DNA of 64,000 nucleotides from Eggerthella lenta DSM 2243 (lineage in GTDB: Bacteria; Actinomycetota; Coriobacteriia; Coriobacteriales; Eggerthellaceae). The first letter of the stretch is position 1. Each line of letters begins with the position of its first letter. The position numbers and the translations under genes are program-made. The DNA lies in the NCBI RefSeq assembly GCF_000024265.1, contig NC_013204.1:496001-560000 (forward strand), given 5' to 3'. Under the pieces are notes generated by a model. It searched no databases, had not been told where the DNA came from, and saw only the letters and a list, made by a program, of their open reading frames with translations. This document shows, one piece after another, positions 1 through 64,000 of the stretch.

Positions 1-321
1 CCCTACGTGTGGGGTGCCGCCGGTCCGAACGAATTCGACTGCTCCGGATTGGTGACGTGGGCATACGCTCAAGTGGGTATTTCGGTGCCCCATCAGACCG
101 AGTCGATGTACTATGCCGCCGCCGCGCGTTTGCCGGTCTCCGAAGCGCAACCCGGCGATGTGCTGTGGATCAGCTACGGCGACGGGTACAACGGACATGC
201 TGGCATCGCCTGCAATGCCGGGGGCACGCACTACGTTCACGCCCCCACGTTTGGCGCGCGCGTGCGCGATACCGATCCGCTGAGCTGGGCCGGGTTTACG
301 CATGCGCTCCGATTCGCATAA
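1..321 (+). CDS. NlpC/P60 family cell-wall hydrolase (3' part, cut by window start)
   Basis: Only the C-terminal 106 codons are present; the reading frame is open from base 1 (PYVWGAAGPNEFDCSGLV), so the gene begins outside the window. This is an NlpC/P60 papain-like domain: the catalytic Cys sits in FDCSGLV, the His in GHAGIA, and a third polar residue lies in HYVHAP. The family cleaves gamma-D-glutamyl-diamino acid bonds in peptidoglycan stem peptides outside the cell. Any signal peptide or coiled-coil region would be upstream and cannot be seen. The stop lies 13 nt before the next gene, so the two are probably cotranscribed. Confidence 0.85.
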   Translation, partial: PYVWGAAGPNEFDCSGLVTWAYAQVGISVPHQTESMYYAAAARLPVSEAQPGDVLWISYGDGYNGHAGIACNAGGTHYVHAPTFGARVRDTDPLSWAGFTHALRFA

Positions 322-334
322 GAAGGAGAACCAA

Positions 335-895
335 GTGACCACGCTGTTTGTGAACGCGTGCATGCGCGGCGAGGCATCGCGCACGCTCGCGCTGTGCCGC
401 GAATACCTGGAGCGCTTCGACGACGTCGTGGAGGTTGACGTTGCGGCGCTCGATCTCAAGCCGTTCGACGCCGATCGTGTGGCGTACCGTACGGAGAAGC
501 AGAGGGCAGGGGAGTGGGACGATCCCATTTTCAGCCTATCGCGCCAGTTCGCGGAAGCCGACGACATCGTCATCGGTGTGCCGTACTGGGATCTTTCGTT
601 TCCGGCTGCGTTTAAAACGTACCTTGAACATGTCAGCGTGTGCGAGTTGACGTTCCATTACACCGAGGACGCGCGCTGCGAGGGCATCTGCAAAGCGAAG
701 CGCATCACGTACATCACCACGTGCGGCGGCTTCGTAGAGGGTGCAAACTTCGGTTACGAGTACATCGTTGGCATCGCCAAGATGTTCGGCATTCCCGAAG
801 TCCGCTTCGTGGCGGCCGAGGGGCTGGACATCGTGGGCATCGACGTCCAGGAGCAGATGGACAAGGCTCGCGCCCAGATGGCGAAACTCGATTGA
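335..895 (+). CDS. Flavodoxin-fold NAD(P)H oxidoreductase (azoreductase/Flavodoxin_2-like)
   Basis: 186 residues. The GTG start at 335 is chosen because AAGGAG lies just upstream (about 323-328); an in-frame ATG at 302 would lie inside the previous gene. The N terminus (TLFVNACMRGEASRT) is a beta strand plus FMN-phosphate loop as in Flavodoxin_2 / FMN-dependent azoreductase proteins. GVPYWDLSFPAAFKTYLEH matches the family's P-Y/M-W/Y-N/D-x-x-x-P segment, and TCGG precedes the C-terminal flavin-binding region. It probably reduces quinones or other small electrophiles in the cytoplasm using FMN and NAD(P)H; the true substrate is unknown. It is followed by a strong hairpin at 921-946. Confidence 0.75.
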   Translation: MTTLFVNACMRGEASRTLALCREYLERFDDVVEVDVAALDLKPFDADRVAYRTEKQRAGEWDDPIFSLSRQFAEADDIVIGVPYWDLSFPAAFKTYLEHVSVCELTFHYTEDARCEGICKAKRITYITTCGGFVEGANFGYEYIVGIAKMFGIPEVRFVAAEGLDIVGIDVQEQMDKARAQMAKLD

Positions 896-920
896 GCGAG
901 TCCGGCAAAACCTATGCAGG

Positions 921-946
921 GGGACCGACGGTTTCTCGTCGGTCCC
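921..946 (+). terminator. Hairpin terminator after the reductase gene
   Basis: Perfect 10-bp stem GGGACCGACG / CGTCGGTCCC with a 6-nt loop, followed by GATTTTCG. It ends the NlpC-reductase unit. Confidence 0.75.
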
Positions 947-1002
947 GATTTTCGCATCCAGAGGGGTTCGATGACGGCTTGTCCATCATCGCGGTATCCA
1001 TT

Positions 1003-2256
1003 ATGGTGCAGCGCGCTCTCAACTGCGTGGATCCTCGACTTGTCGACCACGGGTTGCGGGTGGCCGCGGTGCTCGATGCCATGCTGGAAGCGAAGGGCGT
1101 GACCGATCCAACGCAGCGCCGCGCAGCGTACCTCGTGGCGTTGCTGCACGATGTAGGCGCCTATCGCACGGAGGAAATCGACCGTATGGTGGCGTTTGAA
1201 ACGGAAAGCGTGTGGGAGCACTCGTTTTACGGATATCTGTTCTTCAAAGAGCTTACGCCGCTCGGCGCCTATGCGGACGTGATCCTGTACCACCACCTGC
1301 CTTACGATCGGTTCACCGACCAAGATCCGTACGTAAAATTCCTGGCCGGGGCCGTGCATGTGGCCGACCGGGTGGACGTGTTGCTGCTGGAGCGTCCTCA
1401 AGCGGATGTCGTCGAGGTAGAGCGTCTGCTGGCTGCATCGCGACCTGGCGCGTTCTCGCCCGAGGCGGTCGCCCTGTTTTTCGAGGCGCAGCGGCGTTTC
1501 GACGTGCTCGCTCGTCTGAGGAGCGGTGTGAAACAGCCTGACCGCTCGCATATCGTGGACGATCCGGACGGTACCGGTTCGGCGTCTTCGTTCCTCGACA
1601 TGCTCGTGCATGTCATCGATTTTCGCAGCCGGCATACCGTCACCCATACGGTGACCACGGCATGGGTTGCCTATGAGTTGGCGTTGCGCCTGATCGGCGA
1701 CCAGCGCGCGGCTGCTCGCGTGTACACGAGCGCGCTTGTGCACGATGTGGGCAAAATCGGCATTCCGCTGTCCATTTTGGAGAAGCCGGGGAAGCTCGAT
1801 GACGAGGAAATGAAGGTCATGCGGACGCACGTGGAGCTGACCGAGGATATTCTCGAGGGTTGCATAGAGCCCGTGCTGTTGCAGGCGGCTGCCCGCCATC
1901 ACGAGAAACTCGACGGATCGGGATATCCGCGCGGTCTTCATGCGGCTGAATTGTCCATGCCCGACCGCATCATAGCCGTGGCCGACATCGTGAGCGCGCT
2001 CGTGGGCACGCGTAGCTACAAGAAGGCGTATCCTAAGGAGAAGGTGCTCGAGCTGCTGGCCTGGCACGTCGAGACCGGCAAGATCGATTGCATCGTGGTC
2101 GAGACCATGACGCGCGACTACGATGCCATCATGTTGTCGGTCGCCGCAGCGTGCCAGCCAGTGGCTGCCGCGTATGAGCGCGTGCAGAGCGCTTATGCGC
2201 TGATGCTGGGAAAACTGAAAAGGTGGCAAGCTGAAAACGAGGGGAGAAGCGCATGA
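1003..2256 (+). CDS. Tandem HD-domain protein with HD-GYP phosphodiesterase module
   Basis: 417 residues from the ATG at 1003. An in-frame TTG at 979 is equally possible because AGAGGGG lies 12-14 nt before it, so the start is uncertain. The N-terminal half carries a first HD-like domain (DHGLRVAAVL, LLHDVGAYR, ILYHHLPYD). The C-terminal half is a complete HD-GYP domain: HDVGKIGIP, HHEKLDGSGYP, then DRIIAVADIVSAL and the R-x-YK segment. HD-GYP proteins hydrolyse cyclic di-GMP (or related dinucleotides) with a di- or tri-metal centre. No receiver or membrane segment is visible, so it looks cytosolic. Its end overlaps the next start by 4 nt, indicating translational coupling with the cysteine hydrolase. 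Confidence 0.85.
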   Translation: MVQRALNCVDPRLVDHGLRVAAVLDAMLEAKGVTDPTQRRAAYLVALLHDVGAYRTEEIDRMVAFETESVWEHSFYGYLFFKELTPLGAYADVILYHHLPYDRFTDQDPYVKFLAGAVHVADRVDVLLLERPQADVVEVERLLAASRPGAFSPEAVALFFEAQRRFDVLARLRSGVKQPDRSHIVDDPDGTGSASSFLDMLVHVIDFRSRHTVTHTVTTAWVAYELALRLIGDQRAAARVYTSALVHDVGKIGIPLSILEKPGKLDDEEMKVMRTHVELTEDILEGCIEPVLLQAAARHHEKLDGSGYPRGLHAAELSMPDRIIAVADIVSALVGTRSYKKAYPKEKVLELLAWHVETGKIDCIVVETMTRDYDAIMLSVAAACQPVAAAYERVQSAYALMLGKLKRWQAENEGRSA

Positions 2257-2798
2257 AGCGCCTGTTGATCGTAGTGGACTATCAGAACGATTTCGTGGAC
2301 GGATCGCTGGGCTTTCCCGGTGCCGAGCTTCTGGAGGAGCCCATAGCCGCGAAAATCGAAGAGTACCGCAGCGCGGCCGACGTGATCGCGTTCACGTTCG
2401 ACACGCATCGTTGCGACTATTTGGAAACCCAGGAAGGGCGCAACCTGCCGGTGGAGCACTGCATCGAGGGCGCGCCCGGACACGCGCTGTACGGGCGCAT
2501 CGCCGAGCTCATCCGTCCGACGGACGAGGTGTTCGAGAAGCCTTCGTTCGGTTCGGCAGACTTGTTCGAATGGTTGCGCGCAGCGCAGCCGCCGTTCAAG
2601 AGCATCGAGCTGGTGGGCCTCGTGTCCAACATCTGCGTGATCTCGAACGCCGTGCTGGCGAAAGCGGCCTGCCCCGAGGTGCCCGTCATCGTGGACGCCG
2701 CCTGCACCGCTTCGTTCGACGACTCCCTCAACGAGAAGGCCCTCGACGTGCTGGAGGGCCTGCAGGTCCAAGTGACCAACCGGGTTTCGGCGGCCTAG
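2253..2798 (+). CDS. Isochorismatase-family cysteine hydrolase (nicotinamidase-like)
   Basis: 181 residues. The catalytic triad of the family is visible: Asp in VVDYQNDFVDG near residue 9, Lys in FEKPSFGS, and Cys in SNICVISNA. The segment DYLETQEGRNLPVEHCIEG is typical of the nicotinamidase-like branch, whose members hydrolyse amides such as nicotinamide to the acid and ammonia. The exact amide is not fixed by sequence. It overlaps the HD-GYP gene by ATGA. The convergent Sir2-NUDIX pair next door would release nicotinamide and ADP-ribose derivatives, which makes a role in NAD turnover plausible (inference). Confidence 0.8.
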   Translation: MKRLLIVVDYQNDFVDGSLGFPGAELLEEPIAAKIEEYRSAADVIAFTFDTHRCDYLETQEGRNLPVEHCIEGAPGHALYGRIAELIRPTDEVFEKPSFGSADLFEWLRAAQPPFKSIELVGLVSNICVISNAVLAKAACPEVPVIVDAACTASFDDSLNEKALDVLEGLQVQVTNRVSAA

Positions 2799-2828
2799 CG
2801 GCCTGTTGAAGGCCTGAGCCCGGTTCGG

Positions 2829-3446
2829 CTAGCGGCGGCGGGCGAAGGCTTCCAGCACGAGCTGGGCGCGGATGCCGATGGGGGTTTCGTTCTCCGCGAG
2901 GAAACGGGGGACGTCGGCGATGGGCAGCAAGAACGGCTCGATGAACTCCGCCGGCTCAGGCTGCGCGTCGGCCACCTTCTCCACCTGGGCGAACACTACG
3001 TGCACGGTTTCATCCGTGAGGCCGGTGGACGAGTAACCCGCTTGCGGCAGCGGGTCGAGCGCGGGCGCGTCGGCGTCGGCGTCGGTGCGCAGGGCGTAGC
3101 CCGTCTCCTCGCGCAGTTCGCGGTCGACGCAGGTTGCGAGGTCCTCGCCCGGCTCCATGAGACCGGCCGGGAACGCGATGCACCAGCTGTTCAGAGGATA
3201 GCGGAACTCGCGGATGAGCAGCAGCTCGCCCGTCGCGGTTTGCGGCACGATGCACACGGCGTCGGCCGCGCACGCCCGACCTGCGGCATTGCCTTCCAGC
3301 TCGGCGCGGTAGGCGTCGAGGCTCTTGCGCGACGCGCTTTCGTATTCGTACGTCGAGCCGTCGGGCATAGTGTAGGCCAGCACGTACTTCTTGATCCATC
3401 CGTCGGAAACCTGGCGGATGTTGGAAAGCTGGGGAACGGCTTGCAT
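2829..3446 (-). CDS. NUDIX hydrolase (ADP-ribose pyrophosphatase-like)
   Basis: 205 residues, preceded by AGGAGC. A perfect Nudix box lies at about residues 95-117: G-x5-E-x7-RELREETGY, which binds the divalent metal. The N-terminal half (WIKKYVLAYTMPDGS...) is a beta-rich region as in ADP-sugar pyrophosphatases, but specificity cannot be read from sequence alone. It is the second gene after the Sir2 deacylase with a 45-nt gap. Sir2 makes O-acyl-ADP-ribose, a known substrate class for such NUDIX enzymes, so the pairing is metabolically sensible. Confidence 0.85.
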   Translation of the reverse strand: MQAVPQLSNIRQVSDGWIKKYVLAYTMPDGSTYEYESASRKSLDAYRAELEGNAAGRACAADAVCIVPQTATGELLLIREFRYPLNSWCIAFPAGLMEPGEDLATCVDRELREETGYALRTDADADAPALDPLPQAGYSSTGLTDETVHVVFAQVEKVADAQPEPAEFIEPFLLPIADVPRFLAENETPIGIRAQLVLEAFARRR

Positions 3447-3491
3447 GGGAAAGCTCCTGTTCTTGGGTGCTGATAGGCGGCGCGCGAGCGC

Positions 3492-4238
3492 TTAGAAGTC
3501 GAAGACGTCGCCGACGTTGGCGGCGATGCAGAGGTCGGCTTGGCGGTCGCGCGGGGTGGGGGTGCGGTTGACGATGACGAGGCGGCGCCCTGTGAAGAAG
3601 TCGATGAGGCCGGCCGCCGGGTACACGGCCAGCGACGTTCCCGCCACCACCAGCAGGTCGGCCTGCGCGATGGCATTCACGGCGCCGTGCACCGTGCGTT
3701 CGTTCAGGGGCTCCTCGTACAGCACGACGTCGGGTTTGACGATGCCGCCGCAGGCGGGGCATCGCGGCACGCTGTCGTCGGACTGCGCGCGAAGGGCCAG
3801 CAGGTTGTCTACCGAGTAGGCTGCGCCGCACGCCATGCAGAAGTTGCGCAGCACGCTGCCGTGCAGTTCGAGCACGTTCTTGCTGCCCGCTTTTTGATGG
3901 AGGCCGTCGATGTTCTGCGTCACCACGGCGGCCAGCGTGCCCGCTTGCTCGAGTTCGGCCAGCTTGCGATGCGTGCGGTTCGGCTGCGCGTCGAGCGCCA
4001 GCATGCGGTCGCAGTAGAAGTCGAAGAACGCGCTGGGGTTGGCGTCGAAGAAGCTGCGGCTGACCATCTGCTCGGGAGGATAGGGGTACTTCTGCGCGTA
4101 CAGGCCGTCCGGGCTGCGGAAATCGGGGATGCCGCTCTCGGTGGACACGCCTGCGCCGCCGAAGAACACCAGGCCGCCCGGCGGCGTGTCGGCCACCCAG
4201 CTGCGGAACGTTTCGATAGCGCGCACGGTTTCGTCCAT
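3492..4238 (-). CDS. Sir2-family NAD-dependent protein deacylase
   Basis: 248 residues, close to the usual length of bacterial CobB/sirtuins. The NAD-binding motifs are GGAGVSTESGIPDFRS (about 27-42) and TQNIDGLHQKAG. The catalytic His is in LELHGSV. The zinc ribbon has two Cys pairs (CMAC and CPAC). GTSLAVYPAAGL closes the Rossmann fold. It removes acyl groups from lysines, consuming NAD and releasing nicotinamide and O-acyl-ADP-ribose in the cytoplasm. It is cotranscribed with the NUDIX gene. A parS site lies 50 bp upstream of its start. Confidence 0.92.
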   Translation of the reverse strand: MDETVRAIETFRSWVADTPPGGLVFFGGAGVSTESGIPDFRSPDGLYAQKYPYPPEQMVSRSFFDANPSAFFDFYCDRMLALDAQPNRTHRKLAELEQAGTLAAVVTQNIDGLHQKAGSKNVLELHGSVLRNFCMACGAAYSVDNLLALRAQSDDSVPRCPACGGIVKPDVVLYEEPLNERTVHGAVNAIAQADLLVVAGTSLAVYPAAGLIDFFTGRRLVIVNRTPTPRDRQADLCIAANVGDVFDF

Positions 4239-4288
4239 AGCTCCTCCTGTCGGTTTCGACCCATGATACCACGCTTCTTGCGTCCGGA

Positions 4289-4304
4289 TGTTTCACGTGA
4301 AACA
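4289..4304. promoter_or_regulatory. parS: parS site 1 (ParB binding)
   Basis: TGTTTCACGTGAAACA, a perfect 16-bp palindrome identical to the canonical bacterial parS. It lies between the Sir2 start and the Hsp20 terminator. One of four identical sites in the window. Confidence 0.92.
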
Positions 4305-4340
4305 TGCGTTCTGATCGGCCTGTTTTGCTCTTGAACGCCT

Positions 4341-4380
4341 GTCATCCCGAGCGCAGACGACGAAGCGTGCCTTTGGGTGA
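4341..4380. repeat. Partial member of the GTCATCC(T/C)GAGCG repeat family
   Basis: GTCATCCCGAGCG at 4341-4353 followed by GCAGACGACGAAGCGTGCC. It resembles the left end of the intergenic repeat at 30818-30860 and of the in-frame copy at 39104-39204, but no matching right end is seen. Probably a degenerate copy. Confidence 0.4.
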
Positions 4381-4413
4381 AAACAAGGAAGGCGGCCACG
4401 GTGGCCGCCTTCC
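4380..4413 (-). terminator. Terminator of hsp20
   Basis: GGAAGGCGGCCA / TGGCCGCCTTCC, a 12-bp perfect stem with a 3-nt loop. Read on the minus strand it is followed by TTGTTTTC. It lies 24 nt past the hsp20 stop codon. Confidence 0.8.
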
Positions 4414-4437
4414 GGTGCGCTTGCGTTTCGCGAAGGA

Positions 4438-4893
4438 TTAACCCTCGATGGAGATGGTCTTCTTCTCCTCGAGCTTGGGCTGCTCCTGCTTCTTCGGCAC
4501 GGCGATCTTCAGCACGCCGTCCTCGAACTTCGCCTTGATGTCGTCTTCCTCGATGTCGTCGCCCACGTAGAACGTGCGGCTGCACTTGCCGCTGAAGCGC
4601 TCCTTGCGGACGTACGTGCCCTCTTCGTCCTTGTCCTCGGACTCGGACTGGGTCTGCGCCGTGATGGTGAGGTAGCCGTCCTTCAGCTCGGCCTGGACGT
4701 CGTCCTTCTTGAAGCCCGGCAGGTCGATGGTCAGCTCGAATCCTGCGTCGGTCTCCTTGATGTCGGTGCGCATGAGCGTGGGCGACATCTTCTGCATGGG
4801 AGCCGAGGCGGCGTTGAAGAACGCGTCGAAGGGGTCGGTCATCAGCTCGCTCAACAGGTTGCGGTTCCTGCGCATGGGTACCATCATTGCCAT
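4438..4893 (-). CDS. hsp20: Hsp20/alpha-crystallin small heat-shock protein
   Basis: 151 residues; AGAGGAG lies just before the ATG. After a short N-terminal arm (DPFDAFFNAAS) comes an alpha-crystallin domain: ELTIDLPGFKKDDVQAEL, then YLTITAQ, RTFYVGDDIEEDDIKAKFEDGVL and LKIAVPKK, with a charged C-terminal tail. These proteins form oligomers that hold unfolding proteins in a refoldable state. The gene has its own promoter, overlapped by a perfect CIRCE operator, so HrcA-type heat-shock repression is expected. Monocistronic, ending at a strong terminator. Confidence 0.93.
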   Translation of the reverse strand: MAMMVPMRRNRNLLSELMTDPFDAFFNAASAPMQKMSPTLMRTDIKETDAGFELTIDLPGFKKDDVQAELKDGYLTITAQTQSESEDKDEEGTYVRKERFSGKCSRTFYVGDDIEEDDIKAKFEDGVLKIAVPKKQEQPKLEEKKTISIEG

Positions 4894-4973
4894 GTTCGAT
4901 CATCTCCTCTAGTCGTGCGGGGAGGCGGTGGTTCCGGGTGCGCCGAAACGCCGCCTTGCTTGGTATGCCTGGT

Positions 4974-5002
4974 ATTCTACGACGCGTTTTAGCACTCTAC
5001 AA
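4974..5002 (-). promoter_or_regulatory. hsp20 promoter
   Basis: On the minus strand TTGTAG (4997-5002), a 17-bp spacer and TAGAAT (4974-4979). The -35 box lies within the CIRCE operator, so HrcA binding would block RNA polymerase. Confidence 0.65.
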
Positions 5003-5015
5003 CCGAGAGTGCTAA
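4989..5015. promoter_or_regulatory. CIRCE operator (HrcA binding site)
   Basis: TTAGCACTC, 9-nt spacer, GAGTGCTAA: an exact match to the CIRCE consensus. It sits 4 bp after the stop codon of the convergent-side LuxR gene and about 96 bp before the hsp20 start. Confidence 0.95.
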
Positions 5016-5019
5016 ATGG

Positions 5020-6609
5020 TTACTTTTTCGTTATGTAGGAGTGGGGGCTTGCCGCGCGGCCGGCCTCTTCGGTGGCGCCTAAGACGAGGTCCATCATCTC
5101 CTGACGATTGCCGATGCCGAGTTTCGCGTAGATGTGGGCGATGTGCGTTTTCACCGTGTTCTCGGCAAGCACCAGTTCTTCCTGGATGAGGGTTCGCGTT
5201 CTTCCCTGAGCGAGGAGGATGAATATCTCCGTTTCGCGGGGCGAAAGCTTGTTCGCGACGGCGATGTCTTCGCATCGAACCGCGATGGCGCGTGATACGT
5301 GCTCTCCCGTGAGATCGCCGCTTGAAGGGTGCGCAGTCGTGGGTTCGGGATTGCCCGCTGCGCTTTCCTTCTCCGTCGACTCCAGGCGCCTTGCCCCGAT
5401 CCACTCGCTGAGAATGGCGGCGATCGTGAGGGAGTACGCGGCGCCCAGCATGATCATGCTGCTGAAAGCCACTCCGCTGCCCAGCAAGGCGACCCACAGC
5501 ACGGAGCTGAGCGCGTAGACGGCTGCTGCAACGCCCATCACTCGGTACGAGGGCATGGTGAGCGCATCGATGGCGGTGACCACGACGATCCAGAACAGCA
5601 CGTGCGCACACGAGTCGTCCAGCCGCATAAGGGCGTCCAGCAGGGCGGCGGGTATCCCCGGGGCGGCGTTTTGGGACACCACGAGAAACAGACCGCCGAT
5701 GACGATGATGAACGCTGGCTGAAACCTCAAATCGAGGCGCCATCCGGTTATCTTCACCAGCGTGGCGAGTGCGAAGAGGGCAAGAAACGCTGTTGAGACG
5801 AGGGAGAAGACGACCTCTGCCGCGATCCCTTGCGCTGCGACGGCCTCGCTGCCCCATAATCCGATCGAACTGAACGACCGTACGGTCGCAAGCAGCAGCG
5901 CAGCTGCAGCGATAAGCACCAGCAGGCTTCTTCGACCCTCTCTTCCCGCCGGCAGCACGGCGCGCCGAGGTTGAGCCGCGAGCGCTTCCATCCTTGCTCC
6001 GGGGAGGTCGGCGCGCCGGGTTATATTCTGGGCGGATTCGGTAGGCGCAGAGCTCCGGGCGGCTTTGAATAGCGCGGCGAAAACGAGCGGCAGCGCGATG
6101 GTGACGGCGATCTGCCAGACGGGAGGCACCGCATAGCGGGCGATGGGAAGCACGAGCGTTTCCATACCCAATGCCGCCACGATGCACCAAGCGGTGCAGG
6201 CGAAAGTCTGCGTTCTGGCTAGCAGCAAATAGAATCGCGAGGCGATCCAGAAATAGCCCGCGCCGAACATGATCAGGCCGGCGATGGCAAGGAAAATAGG
6301 GTCGAAGAGGCTTTGATTGGAGGCGAGGGCGAAACTCGCGGTGCCTATCGAGGATGCAAGCGGTAGAACGTAGGAGAAAGGTTGGTCGCGTTCGCGGAGC
6401 CATCGGGGGCCTACTGCGAACGCAACTCCCACGATGAGTATGCCCAGCAGGAAGAAGATACGCGGATTGACGGCGGGATCGAGGTCGTGCAGGGAGGAGG
6501 GGAACCCTCCGGTATGCCCGGCCAGCGTGCACCAGAGCAGGTTCGTGCTTAGTCCCAAGGAGGCAAGAACTGCGCTGCGGTTGACGCGCACGCCGGCGGG
6601 TGTTTCCAT
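5020..6609 (-). CDS. Membrane-bound LuxR-type transcriptional regulator (many-pass)
   Basis: 529 residues. Roughly the first 420 form about 12 hydrophobic helices with almost no recognisable ligand domain. A cytoplasmic linker rich in small and charged residues follows, then a C-terminal LuxR HTH: LSPRETEIFILLAQGRT, ENTVKTHIAHIYAKLGI, NRQEMMDLV. Eggerthella lenta has a large family with this architecture (for example DadR), in which the regulator sits next to the enzyme it controls. Here it is divergent from the triheme/molybdo gene at 6916, its likely target. The ATG at 6609 is used because it begins the hydrophobic part. A longer antisense-strand frame (5012-6682) is spurious. Confidence 0.88.
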   Translation of the reverse strand: METPAGVRVNRSAVLASLGLSTNLLWCTLAGHTGGFPSSLHDLDPAVNPRIFFLLGILIVGVAFAVGPRWLRERDQPFSYVLPLASSIGTASFALASNQSLFDPIFLAIAGLIMFGAGYFWIASRFYLLLARTQTFACTAWCIVAALGMETLVLPIARYAVPPVWQIAVTIALPLVFAALFKAARSSAPTESAQNITRRADLPGARMEALAAQPRRAVLPAGREGRRSLLVLIAAAALLLATVRSFSSIGLWGSEAVAAQGIAAEVVFSLVSTAFLALFALATLVKITGWRLDLRFQPAFIIVIGGLFLVVSQNAAPGIPAALLDALMRLDDSCAHVLFWIVVVTAIDALTMPSYRVMGVAAAVYALSSVLWVALLGSGVAFSSMIMLGAAYSLTIAAILSEWIGARRLESTEKESAAGNPEPTTAHPSSGDLTGEHVSRAIAVRCEDIAVANKLSPRETEIFILLAQGRTRTLIQEELVLAENTVKTHIAHIYAKLGIGNRQEMMDLVLGATEEAGRAASPHSYITKK

Positions 6610-6915
6610 GATCGATCCCCCTGTTTCTCTTCCCGGCGCGGTTGCGAGCAGATATTCGAAAGTCCTCTGAACAGCTGGCCATTATATACGATTCTCACGA
6701 TAGGCGAAAACCCGGCGCGCCTCTATCAACCAAACCGGGGGATACCCGTTCGAGCCCTTCGTCATATTCACCCGGATACGTCGATGGCGGTGGGCATCCC
6801 GTGCTTCTACCATCTTCCGGGTGTGCGGCGTGCGCGCCTGTTCCAGGTTGGAAGGAGGGGCAAGCGATAAGGCGGAACTGCCGCACGCACGACAAGAGAG
6901 GATGGAGGAGAGATC
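6610..6915. other. Divergent control region between LuxR regulator and cytochrome gene
   Basis: 306 bp without a credible gene. On the minus strand TATAAT (6681-6686) lies about 72 nt before the LuxR gene start and is its probable -10 box; its -35 is weak (TTTCGC, 17 bp away). No obvious sigma-70 promoter is seen for the rightward cytochrome gene, which would fit an activator-dependent promoter. Its ribosome site is GGAGGAGAG just before 6916. Confidence 0.5.
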
Positions 6916-8598
6916 ATGAGAAACATGCGACTGAAGGCCGCGCTTGGAATGGCGGGGGTGTTGGCGATGACTGCAGCTTGCTGCGTGGTTGGTCCGGCGC
7001 TTGCGGCCGATTCTGCGTCGACTGCAGACGAAATAGTGCGCGGAGGGGAGCCGGACGGCGATGTTCAGTATCCCGGCAAAGAGTACATCGTCGAGAATTA
7101 CGACAAGTGGGACAAGATCGCCGAGGAGTACGCGCCCGAGATCATTCGATATTCGAACGGGCAGCTGGTTCAGCGTACCCCGACCGAGTACGAGTGCCCC
7201 CATTGGATGCAGCAAAGCTGGACCATTTCGTACAACACGTACTACCTCGACGCGGACAACCGAGGGTGCAATTCGTGCCATGCTGATATGAATGCGATGA
7301 TCGAGAACATGGAGTACAAGCATGCCACGATCGACAACAAAGCGCTCGAGACGTACAGCGACGTGAACCAGTGCATCTCGTGCCATCGTGACAACGGCGA
7401 CGATTTCGGCCGCCTCATACATGCCATCCACTACAACGAGCGCAGCGGGAACAAGTTCGCCGAGGGCTCGAACGGCACGTGTCAATCGTGTCACGACGCG
7501 ACTGCGGATGGCAACGGCATGCAGCTGTGGGACAACGTGAAGCATGAGGCGCTGCAAGGCATCAACAAGGTTGAAAACGTGCAGGGCGAGTTCGCATCCA
7601 CCCAGGACAAGGTGCAGACGCAAGACGAGCTGTACAGCTACGACTTCGTTCATGGCTATTACGACCATATGCGTTACGCATGCGGGCCTAACGGGCTTGA
7701 CATCGACCTGCCCCAGAGCATGTTCGACGAGTGGGAGTTCACGGTCGACGGGAACGTGAACGCGCCCTACACGAAGAAGCTGCCCGAGCTGGTGGCCGAA
7801 GCTGAAGCCGCTGGCGTGGTGGTCACGAAGCCCTCGAAGATGGTGTGCGAGCTGAATCCGATCGGCGGCGGCGGAATCGGCCAGGCCGAGATCACCGGTA
7901 TCCCGGTCAGCTGGCTCATCGAGAAGGCTGGCGGCTACACCGAAGACACCAACAGCGTGCGCGTCATTCGCGCAGACGGGTCTTCGCGCAGCGGGTTCGA
8001 CCTCTCGGTCTTGGACAAAGGGTATCTGGTGTACAAGATCGATGGCGAATACCTCAGCGCACGTCACGGCTTCCCGGTCATGCATTGGCAGGAGACCTAC
8101 GATGCCCAGATCTTCTCGAAGCAGATCAACGGCTACCACGTGTCGTCCGATGTCATGGACGAGCGTGTGTGCGGCCAGGTCAACCAAGAGGATGCCCATG
8201 TGAACCGTCCCAACGTGACGGTGTGCGGCGTGCCCGAAGGTCTCATCATCCAGAACGGCAAGCCGTTCACGTTCAACGGCTATGCCGACGCGTTCGACCA
8301 TCCCATGAAGACGGTGGAATTCTCCATGGACGGCGGCGAGACGTGGACGTCGTTCGACGTGGGAGACGTCGATCCGGCGAAGTGGCTGTGGTGGAGCTTC
8401 ACGTTCACGCCCGAGAAAGAAGGAGCGTACGTGCTGAGCGTGCGCGGCACGGACATCGACGGCGAAGTGAGCTACCGCAACCACGAGGTGCTGGTGAACG
8501 CGAAGGACGAGATGCCGTCCGAAGACGAGATCACCGAGATAGGGAAGATCGTCGATCCGGCCATGGCCAACGGCGATGCTTCCGGCGATCAGCAGTAA
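6916..8598 (+). CDS. Triheme cytochrome c - sulfite-oxidase-like molybdoprotein fusion
   Basis: 560 residues. A Sec-type signal peptide ends near ALA|AD (residue 30). Three c-type heme sites follow: CNSCH (118-122), CISCH (153-157) and CQSCH (189-193). From about residue 265 there is an oxidoreductase molybdopterin-binding domain; Cys311 in KMVCELNPIGGGG aligns with the molybdenum-ligating Cys of sulfite oxidases. The C-terminal Ig-like dimerisation domain starts at NRPNVTVCGV and has VEFSMDGGETW. The protein is exported, and the hemes probably pass electrons to or from the Mo site; the substrate is unknown. Paired with the heme-less relative 16 nt downstream and divergent from a LuxR regulator. 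Confidence 0.82.
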   Translation: MRNMRLKAALGMAGVLAMTAACCVVGPALAADSASTADEIVRGGEPDGDVQYPGKEYIVENYDKWDKIAEEYAPEIIRYSNGQLVQRTPTEYECPHWMQQSWTISYNTYYLDADNRGCNSCHADMNAMIENMEYKHATIDNKALETYSDVNQCISCHRDNGDDFGRLIHAIHYNERSGNKFAEGSNGTCQSCHDATADGNGMQLWDNVKHEALQGINKVENVQGEFASTQDKVQTQDELYSYDFVHGYYDHMRYACGPNGLDIDLPQSMFDEWEFTVDGNVNAPYTKKLPELVAEAEAAGVVVTKPSKMVCELNPIGGGGIGQAEITGIPVSWLIEKAGGYTEDTNSVRVIRADGSSRSGFDLSVLDKGYLVYKIDGEYLSARHGFPVMHWQETYDAQIFSKQINGYHVSSDVMDERVCGQVNQEDAHVNRPNVTVCGVPEGLIIQNGKPFTFNGYADAFDHPMKTVEFSMDGGETWTSFDVGDVDPAKWLWWSFTFTPEKEGAYVLSVRGTDIDGEVSYRNHEVLVNAKDEMPSEDEITEIGKIVDPAMANGDASGDQQ

Positions 8599-8613
8599 GC
8601 GAGGATGATAGAC

Positions 8614-9696
8614 ATGACGCAACGAAATACCCGAATGTTCGCCGGTGTTGCCGGAGCTGCGCTGCTGCTCACCGGGTCGGGCTTGGCGCTGAACGCTTTG
8701 AATCCGAACAGCGCCGATGCATCCGATGCGGCGAGCGGGACGACGCACTCGTTCAACGAGAACGTGGTTGAGGCTTCGTGGGTGAACGTCGACGACGGCT
8801 CGTACGTACGGGTGCCGAACGTGCAGGGAAGCTTTGTATTTAACCAATTGGGAACGACCCCGAACGACGAGCTGTTCAACGTATTCGGTGCTGCTTTGAC
8901 CTCGATGTGCTCTAAGCCTGCGGTCGAGTTCGAAGCGCAGACGGGCGGCGTGGCCAATTTCTACGTGAACGTAGGGGGCCATATCAAGAAGAACTTCACG
9001 GTGGATGTAAGCGAGTTGTCCGAAGATGCCAGCGAGGAGGCGCTCATGGCGTGCTCGTGCGCTACCGGCTCTCCGTTCGGACAGGCTGCGGTGCTCGGCG
9101 TGCCGCTGGCGTCCATCGTGGAAATGGCCGATTTGGAGGAAGGCGTGAACACCGTGACGGCGTATGGCGCCGACGGGTTCGGCCAGCCTTTGCCGCTGCG
9201 CTACGCTTTGGAGCATGATGCGATGCTCGTCTACCAGGTGAACGGCCAGGAGCTTACGTCGGCGACGGACGGTTCCAGCATGCAGCTGTGGATGCCCGAG
9301 ACGGTAGCGCGGTACTTCACGCGCAACATCACCGACATCGAGCTGACGCGCGAAGACGCCGAACCCGATGTGCAGCAGGTCGATCCGTGCTACCGCAACA
9401 AGATCAACATCATGAACTACGCCGACGGATGCACGTTCGTCGCAGGCGACGAGATCACGTTCGAGGGCGTTGCCGACGATCTAGGAAGCCCGATCGAGGC
9501 TATCGAGTTTTCGTTCGACGGCGGCGCTACTTGGACGTCGTGCGCGACCGAGGGAGCAACCGCGGACAAATGGGTGAATTGGCAGTTCTCCACTTCGTTC
9601 GAAGATGCAGGAGACTATCGTATGACGGTGCGTGCCAAAACTGCAGACGGCATGGTTTCGCCGCTTGCGGCGACGCTGTTGTTCCAGGTCTCGTAA
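8614..9696 (+). CDS. Second sulfite-oxidase-like molybdopterin protein, exported, no heme
   Basis: 360 residues from the ATG at 8614, which has AGGA about 9 nt upstream (the ATG at 8605 is too close to it). An uncleaved or cleaved signal segment occupies residues 8-27. The Moco domain carries MACSCATGSPFGQA, where one Cys is the likely Mo ligand, and LGVPLASIVEMA. The C-terminal Ig-like domain has EAIEFSFDGGATWTSC. It resembles the second half of the preceding gene but has no CxxCH. The two probably form one extracytoplasmic oxidoreductase (inference). A strong terminator follows. Confidence 0.78.
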   Translation: MTQRNTRMFAGVAGAALLLTGSGLALNALNPNSADASDAASGTTHSFNENVVEASWVNVDDGSYVRVPNVQGSFVFNQLGTTPNDELFNVFGAALTSMCSKPAVEFEAQTGGVANFYVNVGGHIKKNFTVDVSELSEDASEEALMACSCATGSPFGQAAVLGVPLASIVEMADLEEGVNTVTAYGADGFGQPLPLRYALEHDAMLVYQVNGQELTSATDGSSMQLWMPETVARYFTRNITDIELTREDAEPDVQQVDPCYRNKINIMNYADGCTFVAGDEITFEGVADDLGSPIEAIEFSFDGGATWTSCATEGATADKWVNWQFSTSFEDAGDYRMTVRAKTADGMVSPLAATLLFQVS

Positions 9697-9708
9697 GAGG
9701 GCTTATCG

Positions 9709-9740
9709 GAGGGCGCGCAATCCGGGCGCGCCCTCTTTTT
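9709..9740 (+). terminator. Terminator of the molybdoprotein pair
   Basis: GAGGGCGCGC / GCGCGCCCTC, a 10-bp perfect stem with a 7-nt loop, followed by five T residues. Confidence 0.9.
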
Positions 9741-9844
9741 CGGGCGTCCGCTTGCAGTTTGGCAATGGTTTAATGGGTCGCGTGAAGGCCGGCGTATGAT
9801 CTATACTTGCCATTCGATCGGTTGATGCAAAGAAGGAGCTCGTC

Positions 9845-10375
9845 ATGACCGTTATCGGCCTCATATCCGACACGCATGGACAGTTGCCCGACGAGGCGCT
9901 CGCGGCCATGGCGGACGTCGACCATATCATCCATGCGGGCGACATCGGCGGCCCCGAGATTCTGCATGCGCTCGAGGCGTTGGCGCCGACCACGGCGGTG
10001 CTGGGCAACAACGACTTCGACGAGTACGGCTCGCGCGTGAGCCGTTTCGCGCATCCGGTGATCGACGGCGTGCGCTTCCTCGTGGCGCACTATCCGCGCG
10101 ACGTGCAGATCGGGTTCAACGGCTGCGCGGGTCTGGCGGCGGGCGATCCCATCCCGCAGGTGTGCGTCCACGGGCACACGCATGTGCCCGAGCTGGTGTA
10201 CGGACCCGAGGCGCGTCCGGCATCGTACGTCGTCTGCCCCGGCGCGCCGTTCCGGCCTCGCGGCGGGTTTCCGAAGTGCACGGGCCGCATGCTAGTGGAC
10301 GACGGGCGCGTGCTGGGCGTGCGCATCGCGTCGTTGGACGGGCAGACCGTGTTCGAAGCGGGCGAGGGCGCGTAA
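9845..10375 (+). CDS. YfcE/MJ0936-type metallophosphoesterase
   Basis: 176 residues; GAAGGAG precedes the ATG. Metal-binding motifs of the calcineurin-like fold appear in order: ISDTHG (6-11), HAGDIGG, LGNNDFDEYG, the shortened VAHYP, and CVHGHTHVP. Family members hydrolyse phosphodiesters with Mn or other metals; the physiological substrate is not established. Stand-alone gene bounded by terminators and a decayed gene downstream. Confidence 0.88.
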   Translation: MTVIGLISDTHGQLPDEALAAMADVDHIIHAGDIGGPEILHALEALAPTTAVLGNNDFDEYGSRVSRFAHPVIDGVRFLVAHYPRDVQIGFNGCAGLAAGDPIPQVCVHGHTHVPELVYGPEARPASYVVCPGAPFRPRGGFPKCTGRMLVDDGRVLGVRIASLDGQTVFEAGEGA

Positions 10376-10400
10376 GGCGAAAGCCCGGTGCATTCCATGC

Positions 10401-10460
10401 GCATTGTCGCCCGAAGGCCTCGTTTTCAGGCGCGATTCCGCGGCTTTCGGGCGACAATGC
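10401..10460. repeat. 15-bp perfect inverted repeat
   Basis: GCATTGTCGCCCGAA (10401-10415) and its exact complement TTCGGGCGACAATGC (10446-10460) around a 30-nt loop. It lies between the phosphoesterase stop and the decayed band-7 gene. There is no T-tract on either side, so it may be a terminator-like stem or a mobile-element scar. Confidence 0.7.
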
Positions 10461-10495
10461 GTGCAGGGGCGCGCAAGGCGACCGAAGCGGCGTGC

Positions 10496-10897
10496 TTGGC
10501 GGTGTCGCTTTGCATGAGGGCTTGGGGCTGTTGGTTCCCTTGGCCGTCGAAGCGTTCGTCACGGCGACGAAGCGGCTGGTGCGCGCGCTGCCGGTGGACC
10601 TGTTGTGCATCGCGGGAGCTGCAAGAGGTCATGTCCACCGAGGCCCAGGCCGAGCGCGAGAAGAACGCCCGCAGGTGCTGGCCGAGGTGGAGAAGGACGT
10701 CTCGTCCATGCGTCGTGGACGCGGCGCACGTGTACGAGCAGAACGAGGTGGCCCTGCGCCTGCGCACGATGCACCTCTTGTACGAGAGCGTGAAGGGTTC
10801 CGGCGGCACCGTGGTCATCCCGAGCGCCTAAAGCGAAGGCTTCAGCGACGCCGCCCTGAAGAACATGGCCGACTCCCTGAAAACCCCGAAGGGGTAG
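10496..10897 (+). pseudogene. Decayed SPFH/band-7 (slipin/stomatin-like) gene
   Basis: The stretch reads as the C-terminal half of a slipin broken by several lesions. ELQEVMSTEAQAEREKNAR is in one frame, QVLAEVEKDVSSM in the next, and DAAHVYEQNEVALRLRTMH with LYESVKGSGGTVVIPSA back in the first. An in-frame TAA at 10829 is followed by SEGFSDAALKNMADSLKTPKG, ending at 10897. Thus there are two compensating frameshifts (about 10670 and 10715) and a nonsense codon. The upstream part (EGLGLLVPLAVEAFV) is barely recognisable, so the left end is approximate. Confidence 0.7.
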
Positions 10898-10984
10898 CGA
10901 AGGCCGAAGTTCGCGGGCCCAGAAAAGCAAATGACGGTCAAATGAAAAGCAAGGACGACGGTGAGTCTGGACGACGTCGCCTGC

Positions 10985-11557
10985 TTAGCAGATCACCGAA
11001 AGCTCACCGGTGTCGGAGTCCATGATGAATCCGATCACGCGCACGTGGGGCGGCATGACGGGGTGGTTCGCCACCATGTCGACGCTTTTGCGCACGGCTT
11101 CCTCGGTGTCGCCGAAGCCGGCCAGCCATTTGTCGAAGTCGATGCCGCAGTGCCGCGCGAACTCGATGCGCTCGGCCGATACGCCGAGGCGCTCCATGTT
11201 CGCTACCATCTCCTTGCCGCTCATGTGCTGTGCGCCGCAGTTCGTGTGCGCCACGATCATGATGTCCTCCACGCCCAGCTCGCATACTGCGATCAGCAGC
11301 GAGCGCATGACGCTGCCGAAGGGGTGGGCCACCTCGGCGCCGGCCACCTTGATGATTTTCGCGTCGCCGTTCTTCAACCCCAGCGCCGCCAGCAGCAGCG
11401 CGGTGAGGCGCGTGTCCATGCACGAGACGATGGCCAGCTTCTTGTCGGGGTACTTGTCGGTGGTGTAACGTTCGAAGTCGCGGCGCTCCACGAACGCGCG
11501 GTTGTGCGCGAGGATGCCGTCGATGGTGGGGGAGATGGTCGCCTGCTGCTGATCCAT
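10985..11557 (-). CDS. Beta-class carbonic anhydrase
   Basis: 190 residues from MDQQQATISP, with AGAAGG upstream; the frame is open further upstream but that part is not protein-like. Zinc ligands and the Asp/Arg dyad are in IVSCMDTRLT, and HTNCGAQHM provides His and the second Cys. VAGAEVAHPFGSVMRSL is the typical following segment. The enzyme interconverts CO2 and bicarbonate. The sequence fits the short type found in Firmicutes and Actinobacteria. Single gene; a parS site is 67 bp upstream. Confidence 0.92.
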   Translation of the reverse strand: MDQQQATISPTIDGILAHNRAFVERRDFERYTTDKYPDKKLAIVSCMDTRLTALLLAALGLKNGDAKIIKVAGAEVAHPFGSVMRSLLIAVCELGVEDIMIVAHTNCGAQHMSGKEMVANMERLGVSAERIEFARHCGIDFDKWLAGFGDTEEAVRKSVDMVANHPVMPPHVRVIGFIMDSDTGELSVIC

Positions 11558-11623
11558 AAGAGCCTTCTTTCGTCCGAAGCCCTTATGATAGCGCAACCTG
11601 CTCCCGCGCAATGTGCGAACGAA

Positions 11624-11639
11624 TGTTTCACGTGAAACA
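11624..11639. promoter_or_regulatory. parS: parS site 2
   Basis: Perfect TGTTTCACGTGAAACA, extended by matching bases to a 22-bp palindrome (11621-11642). Lies between the carbonic anhydrase start and the rubrerythrin terminator. Confidence 0.92.
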
Positions 11640-11667
11640 TTCGGTGAAGATGCAGGTCGCAGACGTG

Positions 11668-11695
11668 GAAACGGCCGCCCGAGGGCGGCCGTTTC
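11668..11695 (-). terminator. Terminator of rubrerythrin gene
   Basis: GAAACGGCCGCC / GGCGGCCGTTTC, a 12-bp stem with a 4-nt loop, 29 nt beyond the rubrerythrin stop. Confidence 0.75.
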
Positions 11696-11724
11696 TGGCA
11701 GATGGAAAAGCTGGGTGCGACGGT

Positions 11725-12327
11725 TTAGAACGCGCGGAAGGAGGCCTTCGGGCAGAAGCAGATGGGGCACTTCTCGAAGTTCTCGCCCTTGTGGATGTAA
11801 CCGCAGATGGGGCACAGGTAGAACTTGTCGTCGTCGGGAGCGTCGATGTCGTTGTACGCCGCCAGGTAGCGCTCGGCGTGCACGGACTCGGCCAGCTTGG
11901 CGCGGGTGAACACCTGCACGGCCTTCGTGTTGCCCTCTTCCTGAGCCTTCTTGATGAAGGCCGGGTACATGTCGGACGTCTCGAAGATCTCGCCCTGAGC
12001 GCCCATGATGAGGTTCAGGTCGGTCTGGATGCCCTCGGCCTCAGGGGCGGCCGGCTTCTCGAAGCCCGGCTCCATCTCGGCGACGAGCGCGTACTCGAGG
12101 CCGATGTGGATCTGCTCGGCAGCGGACGTTGCCTCGAACAGGCGAGCGATCTGCTCGTAGCCCTGCTCCTTGGCAGCCTGGGCGAACGCGGCGTACTTGG
12201 CGGAAGCGCCGGTCTCGCCGCCGATGGCGGCCTTCAGGTTCTCGAGCGTGGTGCCGACTTCGCAGGTGCCGAAGCCGTCCATGTTCGTGGTGTTCTCGGC
12301 GGTGGGGATCTCGGAACGTACCTTCAT
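11725..12327 (-). CDS. rbr: Rubrerythrin
   Basis: 200 residues, preceded by GAAGGAG. The N-terminal ferritin-like four-helix bundle carries the di-iron ligands (GGETGASAKYAAFA, FEATSAAEQIHIGLEYA, AKLAESVHAERY). A C-terminal rubredoxin domain has CPICGYIHKG and CPICFCPK. Rubrerythrins reduce hydrogen peroxide in anaerobes, using electrons passed through the rubredoxin iron. An N-terminal extension of about 25 residues precedes the bundle. A palindrome of Fur/PerR type lies in the upstream region, so iron or peroxide control is likely. Confidence 0.93.
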   Translation of the reverse strand: MKVRSEIPTAENTTNMDGFGTCEVGTTLENLKAAIGGETGASAKYAAFAQAAKEQGYEQIARLFEATSAAEQIHIGLEYALVAEMEPGFEKPAAPEAEGIQTDLNLIMGAQGEIFETSDMYPAFIKKAQEEGNTKAVQVFTRAKLAESVHAERYLAAYNDIDAPDDDKFYLCPICGYIHKGENFEKCPICFCPKASFRAF

Positions 12328-12369
12328 GGGTGATACTCCTTCTCGTCTTACGTTTTCGTCTGTGCACTC

Positions 12370-12392
12370 TTATTGAGAATTAATCTCAATAA
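12370..12392. promoter_or_regulatory. Fur/PerR-like palindromic operator
   Basis: TTATTGAGA - ATTAA - TCTCAATAA: 9-bp perfect arms, AT-rich in a 64 percent GC context, 43-65 bp before the rubrerythrin start. It resembles Fur-superfamily boxes; the exact regulator cannot be named. Confidence 0.7.
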
Positions 12393-12483
12393 GTAGAATA
12401 CTCCGAAGCCGAACGAGACGCAAGGGGGTAATCGATGGCCGTCGGGTATTTCGCGAAACGTCCACAAAAGCGTCCGCGGCAAG

Positions 12484-12516
12484 CGAGAGGGGCGATGGAA
12501 GACGCCGCCCCTCTCG
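12484..12516. repeat. 11-bp inverted repeat downstream of rubrerythrin promoter
   Basis: CGAGAGGGGCG / CGCCCCTCTCG separated by 11 nt. Possibly a second terminator stem behind the ABC gene. Confidence 0.55.
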
Positions 12517-12527
12517 TCTTGGCGAGG

Positions 12528-12561
12528 AAAAGAGGCGCTCTTGCAAAACAGGAGCGCCTCT
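12528..12561 (-). terminator. Terminator of the fused ABC exporter
   Basis: AGAGGCGCTC / GAGCGCCTCT, a 10-bp stem with an 11-nt loop; on the minus strand it is followed by a T4 run. It lies 35 nt beyond the stop at 12596. Confidence 0.85.
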
Positions 12562-12595
12562 TCGGTTTGCTCGGGCTTGTGCGGTGCAGCTTCGC

Positions 12596-15500
12596 TTACT
12601 CGCTTCTCAGCGCTTCCACCGGGTCTTTCCTGCTGGCGGCGCTGGAGGGGATGAGGCCGGCCAGGAACGTGAGGAACACGCTGATGGCCACCAGGATGAC
12701 GGCGGCCTGCCACGGCAGCGAGGCCACGTTCGCCACGTCGAACAGCGAGTAGACGATGGCGTTGGCGGGTATGCAGGCCAGCATGGTCAGGCCGATGCCG
12801 ATGACGCCGGCCGTGAAGCCCACGATGATGGTCTCGGCGTTGAACACGCGGCTGATGTCGCCCTTGCTGGCGCCGATGGAGCGCAGGATGCCGATCTCCT
12901 TCTTGCGTTCCAGCACCGAAATGTAGGTGATGACGCCGATCATGATGGACGACACCACCAGCGAGATGGCCACGAACGCCACCAGCACGTAGCTGATCAT
13001 GTTCACGATGTCGGTGACCGAGGCCATGAGCGTGCCCACGAAGTCGGTGTAGGTGATCACCTTGTCGTCTTCGCCGTCGGCGGTCATGCGGTCGTTGTAG
13101 GCGTCGAGGATGCCGATGACCTTCTCTTTGCTCTCGAAGTCGATGGGGTAGATGTCGATGCCGCTCGGCTTGTTGAAGTCGGCGTAGCCCAGCTTCTTCA
13201 GGTTGTTGTCGTAGGAGGCGTCCTCCTTGCCCATCATCGACATCATGAGCTCGGTGAGGTCGTTCTCGTCCATGTTCATCTGGAACGCGTTGGCGAAGGC
13301 CGACTCATCGATGCTCATGGCGTTAGACATGTTCGCGGCGATCTGGTTCATGGACTGCTGCATGGCAGCGGACACCTGCGTTTCCAGCGCGGTCTGCATC
13401 TGCTGCATGTACGCGCCCAGCACGTTTTGCATGTACGAGCTCATGGCCGTGGTGATGGACGCCTGCAGCTGGCTCTCAAGCGCCTGCGCCATGGCGGGGA
13501 CGGCTTGCTGCATCTTTGCCGACAGCTGCTGCTGTAGCTGGGTTTGCAGGGCTTCGGTGGCCTGCTTCATGTCGATGGATCCCATGATGGCATCGGCGAT
13601 CTTCTTCTGGACCTCCTCGCTTTCGAGGTAGGCTTTCGCTCCGTCTTCCATGGTGGGAACCTTACCTTGCGCGACCTGTTCCTGCGCCCAGTTCGCGTAC
13701 CACGGGTTGAACCCTGCCATGATGTCTTCCATGGCCGCCTGCATCTTCGCCGAATCCATGGTCGGCTGCACATCGCCCAGATCCAGCTTGATGTCGCTGA
13801 AATCGACCAGGTTGCTCATGTCGATGCTGCTGGGATCAAGCGCGATGGACGAGCCGTCGAACGCCGGCAGCGATCCCATGTCCAGCGACAGCCCCGACAG
13901 GTCCAGCGACATGCCTGACAATCCGCTGGTCAGCGCGCTCTCGTCGAACTTGAACGCCGCCTGGATGGCATCGCCGTCGATAGTGAACAGCGACTGCATA
14001 TCGAAGCCCTCGCCGTCGTCTTCCTCGCCGAACGGCTTGTCGGTGAACACGTTGGTGTCGGGATGAGCCAGCTGGTCCTTCACGATGGTGCTGCTGGCGG
14101 CCTGCTCGATCACGTAGTCGGTCAGCGTGGAGGGGTAGTTGATGCCCGAGCTCAGCATGGTGGCGGTGGCGTCTTCGCGCGGCTGCACGATGCCGACGAT
14201 CTTCACGTCCTCGCCGTTGTTCACCAGGTTGCGCATGTAGTCGGTGTCGTCCGTCTTGTCTTTCCACACGTTGAACTCGTCGTCGTGCACGTAGTAGTCC
14301 GTGGCCTGCACCAGCTTGAACGTGATGCCCAGGATGTCGTCGTAGGTGGGCTGCTCGATGTTGTCGGGCGTGGTCACCTCTTCTTCGGCCGCGAACTTCT
14401 TAACCATGTCGTCGAACTCGTTGGCGTCGCGCAGACCCAGCGTGTACAGCATGAAATCGCTGATGTTGCCGTTGCCTGTGAGCACGAGCACCACCTCGTT
14501 GTGGTTCTCGGGCCAGTGTCCTGCTTTCACGTCGTACTGGCTCTCGTACAGGTTCGGGTCGCTGGGCATCTCGTAGAACACGTCGGTGCTCATCGACATG
14601 GACATGAGGCTGTTCGAGGATGCCGTTGAGCCCAGGCCCAGCGCGGACAGCGACTTGTCGGGGTTCACCTGGCGAAGCTTATCGGTGTTGGAGCTGTATA
14701 TCTGCGGAGCCACGTTGTAGGTGTATTCGATGGCGTTCGTGTACTGGTCGATGTCGCTCTGACCGCTGTCCAGGTACTCCTTCAGCGACGCCAGATCGTT
14801 CGAGCCGATGCTGGAGAACATGTTGGTGACCATCTCGGTGACGCCTACTTTGTCCTGGTTGCCGTCGCCTTCGGTTTCCCCCGTGTTGCCGCCTGCCCCG
14901 GTGGCCGCGCCCAGCATCATGGAGGTCATGTCGAAGCCGGTGCTCTGGATTTGCAGCGGGTACTCCGATAGCGTCTCCTCTTCGACGGACTTGATATAGT
15001 TGTTCACGCCGTTGGCCAACGACAGGATGGAGGCGATGCCGATGATGCCGATAGAGCCCGCGAACGCCGTCATCAGCGTGCGGCCCTTCTTCGTCATGAG
15101 GTTCTTGAACGACAGCGAAAGCGCCGTGAGGAACGACATCTTCGTACGGCGCGCGGGCTTCTCGCTCACGCGCATGTCCTCGGCGGTGGGCTCGTAGGGG
15201 TCGGTGTCGGAGCGGATGACGCCGTCGGTGAGCGTGACGATGCGCGTTGCGTAGTCTTCGGCCAGCTCGGGGTTGTGCGTGACCATGATGACCAGGCGGT
15301 CGTTCGCGATCTCGGTGAGCAGGTCCATGATCTGGACGCTGGTTTTGGAGTCGAGGGCGCCGGTGGGCTCGTCGGCCAGCAGGATCTCGGGATCGTTGAT
15401 CAGGGCGCGCGCGATGGCGACGCGCTGCATCTGGCCGCCGGACAGCTGGCTGGGCTTCTTGTTCACGTGATCGCCCAGGCCCACCTTCTGCAGCGCGGCC

Positions 15501-15868
15501 ACCGCGCGGTCGTGGCGTTCGGCGCGCGACACGCCCGACAGCGTCAGCGCCAGCTCCACGTTGGACAGCACCGTCTGGTGGGGGATGAGGTTGTAGCTTT
15601 GGAACACGAAGCCGATGCGGTTGTTGCGGTAGGCGTCCCAGTCCTTGTCTTTATACTGTTCGGTGGAGATGCCATCGATGATGAGGTTCCCCGAGTCGTA
15701 GTGGTCGAGGCCGCCCACGATGTTGAGCAGCGTGGTCTTGCCCGAGCCGGAGGGCCCCAGGATGGCCACGAACTCGTTGTCGCGGAACGACACCGACACG
15801 TTGTCGAGCGCGGTCTGGGTGAAGTCGGCCGTCGTGTACGACTTGCAGATGTTGAGCAGTTGCAGCAT
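12596..15868 (-). CDS. MacB-type ABC exporter, ATPase and FtsX permease in one chain, giant extracytoplasmic domain
   Basis: 1090 residues from [11 protein letters not shown] (a farther ATG at 15922 adds an unlikely tail). Residues 1-230 are the ATPase: [37 protein letters not shown] first TM segment lies near 270 ([15 protein letters not shown]). The last 180 residues hold three TM helices of an FtsX domain, with [20 protein letters not shown]. Between them is an extracytoplasmic region of about 600 residues, including D/S/L-rich repeats ([15 protein letters not shown]) and a long Q/M/A-rich helical stretch. Such proteins move lipids, peptides or envelope factors. The substrate is unknown, and the large insert is unlike classical MacB. 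Confidence 0.85.
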
Positions 15869-16432
15869 GGGGTGCCTTTCGGTGCGTTCCTCGCGAGGAG
15901 GCGAAACGCAGGTGTTACGCAATGGTTGATGCTTCGTTAATCATGGTTGATTTTCCTGCTTTCCCTTCTTGGGAAAGAGCAATCTTCACCGAGTTTACCG
16001 AACGGTTACTTTTGTGGCGGGAAGCGGGCGCGATGCTGCTGGAAGGCGGGGCGGCGTTGGCGTTTGGAGCGCGTTTTCCTACGGGTGCACCGATTCGCAG
16101 CCGTTTTGCACAAAAATCGGCGACGTTTGATGCGGGCGGGTGCCGTCTTCGGTTGGTCTTTGGTTGTTCCGATGGTGGCACCGGCGAAATCCCAGGTCGC
16201 AAATAGCACTTGCGCGATATCGTCCGAGAGGTGCCTTCCGTGAAGCGATGCGAGGCGTTTCGAATGTCGTGCGTCGCGGGTTTTTGTGCATCGGAAGGAG
16301 TTTTTCGTGCAGCGCGCCTCCCACGCCCGCTTGCTTACGATTTGCGGGAGATTGCGCTTTCGGGGTTTCGCTGGCGCTGGGCTTGGCGATAATGGGGCGG
16401 AATAAGAAAACGGCGGCGAAAGGACGCATGAC
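15869..16432. other. Long intergenic region, no credible gene
   Basis: 564 bp between the divergent ABC exporter and aminopeptidase. Small open frames exist on both strands (for example 15915-16202 minus) but lack family resemblance and ribosome sites. It contains a 9-bp direct repeat (15922-15951) and a CTTTCCC/GGGAAAG hairpin (15959-15977). The aminopeptidase ribosome site is GAAAGGA just before 16433. Confidence 0.5.
15922..15951. promoter_or_regulatory. Direct repeat, possible operator of the ABC exporter
   Basis: ATGGTTGAT occurs at 15922-15930 and 15943-15951, spaced 21 bp (two helical turns), 54-83 bp before the ABC start. Confidence 0.4.
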
Positions 16433-17995
16433 ATGGAACGCGACGTGGCATGGAAGAAATACGACGAAGCCGACCTCGAGGCGCTGGAGCATCTGGCTGC
16501 CGAGTACATCGACTTCATCTCGGACAACAAGACCGAGCGCGAGTGCGCGGCTTCGGCCGTCGCGCTGGCGGAAGAGCACGGCTACCTGCCGCTTGACCAG
16601 GCGGTGCGCGAAGGGCGCGCGCTCAAGGCCGGCGACAAGGTGTGGGCGCAGGCGCACGGCAAGGCGCTCATCCTGGCGCACCTCGGGCAGCGGCCGCTGG
16701 AGCAGGGGCTCAACATCCTGGGCGCGCACATCGACAGCCCGCGTCTCGACCTCAAGCAGAACCCGCTGTACGAGTCGAACGGGTTCACGCTGTTCGACAC
16801 GCATTATTACGGCGGCATCAAGAACTACCAGTGGGTCACGCTGCCGCTGGCGCTGCACGGCGTGATCGCGAAGAAAGACGGCACCGTGGTGGACGTCAAG
16901 GTGGGCGACGACCCGGACGATCCGGTGTTCTGCGTCACCGACCTGCTGATCCACCTGGCCGGCAAGCAGATGGCGAAGAAGGCCAACGAGGTGGTGGAGG
17001 GCGAGGACCTGGACATCCTCATGGGCAACCGGCCTTTGACCTGCGGGAGCGGGAGCCTCGACGGCACCCAGTCGCTCGGCAGTCCTGGCTCGCACGGACA
17101 GTCCGCTGGACTGTCCGGCTCGTGCGGAACTCGCTTGGTGGGCACCGCCGAGGCTCCCGGGGAATCTGCAGCAAGCGTAGCGACAAGCGAGGATGTTCAG
17201 GCTCCTGCTGATGGAGAAAAGGAAGAAGAGAAGGAGCCCGTCAAGGCGTTCGCGCTTAAGCTGTTGGCTGAGAAGTACGGCATCGAGGAAGAGGACTTCT
17301 TGTCGGCCGAGATCGAGGTCGTGCCCGCTGGACGCGCCCGCGACCTGGGATTCGACCGCAGCATGGTGATCGGCTACGGGCAGGACGATCGCGTGTGCGC
17401 CTACACGTCGCTCGTGGCGCAGCTCGCGCTCGCCGAGACGCCGGAGAAGACGGCCGTGTGCGTGCTGGTGGACAAGGAAGAGATCGGCAGCGTGGGCGCA
17501 ACCGGCATGGCGTCGCAGTTCTTCGAGAACGCCATGGCCGAGATCATGGAGCTTGCCGGCGAGGGCGGCCCGCTGCCGCTGCGCCGCGCGCTGGCGGCGT
17601 CCAGCATGCTGTCGTCCGACGTGTCGGCCGGCTTCGACCCCGCCTACGCCAGCGCGTTCGAGGCGAAGAACTCCGCGTTTTTGGGGCGCGGCCTGGTGTT
17701 CAACAAGTACACGGGCAGCCGCGGCAAGAGCGGCTCCAACGATGCGAACGCCGAGTACGTGGCGCGCATCCGCCGCGTCATGGATGACGCCGGCGTGTCG
17801 TTCCAGACCGCTGAGCTGGGCAAGGTCGACGTGGGAGGCGGCGGGACCATCGCCTATATTCCTGCCAAGTACGGTATGGACGTCATCGACTCGGGCGTGG
17901 CCGTGCTGTCGATGCACTCTCCGTGGGAGGTCACCAGCAAGGCCGACATCTACGAGGCCTTCAAAGGCTACGAGGCGTTCCTGAAGAACGCGTAG
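16433..17995 (+). CDS. M18-family aminopeptidase with an in-frame palindromic insert
   Basis: 520 residues. M18 features: LGAHIDSPRLDLKQ (first metal His and the Asp pair), LVDKEEIGSVGATG (catalytic Glu), SSDVSAGFDP, NDANAEY, and the C-terminal LSMHSPWEVTSKADIYE with the last metal His. These dodecameric zinc enzymes remove N-terminal acidic or neutral residues from peptides in the cytosol. Residues about 203-270 have no counterpart: a low-complexity G/S/A segment from TCGSGSLDG through EKEEEKEP. Without it the protein is about 452 residues, the family size. At DNA level the insert contains a long imperfect palindrome (17050-17159). Confidence 0.87.
   Translation: MERDVAWKKYDEADLEALEHLAAEYIDFISDNKTERECAASAVALAEEHGYLPLDQAVREGRALKAGDKVWAQAHGKALILAHLGQRPLEQGLNILGAHIDSPRLDLKQNPLYESNGFTLFDTHYYGGIKNYQWVTLPLALHGVIAKKDGTVVDVKVGDDPDDPVFCVTDLLIHLAGKQMAKKANEVVEGEDLDILMGNRPLTCGSGSLDGTQSLGSPGSHGQSAGLSGSCGTRLVGTAEAPGESAASVATSEDVQAPADGEKEEEKEPVKAFALKLLAEKYGIEEEDFLSAEIEVVPAGRARDLGFDRSMVIGYGQDDRVCAYTSLVAQLALAETPEKTAVCVLVDKEEIGSVGATGMASQFFENAMAEIMELAGEGGPLPLRRALAASSMLSSDVSAGFDPAYASAFEAKNSAFLGRGLVFNKYTGSRGKSGSNDANAEYVARIRRVMDDAGVSFQTAELGKVDVGGGGTIAYIPAKYGMDVIDSGVAVLSMHSPWEVTSKADIYEAFKGYEAFLKNA
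17050..17159. repeat. Palindromic element inserted in frame in the aminopeptidase gene
   Basis: Outer arms GGGAGCCTCGACGGCACCCA (17051-17070) and TGGGCACCGCCGAGGCTCCC (17139-17158) are complementary with two mismatches. The centre is a perfect hairpin GGACAGTCC-GCT-GGACTGTCC (17096-17116). About 110 nt, open in the gene's frame. Confidence 0.8.
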
Positions 17996-18030
17996 GGGCA
18001 GCCTGCGGGCAATGAAGCATCAGAATCGCG

Positions 18031-18069
18031 AACGGGGGCGGGGACGCATCGAGCGTCCCCGCCCCCGTT
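18031..18069. terminator. Bidirectional terminator between aminopeptidase and met genes
   Basis: AACGGGGGCGGGGACGC / GCGTCCCCGCCCCCGTT: a 17-bp perfect stem with loop ATCGA. It lies between two convergent genes. Confidence 0.85.
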
Positions 18070-18108
18070 CCGTCCGCGCACCCGCCGCCCGTCTCGCTAT
18101 GCTTGCTC

Positions 18109-18777
18109 TTACGAGCGTCTCCGCTCGATGCGGTTGACGTACCAGTCTCCTGCTGCCTGGATGATCTGAACCAGCACCACCAGCACCGCGATGCACGCGA
18201 TCATGATTCCCATGTTGTAACGCTGGTAGCCGTAGCGATACGCGAGGTCGCCCAGGCCTCCGCCTCCCACAAGACCTGCCATGGCCGAGAATCCCAGCAG
18301 CGAGATGGCGGTGATCGTAATGTCTTTCACCAGCGGCACGTGCGCTTCCGGCAGCACGATGCAGAACATCGTTCTCAGCTTGCCGGCTCCGCTGGCGAAC
18401 GCGGCCTCGATCATGCCCTTGTCGACTTCGGCCAACGACGCCTCGCTCAGCCGCGCGAAGAAGGCCACCGCCGCGACGGCCAAGGGGATCACCACCGCCT
18501 CGGTGCCGATTTTGGTGCCCACTACCAAGGCCGACAGCGGCAGCAGGAAGATGAGCAGAATCAAAAACGGGATGGAGCGCACCACGTTCACCGTCGCGCC
18601 CAGCACCTTGTTGAGCAAGGGGCTGTTTATGAACAGGTGCGTGCTGGAAGCGTAGAGCAAAATGCCCAGCGCGCCGCCAGCCACGATGGCGATGACCAGC
18701 GCGATGCTGCACATGAACGCGGTCTCTCCCAGCGTTTTGCCCACCTCGAGTAGAATCTCGCTGATGTTATCCGGCAT
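18109..18777 (-). CDS. metI: Methionine ABC transporter permease MetI
   Basis: 222 residues with about five hydrophobic helices and the binding-protein-dependent transport signature (EAAFASGAGKLRTMF ... LPEAHVPLVKDITI). GLVGGGGLGDLAYRYGYQRY is the characteristic MetI C-terminal region. Forms the membrane channel for D/L-methionine with MetN and MetQ. Its start overlaps the metN end by 11 nt. Third gene of the metQ-metN-metI operon, ended by the bidirectional terminator. Confidence 0.93.
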   Translation of the reverse strand: MPDNISEILLEVGKTLGETAFMCSIALVIAIVAGGALGILLYASSTHLFINSPLLNKVLGATVNVVRSIPFLILLIFLLPLSALVVGTKIGTEAVVIPLAVAAVAFFARLSEASLAEVDKGMIEAAFASGAGKLRTMFCIVLPEAHVPLVKDITITAISLLGFSAMAGLVGGGGLGDLAYRYGYQRYNMGIMIACIAVLVVLVQIIQAAGDWYVNRIERRRS

Positions 18778-19780
18778 GCTTCAACACCTCCAGATGCTCG
18801 ACCTGCCCTCTCAGATGCGCGGTCGCTCGGTCGATTTGGTCGTTGGCGCCCTCGGCTCGCACGTACAAAATGCCGAAGGGCTTCTCGTTGATGTACTCGA
18901 TCTTGCCGTGCAGGATGGAAAGGCGCACGTCGAACAGCTTCCCTGCATCGAATAGCACGGGTTCGGTGGCGTTTTCTCCCGCGTAGGTGAGCTTGATGAT
19001 AGAGCCGTTTTGCTCGAACGCGCCGCTTGGCAGGGCGAAGTTCTGGGAGTGCCGCACCAGGCCTCGCAGCATCTCGGACTGCGGGTTGGAGAACACCTCG
19101 TAGGTTTCGCCTTGCTCCACCACGCGTCCGCCGTCCATCACTGCGATGCGGTCGCAGATGCCTTTCACCACGTCAAGCTCGTGGGTGATGACCACGATGG
19201 TCACGCCAAGTTGCTGGTTCACGCGTTTCAGCACGTCGAGCACCGATTTTGTGGTTTCGAGATCGAGCGCGCTGGTGGGCTCGTCGCACAGGAGGATGCG
19301 CGTGTTGGCGGCCAGTGCGCGTGCGATGGCCACGCGCTGCTTCTGTCCGCCGCTCAGCGTTTGGGGGTACGCGTCGCGCTTCTCCTCCAGGTTCACGAAC
19401 TCCAGCAGCTCGACGACGCGCTCCTCGATGTCCTGCTTGCTCCAACGGGCGCACTTCAAAGGAAAGGCAACGTTGTCGTAGACGGTCTTGGCATTCCATA
19501 GGTTGAAGTGCTGGAAGATCATGCCGATGCCGCAGCGCGTTTCGCGCAAACGGGCGCCGGTCTGCCCTACGATGGATGCGCCGTCGATCACGATATCTCC
19601 CGACGTGGGCTTTTGCAGGAGGTTGATGGTGCGCACAAGCGTCGACTTGCCGGCACCGCTCGACCCGATGATGCCGAACACCTCGCCTTCCAGGATGGTC
19701 AGGCTCACGTCGTCGACGGCCGCGGTGGCGGAAGCCCCGTCTCGGGAAAACTCGACCTGGATGTTCTTCAGCTCTATCAT
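18767..19780 (-). CDS. metN: Methionine ABC transporter ATPase MetN
   Basis: 337 residues. ATPase motifs are IGSSGAGKSTLVRTINLL (Walker A), [16 protein letters not shown] (signature), LLCDEPTSALD (Walker B) and VITHELDVV (switch His). The last roughly 80 residues (ENATEPVLFD ... KIEYINEKPFGILYVRAEG) form the NIL domain, which binds methionine and inhibits transport in this family. Located between metQ (27-nt gap) and metI (overlap). Confidence 0.95.
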   Translation of the reverse strand: MIELKNIQVEFSRDGASATAAVDDVSLTILEGEVFGIIGSSGAGKSTLVRTINLLQKPTSGDIVIDGASIVGQTGARLRETRCGIGMIFQHFNLWNAKTVYDNVAFPLKCARWSKQDIEERVVELLEFVNLEEKRDAYPQTLSGGQKQRVAIARALAANTRILLCDEPTSALDLETTKSVLDVLKRVNQQLGVTIVVITHELDVVKGICDRIAVMDGGRVVEQGETYEVFSNPQSEMLRGLVRHSQNFALPSGAFEQNGSIIKLTYAGENATEPVLFDAGKLFDVRLSILHGKIEYINEKPFGILYVRAEGANDQIDRATAHLRGQVEHLEVLKHAG

Positions 19781-19807
19781 GGAACGACCTTCCTTTGCGA
19801 CGATTGC

Positions 19808-20683
19808 CTAGTACGAGCTGGGCTTGCCGAAGCCGGCGAAGATGTTGTCGGGGTCGTCGATGACGCTTTTGAACGCATCGGATTGCACGATTCCTTTCAC
19901 AGCCTGGGCGAATTCGGCGTCGGCATCGGCGCCCTGCACGGCGATGACGTTGTAGTATCCCTCGGACAGCTGCTCGACGTAAGCCGCGTCGGCAAGGTCG
20001 AGGCCGGCGCCGATGGCGTAGTTGCCGTTGATCACCGCGACGTCCACGCTGTCCAGCACGGTGGGCAGCACTTCAGCGTTGACCTGCTGGAAGGAAAGGC
20101 CACGCGGGTTCTCCGCGATGTTGTTCACCCCTGCTTTCGCGGGGTCGACGGAGGCATCCAGCGTGATGAGGCCCGCCTGCTGCAGCACGCGCAGCGCTCG
20201 CGACAGGTTGGTGTCGTCATTGGGAATGGCGACGGTTGCGTTCGGGGGCAGTTGATCGAGCGAGCCGGCTTTGCCCAGGAACACGCCCATGGCGGCGGTG
20301 GGCACCTCGACGATGGATGCGAGGTCGAGGTTGTGCTGTTTGGAGAAGCTCTCCAAATAGGTCGCATGCTGGAACAGGTTGAGGTCGATCTCGCCGTCGG
20401 CCAGAGCATTGTTCGGCTGCACGTAGTCGGAGAATTCGACGTACTTAACCGAGTAGCCCTGCTCGGTCAGAGAGGGTTCGATGGCCTGCTCGAACATGTC
20501 TTGATAGGGTCCTGCGCACACGCCGACTCGGATAGTTTCGGCATTGGAGCCGCCGGTCGACGTACAGCCGGGCAGGATGAGCAGGGCGACGGCCAAGCAG
20601 GCGACAAGGGCTGCGGCGGCGCGGCGGGCTCGCGACGAGCGCGATCCGGCGGGGGTTTCATGTGAAGCGGTGCGGATAGTCAT
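19808..20683 (-). CDS. metQ: Methionine-binding lipoprotein MetQ
   Basis: 291 residues. The signal region has an arginine-rich start, hydrophobic AALVACLAVALLILPGC and a lipobox Cys, so the mature protein is lipid-anchored outside the membrane. NlpA/MetQ family motifs: YVEFSDYVQPNNALADGEID, LNLFQHATYL, VAIPNDDTNLSRALRVLQ, NPRGLSFQQVNAE, NGNYAIGAGL. Captures methionine for MetNI. The leader contains a promoter, a riboswitch-like fold and a terminator just before the gene. Confidence 0.94.
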   Translation of the reverse strand: MTIRTASHETPAGSRSSRARRAAAALVACLAVALLILPGCTSTGGSNAETIRVGVCAGPYQDMFEQAIEPSLTEQGYSVKYVEFSDYVQPNNALADGEIDLNLFQHATYLESFSKQHNLDLASIVEVPTAAMGVFLGKAGSLDQLPPNATVAIPNDDTNLSRALRVLQQAGLITLDASVDPAKAGVNNIAENPRGLSFQQVNAEVLPTVLDSVDVAVINGNYAIGAGLDLADAAYVEQLSEGYYNVIAVQGADADAEFAQAVKGIVQSDAFKSVIDDPDNIFAGFGKPSSY

Positions 20684-20721
20684 GGGTTTGGTCCTTTGTC
20701 TCGATGAGGGGTGCTAAGGGT

Positions 20722-20743
20722 AAAAAAAGAAGCCATAGGCTTC
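20722..20743 (-). terminator. Attenuator-type terminator in the metQ leader
   Basis: On the minus strand GAAGCC-TAT-GGCTTC followed by seven T residues, ending 39 nt before the metQ start. A complete intrinsic terminator between promoter and gene implies regulated read-through. Confidence 0.85.
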
Positions 20744-20789
20744 CCGTCTTCGCATGCAATGCTCTCGGCGCGCTTATGGCAGCGGGAGA

Positions 20790-20873
20790 ACTGAATGCAG
20801 ATGAAGGCAGGCACCAGGGCGCGTGGGTTGGGGCGATTGCATTCGCATGAGCACGGGCTCTCCTCTCTTCAGT
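20790..20873 (-). promoter_or_regulatory. Candidate SAM-type riboswitch aptamer in the metQNI leader
   Basis: On the minus strand the region is closed by ACTGAA (20868-20873) pairing with TTCAGT (20790-20795). Inside, in order, are AAGAGAGG, a run ending CCCCAACC, and TGGTGCCTGCC, echoing the SAM-I landmarks AGAGAGG, GGCAACC and GGUGCUAAUUCC. At 84 nt it is shorter than usual and lacks the exact GGCAACC. With the downstream attenuator and a methionine importer, S-adenosylmethionine sensing is the best guess; a variant class or another ligand is possible. Confidence 0.45.
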
Positions 20874-20884
20874 GGGGTGAAAGC

Positions 20885-20913
20885 ATTATCAACGGATGCC
20901 TAGATTGAAACAA
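20885..20913 (-). promoter_or_regulatory. Promoter of metQNI
   Basis: Minus strand TTGTTT (20908-20913), 17-bp spacer, GATAAT (20885-20890); predicted start near 20878, giving a leader of about 195 nt. The remaining 234 bp up to the symporter start (20914-21147) show no gene and only weak hairpins. Confidence 0.65.
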
Positions 20914-21147
20914 GGGGTTTGGTCATTCGTAGTTTTGGACAGCAGTCATCTGATAAACAGATAACTCGGTTAACGGTAAAGTCGTCTACGCAGGTAAAGG
21001 GCGGGCAGGTGCACGGTTAGGGCAGGCCGTGCACCGTGCGCTGCCGAACTGCCAATTGGCTTCATTGCCGTCTTCCGCTACACTGCTCGCATTGTTTTTT
21101 GCGCGTCCGGACTGTTCAGTCTGGGCGCTTTCGATAAGCGAGGACGT

Positions 21148-22539
21148 ATGGTACGTGAGAAATTCGGATCCCGTTTAGGGTTCATCCTGATCAGCGCGGG
21201 ATGCGCCATCGGGCTGGGGAACGTGTGGCGCTTCCCTTACATCGTGGGGCAGTACGGGGGCGCGGCATTCGTGCTTTTGTATTTGCTGTTCTTGGTGGTG
21301 TTCGCGCTGCCCATTCTCGTGATGGAGTTCGCGGTGGGCCGGGCGAGCCAGAAGGGCGTCGCGCGCAGCTTCGACGAGCTGGAGCCGGCCGGGTCGAAAT
21401 GGCATCGGTTCAAGTGGGCGGCCCTTGCGGGCAATTACCTGCTGATGATGTTCTACACCACGGTTGCCGGATGGATGCTGGCGTTCATGGCGTTCAGCGG
21501 CGCGGGCACGTTCGAGGGCCTGGACGCCGGCGCCGTCGAAGGGGTGTTCAACGGGCTTCTGGCCGACCCGCTTATGATGGTCGCGTTCATGCTGGTCGTA
21601 GTGCTGATAGGCGTGTTAGTGACGCGGGCCGGCTTGCGCAACGGCGTGGAGCGCATTACGAAGACGATGATGGCCGCCCTGTTCGCCGTCCTTGCCGTGC
21701 TGGTGGTGCGCGCGGTCACGCTTCCGGGCGCCGAAGAGGGCCTGTCGTTCTATCTCATGCCCGATTTCGCGAAGCTGTTCGAAGGCGGGTGGGGGACGTT
21801 CGTCGATGCCGTGTTCGCGGCTATGGGCCAGGCGTTCTTCACGGTGTCGGTGGGCGTGGGGTCCATGTCCATCTTCGGCAGCTACATCGATAAACGCTAC
21901 CGCCTTACGGGCGAGGCGCTGCGCGTCGCGGGGCTGGACACGCTCGTGGCCATCATGGCGGGCCTCATCATCTTCCCGGCGTGCTTCGCGTTCGGGGTGG
22001 AGCCGGGCAGCGGCCCCGGCCTGGTGTTCATCACGCTTCCCAGCGTGTTCAGCCAGATGCCGGTGGGGCAGCTGTGGGGCACGCTGTTCTTCCTGTTCAT
22101 GAGCTTCGCCGCGCTGTCCACGGTGGTGGCGGTGTTCGAGAACATCATGAGCTTCAGCATGGACGAGTGGGGCTGGTCGCGCAACCGCGCTTGCCTGGTG
22201 AACGGCATCGCGCTGGCGCTGTTGTCGCTGCCGTGCGTACTGGGCTTCAACGTGTGGGCGGGCGTGGAGGTGCCGGGTATCGGCAATATCCAGGCCATCG
22301 AGGACTTCCTCATGTCGAACAACGTGCTGCCGCTGGGCGCTCTGGTGTTCCTGCTGTTCTGCACGTCCAAGCGGGGCTGGGGTTGGGATGCGTTTCTGCG
22401 CGAGGCCGACACGGGCGAGGGCACGCGCTTTCCTCGCTGGGCTCGCGGCTACGTGCGCTTCGCGCTGCCCGTGCTCATCCTGGCGGTGTTCGTGGCCGGC
22501 TACGTACCCATCGTGCAAACCTGGCTGGGGCTGGGGTAG
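21148..22539 (+). CDS. Neurotransmitter:sodium symporter (NSS) family transporter
   Basis: 463 residues, about 11-12 TM helices. The TM1 signature GCAIGLGNVWRFPYIVGQYGG carries the sodium/substrate-binding unwound region seen in LeuT and MhsT. GQAFFTVSVGVGSMSIFGSY corresponds to TM6 and SFAALSTVVAVFENI to TM8. Such proteins import amino acids or amines coupled to sodium. The substrate cannot be deduced. Ribosome site AAGCGAGGA lies before the ATG. Monocistronic, ending in a hairpin shared with the convergent flavoprotein gene. Confidence 0.9.
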   Translation: MVREKFGSRLGFILISAGCAIGLGNVWRFPYIVGQYGGAAFVLLYLLFLVVFALPILVMEFAVGRASQKGVARSFDELEPAGSKWHRFKWAALAGNYLLMMFYTTVAGWMLAFMAFSGAGTFEGLDAGAVEGVFNGLLADPLMMVAFMLVVVLIGVLVTRAGLRNGVERITKTMMAALFAVLAVLVVRAVTLPGAEEGLSFYLMPDFAKLFEGGWGTFVDAVFAAMGQAFFTVSVGVGSMSIFGSYIDKRYRLTGEALRVAGLDTLVAIMAGLIIFPACFAFGVEPGSGPGLVFITLPSVFSQMPVGQLWGTLFFLFMSFAALSTVVAVFENIMSFSMDEWGWSRNRACLVNGIALALLSLPCVLGFNVWAGVEVPGIGNIQAIEDFLMSNNVLPLGALVFLLFCTSKRGWGWDAFLREADTGEGTRFPRWARGYVRFALPVLILAVFVAGYVPIVQTWLGLG

Positions 22540-22572
22540 GCCCGCGGCGCCGGAGGGAGGGCGCCGCGGGCC
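22539..22572. terminator. Convergent hairpin after the NSS transporter
   Basis: GGCCCGCGGCGCC / GGCGCCGCGGGCC: a 13-bp perfect stem, 8-nt loop, starting at the last base of the stop codon. No T-tract. Confidence 0.65.
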
Positions 22573-22610
22573 GAGCGGAGCGGGGAGAAGTCTAAAGGTT
22601 TCGGTGCAAC

Positions 22611-24491
22611 TTAGATCTCGCCCTTCACGGTTTCTGCCATGAGGTAGCCGTAGTTCATGGCGGCGTCGAAGCCCATCGCGTAGGGTCGGCCGTCCTTCTC
22701 CTCGATGGATCCGCATACGTCGCCCGCCGCGTACAGTCCGGCGACGGCTTCGCCCGAGTCGCTCAGCACGTGTCCTTCGGTGTCGATGGCCAAACCACCC
22801 GTGGTCAAGTAGAACGTGGGGATGCAGGACACTACCCAAACGCCATCATGCGTGTCGAGGTAGGGCAGCTTCTTGCGTCCGAACTCGTCTTCCTCGCCGG
22901 CGAGCGCGTGGGCGTTATGCGTATCGAGAGTGGCAGCGAGGTCGGTCAGCCCCAGCTCCTCGGCAGCAGCCTCCACGGAATCGTAGTGCACCATGTCGCC
23001 ACGGTGCTCGAGGCATTTGTAGGTATCCATGGCGTACAGCTCGTTCTTGTTCGTGGTGATGCGGCCCGCTTCGTCGGTGACGTAGAAGAACTTCCCCCCG
23101 TTCGTTTCATCGAGAAGCGCCCGCCCAAGCACGCCGTGGTTATCCGACATGATATTGCCGAACTGCTTGCCCGACGCGTTCACGAGGATGCCTGGCGTGG
23201 TCTGGTACAAGAAGGCGATCTCGAAGTTCGATCCGGCCTGGTTCGTGGTGGACAGGAATGCGCCTAGGTCGCGACCCATGCACTCGATAGCGCCTCCCGC
23301 CTTCTGTCCCAGCTCGATGCCATCGCCGGTGGAGCCGGGTGCGCAATTGAACTTGAAGTCGGCGTACTGAGGGTAGTGCTCCTTGATCATGTCCGGGTTG
23401 GCCGCGAACCCTCCCGACGTGAGGCATACGGCCTTCGCCGTGACGGTCCAGGTAGAGCCGTCACGCCCTTCAGCTTTGAGCCCGGTCACGCGACCGTCGG
23501 CATCCTGCACGAGTTCGGTCACCTTCGTCGCGTATACGATCTGTCCGCCAAGCGCACCGATGCGATCGACCAGGTAGTCCTTCGCGTATCCGCAGCCGCC
23601 CATGTAGCAGCCGGGAGCCAAATACGGCGTCACGCCGTACGCCTTGTTCACGCCCAAGCTGTAGAAGCCCACGCCGATGCCGTGCATCCAATCCACCAGT
23701 TGTCCGGAGTTCGAGTACATGGCCGTTTGGTACGGCATCGCGCCGTCGAAGCGGTCGTTTTCGGGAACGAGGTACTTCTGCATGACTGCCAACATAGCTT
23801 GCTTGTTGTACATGGGATTGTCGTCGGCCCTGCCGAGCGCGTAGTTCGCTTGCAGCTGCGATTCGGCGGCGGCGACGCCCGAGTACGTCATGGGCATGGA
23901 GCCGCCGGCAATGTCCTGCTTCTCGAAGAGCACCACCGTTTTCCCGGCTTCCAGCAGTCGCGTCGCTGCAACGAGGCCTGCGGTGCCGGCGCCCATGAAC
24001 GCCACGTCCACGTCGGCGGTCTGCGCGGCGCCGCCGCTGGGGGTTGCGGCGCCTAGGCGGAAGTCCTTCGGATTACCGCCGGCGTTCGTGATGGCGTCGG
24101 CTACAGCGCTTTGCACGGCCATCGATGTGGTGGTGGCACCGGTGACTGTGTCCACGTCGATGTTCTTGGCTTCGAGAATCCTCGTTGCCATCATCGGAGC
24201 GGCCGTGGATCCGATGCCGATGGTGTCGTCGCAGCGCAGCACGCTGATGCCTGCGATGTCGCCGCCCGCGACGGTCACCTGCACGAACAGGTCGTCGTCG
24301 TGGCCCATAGCCGAGCCTATCCATTTGCCGTCGGTGAAGCTGTCGGGCACGCTTTTCTTCTCCGGTTTGGCGTCTTTCGCCGAGTCGTTGCTCGCCTGTT
24401 GCGGCGTCGCGCATCCCGCTAGACCGCCCAGTGCGGCGACGCCGCCGAATGCGAGCGACCCCTTGAGAAAGTCCCTGCGATTGAGTTCCAT
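22611..24491 (-). CDS. Tat-exported FMN/FAD flavoprotein reductase (fumarate/urocanate-reductase-like)
   Basis: 626 residues from MELNRRDFLKG, with GGAGGGAG upstream. A twin-arginine signal (NRRDFLKGS) ends in a lipobox-like LAGC (Cys27). Residues 50-145 are an FMN-binding domain in which DTVTGAT (114-120) holds the covalent FMN Thr. From 163 an FAD_binding_2 domain starts (FMGAGTAGLVAATRLL), with TSGGFAANPDM and the C-terminal GLYAAGDVCGS. This is the layout of flavin-based respiratory reductases for fumarate, urocanate and cinnamate-like acceptors. The substrate is unknown. No heme domain is present. Divergent from a LuxR regulator. Confidence 0.88.
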   Translation of the reverse strand: MELNRRDFLKGSLAFGGVAALGGLAGCATPQQASNDSAKDAKPEKKSVPDSFTDGKWIGSAMGHDDDLFVQVTVAGGDIAGISVLRCDDTIGIGSTAAPMMATRILEAKNIDVDTVTGATTTSMAVQSAVADAITNAGGNPKDFRLGAATPSGGAAQTADVDVAFMGAGTAGLVAATRLLEAGKTVVLFEKQDIAGGSMPMTYSGVAAAESQLQANYALGRADDNPMYNKQAMLAVMQKYLVPENDRFDGAMPYQTAMYSNSGQLVDWMHGIGVGFYSLGVNKAYGVTPYLAPGCYMGGCGYAKDYLVDRIGALGGQIVYATKVTELVQDADGRVTGLKAEGRDGSTWTVTAKAVCLTSGGFAANPDMIKEHYPQYADFKFNCAPGSTGDGIELGQKAGGAIECMGRDLGAFLSTTNQAGSNFEIAFLYQTTPGILVNASGKQFGNIMSDNHGVLGRALLDETNGGKFFYVTDEAGRITTNKNELYAMDTYKCLEHRGDMVHYDSVEAAAEELGLTDLAATLDTHNAHALAGEEDEFGRKKLPYLDTHDGVWVVSCIPTFYLTTGGLAIDTEGHVLSDSGEAVAGLYAAGDVCGSIEEKDGRPYAMGFDAAMNYGYLMAETVKGEI

Positions 24492-24767
24492 AGTGTTGCT
24501 CCCTCCTCGATTGGTCGGCGTGGCTTCGTGATCGCCGTGCCTCGCCGAAATGAACAACGCGAGTATCGCCAGGCGAGGTTGTCGGAGTCGACCCCGATTA
24601 TCGGTGCATGTATCGAAACGGACGGTTTCCGCCTCGCCCATTTTCGGTTATTTTTTGCATCGTGCCTGGTCAATGTCATTCGTATATGAAGGCTGCAGAC
24701 GGTTTTCCATTCGACGCCCCCGTCGCCGCGCGCAAGATAAGGTACAATGCGTTCGGGAGGAAATCGC

Positions 24768-26228
24768 GTGACAAGCAAGCATGCAGGCATAGCCCTTGGG
24801 GCGCTCGGTTTCGGTCTGTGCAAGACCGCGATTTCGGTTGCCTACATTACGGCGATGGGCTCGGTGTCCTCTACTGTCGGATTCGTGTCCGAGCTTGATT
24901 TCATGTTCGCGATGAACGCGATTTCGTTTGCGACGGCGCTTGCGATCATCGCGCTCGTGCGCGCAGGACGGCTTCGTCCGGGTGCGCTATCGCAAGTTCC
25001 GGCTGTGATCGCGTTGCTCGTCGGGTTCTTTTTGAGCGCTACCGGCGTAATGGCGGGGCTGCCGTTCGCGGCGACGGCCGTGTTCTACGGCGTGCTGTGC
25101 GGGTTCGCGCTCACGGTGCTCAATGCTGCATGGCTCGAGGCGTTCGTTGCGGAGCCCGATGCCGCTTACGGCGTCTACCAAATCGTGGGTGGGCTGATCG
25201 TTCAATGCGTGCTGGTGTCGGTGCTACCGCTTTTGGGGTCGCTTGCGGCAAGCGTGCTCTCCATTGTGGCGGTGGTCGTTTCGGCCTGCCTGCTCGTGCG
25301 ACTCAAGCGCATGCTCTCGTTTGCCGAGCGCGACGAGCTTCTTCCGGCGAACCGCGGCGATCGCCTCTCGTTGCTGCAGGCGTTCTTATGCCTGTTCGTG
25401 CTCGTGGGCGTTGTGGGCATCCTGCACACCACGGTACTGGGCTCGCAGTCCGAGAGCATCGTAGGCGATGTGAACATGTGGATGCCGCTGGTGGCGGCCA
25501 CGGCGATCACCGCGTTGGTGGCAGGGCTCACCATGCGACATCCCGATCCCACGGCCGTCTACAAGGGTTGTCTGCCCGCGATGCTGGCGATCCTCTCGTT
25601 GCTGCCGTTTTTCGGCGAAGCGCTCGGCGGGCTGGCCGGTCTCGTCATGATCACGTGCTACGACGTGTGCGGCATGGTGTTCCTGCTGTTCATAGTCGAT
25701 CGTGCACGCACGTTGCGCATGTCGAGCTATGTGCTGTCAAGCGTGTACCTGGGCGGCTCGGGTCTGTTCTTGGTGATCGGCCTGTCCATAGGCGGCGTTC
25801 TGGGCGCGCTCAGCGCCGATTACGGGCTGTCGTTGTTGACGCTGCTCGCGTTCGCGGCCATCTACCCGTTGGCCATCGTGCTGGTGGTCGCGTTGCGCCG
25901 CGCGCATCCGCAAAGCGCTTCCCATGCTACGGCGAGCGAACGCGAGGCGGGTGCGCCAAGCGCGGGCTCCGTTCCTACCGTCGATGACGCGCTGGGTGCT
26001 GGCGTCGATGCCGTTGCGGCGCGGTTCGAGCTGACGCCGCGCGAACGCGAGATATTGGGCTACTTAGCGCGCGGTCGCTCGGCCAGGTTCATCGCCGAGA
26101 CGTTGATCATTTCGGAGAACACCGTATGGGCACACATCAAGCGCGTCTACGCGAAAACAGGCGTCCATTCCAAGCAAGAGCTTATGAGCGTCGTCGAGCG
26201 ACAAGGGAGAAACGGGAAAGACGGGTAG
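24768..26228 (+). CDS. Membrane-bound LuxR-type transcriptional regulator
   Basis: 486 residues from the GTG at 24768, which has GGGAGG seven bases upstream; an in-frame ATG at 24747 lacks one. About 12 TM helices fill residues 5-390. A short linker leads to the HTH: LTPREREILGYLARGRS, ENTVWAHIKRVYAKTGV, SKQELMSVVE. Divergent from the Tat flavoprotein gene with a 276-bp shared control region (24492-24767) and probably its activator. Upstream GATAAGGTACAATGCG may include the -10 (TACAAT). Confidence 0.88.
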   Translation: MTSKHAGIALGALGFGLCKTAISVAYITAMGSVSSTVGFVSELDFMFAMNAISFATALAIIALVRAGRLRPGALSQVPAVIALLVGFFLSATGVMAGLPFAATAVFYGVLCGFALTVLNAAWLEAFVAEPDAAYGVYQIVGGLIVQCVLVSVLPLLGSLAASVLSIVAVVVSACLLVRLKRMLSFAERDELLPANRGDRLSLLQAFLCLFVLVGVVGILHTTVLGSQSESIVGDVNMWMPLVAATAITALVAGLTMRHPDPTAVYKGCLPAMLAILSLLPFFGEALGGLAGLVMITCYDVCGMVFLLFIVDRARTLRMSSYVLSSVYLGGSGLFLVIGLSIGGVLGALSADYGLSLLTLLAFAAIYPLAIVLVVALRRAHPQSASHATASEREAGAPSAGSVPTVDDALGAGVDAVAARFELTPREREILGYLARGRSARFIAETLIISENTVWAHIKRVYAKTGVHSKQELMSVVERQGRNGKDG

Positions 26229-26413
26229 AAAGCCTCAAGGACGACGGAGAGGGGCCGGCGTTGGCGTCAAGCCGTGCGCGCAAAGCGTCGCATCGGCAAC
26301 GGAACGCTCTGAGTGAAGGCGCAAGAAGCGCGGCCGCGTCGGCTCGAGCAACGTACCGCATATTTTTCTCCATATTCCTTGGGGATTGCTCGCGTGAGCG
26401 GGGTTTGCGTGGC

Positions 26414-26419
26414 TATAAT
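26414..26419 (+). promoter_or_regulatory. guaB -10 box
   Basis: Perfect TATAAT, 91 nt before guaB; no good -35 at the right distance. The 281-bp space after the LuxR gene (26229-26509) has no other visible feature. Confidence 0.5.
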
Positions 26420-26509
26420 AGCGGGTAACACCTGAGTAACGGATGCACGGCGAAGCGATATGCGCCTCGCGGCACCCCGACACCGCACCGACCGCAGATG
26501 GAGGAGTTC

Positions 26510-28030
26510 ATGGCATACTATTTCGACGAGCCGTCCCGAACCTTTAACGAGTACCTGCTCGTTCCCGGCTATTCTTCGGCCCAGTGCATTCCCGCCGAAG
26601 TCAGCCTGAAGACGCCGCTCGTGAAGTTCAAGCGCGGCGAAGAGCCCGCCATCTCGTTGAACATCCCCATGGTGTCCGCCATCATGCAGGCTGTGTCCGA
26701 CGACGGCATGGCCATCGCGCTTGCTACCGAAGGCGGCCTGTCGTTCGTGTACGGCTCCCAGACCATCGAGGACCAGGCCGCTATGGTCGCTCGCGTCAAG
26801 GACTACAAGGCCGGCTTCGTCACCAGCGACGCGAACCTCTCTCCCGAGATGACGCTGGCCGACGTGGTAGCCCTCAAGGAGGAGCACGGTCACTCCACCA
26901 TGCCCGTCACCGCCGACGGTTCGGCGCACGGCAAGCTGGTGGGCGTGGTCACCGATCGCGACTACCGTTTGTCCCGTATGTCCATGGACGCGAAGGTGGC
27001 CGACTTCATGACCCCGCGCGAGAAGATGATCGTGGCTCCGGCCGACACCAGCCTCAAGGTTGCCAACGACATCATCTGGGACAACAAGCTGAACTCCCTG
27101 CCCGTGGTGGACGACGACGATTGCCTCATGTACCTGGTGTTCCGCAAGGACTACGACTCTCATAAGTCGAATCCCAACGAGATGTTGGACGCGCACAAGC
27201 GCTACATGGTGGGCGCGGGCATCAACACGCGCGACTACGCCGAGCGCGTGCCGGCGCTGGTGGAGGCCGGTGCCGACGTGCTGTGCATCGACAGCTCCGA
27301 GGGTTATTCCGACTGGCAGAAGTTCACCATCGAGTGGATCCGCGAGCACTATGGCGACGACGTGAAGGTGGGCGCGGGCAACGTGGTGGACGCCGAGGGC
27401 TTCCGCTTCCTGGCCGATGCGGGCGCCGACTTCATCAAGGTGGGCATCGGCGGCGGCTCCATCTGCATCACGCGTGAGCAGAAGGGCATCGGCCGCGGCC
27501 AGGCCACCGCTACCATCGAAGTGGCGAAGGCACGCGACGAGTACTTCGAGGAGACGGGCGTGTACATTCCCATCTGCTCCGACGGCGGCATCGTGTACGA
27601 TCATCATCTGACGCTTGCTCTGGCCATGGGCTCCGACTTCGTCATGCTGGGCCGCTACTTCGCCCGTTTCGACGAGAGCCCCACGAACAAGGTGAACATC
27701 AACGGCTCCTACATGAAGGAGTACTGGGGCGAGGGTTCGGCTCGCGCGCGCAACTGGCAGCGCTACGACCTGGGCGGCGACAAGAAGGGCATGTCGTTCG
27801 AGGAGGGCGTCGACAGCTACGTGCCGTACGCCGGCTCGCTGAAGGACAACGTCGACCTCACGCTGTCGAAGGTGAAGTCCACGATGTGCAACTGCGGCGC
27901 GCTGACCATCCCCGAGCTGCAGGAGAAGGCGAAGCTGACCATCGTCTCGTCCACGTCCATCGTCGAGGGCGGCGCCCACGACGTGGTGCTGAAGGACAAG
28001 ACCCCCTACGTGAGCAGCAGCATCCACTAA
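26510..28030 (+). CDS. guaB: Inosine-5'-monophosphate dehydrogenase
   Basis: 506 residues. The ATG at 26510 is used because GGAGGAG directly precedes it; an ATG at 26498 lies inside that ribosome site. The TIM barrel starts with SLKTPL ... [12 protein letters not shown]. The two CBS domains occupy about 105-225 ([12 protein letters not shown] ... [19 protein letters not shown]). Catalytic loop: [41 protein letters not shown] is the phosphate-binding part. Converts IMP to XMP with NAD, the committed step to guanine nucleotides. Monocistronic, with a strong terminator. Confidence 0.95.
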
Positions 28031-28057
28031 ACCTGTCTGCTTGGAACACGCACTGGA

Positions 28058-28091
28058 AACGCCGCCCGGACGAACGGGCGGCGTTTTTTTT
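28058..28091 (+). terminator. guaB terminator
   Basis: AACGCCGCCCG / CGGGCGGCGTT stem (11 bp, 6-nt loop) continuing into a long T run. The following 170 bp to the LysR stop hold no gene; a parS-like sequence with three mismatches is at 28247-28262. Confidence 0.92.
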
Positions 28092-28268
28092 GCGTGCCGA
28101 GAGGGATGGGGGCTTCGAGGGTGCCCGAGCTCGTTGGGCCGTGAGGGGCGGGAGCGCACGCGAGTCGCGATGGGAGCGCGCCCAGCTGCGATGCTCCGGG
28201 GCTTCGAGGACGGGCGTGCGCACGGGCCGCGAGGGGGCGTAACAAGAGTTTCATGTGGAACACTTGTG

Positions 28269-29192
28269 CTAAAGGTGCGGCTCTACGGTGGGGTCGGCGC
28301 CGATGATGGCGTGCAGCTCGTCGATGTAGCGCAGCAGCAGGTCGCTCGGGCGGCGCTCGTTGTGCATGATGTAGCCCACCTGCATTGTCTCGTCCACGTC
28401 CAACGGGATGCTGGCGATGCCCGAGTGCATCTCGGCCGACAGCACGCCGGTGGACAGGGTGTATCCGTTGTAGCTGGTCAGCAGGTTGGTGAGCGTGCCG
28501 CGGTCGGAGATGCGGATGTTGCGCTTGTGCGGCAGGTGGCTGAGCGGCTCTTCGGAATAGTAGAACGAATTCGTAGTGCCCTGCTCGAACGAGTAGCGCG
28601 GGTAGTCGGCCAGGTCGTCGGGTCGCAGCAGCGTGGCGCCCGCCAGCGGGTGGTGCTCGCCCACGAACACGTGCACGCGCGCGTCGAACAGGGGAGCGTA
28701 GGCCACGTCGGCGTCGTCGAACGCCTTCTGCAGCACGCGCCGGTTGAAGTCGTCGGTGTACAGGATGCCCACTTCGCTGCGGAACGTGCGCACGTCGTCG
28801 ATGATCTCGGCCGTGGTGCTTTCGCGCAGGATGAACTCGTACTCCTCGCCCTTGCAGCCTTCCACCACGTTCACGAACGCCTGCACGCTGAACGCGTAGT
28901 GCTGCGTGGACACGGCCAGCCGCAGGTGGGTGGAGCCTTTATCGGCGTAGCGCATCTCCAGCATGTCGGCCTGCTCGATCACCTGGCGCGCGTAGCCTAG
29001 AAGCTCGGTGCCGTCGTTCGTCAGCGTCACGCCGCGGTTGCTGCGCGTGAACACGGTGATGCCCAGCTCCTGCTCAAGCTCCTTGATGGCGGTCGAGAGG
29101 TTCGACTGCGACGCGTACAGGTTCTGCGCCGCCGCGTTGATGGAGCCGTACTCCGCGATGGCGATGAGGTAGCGCAGCTGCTGCAAGGTCAT
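28269..29192 (-). CDS. LysR-family transcriptional regulator
   Basis: 307 residues. N-terminal winged HTH: MTLQQLRYLIAIAEYGSIN, AAAQNLYASQSNLSTAIKEL, ELGITVFTRSNRGVTLT. The effector-binding half (from about 90) includes LRLAVSTQHYAFSVQAFVNV and YNGYTLSTGVLS. It is divergent from the PaaK-like ligase. Its effector domain is similar to the free-standing protein at 30879 (SEEPLSHLPHKRNI versus AEEALASVPRAKSI; NGYTLSTG versus NGYTVTSG). Probably controls the ligase in response to an aromatic acid or its CoA ester (inference). Confidence 0.9.
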   Translation of the reverse strand: MTLQQLRYLIAIAEYGSINAAAQNLYASQSNLSTAIKELEQELGITVFTRSNRGVTLTNDGTELLGYARQVIEQADMLEMRYADKGSTHLRLAVSTQHYAFSVQAFVNVVEGCKGEEYEFILRESTTAEIIDDVRTFRSEVGILYTDDFNRRVLQKAFDDADVAYAPLFDARVHVFVGEHHPLAGATLLRPDDLADYPRYSFEQGTTNSFYYSEEPLSHLPHKRNIRISDRGTLTNLLTSYNGYTLSTGVLSAEMHSGIASIPLDVDETMQVGYIMHNERRPSDLLLRYIDELHAIIGADPTVEPHL

Positions 29193-29257
29193 TGAAGATG
29201 CCTTCCGAGTTGGGACGTCAGGTGGTTCGATCTACGTTCTTTCTCTCATTGTACCCA

Positions 29258-29278
29258 GCTATCTGCTGAATCGATAGC
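29258..29278. promoter_or_regulatory. Candidate LysR operator
   Basis: GCTATC - 9 nt - GATAGC, a 21-bp dyad in the space between the divergent LysR and ligase genes. Confidence 0.5.
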
Positions 29279-29381
29279 AAACCATCAAAACATCGAATGA
29301 CCCGAAAGGTTGTGTTTGAGCCGCGTTCGTGGTTTCATGCAATACGCTGCATTGCGCGCATATGTCCTGGTAGCGAACGAA

Positions 29382-29397
29382 TGTTTCACGTGAAACA
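29382..29397. promoter_or_regulatory. parS: parS site 3
   Basis: Perfect TGTTTCACGTGAAACA in the leader of the CoA ligase; the flanking GAA/TTC extends the palindrome to 22 bp as at 11621-11642. Confidence 0.92.
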
Positions 29398-29467
29398 TTC
29401 CGAAGCTCAACTCGGCGGGGCGAACGCGCTGGCAGCGACGAAACCGCATGACGAACAAGGAGTAACC

Positions 29468-30811
29468 ATGGCGAAGGACATCCCCTACGATCAGAAGTAC
29501 TATGATCCGGAGATCGAATGCATGCCGCGGCCGGAGCTTGAGGCGCTGCAGCTTGAGCGCCTGAAGGACATGGTGGCCTACGCATACGACAACACGGTGT
29601 ACTACAAGCGCGCGTTCGACGAGGCCGGCGTGAAGCCGGGCGACATCGAATCGCTCGACGACATCGCGAAGTTCCCCTTCTGCGACAAGAAGACGGAACG
29701 CGAGACGCAGCATGTGGGCAGCTTCTTCGGTGAGATGTGCTCCGTGCCCGAGGAAGAGGTCATCTTCATGGCCACCTCGTCCGGCTCGACGGGCGTGCCC
29801 ACGGTCAGCCCCTTCACGCAGGAGGACTTCGACCTATGGCAGGACACCGAGGCTCGTTTGTTCTGGCAGGCGGGCATGCGCCCGAACGACCGCTACGTGC
29901 ACGGCCTGAACTTCGCCCTGTACGTGGGCGGCCCCGACGTCATCGGCGCGCAGCGCCTGGGCGCGCTGGCCATCTGGGTGGGTGCCGTGCCGTCCGACCG
30001 CCTGCTGTTCGTGCTCAAGCAGTACCAGCCCACCATCATCTGGACGTCGCCGTCCTACGCGTGGCACCTCGGCGAGATCGCCAAGGAGAAGGGCTTCGAC
30101 CCCAAGGAAGACTTCAACATCCACACCATCATCGTGGCCGGCGAGGCGGGTGGCTCCATCAAGTCCACGCGCGAGGCCATCGAGAACCTCTGGGGCGCGA
30201 AGGTGGTCGACTTCTACGGCCTGTCCGATATCTACGGTGCCTGCGCCGCTGCGTGCGAGGCGCACGACGGCCTGCACATCGTGGAGGACCAGATCCTCGT
30301 GGAGACGGTGGATCCGACGACCGGCGAAGTGCTGGCTCCGGGTGAGACGGGCGAGCTGGTGTACACGACGCTGTGCAAGAAGGCTCGCCCGATGATCCGT
30401 TTCCGCACGGGCGACATCGGCTACGTGAGCACTGACACCTGCGAATGCGGCCGCACGCTGGCGCGCATTCACGTGACCGGCCGCAAGGACGAGATGTTCA
30501 TCGTGGGCGCCGTCAACGTGTTCCCCAGCGACATCGAGTACGTGGTGCGCGGTCTGGACGGTCTCACGGGCGAGTACTCCATCCGTGTGTACGAGAAGAA
30601 CTTCACCTGCAAGTACGAAGTGTCCGTGGAGCGCTCGCTGGGCAGCGACGAGCCGTACGACGAGGTGGCAAGCCGCACGGAAGCTGCGCTCAAGGCGCAC
30701 ACCGGCGTGCGTCCTGCCAAGGTTATTGTGTATGATGCAGGCAAGCTGGGCACGTCGTCCGAACACAAGGCCTCCAGGTTCATTGATGAACGTGGCTGCG
30801 TTACGCGATAA
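29468..30811 (+). CDS. Phenylacetate-CoA ligase-like AMP-forming enzyme
   Basis: 447 residues from MAKDIPYDQKYYDP, with AAGGAGT before the ATG. Acyl-adenylate motifs: ATSSGSTGVPT (P-loop-like), FYGLSDIYG, RFRTGDIGY, then GRKDEMFIVGAVNVFPSDIE of the small C-terminal domain. Length and motifs match PaaK, which makes aryl-acetyl-CoA from acid, ATP and CoA. PaaK paralogues partner with 2-oxoacid:ferredoxin oxidoreductases in anaerobes degrading aromatic amino acids. Control is probably by the divergent LysR protein. The next gene encodes a LysR effector domain only. Confidence 0.9.
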   Translation: MAKDIPYDQKYYDPEIECMPRPELEALQLERLKDMVAYAYDNTVYYKRAFDEAGVKPGDIESLDDIAKFPFCDKKTERETQHVGSFFGEMCSVPEEEVIFMATSSGSTGVPTVSPFTQEDFDLWQDTEARLFWQAGMRPNDRYVHGLNFALYVGGPDVIGAQRLGALAIWVGAVPSDRLLFVLKQYQPTIIWTSPSYAWHLGEIAKEKGFDPKEDFNIHTIIVAGEAGGSIKSTREAIENLWGAKVVDFYGLSDIYGACAAACEAHDGLHIVEDQILVETVDPTTGEVLAPGETGELVYTTLCKKARPMIRFRTGDIGYVSTDTCECGRTLARIHVTGRKDEMFIVGAVNVFPSDIEYVVRGLDGLTGEYSIRVYEKNFTCKYEVSVERSLGSDEPYDEVASRTEAALKAHTGVRPAKVIVYDAGKLGTSSEHKASRFIDERGCVTR

Positions 30812-30817
30812 CCCCCC

Positions 30818-30860
30818 GTCATCCTGAGCGGAGCGCCGTAGGCGCGGAGTCGAAGGATCT
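30818..30860. repeat. Intergenic REP-type repeat (GTCATCCTGAGCG...CGAAGGATCT)
   Basis: GTCATCCTGAGCG, then GAGCGCCGTAGGCGCGGA, then GTCGAAGGATCT. Repeats of this kind are common between genes in many bacterial genomes. It lies 6 nt after the ligase stop and 18 nt before the next start. Related sequences: 4341 and, in frame, 39104. Confidence 0.75.
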
Positions 30861-30878
30861 TGCTGAAAGGAACCACTT

Positions 30879-31538
30879 ATGACTGTTGAAACCACCTTCG
30901 CCGTTTCCGGGCAGCACTACCTGTTCAACGTGCAGACGTTCGCCCACACCGTGCTAGCGCTGGGCGGCGACGCGTACGCCTACGCGCTGCGCGACCGCAC
31001 TACGCAGGGCGTCATCGACGACGTCGCCGGCGGGAAGAGCGACTTGGGCGTGCTGTTTCAGACTTCGGCCACGGCTGACGAGGTGAACGCTGCACTGGAT
31101 GCCGCGGGTCTCGAATTCGTCGAGCTCATCCAGTCGGCGCCGCGCGTGGCGCTGCCGAAGAGCCACCCGATGGTGAACGCCTCCAGTCTCTCGCTGGAGG
31201 ATATGGAGGATTTCCCGTACCTGTATTTCGAGCAGGACGAGGATTCGCCGGTCGCGTTCGCCGAGGAAGCGCTGGCCAGCGTGCCGCGCGCCAAGAGCAT
31301 CGCCTGCACCGACCGCGCGTCGCTGTCCGAGCTGATCGTGGCGCTGAACGGCTACACCGTGACCAGCGGCATCCTCGTGGGCATCTCCGACGGCGCGGGC
31401 CTGAACACCGTGCCGCTGGACACCGACGTGAAGCTGCACCTGGGCTACGTGGTGCGCAAGGGCGAAGCGCTCAGCGACATCGGCCAGCGCTTCGTCGACA
31501 CCCTCAAGAAGAACCTCGAGAAGTACGCGCGGTTCTAG
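30879..31538 (+). CDS. Stand-alone LysR effector-binding domain (no HTH)
   Basis: 219 residues, with GAAAGGAA before the ATG. The whole protein is a type-2 periplasmic-binding-fold domain like the C-terminal part of LysR proteins: FAVSGQHYLFNVQTFAHTVL, DLGVLFQTSA, then SLSLEDMEDFPYLYFEQDED and CTDRASLSELIVALNGYTVT. No helix-turn-helix precedes it. It closely parallels the effector half of the LysR at 28269, and lies in the same transcription unit as the CoA ligase. It may sense the ligase substrate or bind the LysR partner (inference). No signal peptide, so it is cytosolic. Confidence 0.82.
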   Translation: MTVETTFAVSGQHYLFNVQTFAHTVLALGGDAYAYALRDRTTQGVIDDVAGGKSDLGVLFQTSATADEVNAALDAAGLEFVELIQSAPRVALPKSHPMVNASSLSLEDMEDFPYLYFEQDEDSPVAFAEEALASVPRAKSIACTDRASLSELIVALNGYTVTSGILVGISDGAGLNTVPLDTDVKLHLGYVVRKGEALSDIGQRFVDTLKKNLEKYARF

Positions 31539-31540
31539 GG

Positions 31541-31664
31541 TTTCGGCGGCCTGCCGGCCGCCGAAACAAGCCGACGCTGCGGGCCGCTCTGGCACCCCAT
31601 CTTCGCGCGATCCCGCAAGCTCGCGTACCGAAGCATCCCCTGCGGGGACTTCCTGCGGGGCGCG
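31541..31664. repeat. 124-nt palindromic element, intergenic copy
   Basis: An 11-bp hairpin TTTCGGCGGCC-TGCC-GGCCGCCGAAA (31541-31566), two bases, then a 96-nt conserved body ending GGACTTCCTGCGGGGCGCG. The second copy, of identical length and layout, is at 39418-39541 inside a coding sequence. The hairpin starts 3 nt after the stop of the preceding gene and may also act as its terminator. Confidence 0.85.
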
Positions 31665-31703
31665 TGTCGTCTGCGATCCGCAGGTCGAGCAACAGCGAAC
31701 GGA

Positions 31704-31719
31704 TGTTTCACGTGAAACA
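31704..31719. promoter_or_regulatory. parS: parS site 4
   Basis: Perfect TGTTTCACGTGAAACA, within a longer dyad GGATG...CATCC, 40 bp after the 124-nt element. Confidence 0.92.
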
Positions 31720-31764
31720 TCCGCGGGTTGCGCTCTCGTTCGCGGCGCGTGAACCCTCTTGCCT

Positions 31765-31806
31765 GCGCTTGTCCTAAAAGGGGACAGCCCCTTTTAGGAC
31801 AAGCGC
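31765..31806. repeat. 19-bp perfect inverted repeat
   Basis: GCGCTTGTCCTAAAAGGGG - ACAG - CCCCTTTTAGGACAAGCGC. It lies 20 nt beyond the TetR stop (minus strand) and could end that transcript, although no T-run follows. Confidence 0.75.
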
Positions 31807-31826
31807 GCGTCGCATCTCGGCGTTTG

Positions 31827-32417
31827 CTATTGCCGCTTCGCGTCCAGAAGGAGCAGGTCGACTGCTTTGTTCCACACGGCGACAGCGTCGACGTCCGCAT
31901 TCTGCGCCACGAGCGTGCTGAAACCCGAAGTGATGACGTACAGGTATTGCGCCGCGTTCTCGACATCGAAGCGCGGGGGGAGCGCTCCGATGTCCGCGCC
32001 GTGCTTCAAAACGGCGGCGAACGCTTCGATCGTGGTCTTCGTGAGCCGTTGCTGATGCTGGGCTACGGCGGGTATTCTCGTCGCCTGCATGTCGATTTCC
32101 GCGAGAACGCGTCGGCGCTCTTCGTCCCCGTGGTAGCTTGCGAGGATCGATCGGCCCATCGCATGCAGATACGAATAGTACTCTCCCCGGTCGTCGATCG
32201 AGGCGAATTCCGTATCGTCCGGATCGAGCACCGGATGCAGGCTTTTCACCATGTCCAAGAACAGCTCTTCTTTCGATGCGAAATAGTAGTACAACGCCGG
32301 TTTGGAGACGCCGACGGCGGCACATACCTGGTTCATGGATGCCTTGTCGTAGCCTTTTTCGGCTACCAAGGCGTACATGGCGCTCACTATCTTGTCTCGA
32401 GTGCTAGGTTCGCTCAC
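31827..32417 (-). CDS. TetR-family repressor of the agmatine operon
   Basis: 196 residues. N-terminal TetR HTH: DKIVSAMYALVAEKGYDKAS, MNQVCAAVGVSKPALYYYF, ASKEELFLDM. The C-terminal ligand and dimerisation region is not assignable to a known ligand. Divergent from the agmatine deiminase gene, with an 18-bp palindrome at 32564 placed over that gene's predicted transcription start. It therefore probably represses the operon and releases on an amine or related inducer (inference). Confidence 0.9.
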   Translation of the reverse strand: MSEPSTRDKIVSAMYALVAEKGYDKASMNQVCAAVGVSKPALYYYFASKEELFLDMVKSLHPVLDPDDTEFASIDDRGEYYSYLHAMGRSILASYHGDEERRRVLAEIDMQATRIPAVAQHQQRLTKTTIEAFAAVLKHGADIGALPPRFDVENAAQYLYVITSGFSTLVAQNADVDAVAVWNKAVDLLLLDAKRQ

Positions 32418-32529
32418 AGCTCAAGCCTTTCTTCAAAAGGGGCTGGTACAACAATAGCATATACGTGAGCAGGACGGATATAGTTGCTCGCCTGCTCGCC
32501 CGGCTGCCGCGCATCTCCTGTTTTTCATG

Positions 32530-32558
32530 TTGACGAAGGGATCTTCAGTTGCTATAGT
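32530..32558 (+). promoter_or_regulatory. Promoter of the agmatine operon
   Basis: TTGACG (32530-32535), exactly 17 bp, TATAGT (32553-32558). The predicted start falls in the palindrome that follows. Confidence 0.8.
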
Positions 32559-32563
32559 ACTAC

Positions 32564-32581
32564 TTACTTACCGGTAGGTAA
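32564..32581. promoter_or_regulatory. TetR-type operator
   Basis: TTACTTACCGGTAGGTAA, an 18-bp palindrome with one mismatched pair, covering about +1 to +18 of the predicted transcript. Its position suits a repressor. Confidence 0.7.
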
Positions 32582-32645
32582 ACACTATACGAAGTGTTGG
32601 AAGAGGACGAACTCGTTCGCTTCCCATGGCACGGAGGAGGAACCC

Positions 32646-33887
32646 GTGTTGGAAAACTATCGGCATCCAGGGGAATTCGAACCCCAATCAGACGTTTTCA
32701 TGGAATGGATTCCCGACGCGTATCAGATGAAGGGCTACGACAACAGCCGGTCGTGCGCCGAGATCGTCAAAGCGCTGCAGGAGTTCGGGGGCGTGACGCT
32801 CCATATCAACTGCGGTGCGGAAGGCGTTCTCGAACGTGCCAAGTCGAGCTTGGCGGAGAAGGGGGTCGATACGGCCGACATCCGCTTCGTGCAATTCGCC
32901 GATCCGAACTTCTATGTGCGGGACAACGGCCCGACGGTTATGGTGGACGATCGAGGCGGCAGAATCCTGATCAACCCGAATTGGAGCTACTACGGCACGC
33001 TGCCGCCCGACGACCCGTACTGCGTGCAGTCGCGCATCGCCGCCGTGCAGATGGGGGTGTCCTTGGGCATCTTCGACGTGGTGAATTCCGATGTGGTGTC
33101 CGAAGGAGGGGATCGGGAGTTCAACGGTCAGGGCGTCATGATGTGCATCGAGGACACGGAAGTGCGCAAACGTAATCCGGGTCTTACGAAAGAGCAGGTA
33201 GAAGCCGAATTCAAGAGACTCTACAACGTGGAGAAGATCATCTGGATCCCACAGCCTTTGCTAGAAGACGACGATTTCAGGATGGGGCCGTTGGAATACC
33301 GCGACGGCGTGCCGTACCTCGGCTCCAGCTTCGCGGCCCATATCGACGAGCTGTGCCGCTTCGTGGATGCGAACACCGTCGTGCTTGCCGAGGTGACCGA
33401 CGATGAGGCGGCGGAAAGCGCGATCGGCGCAGAGAACAAACGACGCATCGAAGCCGCCTACGATGTGCTCTCGAAGGCGACGGACGTCCATGGCAACCCG
33501 TTCGCCATCAAGCGCATGCCCGTGCCTATCTCCATCGATTACGTCTTGACCGAGGACGACGAGAACTACGGGCTGTACGAGGGGCCCGTGATGGAGATGG
33601 GCGGCGCCTTCGCCGACGGCACGCCGTGGCCCGGCGGCCCCATCCATCTCATAGCCTCGACGGGGTACTGCAATTTCCTCATCTGCAACGGCGTGGTCAT
33701 CGGCCAGCGCTACTGGCATGAGGGGATGGATCCGGCAATCAAGGGGAAGGACGAAGCCGCCCAAGCGGTTCTCGAGGAGTGCTTCCCGGATCGCACGGTG
33801 GTGATGGTGGACAGCTTGGCGCTGAACATGACCGGCGGCGGCGTGCATTGCTGGACGAAGAACGTTGCGGCGTCCGAGCCGCGATGA
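32646..33887 (+). CDS. aguA: Agmatine deiminase (peptidyl-arginine deiminase family)
   Basis: 413 residues from the GTG at 32646; GGAGGAGGAA is just upstream, while the frame is open farther left without a ribosome site. Guanidino-modifying fold motifs: FMEWIPDAY near the N terminus, DPNFYVRDNGPTV (Asp/Arg substrate contacts), SEGGDREFNGQG, AAHIDELCRF (catalytic His), and C-terminal GGGVHCWTKN with the nucleophilic Cys. Converts agmatine to N-carbamoylputrescine and ammonia. Followed by a transcarbamylase-like gene and an MFS carrier, resembling an agmatine-deiminase energy pathway, but no carbamate kinase gene is in the window. Confidence 0.85.
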   Translation: MLENYRHPGEFEPQSDVFMEWIPDAYQMKGYDNSRSCAEIVKALQEFGGVTLHINCGAEGVLERAKSSLAEKGVDTADIRFVQFADPNFYVRDNGPTVMVDDRGGRILINPNWSYYGTLPPDDPYCVQSRIAAVQMGVSLGIFDVVNSDVVSEGGDREFNGQGVMMCIEDTEVRKRNPGLTKEQVEAEFKRLYNVEKIIWIPQPLLEDDDFRMGPLEYRDGVPYLGSSFAAHIDELCRFVDANTVVLAEVTDDEAAESAIGAENKRRIEAAYDVLSKATDVHGNPFAIKRMPVPISIDYVLTEDDENYGLYEGPVMEMGGAFADGTPWPGGPIHLIASTGYCNFLICNGVVIGQRYWHEGMDPAIKGKDEAAQAVLEECFPDRTVVMVDSLALNMTGGGVHCWTKNVAASEPR

Positions 33888-33993
33888 GACGGGCGCGAAC
33901 CCGTATGACAAGGCAAGCCGCGCGGGTGTTCTTGGCAGAAGCCGCGCGACCTGCACGTAAAGCAAACCTATAGTATCAGAAAGGCTCGAAACT

Positions 33994-35058
33994 ATGAACA
34001 GCAACCTTGTTGGACGCGATATCCTGAACCTACGCGATCTTACGCCCGATCAGTTCCGCTATCTGATCAATTTGTCATGGGAGCTGAAGGCCCAGAAGAA
34101 GTCGGGCGTCGACCAGCGTCATTTCTGCGGCAAGAACGTCGTCGCGAACTTCATGTGGAGTTCCACCCGCACGCGATGCGCCTTCGAGACGTCGTGCAAC
34201 GATCTGGGCATGGGCTTCACGTACCTCACCAACTCCCATATGGGCTACGATGAGAGCATGAAGGACGCGATCCGCGTGCTGTCCGGCATGTACGATCTGC
34301 TGGTCATCCGAGCTCAGCTGCGCGAGGAGTTCCTGTACGAAATCGCCGATTATTGCGATATTCCCGTCATCAACGCCCTGACGCTCGACGACCATCCGAC
34401 GCAGATGCTGGCCGACGCCCTTACGATGGAAGAGCAGTGGGGCGGTTTGGGCTCGAGCCGCCATAAGACGATGGCCTACGTGGGCAATTGCTCCGGCATG
34501 CCGTATTTCTACGGCCGCCTGTGCGCCATCCTGGGCATGAACCTGCGCGTGATCGGACCTGAGAACCCGCGTTACCGCCTTCGCCAGCCTTGGGTCGACG
34601 AGATCGCCGAGCTTTACAAGCGTTGGAGCCCTGATTGCGAGTTCACGGTGACGACCGACGCGTCCGCTGTCGAGGGCGTCGACGTCATCACCACGGAAGT
34701 TTGGCGCTATCGCAGCCCTGATGTAAGCGATCAGGTTCTCGATCCGGAGGCGTACGATTCTTGGATGGGCGACGTGAACGATCTGCTTCCGTACCGCGTT
34801 TCAAGCGAATTGTGCGAGCGCACGGGGAACAGGGACGTGTTCTGCATGCACGAGCTTCCTTCCGTGCACAACGCGGAGCACGAGATAGGCCGAAAATTGC
34901 TCGCCCAGGCGCCGAACGATTTTGAGCGCACGGTCATCGAGGAGGGGCTCGAGATCACCGACGAGTGCTTCGAAAAGAACGCCTCGGTGATCTTCCGCGA
35001 GGCGGAAAACCGTCAGCATACCATCAAGGCGATCATGGCCGCTGTGCTGGGATTGTAA
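33994..35058 (+). CDS. Ornithine/putrescine carbamoyltransferase-like protein with altered HCLP motif
   Basis: 354 residues. The carbamoyl-phosphate domain has the canonical WSSTRTR (57-61 STRTR) and DDHPTQMLAD (134-137 HPTQ). The amino-acid domain is divergent. AYVGNCSGMPYFYG replaces the usual GDGNN segment, SWMG is present, and the catalytic HCLP loop reads CMHELPS (286-289 HELP). In a classic pathway it would split carbamoylputrescine into putrescine and carbamoyl phosphate. The missing Cys and changed loop leave the true amine substrate open. It lies 106 bp after aguA. Confidence 0.75.
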   Translation: MNSNLVGRDILNLRDLTPDQFRYLINLSWELKAQKKSGVDQRHFCGKNVVANFMWSSTRTRCAFETSCNDLGMGFTYLTNSHMGYDESMKDAIRVLSGMYDLLVIRAQLREEFLYEIADYCDIPVINALTLDDHPTQMLADALTMEEQWGGLGSSRHKTMAYVGNCSGMPYFYGRLCAILGMNLRVIGPENPRYRLRQPWVDEIAELYKRWSPDCEFTVTTDASAVEGVDVITTEVWRYRSPDVSDQVLDPEAYDSWMGDVNDLLPYRVSSELCERTGNRDVFCMHELPSVHNAEHEIGRKLLAQAPNDFERTVIEEGLEITDECFEKNASVIFREAENRQHTIKAIMAAVLGL

Positions 35059-35167
35059 AAGCGCATGCCGAAGCCGTTTTGCGCGCCGTGTCCCTGTGCG
35101 GTCCCAAGCAAGGGCCGGCGCGCAGAACAGCGGTTTCGACGCTATCGTTTGAAGGGAAACGATACTT

Positions 35168-36466
35168 ATGGAAAGCTCGCATGCTCTGAAGAACTCAGGA
35201 AAGTTCGCTTGGATCTTGGTGCTCGGCCTTGGACTCATGTCGGCGGGCACAACCGGTTCCTATAGCGTCGTCGCAGGCTGTTTCATGACGCCGGTCTGCG
35301 AGGATCTGGGAATCGACTACAACATGTTCTCCTACTATTTCACGGCAACGCTGGTGGGGGTCGCCGTCGGCATGATGTGCGTCGGCAAGATCTTGCCGAA
35401 AGTGGTCGGTCGGTGGACCCATGTCGCGGTGGCAGCGGTTCTACTGGCGGCTGGCGCGGCCATGGCGTTTTACTCGAATGTCTGGCTGTTCCTGCTTTCG
35501 GGGCTCATCATCGGATTCGGCATGTCCTTCACCACGGGGCTTTGCATGTCAGCCGTCATCGATCAATGGTTCAGGAAGAAGGCGGGCCTCGCCATCGGCT
35601 TGGCTTGGACGGTCAACTCGGTGTACATGGTCGTCATGAGCCCGGTCATCACCGCCGTCATCGAATCTGTGGGTTGGAGGAACGGGTACCTGGTGCTCGC
35701 TGCCGTCTCGGCCCTCGTAGTCATACCGTCTATCGTGTTCATCATCCGGTTCAAGCCCGCGGATAAAGGCATGCTTCCCTACGGTTACAGCGAAGCCGAA
35801 TCGATCGGTCAAGATGCAGGGGTGGAAATCGCGGCCACGCGAGGCGTGCCGTTCAAGGTTGCGGTGAAGTCGCCCGCGTTCATCGCCTGCGTCTTGTTCC
35901 TCTGCCTCGTGCAGATCACCGTGTGCATGAACCAGCTTTTCCCAACATATGCAGTGGAGGTCGGCCTTGGCGCGATGACGGGCGGAATCATGGTTTCAGC
36001 TGCGTCCATGTTCGATATCTTCCTCAACCCTGCCGTAGGGTCCTCATGCGACAAGCTCGGCTCGTTCATAGCCCTGGTGCTGTGGGTAGTCGTGAGCATC
36101 CTGTCGTTCGTGATGCTCATATTCGCAGCTGGCCAACCGTGGCTCGCCATTCTGGGAGCAGGCGTGAACGACGTTATGTACGTGGTGGCCGGAGCTGGCC
36201 TTACGTGCCTGCTCATGAGCGTGTTCGGCTCTCGCGATTACGGTCGGATCTTCGGTATCGTCTGCGGCGTGGCTTATATCGCCGGGGCGTTCGGCATGCC
36301 CATCATGACCGCTGTCTACTCGGCAACTGGAACGTTCAATGCGGTGTTCGGGCTGTGCATCGTCATGAATGTCGCCATAATCGGATTGATCTTGGTCATC
36401 AAGGCTACCAGCAAGAAGCTGCAGTGGGTCGAGGGAGAGGACGAAACGCCTGTCGCTCTGCATTGA
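35168..36466 (+). CDS. MFS transporter (OxlT-like)
   Basis: 432 residues, 12 predicted TM helices; GAAGGGAAA precedes the ATG. N-terminal half: GTTGSYSVVAGCFMTPVCED, typical of oxalate/formate-antiporter-like MFS members. DQWFRKKAGLAIGLAW is the conserved cytoplasmic loop, and SRDYGRIFGIVCGVAYIAGAFG lies in the second half. As the last gene after aguA and the transcarbamylase it may exchange agmatine for product or export putrescine. This role is inferred only from position; known agmatine/putrescine antiporters are of the APC family. Confidence 0.85.
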   Translation: MESSHALKNSGKFAWILVLGLGLMSAGTTGSYSVVAGCFMTPVCEDLGIDYNMFSYYFTATLVGVAVGMMCVGKILPKVVGRWTHVAVAAVLLAAGAAMAFYSNVWLFLLSGLIIGFGMSFTTGLCMSAVIDQWFRKKAGLAIGLAWTVNSVYMVVMSPVITAVIESVGWRNGYLVLAAVSALVVIPSIVFIIRFKPADKGMLPYGYSEAESIGQDAGVEIAATRGVPFKVAVKSPAFIACVLFLCLVQITVCMNQLFPTYAVEVGLGAMTGGIMVSAASMFDIFLNPAVGSSCDKLGSFIALVLWVVVSILSFVMLIFAAGQPWLAILGAGVNDVMYVVAGAGLTCLLMSVFGSRDYGRIFGIVCGVAYIAGAFGMPIMTAVYSATGTFNAVFGLCIVMNVAIIGLILVIKATSKKLQWVEGEDETPVALH

Positions 36467-36584
36467 GCGCTAACCTGGGGCGGTGCGCCTTCGAATTAGA
36501 GGTGCACCGCTCTGCGCGCTACTCTTGTGCAAGTCCTCCGTCGTCCATAAAGACATCCGCACATTCCTGCTTGAAACCGACAGG

Positions 36585-38258
36585 CTACTGAAGTAACGGG
36601 TCGTCGTCCTCGTCGAGCGCGCGATGCCTGCCGGCCAAGTCGAGGGCGTCGTCGCTGATGGGCGGCGCGCCGTGAGCGCCCCACTTCGCGCGCACCTGCT
36701 CGCGGCGGGCGCGCTCGGCACGCGCCTCGCTGGGACGCATTGGCCGGGGCATCTCGGCCGTTGCCGTCTTTTCGTGCGACAGCGCCATGCGGATGCGCAT
36801 GTATTCCCAGATCAGCAGCACGAGCAGGATGCACATCACGATGAGGTAGCCGATCACGGCACCGGGCAGCCCGGTGAAGTTCACTAGCAGGATGGGCACG
36901 AACAACGCGAATCCGAACGTGATCACGTACAGCTTCGTGACGGAGCGCTGCTGGCGCAGCACGGTGATCACTTGGTACAGGAAGTCGATCGCCGCCGTCA
37001 CGCCGCCCGCTGCCAGCATGATGTAGCATAGCCCGCGGAATTGCTCGAAGTCCACGCCGTACAAGAAGCTCATCACGGGAATGCCGATCCATGCCATGGC
37101 AAGCGCCGTGACGCCGGTGACCGCGACGATGACCGCCATGATCACGACGATGATCAGGTCGAACCGCTTGCGCTTCGCAGGGTCGGCCCACACGTTCGCC
37201 ATCTTCACGAGCAGCGGCTTGTAGATGAACCCGACGGTCAGCAGGATGCCCTGCGCGGGGAAGTACAGCGCGTTGAAGTACAGCTGGTTGTCGTAGCTCA
37301 GTACGCCTTCCATTACGAACTTCGGCATGTTGTCGATGAATGCGTACAAGAACAGCGCGATGAACAGGGGGAAGCACTGTTTGAACAACTCGACGATGCT
37401 GCCGACGTTCCAACGTTTCGACCTTGGCGTCTCGAACATGGCCAGCGGGAACGTGAGCACGATGAAGGTGGCGAACGCCGCGACGGCCATGACCACGCAC
37501 GACACGGCCAGGTTGCGGGTGATCAGCAGGCACAGCGAGAACGCCACGAGCACCACGACGGAGCGGAACGCCTGCGACACGCCCGACAGATACAGCTTGT
37601 CCACCTGTTGCAGCCGCCCCTCGTACACGTCGGCCAGGCCGTCTACCATCTTGTAGAGGTACACGCCCAGGCTGATGGTGAACATCTGGCTCTCGTAGCC
37701 GCGCACCGTGCAGTACACCACGCCGACGAGCACCATGAACGCGCAGGTAATCCACCGGTTGATCTGATAATCCGAGAACGAATGCTCCTCGGTCACGTCG
37801 GACACCTGGTAGGTGCGCACGCCGTAGTTGGCCAGGATCATGAGCAGCGTGCCGGTGACGAACGCGAGCGAGAACATGCCCGCCTGCTCCACGCCCACGA
37901 GCTGCGTGACCACGACGGTGAGAATGGGGAACACCATGCCCCATGCGCCCACGCCCACCGTATTCCACACGTAGTCGCGCGTGGTGCGGTGCGCGGCGTA
38001 CTCTTCCTCCTGGTCGGCAAGCGAGCGCTCGGATACCGCGCCCAGCAAGCGGTTGCACCAGCGGTTGACGCCTTTCGTGATGAAGTTGGGCTTACGCCGC
38101 TTGCTGGTTGCCTGGCGCTCACGCGAAGAAGCGCCGAGGAACGGCGTCGTGTCAGATGGCGCGGGCGTTTCATCGATCACGGTGTCGTCGTGCAAGGGCT
38201 CCGTCGGTTGTTTTGCGTGCGAACCGTGTTTGGTGTCGTTGCGCGTAATGCGATCCAT
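36585..38258 (-). CDS. MOP-superfamily polysaccharide/lipid flippase-like membrane protein
   Basis: 557 residues. A charged cytoplasmic N terminus of about 95 residues is followed by about 12 TM helices (DYVWNTVGVGAWGMVFPILT, FSLAFVTGTLLMILANYGVR, then repeats to about 490). A basic/acidic tail (EARAERARREQVRAKWG) ends the protein. The layout fits the Wzx/oligosaccharide-flippase branch, which moves lipid-linked sugars across the membrane. No glycan genes are nearby, so the substrate is unknown. Possible ribosome site AGGAG 14 nt upstream. Its 297-bp upstream space (38259-38555) is shared with the POR operon and shows no other gene. Confidence 0.78.
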   Translation of the reverse strand: MDRITRNDTKHGSHAKQPTEPLHDDTVIDETPAPSDTTPFLGASSRERQATSKRRKPNFITKGVNRWCNRLLGAVSERSLADQEEEYAAHRTTRDYVWNTVGVGAWGMVFPILTVVVTQLVGVEQAGMFSLAFVTGTLLMILANYGVRTYQVSDVTEEHSFSDYQINRWITCAFMVLVGVVYCTVRGYESQMFTISLGVYLYKMVDGLADVYEGRLQQVDKLYLSGVSQAFRSVVVLVAFSLCLLITRNLAVSCVVMAVAAFATFIVLTFPLAMFETPRSKRWNVGSIVELFKQCFPLFIALFLYAFIDNMPKFVMEGVLSYDNQLYFNALYFPAQGILLTVGFIYKPLLVKMANVWADPAKRKRFDLIIVVIMAVIVAVTGVTALAMAWIGIPVMSFLYGVDFEQFRGLCYIMLAAGGVTAAIDFLYQVITVLRQQRSVTKLYVITFGFALFVPILLVNFTGLPGAVIGYLIVMCILLVLLIWEYMRIRMALSHEKTATAEMPRPMRPSEARAERARREQVRAKWGAHGAPPISDDALDLAGRHRALDEDDDPLLQ

Positions 38259-38555
38259 GATGTCGCGTCAGGCTCCTTCGCTGCGTCGCATGCCCATTCT
38301 CTCTCAAGGAGCATTATAAGTTCGCATGTGGGCGCTACGCCAAGATTCATACCAGCAGCAAACGGAAGCGCTCCGCTTAGCGAATCCATGGCGCGCTCAC
38401 GTGGATGCGGAAAGAGACGGAAAGCGCGAGGGGCGAGAGGCGCTCTGCCCAATTGGGGGAGTTTGACGGCATGTGGGCGAGCGCGAAGCCGTCCGCGCTC
38501 GTGCGCAGCGGTATACTTGCATGACCAACGTGCAAAGATGCGAAGGGGAGAGTCC

Positions 38556-39743
38556 ATGATCGAAATACTGTGGCACGGTCGCGGCGGCCAAGGCGCCTTC
38601 ACGGCTGCGCGGCTGCTGGGCGCGGCGGCATCGCTCGACGACGGTCGGCATGCTTTGGCGTTTCCGTCGTTCGGGCCCGAGCGGCGCGGCGCGCCGATGC
38701 GGGCGTTCACGAAGCTGTCTGACGAGCCCATCGGCGACCGCAGCGCCGTGGCGAAGGCCGACTACGTGATCTACCTCGACGATACGCTGCTGGGCGAGGG
38801 CTGGGAAACCGAGCTGAAGCCCGGTGGCGTCGTGCTGGTGAACAGCGTGCGTATGTTCGACGACGAGCGCATCGCGGCGCTCGATGCCGACGGCATCTCG
38901 GCGGCCGTTCTGGGCCGACCGATTCCGAACACGGTGTTCCTCGGCGCGCTGTCGGCGCTGTGCGATCGGGTGAGCGTCGAGAACGTGCAGGAAGCCATCC
39001 GCCAGTACATGCCGGCGAAGCTGCATGCGAAGAACATCGCGATCGTGGATGCGGCACGGGAGGCGATGGGCGAAGCCCAGGAGCCGCGTGAAGAGGCCCC
39101 TGGTCATCCTGAGCGCGCGCAGCATGAAGACGAAGGCTCCCGCGCGACGCCAGCTGAAAGCGCTCCGAGTCTGACCGCCTGCGGCGGCTCCGCTCAGGAC
39201 GACGTCGTCGTATCTCCGCGTCCTGCGTCTCGCATCCCCGCCCTTCGCTCCGCCAATCTCGACCCTGCTGACTTCGCGCATTCCACGTGCTTCGACGCAG
39301 GCTACCTTACGGTGAAGAACGCCGGCTGGCGCAACATGCGTCCCGTGATCGACGCGGCGTCGTGCACGGGATGCCTCCAGTGCTACCTCTACTGTCCCGA
39401 CGGCACGGTGTACAAGGTTCCGTCGGCTTGCCAGCCGACGGAAGCAGCCGACGCTGCGGCTTCCCCCGGCACCCGATCTCGCGGCGATGCCGAAGGCTCG
39501 CGTACCGAAGTATCCCCTGAGGGGACTTCCTGCGGGGCGCGCTTCGCCTCCGCCATCCCCACGATCTCGGACACCGGGGAAACGCTCGCTGACTCACTGG
39601 GCGAACCTGCGTGCGCGTCCATGCAGCCCACGGCTCCCGTCGCCATCGACCTCGACTTCTGCAAGGGCTGCGGCATCTGCGCGAAGGCGTGCAAGTTCAA
39701 CTCGATCACGATGATCCTTGAAAGCGAGGCGGATGCCCGATGA
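38556..39743 (+). CDS. 2-oxoacid:ferredoxin oxidoreductase, gamma-delta fusion with two in-frame repeat inserts
   Basis: 395 residues from MIEILWHGRGGQGAFTAARL (ribosome site AAGGGGAGAG). Residues 1-180 are the gamma domain. From about 255 comes the delta domain: CTGCLQCYLYCP (near 270) and CKGCGICAKACK (near 370), each holding a [4Fe-4S] cluster. Two stretches look inserted: residues 183-217 between the domains (palindromic repeat 39104-39204), and about 288-329 between the two clusters (124-nt element 39418-39541). Family delta subunits have only about 20 residues there. With alpha and beta downstream it would oxidise a 2-oxoacid plus CoA to acyl-CoA, reducing ferredoxin. Confidence 0.88.
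   Translation: MIEILWHGRGGQGAFTAARLLGAAASLDDGRHALAFPSFGPERRGAPMRAFTKLSDEPIGDRSAVAKADYVIYLDDTLLGEGWETELKPGGVVLVNSVRMFDDERIAALDADGISAAVLGRPIPNTVFLGALSALCDRVSVENVQEAIRQYMPAKLHAKNIAIVDAAREAMGEAQEPREEAPGHPERAQHEDEGSRATPAESAPSLTACGGSAQDDVVVSPRPASRIPALRSANLDPADFAHSTCFDAGYLTVKNAGWRNMRPVIDAASCTGCLQCYLYCPDGTVYKVPSACQPTEAADAAASPGTRSRGDAEGSRTEVSPEGTSCGARFASAIPTISDTGETLADSLGEPACASMQPTAPVAIDLDFCKGCGICAKACKFNSITMILESEADAR
39104..39204. repeat. In-frame REP-type palindromic insert in the gamma-delta linker
   Basis: GTCATCCTGAGCG (39104-39116) and CGCTCAGGACGAC (39192-39204) are inverted with one mismatch; 101 nt, open in frame. The left end matches the intergenic repeat at 30818. Confidence 0.7.
39418..39541. 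repeat. 124-nt palindromic element, coding copy
   Basis: Hairpin TTCCGTCGGCT-TGCC-AGCCGACGGAA (39418-39443), two bases, and a 96-nt body closely matching 31569-31664. The stem differs from the intergenic copy at three pairs, all compensated. Read through in frame as part of the delta subunit. Confidence 0.85.
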
Positions 39744-40948
39744 AACGGTTCCTTTCCGGCGACGAAGCGTTCGCCGAAGGCGTGCGCTTGGCGCGCCCGC
39801 AGGTGATTTCCGCGTATCCCATCACACCGCAGACGGTGGTGGTGGAGCGACTGAGCGAGATGGTCGAGGACGGCTCGCTGGCCGCCGAGTACGTGCACGT
39901 TGAAAGCGAGCATTCGGCGCTGTCGTGCGCCATCGGCGCGTCGGCTACGGGTGCGCGCACGTTCACGGCCACGTCGAGCCAGGGTTTGCTGTACATGGCC
40001 GAGTGCCTGACCTACGCGGCGGGCGGACGGTTCCCCATCGTGATGATGAACGCGAACCGCGCAACCGCGCTGCCGTGGAACATCTACGGCGACCAGCGCG
40101 ACTCGCTGGCGCTGCTCGACCATGGATGGATCCAGGTGTACGCCGAAGACAACCAGGAGGCGCTCGACCTGGCGCTCATGGCGTACGCGGTGGCCGAGAA
40201 CCCTGCGGTGGCAACGCCCGTTATGGTGAACCTCGACGGGTTCGCGCTCACGCACACCTACGAGACGGTTGACGTGCCCGAACCCGCCGAGGCCGACGCG
40301 TTCCTGCCACCCTACGAGCCTGCGGGCAACCGGTTCGACTTCGAGCATCCCGTGAACATCGGCTTCTCGGCCGGTCCCGAGTACAACCGCTACTTCAAGT
40401 ACTGGGAGCATCGCGACATGCTGGACGCGCCCGCTGTGGTCACCCAGGTGGAGCAGCGGTTCGCCGAGGTGTTCGGTCGGCAGTATCCCGGCATGATCGA
40501 GACGCTGGACTGCGACGATGCCGATGTGATACTGGTCACGCTGGGATCGGCGGCCGGGCTGGTGCGCTCGGTGGTGCGGCAGCTGCGCGACCAGGGCGTG
40601 CGCGCGGGCATGCTGCGCATCCGCTACCTGCGTCCCATGCCGAGCGCGCTCATCGCCGAGGCGCTGCGCGGCGCGAAGGCTGTGGGAGTGCTGGAGAAGG
40701 ACGTGTCGTTCGGCGCCGAGGGCACCGTGTTCACGAATGTGAACTCCGCGCTGCAGCAAGCGGCCGTGGGCGTGCCCACGTACAACTTCGTGGGCGGCTT
40801 GGGCGGCGACGATATATCGGAAGCGCAAGTGCATGGCATGTACCGCATGCTCGTACAGGCGGCCGAGGGGACGGGCGAGCTGCCGCGCGTATCGTTCCTC
40901 GGGATCGATTCTCCGGCGGATGCGCTCGGTGCGGAAAGGGGGCGGTAG
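39740..40948 (+). CDS. 2-oxoacid:ferredoxin oxidoreductase, alpha subunit
   Basis: 402 residues, overlapping the gamma-delta stop by ATGA. N-terminal pyrimidine-binding domain I: AYPITPQTVVVERLSEM and YVHVESEHSALSCAIGASATG, with SSQGLLYMAE. Domain II follows in the C-terminal half (GSAAGLVRSVVRQLRDQGV, LRIRYLRPMP). Accepts the 2-oxoacid and pairs with the beta subunit's thiamine diphosphate. PaaK-like ligase, this enzyme and amine catabolism nearby suggest amino-acid-derived oxoacids, but the preferred acid is not readable. Confidence 0.92.
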   Translation: MKRFLSGDEAFAEGVRLARPQVISAYPITPQTVVVERLSEMVEDGSLAAEYVHVESEHSALSCAIGASATGARTFTATSSQGLLYMAECLTYAAGGRFPIVMMNANRATALPWNIYGDQRDSLALLDHGWIQVYAEDNQEALDLALMAYAVAENPAVATPVMVNLDGFALTHTYETVDVPEPAEADAFLPPYEPAGNRFDFEHPVNIGFSAGPEYNRYFKYWEHRDMLDAPAVVTQVEQRFAEVFGRQYPGMIETLDCDDADVILVTLGSAAGLVRSVVRQLRDQGVRAGMLRIRYLRPMPSALIAEALRGAKAVGVLEKDVSFGAEGTVFTNVNSALQQAAVGVPTYNFVGGLGGDDISEAQVHGMYRMLVQAAEGTGELPRVSFLGIDSPADALGAERGR

Positions 40949-40950
40949 CC

Positions 40951-41844
40951 ATGGCCGTCAACGCCAAGAACATCACGGACGACGAGTTCTTCTTCGGTCA
41001 TAAGGCGTGCGCCGGATGCGGCGGGTCGTTGGCCGTGCGCGCGGCACTCAAGGTTCTGGGGCCGAACGCGGTGTGCGCGCTGCCTGCGGGTTGCATGAGC
41101 GCCGTCGGCTTCAACTTCCCGCAGCTCAGCTTCGCCAACAACGCGATGATCACGCCGTTCGCAGCCACGGCCAGCGTGCTCACCGGCATCGAGGCCGGCC
41201 TGCGCGCGCAGGGCAAGAAACCCGACGATTGCACGGTGGTGGGCTTCGCCGGCGACGGCGGCACCGCCGACATCGGCATCCAGGCGCTGTCGGGCGCCAT
41301 CGACCGCAACGACGACGTGCTGTACATCTGTTACGACAACGAGGCGTACATGAACACGGGCATCCAGAAAAGCTCGCTCACGCCGTTCGGCGCCAAGACC
41401 ACCACCACGCCTGCCGGGTCGAACATGCGCGGCTGCCTGACGCAGAAGAAGAACATGTTCGAGATCGTGGCCGCGCACGGCATTCCCTATGCGGCCACGG
41501 CGTCCATCGGCTACCTCAACGACTTCATGCGCAAGGTGGAGCACGCCGCCTCCATTCGCGGGACGAAGTACATCCACGTGATGGCGCCGTGCCCGACGGG
41601 CTGGGGCTGCGGCGTGGACGAGACGGTGGACATCTCGAAGGACATCGTCGACTGCGGCCTGTGGTACCTCGCCGAGTACGAGGGCGGGGCGTTCAAGCTC
41701 AACCGCAACCCGCGCGAGTTCGCCAGCGTCGAAGCCTACCTGCGCCGTCAAGGCCGCTTCAAGGCTCTTACCGACGAGGATGTCGCCAGCGTGGTTGCCG
41801 CGCGCGACGCGAAATGGGAGGTCATGCGGAGAGACTGGGCGTAG
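40951..41844 (+). CDS. 2-oxoacid:ferredoxin oxidoreductase, beta subunit
   Basis: 297 residues. Cysteine pair CAGCGG near residue 20 and a further Cys (GWGCGVDE) bind the [4Fe-4S] cluster. Thiamine-diphosphate motif: FAGDGGTADIGIQALSGAI followed by NDDVLYICYDNEAYMNTGIQ (GDG...N pattern). TPAGSNMRGCLTQKKNMFEI is typical of this family. Two nt after the alpha stop; final gene of the operon, followed by a terminator. Confidence 0.93.
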   Translation: MAVNAKNITDDEFFFGHKACAGCGGSLAVRAALKVLGPNAVCALPAGCMSAVGFNFPQLSFANNAMITPFAATASVLTGIEAGLRAQGKKPDDCTVVGFAGDGGTADIGIQALSGAIDRNDDVLYICYDNEAYMNTGIQKSSLTPFGAKTTTTPAGSNMRGCLTQKKNMFEIVAAHGIPYAATASIGYLNDFMRKVEHAASIRGTKYIHVMAPCPTGWGCGVDETVDISKDIVDCGLWYLAEYEGGAFKLNRNPREFASVEAYLRRQGRFKALTDEDVASVVAARDAKWEVMRRDWA

Positions 41845-41870
41845 CGAGACCCAATATCGGCACGAGCAAG

Positions 41871-41908
41871 ATGAAGGGCGTCGTTTGCAGCGGCGCCCTT
41901 CATTTTTA
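41871..41908 (+). terminator. Terminator of the POR operon
   Basis: ATGAAGGGCG / CGCCCTTCAT, a 10-bp stem with a 13-nt loop, followed by TTTTTAT. Confidence 0.88.
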
Positions 41909-41944
41909 TATTCTATCGGATACAAAACAAATCATATGATATAC

Positions 41945-41970
41945 TCCTACCAATCAAACGATTGATAGGA
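41945..41970. promoter_or_regulatory. Dyad at the toxin-antitoxin promoter/ribosome site
   Basis: TCCTACCAATC - AAAC - GATTGATAGGA (10 of 11 pairs). It overlaps the ribosome site of the HTH gene and follows AT-rich TATGATATACT. A likely autoregulatory operator or translation-control hairpin. Confidence 0.55.
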
Positions 41971-41976
41971 GGACTC

Positions 41977-42546
41977 ATGTCGAAGGATTTGACGGCTCAA
42001 GACATCAAGCGCATTCGAAGGAAGTACGGCTTGACGCAGCAGGGTTTCGCTCGTTTGCTTGGATTGGGTGAGGCGAGCGTCGTGCGCTACGAGAACGGGC
42101 AGACGCCCAGCAAGGCGAACGCGAACCTCATTCGCGCAGCCGACAACCCGGCCTTCATGCGGGATTGCTTCGAACGCGACGGAGATTTGCTGTCGCACGA
42201 GCAGCGCGGCAAGGCCGAGCAGATCATCTACGCTCTGGTAACCTTCGACGAGGACGGGGACATCATGGATATTAACGAAATGTACGAAATCACGCTGCAA
42301 CAAGAAGTGCTGAACGAACAGGCTGCGCAACTCATGGGCGATACGATCAATTTGCTTCTTGCCGCACGTGAGCAAGAGGATGCGATTGCTGAAGCGGTGT
42401 ACGAAGATGTACTTAAGCAGATTTCTCACATCAAGCCACGCATCATTTCAGAAGGGCACTTGAATACAGTGAGGCTTTCAGAAATCAGAGGGCAAATCGA
42501 ATGTTTGAAGAATATGGTGGATAGTCGTCAAGCTAAGGCAGCTTAG
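41977..42546 (+). CDS. HTH antitoxin-like protein (MqsA/XRE-type HTH)
   Basis: 189 residues from MSKDLTAQDIKRIRRKYG, with AGGAGG before the ATG. HTH: LTQQGFARLLGLGEASVVRY, ENGQTPSKANANLIRAA, the MqsA-type DNA-binding signature. It lacks the Cys-rich zinc domain that MqsA has at its N terminus. The remaining 120 residues are acidic and helical (ITLQQEVLNEQAAQLMG) and may neutralise the toxin. It lies 1 nt before the zeta toxin gene. Lower GC than the neighbours suggests a mobile cassette. Confidence 0.8.
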   Translation: MSKDLTAQDIKRIRRKYGLTQQGFARLLGLGEASVVRYENGQTPSKANANLIRAADNPAFMRDCFERDGDLLSHEQRGKAEQIIYALVTFDEDGDIMDINEMYEITLQQEVLNEQAAQLMGDTINLLLAAREQEDAIAEAVYEDVLKQISHIKPRIISEGHLNTVRLSEIRGQIECLKNMVDSRQAKAA

Positions 42547-42547
42547 T

Positions 42548-43318
42548 ATGACGGATCTCGAAAGCTATTCGGATAGAGAATTTCTTGCAGCGCTTAAGCC
42601 GCTTATCGGTACTCTTGTTATCGACAAACGGCTAGCTCCGTCAGATAACCCGCGTGCGGTTTTGCTAGGAGGCCAGAGCGGTGCGGGCAAAACAACGCTG
42701 CACGATGTCTTTCTCGCACTTGAGGAAAGCAATGCTATTGTGATTAACGGTGATGACTACCGCTCCGTCCACCCGCGGTTTCGTCAGATCTGCGCCCAAT
42801 ACGGCATCGACTCGCCTGCACATACGGCGGCGTGGGCCGGTCGGATGGTCGAGGCGATTGTCGATGCGCTCTCCATCATGGGATACAACCTCATTATCGA
42901 AGGGACGTTGCGCACGTCCGAAGTCCCCCTGAAGACTGCGCGGCTCCTACGTGATCGCGGGTATAGCGTATCGCTGGCGCTCATGGCGGTTAAGCCGGAG
43001 ATATCGCTCATCAGCTGCCAGTTGCGATACGAGCAGATGCGCATCGCCGGAACGGAGCCGCGCGCGGTCGATCCTGCCCATCACCTTTCCATCGTCAAGA
43101 GCATCGTCGGCAACTTGAAGGTGCTGGAAGAGTCGGGCATGTTCGACGATATCGGCCTGTACTCGCGCAGCGAGCAGCGCCTCTTCTCTAGCGCGGACGA
43201 TGGTGGGCAAGCGAGCGAAGCGCTCGAGCGGATCCTCTTCGGAGCATGGACCGCCGAAGAAAGCGCTCACTACGAATATCTCAAGCAACGCCTCGAACAA
43301 GCAAGAGCCCTCGGCTAG
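42548..43318 (+). CDS. Zeta/PezT-type toxin kinase
   Basis: 256 residues. Walker A GGQSGAGKTT at 41-50, NGDDYRSVHPRF (Asp for catalysis, as in zeta toxins), then IIEGTLRTSEVPLKTARLL and LALMAVKPEISL. Zeta toxins phosphorylate UDP-N-acetylglucosamine or similar UDP-sugars and poison wall synthesis. The preceding HTH protein is the presumed antitoxin and repressor. The last codons overlap the convergent LuxR gene by 4 nt. Confidence 0.87.
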   Translation: MTDLESYSDREFLAALKPLIGTLVIDKRLAPSDNPRAVLLGGQSGAGKTTLHDVFLALEESNAIVINGDDYRSVHPRFRQICAQYGIDSPAHTAAWAGRMVEAIVDALSIMGYNLIIEGTLRTSEVPLKTARLLRDRGYSVSLALMAVKPEISLISCQLRYEQMRIAGTEPRAVDPAHHLSIVKSIVGNLKVLEESGMFDDIGLYSRSEQRLFSSADDGGQASEALERILFGAWTAEESAHYEYLKQRLEQARALG

Positions 43319-44865
43319 CTTCCTGGTTCGGGGTCGAACGAGTCTACGAGGTCGATGAGGTCCTGCTTTTTGTGGATGTCGAGCTTGGCGTAGATGCGCT
43401 TCGAATGCATGCGCACGGTGTTCTCGGAGATCACCAGCTCCTCGGCGATGCGCACCACGGTCTTGCCGCGCACGATGTGCTCCATGACCTCGGCTTCTCG
43501 TGCGCTCAGGCGGAACTCCTGGCAGATGCGGGCCGCCTGCTTGGAGATGCGGTCCTGGTAAACAGGCTCGCCATCGGCATGTTTGCGAGCTGGTCGGACG
43601 GTTCCCTCTCGCTTTGCGGAACCGTCGGGCGTCGGTCCCAGTGACACGAGCTCGACGTCCGGAACCGATCGATGTGCGCCGCGCAAGGCGCTATGGAAGC
43701 CGCCCTGGCCGAAGAAGTACATGAATCCCAGCAGGTACCCGGCGCCGAGCGCAACCACAGCGTGCGACGACAGCCCCGGAATGGCCACCTGTCCCGCAAG
43801 CGTTCCGCCGATGAACCCTGCATCGTGCAAGGCGTACACCACGCCGCCGAAGAACCCGTACACGAACACGGGGTTCGTCCCGTGGTCGCGCGACGACTGG
43901 GCACATTGGATCATCATGAGCATGATGGTGACGCTGTACGCCGCGTACAAGACGGCCGCGAGCCAACGGGCGTAGACGTCGCCCAGAAACGGGAGCAGCA
44001 CGAATCCGGTGATGATCACCGGAAACACGATGCGGAACAGCGAAACTACGTTGAGCCGCACGCTCTTGAACTGCCACAGCACCATGAACGCGACGGCGGT
44101 AACCAGCGATGCGCCCATAGACAACGCGTTCACCAGCGATCCGATGGCCGGATCGTCGATGGCCAGCGCGCGGATGAGCCCCGCGCACAACCCGAGTGAG
44201 CCCACGCACAGCGCCGGGCGCGCAAGGGTGGAGATTGCCTGGCGGTACACGCCTCTGTTCTTCTTCGGCACGTCCTCGAACATGGGCTGGTCGAAATTGA
44301 TCTCGCGGCTCTTCAACGATATCGCCAGAGCGAAAAACGGTGTGATAACCAGAGGAATCAGGTACACGGTGACTGCGCGGGGGATGAGGTGCAGCGCGAA
44401 GTATAGCACCGAAGCGTACGCGGTGCCGAGGATGAGGTCATGGTTGCCCGCGTCCGAGTCCTGGCTTGCGAACAGTCGTTGCCACAGCATGTAGAAACCG
44501 GCCGATCCCACGCCGATGAACCCGCCGCCCGCGATGACGAGGGGCAGCGTCCATGCGTCCAGATACATGGCGCCGATAAGGCAGAACCATCCCAGCAGAT
44601 ACGGCACGGCCGACAACCTGACGATGAACAAGCGCGTGGGCCCCGGCAGATGGTACGAGCCTACTACGCTCAAAAAGAAGCAGGCGGCGAACACGAGCGA
44701 CTGCACGAGGAAGAACCAGAACAGCGTCTGCGGTTCTTGAAGCTTCATCGGCAAGAACGGGAACACGCCGCCCCACGCTCCGGCGGCATTCACGGCAAGG
44801 AACGACGCATAGCCGAACAGCGTGGTATTCGGTTTGAAAGCGCGCAGTACGGTCGTCGCGTTCAC
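43315..44865 (-). CDS. Membrane-bound LuxR-type regulator of the Dms operon
   Basis: 516 residues from the GTG at 44865, which has GGGAGGA upstream (an ATG at 44973 lacks one). About 12 TM helices (residues 10-400) are followed by a cytoplasmic linker and HTH: LSAREAEVMEHIVRGKT, ENTVRMHSKRIYAKLDI, KKQDLIDLVDSF. Divergent from the dmsA-like gene, with a 241-bp shared region (44866-45106). A minus-strand TATACT (44918-44923) is its likely -10. Probable controller of the molybdoenzyme operon. Confidence 0.88.
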   Translation of the reverse strand: MNATTVLRAFKPNTTLFGYASFLAVNAAGAWGGVFPFLPMKLQEPQTLFWFFLVQSLVFAACFFLSVVGSYHLPGPTRLFIVRLSAVPYLLGWFCLIGAMYLDAWTLPLVIAGGGFIGVGSAGFYMLWQRLFASQDSDAGNHDLILGTAYASVLYFALHLIPRAVTVYLIPLVITPFFALAISLKSREINFDQPMFEDVPKKNRGVYRQAISTLARPALCVGSLGLCAGLIRALAIDDPAIGSLVNALSMGASLVTAVAFMVLWQFKSVRLNVVSLFRIVFPVIITGFVLLPFLGDVYARWLAAVLYAAYSVTIMLMMIQCAQSSRDHGTNPVFVYGFFGGVVYALHDAGFIGGTLAGQVAIPGLSSHAVVALGAGYLLGFMYFFGQGGFHSALRGAHRSVPDVELVSLGPTPDGSAKREGTVRPARKHADGEPVYQDRISKQAARICQEFRLSAREAEVMEHIVRGKTVVRIAEELVISENTVRMHSKRIYAKLDIHKKQDLIDLVDSFDPEPGS

Positions 44866-45106
44866 TACGATCCTCCCCTGGATGATAGCCTTCGACGGGT
44901 AGAATATCCCCTGCATCAGTATAGCGGGGGCGCTGGCGCGAATGCGGGGGAATCCGATAGCGGTTTCGCACATCGTGAGCTTCTGAACAGGCTAAACGTA
45001 AAATGTACATATTTCATGTAACACGCGATTGCGCCGATCGGCCTACAATGCGCGGTGTTTCGTCCCGACGGAACGCATGAGCAGACGAGGGAATCAAGGA
45101 GGGATC

Positions 45107-47527
45107 ATGACGAAAACGAAAGAGCATGCCGTTTCTCGCCGCACGTTCGTGAAAGGCTCGGCCCTGGCCGGCCTGGGCGCCGCCGCACTGGGCACCGGCA
45201 CGCTGTTCGCGTGCTCGCCGCAAGGAACCGATGAAGTTTCTGGCGGGGCATCGGAGACGGTCGACGAGAAGGTGGTTTGGGGCCATTGTTCCGTCAACTG
45301 CGAAGGTCGCTGCGCGCTGCGCCTGCATGTGACGAACGACGAAGTTGCGTGGGTGGAGAGCGACAACACGGGCGATGACGTGTACGGCGATCATCAGATT
45401 CGCGCATGTCTGCGCGGTCGTTCCATCCGGCGTTGGATTAATCATCCCGACCGCTTGTCTTACCCTATGAAGCGCGTCGGCAAACGCGGCGAAGGCAAGT
45501 TCGAGCAGATTTCCTGGGACGAGGCCTACGACCTCATTGCCGATAACTATCAGCGTATCCTCGACGAATACGGTCCTGAAGCCATCTGGAATCACTATGC
45601 TTCGGGCGTCAACGCCAGCAACATCGGGTCGTTCCTTTCTCGTTTCATCAACATGAACGGCGGATGCCTGGGGCGCTACGGCAGCTACAGCTCGGCTCAG
45701 ATATCCGCCGCCCTTCCGTATCTGTACGGCAAGCGTGCCGCCAACTCGAACTCCGACATCGTGAACGCGAAGCTCGTCGTGATGTTCGGCGAGAACTCCG
45801 TCGAAACGAAGGCTGGCGGTGCCGGGCCTACGTACCACTTGGAACAGGCGCTCGAGCAGGGCGGTGCAAAGGTCATCGTCATCGATCCGCGCTACAGCGA
45901 CACGGTGGCGACGCGGGCCGACCAGTGGATCCCCATTCGTCCCGGCACTGATGCGGCGCTCGTCGATGCCGTAGCCCATACCCTCATCGAGGAAGATCTA
46001 GTGGATCACGACTTTCTGGCCACCTACTGCATCGGTTACGACGAGGATACCATGCCGGAATCGGCGCAGGGGCAGAACAAGTCGTACAAAGCCTACATCA
46101 TGGGTCAAGGCGTAGACGGCGTCGAGAAAACGCCCGCATGGGCCGAAGGTATTACGGGGATTCCCGCCGATACCATTGTCGAGCTGGCACGCGAGATCGG
46201 CACTGCGAAACCCTGCGCCATCTACCAAGGCAAGGGTCCGCAGCGCCAATCGAATGGCGAGCAGACGGCACGCGCCATCTGCATGCTGCCGGTTCTCACG
46301 GGCAACGTAGGCATCAACGGCGGCAACACGGGTTCCGACCTTGACGGATTCTATTTCTCGTCGTTCTCGGTGCCGTCGGACAAAAACCCGGTGCAAACGT
46401 CGATCGCTACCTTCACCTGGACTGATGCCATCGATCACGGCACCGAGATGACGAAACTCGCCCATGGCGTGCGCGGCAAGGACAAGCTCGATGTGCCCAT
46501 CAAGATGATCTTCAACTACGCGGGCAACACGATCACGAACCAGCACAGCGACATCAATCGCACGCACGAGATCCTGCAAGACGAAAGCAAGTGCGAGTTC
46601 ATCGTGGTGTGGGAAACGTTCATGACCGATTCCGCCAAGTACGCCGACGTGCTGCTGCCCGATCTTATGCCGGTCGAGCAGCCGAACTTCGTCTCGAACG
46701 ACTATGCCGGCAACATGGGCTTTATCATCATGGGCGAGCCGGTCACCTCGCCGAAGTTCGAACGGCGCACGCTGTACGCCGATCTGCGTGAAATCGCCAA
46801 GCGCATGGGCAAGGAGGAAGCGTTCACCGAGGGCCGCGATGAGGAGGCTTGGCTTCAGTTCTGCTACGAGGAAGCTCGCAAGGAGGACGCAGATCTTCCA
46901 ACGTACGACGAGATGAAGGAAATGGGCGTTTATCGTCGTAAGGATCCGGACGGTCATCAGGTTGCGCTCAAGGATTTCCGCGATGATCCGGTAGCGAACC
47001 CGCTCAAAACCCCATCGGGCAAGATCGAGATATACTCCGAGCAGTTGGCGGAGATCGCCGAAACATGGGAGCTGGCCAAAGGCGACATCATCGACCCGTT
47101 GCCCGTATACGCGCCGGGCGTAGAGGGTTGGGACGATCCGCTTCGCGAAACGTATCCTCTCCAGATGCCAGGCTATCACTATAAGGCGCGTGCTCATTCG
47201 TCTTACGGCTGCATCGACGTGCTCAAGCAGGCGAACCCGCAAGAGCTGTGGATGAACCCGCTGGACGCCAGCGAGCGCAGCATTAAAGATGGCGACAAGG
47301 TTCAAGTGTTCAATGATCGCGGTACCGTCGAGATCGTGGCGAAGGTCACGCCGCGCATCATGCCCGGCGTGGTGTCGATGGGCCAGGGAGCTTGGCACGA
47401 CGCCGACATGTCCGGAAACAAGGTGGACAAGGGCGGCTGCATCAACACGCTGACCTCTCCTCGCCCGACGCCTTTGGCGAAGGCTAACCCGCAACACACG
47501 AACCTCGTCGAAGTCAAGAAGGCCTAG
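45107..47527 (+). CDS. DMSO-reductase-family molybdopterin oxidoreductase, catalytic subunit
   Basis: 806 residues from MTKTKEHAVSRRTFVKGS (AAGGAGGG upstream). Tat signal at 10-17. The Molybdop_Fe4S4 motif CSVNCEGRC and a later Cys before LRGRSIRRW bind the [4Fe-4S] cluster. The Moco body includes GCLGRYGSYSSAQI, where a Ser probably ligates Mo as in DmsA, and MFGENSVETKAGGAG. The C-terminal molydopterin dinucleotide-binding domain begins near PLQMPGYHYKARAHSSYG. Acts outside the membrane as a terminal reductase; the substrate (S-/N-oxide or other) is unknown. First gene of a five-gene operon. Confidence 0.92.
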   Translation: MTKTKEHAVSRRTFVKGSALAGLGAAALGTGTLFACSPQGTDEVSGGASETVDEKVVWGHCSVNCEGRCALRLHVTNDEVAWVESDNTGDDVYGDHQIRACLRGRSIRRWINHPDRLSYPMKRVGKRGEGKFEQISWDEAYDLIADNYQRILDEYGPEAIWNHYASGVNASNIGSFLSRFINMNGGCLGRYGSYSSAQISAALPYLYGKRAANSNSDIVNAKLVVMFGENSVETKAGGAGPTYHLEQALEQGGAKVIVIDPRYSDTVATRADQWIPIRPGTDAALVDAVAHTLIEEDLVDHDFLATYCIGYDEDTMPESAQGQNKSYKAYIMGQGVDGVEKTPAWAEGITGIPADTIVELAREIGTAKPCAIYQGKGPQRQSNGEQTARAICMLPVLTGNVGINGGNTGSDLDGFYFSSFSVPSDKNPVQTSIATFTWTDAIDHGTEMTKLAHGVRGKDKLDVPIKMIFNYAGNTITNQHSDINRTHEILQDESKCEFIVVWETFMTDSAKYADVLLPDLMPVEQPNFVSNDYAGNMGFIIMGEPVTSPKFERRTLYADLREIAKRMGKEEAFTEGRDEEAWLQFCYEEARKEDADLPTYDEMKEMGVYRRKDPDGHQVALKDFRDDPVANPLKTPSGKIEIYSEQLAEIAETWELAKGDIIDPLPVYAPGVEGWDDPLRETYPLQMPGYHYKARAHSSYGCIDVLKQANPQELWMNPLDASERSIKDGDKVQVFNDRGTVEIVAKVTPRIMPGVVSMGQGAWHDADMSGNKVDKGGCINTLTSPRPTPLAKANPQHTNLVEVKKA

Positions 47528-47537
47528 GGGGTAGACC

Positions 47538-48158
47538 ATGACTCAGTATGGATTTCATTTCGATGGCAAGCGCTGCACGGGATGTAAGACCTGCGTGCTG
47601 GCCTGCAAGGACAACAAAGACCTGTCGGCCGAGATCTCGTTCCGGAAGGTGTATGAATACGGCGGCGGCACGTGGAGCCAGAGCGATGGATTGTGGTCCA
47701 ACGACGCGTTCGGCTATTACGTCTCCGTCGCGTGCAACCATTGCGATAGCCCGGCTTGTATGGCGAAGTGCCCGCAGGGGGCCATCTCGAAGGACCCCGA
47801 CACGGGCATCGTGAACAACGATCCCGAGAAGTGCATCGGGTGCGGTACGTGCGCCATCGCGTGCCCGTACAGCGCGCCGAAGGTGGACGAGGAGATAAAG
47901 AAGGCGGTACGGTGCGACATGTGCGCCGATCGCGTGGCCGAGGGCAAGCAGCCCATCTGCGTGGAGGCGTGCCCGCTGCGCGCGCTCGACTTCGGCGAGA
48001 TCTCCGAGCTGCGCCAGAAGTACGGCGAGATGGCCGACATCGCCCCGCTGCCCAGCGCCGACGAGACGAAGCCGAACATCGTGATCACCGAGCCGGTGAA
48101 CGCGAAGCCGGCTGGAGATGCGACGGGGTCGGTGCTCAACGAGCGCGAGATCGCGTAG
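47538..48158 (+). CDS. DmsB-type ferredoxin electron-transfer subunit 1
   Basis: 206 residues. Four [4Fe-4S] motifs: CTGCKTCVLAC, CNHCDSPACMAKCP, CIGCGTCAIACP and CDMC...ICVEACP. Starts MTQYGFHFDGKRCTGCKTC, the usual DmsB opening. Carries electrons between the membrane anchor and the molybdenum subunit. Located 10 nt after the catalytic gene. Confidence 0.93.
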   Translation: MTQYGFHFDGKRCTGCKTCVLACKDNKDLSAEISFRKVYEYGGGTWSQSDGLWSNDAFGYYVSVACNHCDSPACMAKCPQGAISKDPDTGIVNNDPEKCIGCGTCAIACPYSAPKVDEEIKKAVRCDMCADRVAEGKQPICVEACPLRALDFGEISELRQKYGEMADIAPLPSADETKPNIVITEPVNAKPAGDATGSVLNEREIA

Positions 48159-48270
48159 AATCTTCTGAGCAGTATCAAGCGGGTGCCGCGCGGTCTGACG
48201 GCGCGGCACCCGGTGCGCTGCAGGGGGACGCGCGGCGCGTCGGCATGGCCGACGATCGGGGGAGGACACG

Positions 48271-48900
48271 GTGGAGCAATTCGGTTTCTACTTCAACGCG
48301 AAACGATGCACGGGCTGCAAAACGTGCATGCTCGCGTGCAAAGACTACCGCAATCTGGACGCCTCCGTGTCGTTTCGCCAGGTGTATGAGTTTGTCGGCG
48401 GCAGCTGGTCGAAGGACGAGCGCGGGTGCTGGGCGCAGGATTGCTTCGCGTTCTACGTGTCTTCGGCGTGCAATCATTGCGCGAGCCCCGCCTGTATGGA
48501 AGTATGCCCCACGGGTGCCATGGGCAAGAACGAGCTGGGACTCGTGAGCGTGGACGAGCATCGGTGCATCGGCTGCGGCTACTGTGCGCTGTCGTGTCCG
48601 TACCATGCGCCCAAGGTCGATCGGACCGTGGGGCACAGCGTGAAATGCGACGGATGCTCTCAACGTGCGCGAGAAGGGAGCGCTCCCGTCTGCGTGGAAG
48701 CTTGTCCGCTGCGGGCGCTTGAGTTCGGGCCTATCTCCGATTTGCGGGCGCGTCACGGTCGTGTCGCCGACATGCCCCCGCTTCCCGATTCATCGAAAAC
48801 CGCACCTAATTTGGTGTTGAGCCTTCCTGTGCGCTTGGAAGAGGACGAGAGCCGCGTGCTTGCGGAAGGCGCGGTTTGCAATATTCGCGAACTAGTGTGA
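48271..48900 (+). CDS. DmsB-type ferredoxin electron-transfer subunit 2
   Basis: 209 residues from the GTG at 48271 with GGGGGAGG upstream. The same four-cluster pattern as the preceding gene (CTGCKTCMLAC, CNHCASPACMEVCP, CIGCGYCALSCP, CDGC...VCVEACP), with clear but moderate similarity. A second such subunit in one operon is unusual. It may be an alternative electron donor or serve another catalytic subunit. Stops 12 nt before the chaperone gene. Confidence 0.9.
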   Translation: MEQFGFYFNAKRCTGCKTCMLACKDYRNLDASVSFRQVYEFVGGSWSKDERGCWAQDCFAFYVSSACNHCASPACMEVCPTGAMGKNELGLVSVDEHRCIGCGYCALSCPYHAPKVDRTVGHSVKCDGCSQRAREGSAPVCVEACPLRALEFGPISDLRARHGRVADMPPLPDSSKTAPNLVLSLPVRLEEDESRVLAEGAVCNIRELV

Positions 48901-48911
48901 GGGGAGCACCT

Positions 48912-49565
48912 ATGGACGATCGCATGGATGCCGTCAAGGCGGAACTCGAGGCCGTGTCTTTCGTGGGCGAGACGCTCGCCCCGTTTTTCTTGCAAGATCC
49001 CCGCACCGGCACGGCGGGCGCTGCGTTTCAGGCGGTGGCGCAGCTCCGTGCACAGGAAGCGGCTGATGCGTGGCCTTTCGCCGACGGGGCTGAAGCGCGT
49101 CACGCTTTGAGCTTGATGGTGAACGGTTTGGCCGACGGCATCGACGCCGACGACCTCGTGTGGGAGTACCGCCGTCTGTTCGTCGGTCCCGCTCCGAAGC
49201 CGGCCCCGCCCTGGGGCTCGGTGTACACCGACCGCGAATGCGTGGTGTTCGGCGAGGGCACGTTGGAGCTGCGCGCGTGGATGCGCGCGCACGGCGTGAG
49301 GCGCACGACCGATGAGCGAACCCCCGAGGATCACATCGGCCTCATGCTGGCGCTCATGTCCTACCTTGCGCGCAACCAGCCCGACGACCTGGACGAATTC
49401 TTGCAAATCCATCTGCTTACCTGGTCGTCGCACTTCCTCGACCAGCTGGTCGAGGCGGCGGATCACCCGTTCTATGAAGGGCTCGCCCGGCTTGCGAAGG
49501 CCTCGCTCGAAGGCATTCAGCAAGCACGCGACATCGACGTGACGTATCCGCGCTTCTATCGGTAG
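48912..49565 (+). CDS. TorD/DmsD-family molybdoenzyme chaperone
   Basis: 217 residues from MDDRMDAVKAELEAVSF with GAGGGGAG upstream. An all-helical TorD fold; the signature region is EYRRLFVGPAPKPAPPWGSV, and TPEDHIGLMLALMSYLA matches the E-P-D-H-I segment of the family. Binds the Tat signal peptide and apo-enzyme of the molybdoenzyme until cofactor is loaded. Confidence 0.88.
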   Translation: MDDRMDAVKAELEAVSFVGETLAPFFLQDPRTGTAGAAFQAVAQLRAQEAADAWPFADGAEARHALSLMVNGLADGIDADDLVWEYRRLFVGPAPKPAPPWGSVYTDRECVVFGEGTLELRAWMRAHGVRRTTDERTPEDHIGLMLALMSYLARNQPDDLDEFLQIHLLTWSSHFLDQLVEAADHPFYEGLARLAKASLEGIQQARDIDVTYPRFYR

Positions 49566-49574
49566 GCTTTGGCG

Positions 49575-50441
49575 ATGACCGGCTTTGCCACCGCGCTCAA
49601 CGAGATCACGCTCGTGTTGTTCACCACGCTGGCCCCGTCGGGCGCGGTGGCGTACGTCATCATGGGCATGGCGGCGCTGCGCGCGCAGGGCGACGAGCGC
49701 AAGCGGCTGAGCGGTGCGCTTCTCATCCCGTTTCTCGTGACGCTGGTGGGGCTCGTCGCCTCGGCTACGCATTTGGGCAATCCCGATAACGCGCTGTACG
49801 TGTTCTCGCGTGTAGGTGCGAGCCCGCTATCGAACGAAGTGTGCGCGGCCGTGTTGTTCCTGGGCATATCGGGTCTTCATTGGCTCTACCAGTTCGCCGA
49901 GCATGCGCGCCAGCGGGTGCTGAACGTGCTGCTGGGAGCGGCCATGGTCGCATCGCTCGCGTTCCTGATCTCGGTGGCGTTCGCCTACGCCAGCAGGACG
50001 GTGGTCACCTGGGACACGCCCTTCGTTCCCGTCGCGTTGTGCTTGAACGCGCTGGTGGGCGGCCCGGTTCTGACTCTTTTCTGCTTGCGGTTCTCGCGGT
50101 GGTCGCCGTTAGAAAGCCGGGTGGGCGGGATGCTGCTCGCCCTCTCGTCCGCAGCTCTCCTAGCGAATGCGGGCGTGTACGTCGCCCAAGGCATGAGCGT
50201 ACTTACGATGAGAAACTACCTTGTGTCCGCAGAACAGCTTGTACCGACGTATGGCGCGATGGCGACGGTTTTCTTCCTGCTTGCGGTAGCCGGGGTTGCA
50301 GTGGACGCTCTTCCGCTCATGCGCGGGCGCGGCATCTCGGTTGCATCGGCCGCCATCGCGTCTGCGCTGGTGTTCGCCGGCATCTTCGTGATGCGTTTCG
50401 CGTTCTACATGATGCATATGACCTACGGCATCAGTTTATAG
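49575..50441 (+). CDS. DmsC-type membrane anchor subunit
   Basis: 288 residues from the ATG at 49575 (a TTG at 49569 is in frame). Eight hydrophobic helices, starting FATALNEITLVLFTTLAPSG, as in DmsC. SATHLGNPDNALYVFSRVGA is a conserved DmsC loop, and SNEVCAAVLFLG follows. Oxidises menaquinol and anchors the complex. Last gene of the Dms operon; 51 nt later the next small gene starts. Confidence 0.88.
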   Translation: MTGFATALNEITLVLFTTLAPSGAVAYVIMGMAALRAQGDERKRLSGALLIPFLVTLVGLVASATHLGNPDNALYVFSRVGASPLSNEVCAAVLFLGISGLHWLYQFAEHARQRVLNVLLGAAMVASLAFLISVAFAYASRTVVTWDTPFVPVALCLNALVGGPVLTLFCLRFSRWSPLESRVGGMLLALSSAALLANAGVYVAQGMSVLTMRNYLVSAEQLVPTYGAMATVFFLLAVAGVAVDALPLMRGRGISVASAAIASALVFAGIFVMRFAFYMMHMTYGISL

Positions 50442-50492
50442 CGCTGTTGGCGTGGTACCCTGCTGGGGACAGACCCGGTTGAAGGAGTTTCG

Positions 50493-50582
50493 ATGATCGC
50501 GGATGCATCCGCCAAAGCCGCCCACCTGCGAACAATGAGCACCCTCGTCGTGCCTTGTGTTGTCGCCTCTCTGGAGGCTTAG
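50493..50582 (+). CDS. Candidate signal peptide precursor, 29 residues
   Basis: ATG with a strong GAAGGAG six bases upstream. The reading frame of 29 codons ends in TAG only 5 nt before the next start. The N-terminal half is amphipathic (IADASAKAAHLRTM); the C-terminal half is STLVVPCVVASLEA, with one Cys seven residues from the end and an acidic tail. AgrD-type thiolactone precursors have this general plan, and agrD also precedes the agrC sensor. No AgrB protease gene is in view. Not supported by homology; a coupling (leader) peptide is the alternative. Confidence 0.45.
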   Translation: MIADASAKAAHLRTMSTLVVPCVVASLEA

Positions 50583-50587
50583 AGGGT

Positions 50588-51453
50588 ATGCATCTGTCGA
50601 ACACGATGCTCGACGTACTGGGCACTGCTCCGGTGGAAGCGGTCATCATCTACACCTGGAGCCGCGTGCTGCATATGCGCAACAGGGCCGCATTCTACCT
50701 TCTTATGTCAAGCTGCATGCTCGTGGTAGTGTTGACGCGCGGCGATGCGGGAACAGGGATGCGCTTCGCCTACCTCGTGTTCACGGGAGGCGTGCTGCCC
50801 TTCCTCATGGCAGACGAGCGTCCTGCGCGAAAAGTGTTCGTCATTGCGCTCATGAACGTGGCAATCATGATCGCCGAAGTGCTGGGGACGGCGTTGTGGT
50901 ACGGCATGACGGGAATCGACATCATCGATTACGACAATACGCGGGCGCATCTCGGAGAGTTCGCGATTATGCACGCGGCCCATCTCGTCTTGATGATAGC
51001 GCTGTTCGCCGCGCTGCGCCTCGCTCTACAACGCGGCGAGTCTGCGGGATCGATGAATTTGCGGCTGTTCCTCTGGTTTCCGGTCGTGCAGGCTCTTCTG
51101 CTGACGGTTCCCCTGATTGCAGGGTGTATGCCCGCCTGGGTTCCAGCATGCTCTTCTACGGCATGTCGGTGCTTGCGATCGGGTGCTTCGTCGTGGATGC
51201 GATGCTGTTCGCTTCGATGGACCGCTACGCTCGCAAGCGGCATGAGGATCAGCGAGCCGCGCTGTTGCAGGGTCAGCTGGATGCGTGTCTTGCGCAGTGC
51301 AATGCGTTCGTCTTGGAGGTCGAGCAGACGGCGAGGATGCGCCACGACGTGCGAAACCAGGCTCATGCGGCTATGGTGCTTGCCGAGAGAGGCGACTATG
51401 CGCGCGCCCGTGATCATATATCATCGTTTCGGTCATTATATTTGCCGAAGTGA
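50588..51453 (+). pseudogene. AgrC-like membrane sensor, frameshifted, H-box half only
   Basis: Starts MHLSNTMLDVLGTAPVEAVI; about six TM helices in one frame up to TVPLIAG (about 51120), then the homologous sequence continues in the -1 frame: RLGSSMLFYGMSVLAIGCFV to RMRHDVRNQAHAAMVLAERG, stop at 51453. The paralogue at 52285 reads through the same region, so a base was lost, or the sequence has an error. Even repaired, it ends after the phospho-acceptor RHDVRN box and has no ATPase domain. Confidence 0.7.
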
Positions 51454-51553
51454 CCGAAAAACCCGGAAGGGGCAAAAGGCTTCATCGTATATAATCTCGT
51501 GGAGCGCAGCACGCTTATCCCCTCCATGCAAACCAGAGACGTTAGCCGATGCC

Positions 51554-52267
51554 ATGTACCAGGTCGTAATAGTAGAAGACGATGCCGCCCAAGCCGAGAT
51601 CATCCGGAGCATGATCGAATGCTCCCCGCGTGGCGGCGAGCTCGCCATCGAGCATGTTGTCGACGCCGAATCTTTGACGGCGCGTCTTGCGGAGGAACCG
51701 GCCATTGACGTTCTCGTGATGGATATCGAGCTGGGCTCGGAAGACGCGAACGGCATCGACCTCGTGAAGCGGTATTTCCCCGCAGGGTGCGGCACGCAGG
51801 TGATCTACGTCACCGGCTTCGTCGAATACTGCACGAGCGTGTACCGCACAGAGCATCTGTATTTTCTGGTAAAGCCGTTCGCGCAGGACGACTTGGACGA
51901 CGCGCTGAGCCGCGCGCTCGAGCGGCTCGAGGCCGACTCGAGCAAGCCCCTGAGCGTTCGGCTTGGAAGCAGGGTAGTGCTTGTCGAGCCGAGCAGGATC
52001 AGCTATATCGAAAGCGATCGGCGCAAAGTACGCATCCATGCGGGAGCCGAGGAGATCGAAGCGTACGCGTCGTTGTCCGACCTCGCTGCCGAGCTGCCCG
52101 CTTCGTTCATCCAATGCCATAAGAGCTTCCTGGTAAACATGGATCACGTCAAGGAGCTCAAAGCGGACAGCGTGGTGCTCTCGTCGAACCAGGTTGTGCC
52201 TGTGAGCCAGAAGCGCCGCAAATTCGTGCGCGAAGCTGTCTTCTCGCGCGTGCAATCCAAGCTGTAG
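51554..52267 (+). CDS. LytTR-family response regulator (AgrA-like)
   Basis: 237 residues. Receiver domain: QVVIVEDDAAQAEIIRSM, the phosphorylated Asp in VLVMDIELGSEDANG, YVTGFVEYC and FLVKPFAQDD. The LytTR DNA-binding domain follows from about 140: EPSRISYIESDRRKVRIHAG, FIQCHKSFLVNMDHVKEL, VVPVSQKRRKFVRE. A TATAAT at 51490-51495 may be an internal promoter. The ribosome site is weak. Controls target promoters after phosphorylation by the split kinase encoded around it. Confidence 0.9.
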   Translation: MYQVVIVEDDAAQAEIIRSMIECSPRGGELAIEHVVDAESLTARLAEEPAIDVLVMDIELGSEDANGIDLVKRYFPAGCGTQVIYVTGFVEYCTSVYRTEHLYFLVKPFAQDDLDDALSRALERLEADSSKPLSVRLGSRVVLVEPSRISYIESDRRKVRIHAGAEEIEAYASLSDLAAELPASFIQCHKSFLVNMDHVKELKADSVVLSSNQVVPVSQKRRKFVREAVFSRVQSKL

Positions 52268-52284
52268 GACGGCGAGGCTCTCGT

Positions 52285-53172
52285 ATGCCCGATGCTCTCC
52301 TCGACATCATCGGGGTCGTTCCCGTGCAATTGGTGTTCGCCTATGCGCTCACCAAGATGCTCAATATTCGCAGGCTCTACCTGTTCTGGGTGCTGGAACT
52401 TGTTTTCGTGCTGCTTATCTCCTCGTTTCGTTCAAGCATGAGCGTCGAGTTCAGATTGGCGGCCTCCGTGCCGCTCGCCCTCATTCCCATATTCCTATCG
52501 CAGGGAAGCCTCGCGCGCAGGATTCTCGTCGTGACGCTGGCGCATCTGGTGCTTTTCTTTGCGGAGCTGCCCGGCGGCGCCCTGTGGATGTCGATGACCG
52601 GCACGCCGGTCGCCGATTACGAGGCCGTTCGAACGCATCTTGGCGCTTTTTTCCTGACTCATGCGGCTCATATGGCTCTGCTCGTTCCGCTTCTCGCGAT
52701 GCTCTGCATGCTGCTGAACCGTTTCGGCAGCGCTCAGGAACGGGGAATGGGCGAATGGCTGCCCGTGCTTTTTTCCTTGGTACAGCTTGTTCTGGTGAAC
52801 GTGATGATCCTTTTACCGCTCGGCTACATCCAGGAATCGATGACGTATTACGGCGCAAGCGTGGTGCTGGCGCTTGTCGGTTTCGCGGTCGATCTGCTGC
52901 TGTTTGAGGCTATGGGTCGCTTCGCCCAAAAGCGGCGCGACGATGTCCGTGCGACGATGCTCGAAGAGCAGCTGGATCGGTATCTCGCGCGTTGCGGGGA
53001 GTTCGTTTCGGACATTGAGCATACCTTGAAGGTGCGGCACGATATGGGCAACCACGTACAGGTGGTGCTTGCCCTGTCGGAACGCGGCAACTTTCAAGAG
53101 GCCCACGAACATCTTGCCTGCATGGCCGAGGTGCTTAACGATACCCGCCGAAGCGAGGAGGCAGTCTTATGA
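52285..53172 (+). CDS. AgrC-like membrane sensor with phospho-acceptor box but no ATPase domain
   Basis: 295 residues. About six or seven TM helices (residues 1-205), then a helical region ELLE-type (EEQLDRYLARCGEFVSDIEH) and the H-box KVRHDMGNHVQVVL near 250, as in AgrC-type kinases. The protein ends 40 residues later, where a GHKL ATPase should start. The stop overlaps the next gene by ATGA, and that gene supplies an ATPase without the His. Together they look like a kinase split in two. Confidence 0.85.
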   Translation: MPDALLDIIGVVPVQLVFAYALTKMLNIRRLYLFWVLELVFVLLISSFRSSMSVEFRLAASVPLALIPIFLSQGSLARRILVVTLAHLVLFFAELPGGALWMSMTGTPVADYEAVRTHLGAFFLTHAAHMALLVPLLAMLCMLLNRFGSAQERGMGEWLPVLFSLVQLVLVNVMILLPLGYIQESMTYYGASVVLALVGFAVDLLLFEAMGRFAQKRRDDVRATMLEEQLDRYLARCGEFVSDIEHTLKVRHDMGNHVQVVLALSERGNFQEAHEHLACMAEVLNDTRRSEEAVL

Positions 53173-54110
53173 TCGTGCGGATGATCATCGCGGTAGGCGT
53201 GCTGCTGCTGATGTGCGCGATTATGGCGGTGCTGGCGCGCCGGCTGCGCGGCGTGCCCCCGACGCGTCTTTTGATTAACCTTTTGTTCCCGTTCAGCCAG
53301 CTGTGCATCGTTGCGTTCCTCTTTTATTATGCGATTGCCTACGAGCTGCCTTTTTGGATGTTCGCGCTGGTCGCGGTCGTGGGCGCCCTGTGCGGACCGG
53401 TCGATCTCGTGCTGTTCAAAGCGTTGGAGGAGTCCGAGAAGCGCGAGCTGTCCCGCGAGCGTGTGCGTCTGCTGGAAGAGCAGTTGCAAGCGCAGGAACA
53501 GTATTTGCGGCGTTTATCGGCGGACATCGATGAAGCGCGCCGCGTTCGCGAAGACGTCGCACGCGAGCTAGCGGCGGTGGACGATCTGCTGCAACGGCAA
53601 GAGGCCGAACAGGCATCGCGGGGGCTGATGAAGGCGGTCGGCATCATGGATTCGTCCTGCAAGCGCTCGTGCGAGCACCAGGTGGTCGATGCCCTCGTCT
53701 CGATGAAGGCTGCCGTATGTGCGGAGCGAGGCATTCGACTCGAGCTCGATCTGGCGCTGGCCGACGATGTCTCTCTGCCGAGCGTGGAGCTGTGCGCGGT
53801 GTTCTCGAACCTGCTGGACAACGCTGTCAGCGCATGCGGCAAGGTGCCGGAGGGCGCGCGGTTCATCAAGCTGAAAGCACGTGTGGATGCCGGCTATCTG
53901 GCAGTGCGGATGGAGAACAGTTGCGCGCCGGCTGAACCTGGCGAGGCCCGTCGCGCTCCGCGCCGTTCGCGCGGCGACCGCCTTCCCGAGCACGGCTGGG
54001 GCCTGAACATCCTCAAAACCCTCGCCGACCGTCACGACGGCACGTTGGAAACCGTGCAGGAAGATGGCGTGTACCGCACAACGGTGTTGCTGAAACTGGA
54101 TGCAAGGTGA
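53169..54110 (+). CDS. Membrane GHKL ATPase half-kinase lacking the phospho-acceptor His
   Basis: 313 residues. Three or four TM helices (1-80), a coiled coil (ESEKRELSRERVRLLEEQLQ), then a GHKL ATPase: N-box FSNLLDNAVSACGKVPEGA, and HGWGLNILKTLADRH as the G box. At the position of the H-box the coiled region reads RRVREDVARELAAVDDL with no His. It therefore probably phosphorylates the RHDMGN box of the coupled partner gene in trans (inference). Confidence 0.85.
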   Translation: MIVRMIIAVGVLLLMCAIMAVLARRLRGVPPTRLLINLLFPFSQLCIVAFLFYYAIAYELPFWMFALVAVVGALCGPVDLVLFKALEESEKRELSRERVRLLEEQLQAQEQYLRRLSADIDEARRVREDVARELAAVDDLLQRQEAEQASRGLMKAVGIMDSSCKRSCEHQVVDALVSMKAAVCAERGIRLELDLALADDVSLPSVELCAVFSNLLDNAVSACGKVPEGARFIKLKARVDAGYLAVRMENSCAPAEPGEARRAPRRSRGDRLPEHGWGLNILKTLADRHDGTLETVQEDGVYRTTVLLKLDAR

Positions 54111-54118
54111 GGTGGGAT

Positions 54119-54871
54119 ATGAGGTTCATCGTTTCTCCTGCTAAGAAGATGAACGTGGTCGACGATGCGTTTGGATGGCGCGATCTGCCGATGTTCGCGG
54201 ATCGGGCTGCGCGTCTGGCCGATGCGGTGCGGGCGCTCTCGTACGACGAGGCGAAGGCGCTGTGGCAGTGCAGCGACGCGCTGGCCGAACTCAACTTCGA
54301 ACGCTTCCGCACGCTCGACGTGCGCTCCGGCGCGTTGACGCCGGCGGTGCTGGCCTACGAGGGCATCCAGTACCAGAACCTTGCGCCGCAGGTGATGACG
54401 ATGGAGCAGTTGGATTACCTGCAGGAGCATCTGCGCATCCTCTCGGGGCTCTACGGCGTGGTGCGCCCGCTCGACGGCGTGGCGCCGTACCGCCTGGAAA
54501 TGCAGGCGAAGCTCGCGGTGGACGGCGCGCGCAATCTCTACGAGTTCTGGGGCGACAGCCTGAGCCGCGTGCTCGCGGCCGAAACGGACGTCATCGTGAA
54601 CCTGGCATCGGTGGAATACGCGAAGGCCGTCGTTCCCTCTGCGGATCGCTGCGGGGCAAGAGTGCTCACCTGCCTGTTCGGCACCGTCGACGCGCGCGAT
54701 CGCCTCGTGCAGCGCTCCACCGCCGCGAAAGCCGCGCGCGGTACCATGGTGCGCTGGTGCGCCGAGAACGCCATTAAAGAACCTGCCGACCTGCAAGCCT
54801 TCGATGCGCTCGGCTACGCGTTCGATCCCGCTCGGTCGACCGACGATTGCTATGTATTCGTTCAGAAATAG
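54119..54871 (+). CDS. yaaA: YaaA family peroxide-stress protein (DUF328)
   Basis: 250 residues from MRFIVSPAKKMNVVDD; AGGTGGG precedes the ATG, and the GTG at 54107 overlaps the previous stop. Conserved blocks: SPAKKM, YEGIQYQNL, LRILSGLYGVVRPLDGVAPY, YEFWGDSL, NLASVEYAK. YaaA lowers free iron and protects from hydrogen-peroxide damage in E. coli. Placement behind the kinase genes may be incidental. Confidence 0.93.
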   Translation: MRFIVSPAKKMNVVDDAFGWRDLPMFADRAARLADAVRALSYDEAKALWQCSDALAELNFERFRTLDVRSGALTPAVLAYEGIQYQNLAPQVMTMEQLDYLQEHLRILSGLYGVVRPLDGVAPYRLEMQAKLAVDGARNLYEFWGDSLSRVLAAETDVIVNLASVEYAKAVVPSADRCGARVLTCLFGTVDARDRLVQRSTAAKAARGTMVRWCAENAIKEPADLQAFDALGYAFDPARSTDDCYVFVQK

Positions 54872-54905
54872 CCATGCATAACCTCAAATAATCAAACAAA
54901 CGGTT

Positions 54906-55078
54906 TTGACTCGAATTGATGACTCCTCTGAGCGCAAAGCTTTGCGAGAAGTTCTCGTGAATCGCCTGACGAATGCGGACCACCATGGACGACGAGGTCT
55001 TGTCGTGTTGCGCACGCCGGAGTGCATCGAGCTTTCGAATCCCGGCGGTTTTCGGGTGGATGTGAAAGCCGCCATTTC
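54906..55078 (+). pseudogene. Fragment of an AAA_4/COG2865-type (RecG-like) regulator
   Basis: Translation includes ERKALREVLVNRLTNADHHG and TPECIELSNPGGFRVDVKAA, typical of the C-terminal ATPase-like part of AAA_4 (Schlafen/AlbA_2-associated) proteins (pattern ALREALVN-x-L-x-HADY...NPG-x-FR). Flanking sequence shows neither the start nor the end of such a gene; it fills the leader of leuS. Confidence 0.65.
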
Positions 55079-55097
55079 GCGCATCGGACAATATCAC

Positions 55098-55103
55098 TAT
55101 AAT
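55098..55103 (+). promoter_or_regulatory. leuS -10 box
   Basis: TATAAT, 74 nt before leuS. The -35 (TTTCGC) is poor. No T-box specifier or T-box sequence (GGGTGGNACCGCG-like) is present in this short leader. Confidence 0.5.
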
Positions 55104-55176
55104 AGGAACATTCGCGAACAATTGGCCCACCCGTGCGGACGCGCATGGGCGGGCGACGGCCTGACGAGGAAAACCA

Positions 55177-57756
<2,580 letters not shown>

Positions 57757-57802
57757 AGGACGGGCGGCGCGCCTGCGGGTGCGCGCGTTGTGACATAGGA
57801 AT

Positions 57803-57836
57803 GCGAGGGCGGCTCGGGTATTCGGGCCGCCCTCGC
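57803..57836 (+). terminator. Hairpin after leuS
   Basis: GCGAGGGCGGC / GCCGCCCTCGC, an 11-bp stem with a 12-nt loop; no T-tract. Confidence 0.6.
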
Positions 57837-57864
57837 TGCATTCGGAACGCGGGCTGGCTGATTT

Positions 57865-58005
57865 TGGCACAAATTCACGGGTAGGGGAATGATAGGGGCC
57901 GAATCGGCCAGGTTTGAGCGAGTGGGACGAGCGTATGGCCAGGTCGGCCCCTCGCGCCCGGCAACCTGGCGGCCGGATGATTCCCCTACCCGCAAATTCG
58001 TGCCA
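57865..58005. repeat. Long inverted repeat (26-bp arms) upstream of the DUF559 gene
   Basis: Left arm 57865-57890 (TGGCACAAATTCACGGGTAG then GGGAAT) and right arm 57980-58005 (ATTCCCCTACCCGCAAATTC then GTGCCA) pair with four mismatches in 26. The 89-nt centre holds further complementary pieces (GGCCAGGTTT and AACCTGGCGGCC). It ends 20 bp before the gene start. Could be a long RNA hairpin or a MITE-like remnant. Confidence 0.75.
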
Positions 58006-58025
58006 GAATGTGGTATCGTGCGTTC

Positions 58026-59009
58026 ATGGATATGCTTATCGGACATATATCGGCGCTTGAATATTGGCGCACGGTGGGCGAACGTTTCTTGCGAACGGGT
58101 CGCCAGCGCCGAGCCGCTACGAGACAGGCCCGCGCCGTGATGGCGGCGAAGGAGAAGCCCCGCATAGGCGAAGGGAATCGGCGTCCTGCAGGATGCGCCC
58201 TTCCCTTGCACGTGCTGATTGCCGATGCATGCGTTCGCACCGAAACCGAGGGAGTGGTCACGCATACCTGGGGAAGCCCGTTTCCCGACACCGCATTCGC
58301 CGAAGCGGGGGAGGGGTTTTTGATGAGCACGCCGGAATTCTGCTTCTTGCAGATGGCGGGCTGCTTGTCGCTCGTCCAACTGATTCAGCTGGGATTCGAG
58401 CTGTGCGGCACGTACGCCCTCGTCGGGGGCGCCCCGGCGGTTCGCCGTGCCGCCCCGTTGACGACGAAGGTCAAGCTAGCTGCTTTTGTCGAGCAGTCAT
58501 CCGGGGCGCGCGGTTGCAAGAAGGCGGCTCGTGCCGTGCGGTACGTCCAGGACGGCGCAGCCTCGCCGATGGAGACCATGCTTGCCATGATGCTGTGCCT
58601 GCCCTACGGTCTGGGCGGTTACGGTTTGGAGAAGCCGCTGATCAACCATCGTGTCGACGTGCCTTCCAGCTCTAAAAGGCTGGCCGATCGCGCGTACTGC
58701 GTATGCGATCTTTGCTGGCCGGAGGCGAAGCTGTGCGTCGAGTACGATAGCGCGCGGTACCACGTCGACCCCGATCGGCAAGACAGCGACGCGCGAAGGC
58801 GCAGCACGCTGATCGCGTTGGGCTACACCGTGGTCACGGTGACGCGCGGCCAGGTGATGGACGCCGGCGCGTTCAATCGCTTGGCGCATCAGCTGGCCAA
58901 GCAGACGGGCAAACGGCTTCGGTACAGCGACCCGGATTTCACGCGCAAGCACCGCGCATTGCGGTCGGAGTTGTTGCAGACATTCGCACTCAAGGAGGAT
59001 GCGCGATGA
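58026..59009 (+). CDS. DUF559 endonuclease-fold protein
   Basis: 327 residues from MDMLIGHISALEYWR (start not supported by a clear ribosome site). The N-terminal half has no recognised domain. The C-terminal 120 residues carry the DUF559/Vsr-like nuclease fold: LCVEYDSARYHVDPDRQ (D/E in a core strand), RRRSTLIALGYTVVTVTRGQ. Actinobacterial proteins of this kind are sometimes linked to phage defence or mobile DNA; the function is unknown. The end overlaps the next gene by ATGA. Confidence 0.7.
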   Translation: MDMLIGHISALEYWRTVGERFLRTGRQRRAATRQARAVMAAKEKPRIGEGNRRPAGCALPLHVLIADACVRTETEGVVTHTWGSPFPDTAFAEAGEGFLMSTPEFCFLQMAGCLSLVQLIQLGFELCGTYALVGGAPAVRRAAPLTTKVKLAAFVEQSSGARGCKKAARAVRYVQDGAASPMETMLAMMLCLPYGLGGYGLEKPLINHRVDVPSSSKRLADRAYCVCDLCWPEAKLCVEYDSARYHVDPDRQDSDARRRSTLIALGYTVVTVTRGQVMDAGAFNRLAHQLAKQTGKRLRYSDPDFTRKHRALRSELLQTFALKEDAR

Positions 59010-60067
59010 GCGTGTTGTTCGAGGAGATGGAAATAGGCTCGTTGCGGGCGAAAAACCGACTGGTGCGAGCAGCCACCTACGAGGCGTTAGCCGATGACGG
59101 TGGGCATATGACTCCTGAGCTGACGGCGATCTACGAGGAGCTTGCCGATGGCGGGATAGGTACGATCATCGTGGGGTATGCACGCGTTATGCGAAACGAA
59201 CAGCCGAATCCTCGGATGCTGGGCATCTACGACGACTCGTTCGTTCCCGAATTCCGGGCATTGACGGACATGGCTCACGCGCATGGGACGGCTATCGTAT
59301 CGCAGATCGTATACGGCGGCTCGGCGACGAAGCTCCAGCCGCCCAGCAGGCGCATCCTCGGGCCGTCGGCCGTCGCCAACCCGAAGACCGGCATCGTGCC
59401 GGTGGAGGCCACGGTTGCCGATCTGCATGAGCTCGCCCAAGCATTCGCCGACGCGGCGGCCCGTGCTCAAACTGCCGGATTCGATGGCGTCGAGCTGCAT
59501 GCGGCGCACGGCTACCTGCTCAGCCAGTTCTTGAGCCCCTTGCTCAACAGGCGCCGCGACGAGTACGGCGGTGCCCTGCGGAACCGTGCCCGCTTCCTTG
59601 TCGAGGTCGTCGACGCTGTGCGCTTGCGAGTGGGTGCGACGTTCCCGCTGATCGTGAAGCTGAACAGCTCCGACGGCGTGGAGGGCGGCCTGACTGAGGA
59701 CGACAGCATTGAAGCGGCGAAGCTGCTGGCGGCTCACGGCGCGTCGGCTATAGAAGTGAGCGGGAACTGGCGGAACTGCCGTGTGCGCGACTTCGATGGA
59801 GAGCCGTTCTTCGCCGCCTACGCGCAGCGGCTTGCCCGCGCGATCGACGTTCCCGTCATTCTGACGGGCGGCAATCGCAGTTTCGAAGCGATGGATCGCC
59901 TTGCGGTGGAAAGCGAGGGTCGCATTGCGGGATTCGGCCTGTGCCGTCCGCTTATCTGCGAACCGCGACTGGCGCGACGCTGGCGGGTCGATCCGCAGGC
60001 GAAGCCCCGCTGCGTTTCGTGCGATAAGTGCAGCACGATGCCGGGCCATCGCTGCATTCTCCCCTAG
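59006..60067 (+). CDS. Old Yellow Enzyme-family NADH:flavin oxidoreductase (short, with C-terminal Cys cluster)
   Basis: 353 residues. FMN TIM barrel: RLVRAATYEALADDGGHMT, then FDGVELHAAHGYLLSQFLSP, NRRRDEYGG, ILTGGNRS and GFGLCRPLICEP. It ends in CVSCDKCSTMPGHRC, four cysteines resembling the [4Fe-4S] motif (CxxCxxC...C) of longer 2,4-dienoyl-CoA-reductase relatives, but the Rossmann domains of those enzymes are absent. Reduces activated C=C bonds. Translationally coupled to the DUF559 gene. Confidence 0.85.
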   Translation: MSVLFEEMEIGSLRAKNRLVRAATYEALADDGGHMTPELTAIYEELADGGIGTIIVGYARVMRNEQPNPRMLGIYDDSFVPEFRALTDMAHAHGTAIVSQIVYGGSATKLQPPSRRILGPSAVANPKTGIVPVEATVADLHELAQAFADAAARAQTAGFDGVELHAAHGYLLSQFLSPLLNRRRDEYGGALRNRARFLVEVVDAVRLRVGATFPLIVKLNSSDGVEGGLTEDDSIEAAKLLAAHGASAIEVSGNWRNCRVRDFDGEPFFAAYAQRLARAIDVPVILTGGNRSFEAMDRLAVESEGRIAGFGLCRPLICEPRLARRWRVDPQAKPRCVSCDKCSTMPGHRCILP

Positions 60068-60070
60068 GCG

Positions 60071-61576
60071 CTACGCGTCCGCGCCTTCCACGATGTCGAT
60101 GAGCTCCTGCTGGGAGTGAATGTCCATCTTGGCGTAAATGTGGCGGACGTGGGTTTTCACGGTGTTGTGCGACAGGAACAGCTTCTCCTGGATCACCGGG
60201 CTCGTTCTGCCGCGCGCCAGCAGGCGTAACACGTCGCCTTCGCGCGGGGTCAGCCCGAACCGCCTGATCACGTTCTCGCATGACTCTTCAAGCTGCGACG
60301 TGTCGGGGTCTTCGCCAGCTTCGTCCGCCGCTGCGCGCGCCGGTGTCGGATGCGCCGGGCGCACCCCTTTGATGGCATCCTCGAAACTGAATCCCCGCAT
60401 AGCCACGAAGTTGTACGTCATGAACAAAAACGTGACGATGGCCGACGACCAGAGTAGCGTGCTGCCGTCGAGCGCGCCGAGCGCTTCGATGCTTTGCACC
60501 AGCAGCGCGCCGCAGCCGATGCCCAGCCAACCGGCCGCAATCGCAAAAGCCGAGGTAGACAACGCGCCGGCGGGGTTGCGCGACCCGACGGCGGCGATCA
60601 GGTAGTAGGTGAGCACGCTGAAGCAGTCCGACCCGGCATACAGCAGCATGCTTGACATGTGGAACCCGGCGGGCCTGTCGAGACCGTTGAACGATAGCGG
60701 CACCAACAGAAATCCCGCGAACACGAGCAGCGCCGAAACGCGGTACAGCGCATCGGCGACAAGACGGGCGCGCGCAGCCACCACGATGAAGAACACCACG
60801 ACGACCGGGACGAACGACAGCAGCGTGGCAGCTTGCGGCATCATCTGCCCTTGGCTTCCGAACGCATACCCGCATGCGGCGTTGAACAGGAAGACGGACA
60901 CGTACACGAGGCTGGAGAACGGCAGGAACGACGAGGGGTTCGTCGCGTCCAGCACGGTTGGCGAAGCGCTTTCGCGAATGGCGGTGATCATGCGGTGCAC
61001 TCGCGGGCGAATGAGCAAGTACGATGCAGTCGTGCACGCGAAATACAGCACGAGCGCCGCCAAAAGGTCCAGCGCGTCGCCCATGAGCACCAGTCCGAAC
61101 TGCACGGCGTACTTCGCCACGAAGGCGGTGGGGATCACCACCATGCTGCGCTTCGTCCCCAGCTTGACAAGCGCCAGACCCACAAGCACCGAGAACCATA
61201 CCGATCCGATGCCGCCGAACGGGCTGCCCAACGCGACAAGCAGAGGGCTGTCAGCCATCAGCCCGGCGCCCAACATGGCCAATCCTACGGCGAACAGCCC
61301 GAGACACGTGAGCGACCAAGGGTTCTCGCGAAACACCGCCGGCTGTCGATACGACGCGACCGCGACTACGACGGAGAACCCCACCCCGCAGTACGTGGAA
61401 ATCTCGCGCCCGGCAGGGAAGAGGAAGGCGACGCTGGGGAAGATGTACGCGTTCAGCAAATAAGCCGCAATCAGCAGCAGCGCGAGCGATCCGCAGGTTG
61501 CGAGGTCGTCGGATCCCAGCCGAAGACCGGCCTCCTCCTCGCCGGATGCGGTATCGCGTGCTTCGACGTGCCTCAT
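60071..61576 (-). CDS. Membrane-bound LuxR-type transcriptional regulator
   Basis: 501 residues from MRHVEARDTASG, with GAAGGAGAAG upstream; the frame is open to 61771 but the extension is not protein-like. About 12 TM helices (30-390), then the HTH: LTPREGDVLRLLARGRT, HNTVKTHVRHIYAKMDI, SQQELIDIVE. Divergent from a Tat flavoprotein gene with a 241-bp control region (61577-61817). Probably governs that reductase. Confidence 0.88.
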   Translation of the reverse strand: MRHVEARDTASGEEEAGLRLGSDDLATCGSLALLLIAAYLLNAYIFPSVAFLFPAGREISTYCGVGFSVVVAVASYRQPAVFRENPWSLTCLGLFAVGLAMLGAGLMADSPLLVALGSPFGGIGSVWFSVLVGLALVKLGTKRSMVVIPTAFVAKYAVQFGLVLMGDALDLLAALVLYFACTTASYLLIRPRVHRMITAIRESASPTVLDATNPSSFLPFSSLVYVSVFLFNAACGYAFGSQGQMMPQAATLLSFVPVVVVFFIVVAARARLVADALYRVSALLVFAGFLLVPLSFNGLDRPAGFHMSSMLLYAGSDCFSVLTYYLIAAVGSRNPAGALSTSAFAIAAGWLGIGCGALLVQSIEALGALDGSTLLWSSAIVTFLFMTYNFVAMRGFSFEDAIKGVRPAHPTPARAAADEAGEDPDTSQLEESCENVIRRFGLTPREGDVLRLLARGRTSPVIQEKLFLSHNTVKTHVRHIYAKMDIHSQQELIDIVEGADA

Positions 61577-61817
61577 GCTTCTCCTTTCGACTCTTCGTAG
61601 TGTACCGGAATCGGTTTTCGAGCACATCATCCGTTCGGAAATCGCCTCACCCTCAGAAGGCGAGATTTGCCGTTGACGATGAAGAACCGCCAGATCGCAC
61701 GGGGGAAAAGAAAGCTCGCGCCCGCAGGGTGAAGCCAGAGGGGCGACCGGGGGGTAAGGTTCGCTCATCAAAACGGCGGCCGGAGGGGCCGTCGGAGGAC
61801 GAATGCAGGAGGGAACG

Positions 61818-63518
61818 ATGAACGAACAAACGAAGCGTGCGGGATTGTCGCGTCGCGGTTTCTTGGGCCTGGGCGCGCTTGCGGCCGCGGGCTCGGTTAT
61901 GGGGCTGGCGGGTTGCGCGCCGCAGGGGCAGGGCGCTCAGGCGGTCGCCGAAGAGGGCTCGCAGGGCGCAGCGGTCGACTGGCTGGGCGCCGAACCGGAA
62001 ATCGCCGCGGGTGACATCGTCAAAACGGAAGACACCGACTTCCTCATCGTCGGCGCGGGCGCGGCGGGTATGTGCGCGGCCGGCACGGCAAGCGATTTGG
62101 GAATGGATTTCATCCTGTGCGAGAAGAACGATTCGGTTCAGGAAACCCGCGAGTACCTGGGCGTGGTGAACTCGAAGGCGGCTCTGGCGCAAGGCGGCGA
62201 AGTCGACACGATGAAGCTGCTCAACGAGTTGACGCGCTATGCGTCCGGCAAATGCCGTCAGGACGTCATCAAGGTTTGGATCGACGAAAGCGCCGAGCTG
62301 CTGGACTGGGTCGATGCGAAAATGCAGGTTACGGGCAAGCAGCTGGTGGTGGACATGCCGCTCGCGCATGCCACCGGCGGCACCGACTACTACCTGCCCG
62401 TGCTTCAGCACGTATGGCTTACGCCTTACGAGCCTCCCACCCGCAACGAGGTGCTGCAGGCCTCCATCGAGGAAGCCGGCAACCAGATCCGCTTCAGGCA
62501 CGCGCTGGTGAAGCTGGTGCACGACGACGGCAAGGTGACGGGTGCCATCTTCGACACTGACGACGGCTACGTGCAGATCAACGCCAAGAGCACGCTGCTG
62601 GCAACCGGCGGCTATCCGGCGAATCCCGCGATGATGCGCGCGCTGCAGCCGTCCGCGCTGGCGTGCTGCACGGCGTCGAGCTACGCCATCAACGACGACG
62701 GCTACGGTCTGAAGGCCGGCATGTGGGCTGGCGGGGCGAAAGACCCCGATGCCGCGCCGATGATCTTCGACCGCGGCGCCGTGGCTCCGGGCGTGGATGC
62801 CGGCTACGTGGGCGAGGGCGACAAGGCTGCGCTGCCGGGCACCATCTTCCAGGAGAACATTGGCAGTCAGCCGTTCATGAAGGTGAACCGCAACGGCGTG
62901 CGTTTCGCGAACGAGTCCACGCCCTACGACTTCCTGTGCTTCCAGGCTGCCCAGCAGCCCGGTGGCGTATGGTGCCAGGTGTTCGACGGCAACGCGTCCG
63001 AGGACATCCTGCGCTTCTCCACCATCGGCTGCGCGGCGTTCGCCAACCAGATGATGGCTTTGGGCATGCCGGTGGAGGAGTTCTGCAAGGCGGCGCTCGG
63101 GCAGGGCATCATGCAGAAGGCCGAAACGCTTGAAGAGCTGGCAGACAAGCTGGGCTTCGAGGGCGAGGCCAAGCGGGCCTTCCTCGACCAAGTGGAACGT
63201 TACAACGCGCAGTTCGATGCGCAGAAGGACGACGACTTCGGCAAAGAGGCCTACCGTCTGTCCGCGCTGCGCACGCCTCCGTTCTACGGTTGCTGGTTCG
63301 GCGGGTCGATGTTGACCACGCTCGATGGTCTGCGCATCAACAAGGACTGCCAGGTGCTTGACGCCGACGACCAGGTGATCGACGGTTTGTATGCGGCGGG
63401 CGACGTGTCCGGCAGCTTCTTCAGCGGCAACTACCCCGAATACATTGTAGGATGCGCCTCGGGCCGCACGTCCACCCAGGGTCGCCACGTCGCGCGTTTT
63501 CTGGCCGGCGATCTGTAA
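61818..63518 (+). CDS. Tat-exported FAD-dependent reductase (fumarate-reductase-like flavoprotein, no FMN domain)
   Basis: 566 residues from MNEQTKRAGLSRRGFLGLG, with AGGAGGG upstream. Tat motif at 11-17 and lipobox-like LAGC (Cys33). An FAD_binding_2 domain begins FLIVGAGAAGMCAAGTASDL (about 75). LLATGGYPANPAMM and GLYAAGDVSGSFFSGNYPEY fall in the C-terminal half. Unlike the flavoprotein at 22611, it has no covalent-FMN domain, so electrons must come from a separate donor. The substrate is unknown. Its upstream LuxR regulator is divergent. Confidence 0.88.
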   Translation: MNEQTKRAGLSRRGFLGLGALAAAGSVMGLAGCAPQGQGAQAVAEEGSQGAAVDWLGAEPEIAAGDIVKTEDTDFLIVGAGAAGMCAAGTASDLGMDFILCEKNDSVQETREYLGVVNSKAALAQGGEVDTMKLLNELTRYASGKCRQDVIKVWIDESAELLDWVDAKMQVTGKQLVVDMPLAHATGGTDYYLPVLQHVWLTPYEPPTRNEVLQASIEEAGNQIRFRHALVKLVHDDGKVTGAIFDTDDGYVQINAKSTLLATGGYPANPAMMRALQPSALACCTASSYAINDDGYGLKAGMWAGGAKDPDAAPMIFDRGAVAPGVDAGYVGEGDKAALPGTIFQENIGSQPFMKVNRNGVRFANESTPYDFLCFQAAQQPGGVWCQVFDGNASEDILRFSTIGCAAFANQMMALGMPVEEFCKAALGQGIMQKAETLEELADKLGFEGEAKRAFLDQVERYNAQFDAQKDDDFGKEAYRLSALRTPPFYGCWFGGSMLTTLDGLRINKDCQVLDADDQVIDGLYAAGDVSGSFFSGNYPEYIVGCASGRTSTQGRHVARFLAGDL

Positions 63519-63551
63519 GCGCTTGCTTTCCAACCTGCCCTCCCTCCCTGT

Positions 63552-63576
63552 GAAGCGCCGCCCCGTGCGGCGCTTC
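63552..63576 (+). terminator. Hairpin after the flavoprotein gene
   Basis: GAAGCGCCGC / GCGGCGCTTC, a 10-bp stem with a 5-nt loop. Confidence 0.6.
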
Positions 63577-63723
63577 GCGCGCATGGGCGGCGAGCAAACC
63601 TCGTTCCCTTGTCTCCCTTGTCTCCTCGAACCCGCGCAATTCTCATGTAATCGGCTTCAAGTTTCGATGACGGCCGCGGAATGCGTAGCGGGTTCGGTGC
63701 GGGATTTGCTATCATCGACGCTT

Positions 63724-64000
63724 ATGACGCGACGCAAGAAACATGGATGGTTGAAGACGATGCTGGGTTTGATGCTCGGATGCATGCTCGTGGTCGTCGC
63801 CGTGTTCGCGGCGACGAACGTGGCGACCATCGCCACGACCAAAGATCGTATCGTCGAGCCGCAAGCGGCGGTCGGCTTCGATGCCGACGCGATCGTTGTG
63901 CTGGGCGCATCCGTGTTCGCCGACGGCACGCCGTCGGGCATCTTGCGGGATCGGCTGGACGACGGCATCGCGCTCTACAAGGAAGGTGTGGCGCCGAAGC
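63724..64000 (+). CDS. SanA/YdcF-like DUF218 envelope protein (5' part, cut by window end)
   Basis: 92 codons are present with no stop before the edge. A basic start MTRRKKHGWLKTMLGL leads into one TM helix (MLGCMLVVVAVFAATNVATI), then the DUF218 core opens: DADAIVVLGASVFADGTPS, GILRDRLDDGIALYKEG. Family members such as SanA and ElyC act in envelope-barrier or envelope-precursor metabolism. Outside the membrane by topology. Confidence 0.8.
   Translation, partial: MTRRKKHGWLKTMLGLMLGCMLVVVAVFAATNVATIATTKDRIVEPQAAVGFDADAIVVLGASVFADGTPSGILRDRLDDGIALYKEGVAPK

Follow-up and report, generated by a model that had tools for sequence, protein, structure and literature searches.

A predicted two-subunit histidine kinase with its phospho-accepting histidine and ATPase on separate membrane proteins in Eggerthella lenta and its relatives

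Introduction

Textbook histidine kinases are homodimers in which each chain carries both a phospho-accepting histidine and an ATPase. AgrC of Staphylococcus aureus is a single chain that contains one DHp and one ATPase, and its partner regulator, AgrA, contains a LytTR domain. Mixed AgrC pairs made of a His-less and an ATPase-less subunit were reportedly found by Cisar et al. in 2009 to work in trans. Other kinase-like proteins, the pseudokinases DivL and RetS, have no catalytic histidine.

Split kinases are known as well. CheA3 and CheA4 of Rhodobacter sphaeroides, neither of which autophosphorylates alone, form one such kinase (PMC3591291), and Hik36/Hik43 of Synechocystis, which interact in a two-hybrid assay, are described as another (PMC7656254).

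Here we analyze a locus of Eggerthella lenta DSM 2243 that resembles S. aureus AgrC in its RHDxxN-type box, GHKL_5 ATPase, LytTR partner regulator and top structure match, but differs from it in that the DHp and ATPase functions lie on two proteins, with a DHp-like copy on each. It shares with CheA3/CheA4 the distribution of the phospho-acceptor and the ATP-using part over separate proteins (PMC3591291). In contrast with that pair, which belongs to the chemotaxis CheA proteins and has a P1 domain, the proteins studied here are membrane proteins with an AgrC-type DHp and mutually homologous halves, and in some loci several sensors occur per ATPase. Hik36/Hik43 likewise differ, being a CheA homologue in two parts with Hpt on one half and the genes far apart (PMC7656254).

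Results

Gene content of the locus

The window analyzed, a 64,000-nucleotide stretch of contig NC_013204.1, carries a cluster of genes on the forward strand at positions 50493-54110. A LytTR response regulator (51554..52267), with a receiver and a LytTR DNA-binding domain (Pfam Response_reg, 5.6e-11; LytTR, 4.6e-21), lies between two membrane sensors. The original prediction had placed it there and had assigned both sensors AgrC-type RHDxxN boxes and ends ahead of any ATPase, one of them with a frameshift; all of this held on analysis.

Sensor 2 (52285..53172, 295 aa), the putative phospho-acceptor subunit, comprises about seven hydrophobic segments, a coil and a DHp region with the box VRHDMGNH (R251, H252, D253 and N256), in which His252 is the predicted phospho-acceptor (codon 53038..53040, read from the sequence). 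These four residues were invariant in 32 aligned sensors. No ATPase match was obtained for sensor 2, and its sole Pfam match at E <= 1 was the SPOB_a helical domain (E 9.5e-4, below the cut-off). Since no kinase domain in Pfam is matched by sensor 2 above the cut-off, annotation may miss sensors like it.

The ATPase subunit gene (53169..54110, 313 aa) overlaps the sensor 2 gene by ATGA, and its product has about three hydrophobic stretches ahead of its coil (as for sensor 2, counted from hydropathy windows merged by our own judgement), a His-less DHp-like region and a GHKL ATPase domain (residues 206-308, 53784..54092; Pfam HATPase_c_5, 6e-14). Its other Pfam hits at E <= 1 were HATPase_c and low-scoring others. 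By alignment of the DHp regions, it reads VREDVARE where sensor 2 reads VRHDMGNH, with Glu128 (codon 53550..53552) in place of the catalytic histidine. The N-box (FSNLLDNA), the G1-type N250 and HGWGL are all present, as expected from the earlier description of this protein as a membrane-anchored, coiled-coil protein with a full GHKL ATPase and no H-box histidine. N214, D217, N218, N250, G276, W277 and G278 were invariant in 31 aligned proteins.

Relative to AgrC/HPK10 kinases, therefore, both the HDxxN-type box and the GHKL_5-type ATPase are found, the former in the sensor and the latter, as HATPase_c_5, in its partner, but on two genes with a DHp-type region each rather than together in one protein that has one DHp. 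The acceptor histidine and the ATPase thus lie on different proteins, as in a split kinase. Hpt and CheW were absent from the Pfam hits (E <= 1) of both proteins, so the domains of a CheA-type kinase, namely Hpt/P1, P3 and CheW-like P5, were not found in either.

Sensor 1 (50588..51454), which also stops ahead of any ATPase, begins with an ATG at 50588 and changes frame near 51125-51150; its second part, ending at 51454, carries RMRHDVRNQ, and a search of the genome against itself recovered the gene as two matches in two frames. It is intact at the same position in two congeners, L073 (2827-3711) and L075 (2902-3783), and these homologues likewise stop directly after the DHp region. The frameshift of sensor 1 alone may reflect gene decay or a sequencing error.

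A 29-aa ORF (50493..50582, forward strand), read from the sequence and a small-ORF scan, lies directly before sensor 1 and has a strong ribosome-binding site (AAGGAG); its membership of the cluster is uncertain. A fast-changing sensor domain is typical of peptide receptors, and the sensing domain of sensor 1 changes fast. Together with the AgrC-type kinase parts and the LytTR regulator, these features would suit an Agr-type peptide quorum-sensing system with an unusual kinase, in which the 29-aa ORF is the signal precursor. The searches for its other components speak against this reading. AgrB (PF04647) gave no match at E <= 0.001 in the genome, with a weak positive control in that one of 14 control genomes matched and none passed the cut-off. 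No small ORF recurring next to the sensors was seen, by eye, in a small-ORF scan of the related loci; among the two congeners that share this gene order, L073 had no counterpart of the 29-aa ORF and L075 had only a 60-aa out-of-frame ORF within sensor 1. On these two grounds we rejected the peptide cassette, which we regard as very improbable. As AgrB was not found in the genome, the label "Agr-like" given in the original prediction fits only the type of kinase and is not supported for a peptide system.

Clustering of the ORFs neighbouring the loci yielded no conserved target gene; owing to the GC-rich DNA, most clusters were reading-frame shadows. A gene for leucyl-tRNA synthetase is located at 55177 in the window and, by our own reading of the sequences, in seven fetched stretches, a recurrence that speaks for an inherited position and not for function.

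Distribution of the split pair and of the histidine

For comparison, 96 stretches were hand-picked from hit lists and fetched, 80 of them split or fused candidates and 16 single-chain controls. The set covers the stronger hits, and one genome contributed several of the stretches. L112, which has the ATPase domain only, drops out, such that the set of 80 loci used below consists of the window and 79 of the 80 candidates. The arrangement sought in relatives was found: in 68 of the 80 loci, one or more full-length sensor frames stand apart from an ATPase frame. The others are six fusions and six incomplete or partial loci (L079, L082, L096, L098, L099 and L105), among which L082 encodes the two DHp-type regions and the ATPase in a single chain, with no sensor domain in that frame. 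A LytTR match was present in 71 of the 80 loci.

The histidine was kept in 103/103 sensor DHp copies, fusions included, in these loci of the same bacterial order (a spurious frame, L138|10324, was dropped from 104 rows), and was missing from 78 of 80 ATPase-borne DHp-like copies, fusions again included. In the two exceptions, L111 and L131, a histidine occupies that column of the ATPase-borne copy without the Asp and Asn of the motif, and the sensors of L131 lack the Asn. Single-chain control kinases of the same order kept the histidine in 14 of 14 cases, L160 and L163 having given no DHp match. On the ATPase side, N214, D217, N218, N250, G276 and G278 were present in 70, 73, 69, 71, 69 and 72, respectively, of 75 non-fused rows (L112 included, L113_A_6915 absent), and all six were kept in 6/6 fusions. 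Because this complementary pattern of histidine and ATPase recurs in related loci, it is more than chance.

Of 396 genomes drawn from the class, 57 matched, and the matches listed were all in the same order, the make-up of the draw by order not being given; other phyla were covered by a single narrow DNA pattern. Judging by these comparisons, the split pair appears to be present in this bacterium and in many relatives.

Homology of the halves and selection

Sensor 2 and the ATPase subunit share homology across the last membrane helices, the coil and the DHp region, with 25% identity over sensor residues 131-283 (tblastn E 3.0e-6). Since the two halves are mutually homologous, they are not one gene cut in two. 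Among the window and four close relatives, pairwise dN/dS ranged from 0.12 to 0.38 for sensor 2 and from 0.12 to 0.25 for the ATPase gene, with many dS values near or above 1, and both genes are under purifying selection.

These data bear on whether gene decay or a sequencing error has broken up a single-chain kinase and left the two halves behind. The frameshift of sensor 1 in this genome would be in keeping with such an origin, but the membrane helices and DHp-like copy that the partner has of its own are not expected of a cut gene, and the separate full-length frames in 68 of 80 loci and dN/dS below 0.4 led us to reject decay of the sensor 2/ATPase pair. We find this explanation scarcely credible.

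Natural fusions and origin

We searched relatives for the finding that would have spoken for broken genes, a full-length single-chain kinase at this site, and found single chains in six of the 80 loci (L084, L085, L090, L103, L106 and L147), all of them tandem fusions with two DHp-type regions. Each runs from the sensor through a His-bearing region and a His-less region to the ATPase, with the histidine only in the first region, which is expected if a split system became fused. On the tree, the fusions fall inside the split clade. A single origin of the split system has moderate support from this phylogeny (SH-aLRT 83; the row L113_A_6915 is a spurious long branch).

The fusions and the homology also bear on how the subunits might meet. 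The known split kinase consists of separate partner proteins whose action depends on forming a complex (PMC3591291), and sensor homodimers and ATPase homodimers could analogously join in a tetramer or a transient encounter rather than form a 1:1 heterodimer. This sub-form is compatible with a two-subunit kinase, and we regard it as unlikely though far from negligible: the membrane helices, the coil and the DHp-like region are retained as homologous parts in the two halves and suggest that pairing takes place there, and the fusions carry one copy of each half per chain.

Coupled changes in the two halves

Among the 78 loci with both halves, 71 have both intact, two have a changed N-box alone, and in five of five loci where the sensor Asp after the histidine is lost the N-box is damaged as well. 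Together with the natural fusions, this coupling speaks for a complex of the two proteins with phosphorylation in trans. It corresponds to about two independent events on the tree, the sign test was not significant, and the pattern was spotted before the test was framed.

The damage to N-boxes in 7/78 loci would fit a regulatory pseudokinase, that is, a His-less protein acting as an ATP-binding modulator beside sensors that are mainly phosphatases of the LytTR regulator, with phosphate supplied by another kinase or by small donors. His-less kinases with a folded ATPase do exist; like DivL and RetS, the ATPase subunit has its catalytic histidine replaced and its ATPase fold kept. In PMC9491836, DivL is discussed as a pseudokinase controlling CckA; unlike DivL, which acts on that other kinase, the ATPase subunit has a neighbouring partner without an ATPase of its own. 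The same text describes heterodimers of two paralogous kinases, although the pseudokinase studied there lost its ATPase part and not its histidine. Catalytic ATPase residues are nonetheless kept in most partners, which is unexpected for a mere modulator; sensors without an ATPase must be phosphorylated by something, and the partner adjoins them; and each fusion retains a single His-bearing region together with a single ATPase. We therefore consider a purely regulatory role improbable.

Multiple sensors per locus

At least two sensors were found in 18 of the 80 loci, and the docking region was more alike between the sensors of such loci than the sensing region. Within-locus pairs with docking identity of at least 0.8 (n = 6) had sensing regions 0.28-0.60 identical, compared with medians of 0.74 and 0.93 for between-locus pairs in the same docking range (n = 20), the top ones of which are near-orthologues. 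This contrast is confined to docking identities of about 0.6 and above; below, within- and between-locus pairs were alike. Several sensors with different membrane domains and a common docking region can thus apparently share one ATPase subunit, as the sequence comparisons suggest.

Structure models

The AlphaFold2 model of the ATPase subunit (pLDDT 82.5, pTM 0.47) renders the DHp-like part as a single long helix of low local confidence with no hairpin turn, and that of a natural fusion was middling (pLDDT 69.5, pTM 0.40). The AgrC kinase module was the best PDB match to both, the window ATPase matching 6e52 and 6e95 with Z 17.1 (rmsd 13.8 and 15.3) and 4bxi with Z 16.3 (2.4 A over 128 residues), in a comparison with many closely ranked kinase ATPase domains that barely tested the membrane and coil parts. 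DivL and RetS structures were also among the matches. In a profile search of solved structures, 6e52 (AgrC) was third of seven matches (E 0.001), and the sensors gave nothing convincing (best E 0.1). The models of the fusion and of the window ATPase support the domain types only.

Discussion

At the level of sequence, we demonstrate that the two halves are homologous and conserved in a complementary manner, that natural fusions of them exist and that some loci have several sensors. We consider it likely that the pair encoded at 52285 and 53169 is a two-subunit histidine kinase with phosphorylation in trans and interchangeable sensor subunits; comparison with relatives strongly supports the original proposal of a kinase divided into phospho-acceptor and ATPase proteins, with sensors exchangeable over one ATPase.

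A single membrane kinase of AgrC type (HPK10-like) would have been duplicated, and the copies would then have lost complementary parts to give the two subunits. The sensor would have lost the ATPase but retained the membrane domain for sensing and the phospho-accepting histidine; its partner would have retained the last membrane helices, the coil, the ATPase and a DHp-like helical region that has no histidine. The subunits would be obligate partners, pairing through membrane helices, coils and DHp regions. We propose that, upon a signal at the sensor, the partner ATPase phosphorylates sensor His252 in trans, and that the LytTR regulator then receives the phosphate on its Asp and changes transcription. 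An unpaired sensor may be a phosphatase, by analogy with what is described for CheA3. Several sensors would use one ATPase subunit and be exchangeable in evolution.

No named system with such a gene order was found in the literature searched, in agreement with the original prediction, but split histidine kinases are known in principle (PMC3591291, PMC7656254). With CheA3/CheA4 as precedent for the split, the novelty lies in a membrane-borne form whose two parts are duplicated copies. The natural pair resembles the asymmetric AgrC dimers attributed to Cisar et al., but those were laboratory mutants of one gene and these are two evolved genes.

More tentatively, and at a little short of an even chance, we suggest that the pair belongs to an order-wide modular receptor kit, in which one membrane ATPase subunit serves interchangeable sensors whose sensing domains are swapped in evolution while the docking region keeps its fit to the ATPase, and in which signals are integrated by sensor competition. 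If the proposed reading is true, a widespread natural pair of histidine and ATPase subunits would allow cis versus trans phosphorylation and asymmetric dimer signalling to be tested without engineered mutants, and the pair would offer ready parts for signalling circuits. For the bacterium itself, reusing one catalytic subunit would be a cheap way of adding sensors.

A probable divided kinase in the E. lenta cluster

Reading the sequence of the E. lenta genome, a single contig of 3,632,260 bases, placed four genes in the same direction (+ strand) between 50588 and 54110: sensor 1, which starts at 50588 and is frameshifted in the window; a regulator with Pfam response-regulator and LytTR domains (51554-52267); sensor 2 (52285-53172), whose only Pfam match was a weak, below cut-off one to the SPOB_a helical kinase domain; and a gene for a GHKL ATPase protein by Pfam (53169-54110), which overlaps sensor 2 by ATGA. 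This map, the Pfam assignments and an alignment of DHp regions (the place of a kinase's phospho-acceptor His) bear out the predicted division between sensors with an AgrC-type RHDxxN box but no ATPase and an ATGA-overlapping GHKL gene that lacks the His.

In a genome self-search, residues 131-283 of sensor 2 matched the ATPase protein (E 3.0e-6, 25% identity) across the last membrane helices, the coil and the DHp region. Because the two proteins are homologous over this stretch, and the ATPase protein brings a membrane part and a DHp-like, His-less region of its own, we ruled out that it is the sensor's missing tail. One gene cut in two would be expected to leave a different arrangement from these two homologous halves, whereas duplication followed by complementary loss would give the arrangement seen.

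Several other features lie around these genes. Immediately 5' of sensor 1 is a 29-aa ORF with one Cys and a strong ribosome-binding site (50493-50582, +), for which the same small-ORF scan found no counterpart in the two congeners that share the gene order (stretches L073 and L075). An inverted repeat, TTTCGGTCA...TGACCGAAA (51427-51459), spans the sensor 1 end, with no obvious conservation in the congeners. The stretch between sensor 1 and the regulator (51455-51553 in the window, 3712-3830 in L073, 3784-3900 in L075) holds a conserved TATAAT-like block, TCATCGTATATAATCTCGT; in both congeners a run of ~11-13 G lies directly 5' of it, while the window has no long G run, and such a length-variable run could be an expression switch. 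By our own reading of the sequence, upstream genes (45029-50441) resemble a molybdopterin oxidoreductase, two iron-sulfur proteins, a TorD-like chaperone and a membrane anchor. A leucyl-tRNA synthetase, also our reading, lies nearby (55177-57756) and likewise in seven fetched stretches (L075, L084, L085, L096, L103, L104 and L112), which suggests that the chromosomal position of the locus is inherited.

Distribution, fusions and complementary conservation

The split pair is genuine, occurs widely across its order and evolves under selection. Within the family, 54 of 138 genomes had a match to the ATPase protein (E <= 1e-10, a count that includes single-chain kinases) and 34 of 138 a match to the sensor (E <= 1e-6). 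With a profile of the sensor, 99 of 395 genomes of the order gave matches (E <= 1e-8, among them hits on the DHp part of single-chain kinases), as did 57 of 396 genomes sampled from the class (E <= 1e-12), where every match among those listed belonged to the same order. Named relatives include Eggerthella sinensis. We retrieved 80 stretches as candidates and 16 as single-chain controls, and assigned their reading frames to classes by means of profiles built up from the proteins of the window; the window and 79 split or fused candidates make up the 80 loci below.

In six of these loci (L084, L085, L090, L103, L106 and L147) one chain carries the sensor domain, the His-bearing region, the His-less region and the ATPase. 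Named examples of such fusions come from Adlercreutzia faecimuris (L169), Enterorhabdus sp. P55 (L170) and A. equolifaciens DFI.6.87 (L172), and in L082 a single frame holds the ATPase and both DHp-type regions but no sensor domain. A full-length single-chain kinase at this locus in relatives, which the original prediction had set against a genuine split, was sought, and no chain among the profile-classified frames of the 80 loci joined a sensor domain to a single DHp region and an ATPase. In a tree of ATPase domains, from which one spurious row was set aside, the fusions are nested among the split forms (3 changes), and moderate support (SH-aLRT 83) sets all of these apart from the 16 single-chain kinases. 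L096 and L103 (4904-4999) share a 31-aa ORF, almost identical in the two and containing four Cys, which follows the ATPase part rather than adjoining the start of a sensor.

When the DHp regions were aligned, 103 of 103 sensor copies had the His (after removal of one spurious fragment from 104), as did all 14 of the 16 controls that gave a DHp match, and 78 of 80 ATPase-borne copies lacked it; the two exceptions, L111 and L131, lack the motif's Asp and Asn, and the L131 sensors lack its Asn. R251, H252, D253 and N256 are invariant across 32 aligned sensors, with Asp kept in 94 and Asn in 97 of 104 rows of a wider set. Across 31 aligned ATPase proteins N214, D217, N218, N250, G276, W277 and G278 are invariant, and of 75 non-fused rows, 69 to 73 retain the respective N-box, G1 and G2 residues. 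Judged from these alignments, each half retains its own share of one putative active site.

Of the 78 loci that contain both halves, L138, L144, L146, L150 and L151 carry sensors in which the Asp following the His is lost, and the N-box is damaged in every one of these five; the N-box alone is changed in L141 and L148, and both motifs are intact in 71. The association gave a Fisher p of 1e-6 over loci of which the affected ones are related; on the tree it amounts to about two concordant events, an independent-pairs test was not significant, and the pattern was spotted before the test was framed. This coupled decay is suggestive and falls short of proof, and the five-locus subgroup perhaps signals without phosphorylation.

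AlphaFold2 models of the L169 fusion (pLDDT 69.5, pTM 0.40) and the window's ATPase protein (pLDDT 82.5, pTM 0.47) both matched AgrC kinase structures best, followed closely by many other kinase ATPase domains. The match to 6e52 had Z 17.1 in each and a large rmsd, taken to reflect domain hinges; 4bxi matched at 1.9 A over 126 residues (fusion) and 2.4 A over 128 residues (ATPase protein).

Apparently exchangeable sensors over a shared ATPase

Two or more full-length sensors occur in 18 of the 80 loci, in orders such as regulator-sensor-sensor-ATPase and sensor-sensor-ATPase-regulator, among others; L107 (G012) holds four sensors and two ATPase genes. In all 27 within-locus sensor pairs the last 65 residues, the coil and DHp region (dock), are more alike than the sensing domain (head). 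Slower change of the dock alone could explain this contrast, and we therefore compared these pairs with 4629 between-locus pairs. At dock identities of 0.8-0.985, sensing-domain identity was 0.28 to 0.60 in six within-locus pairs, against medians of 0.74 and 0.93 in 20 between-locus pairs; the contrast was weaker, with overlapping ranges, at 0.6-0.8 and absent below 0.6. Since four between-locus pairs combine docks of >= 0.7 with sensing domains of < 0.45, exchange extends beyond a single locus. A comparison of two close Eggerthella genomes gives 277/301 identical positions for sensor 2 and 93% identity for the ATPase protein; sensor 1 of L073 (2827-3711) and L075 (2902-3783) shares 120/294 positions overall and 45/55 of the last 55 residues. 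Heads appear to have been exchanged or to have diversified rapidly while the dock stayed fixed, and the multi-sensor loci, with the contrast at 0.8-0.985, support the predicted exchange of sensors over one ATPase.

A probable two-subunit kinase acting in trans

The pair is best, and quite probably correctly, read as a two-subunit kinase in which the partner's ATPase would phosphorylate the sensor's His in trans. The split that the original prediction described is supported by complementary His/ATPase conservation, fusions and selection; the complex and the phosphotransfer themselves are inferred. AgrC mixed dimers reportedly undergo trans-phosphorylation (Cisar et al. 2009).

In titles and abstract openings of the literature searched, which excludes most subscription journals, we recognised no description of an AgrC-type membrane pair. 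Published work presents CheA3/CheA4 of Rhodobacter sphaeroides (PMC3591291) and Hik36/Hik43 (PMC7656254) as split kinases, both of CheA type in contrast with the AgrC-type membrane proteins of the window, and puts at an estimated 1.7% the share of HisKA proteins that could be split bifunctional kinases (PMC3591291). Split kinases are thus already known as a principle, of which the AgrC-type membrane pair is a new form.
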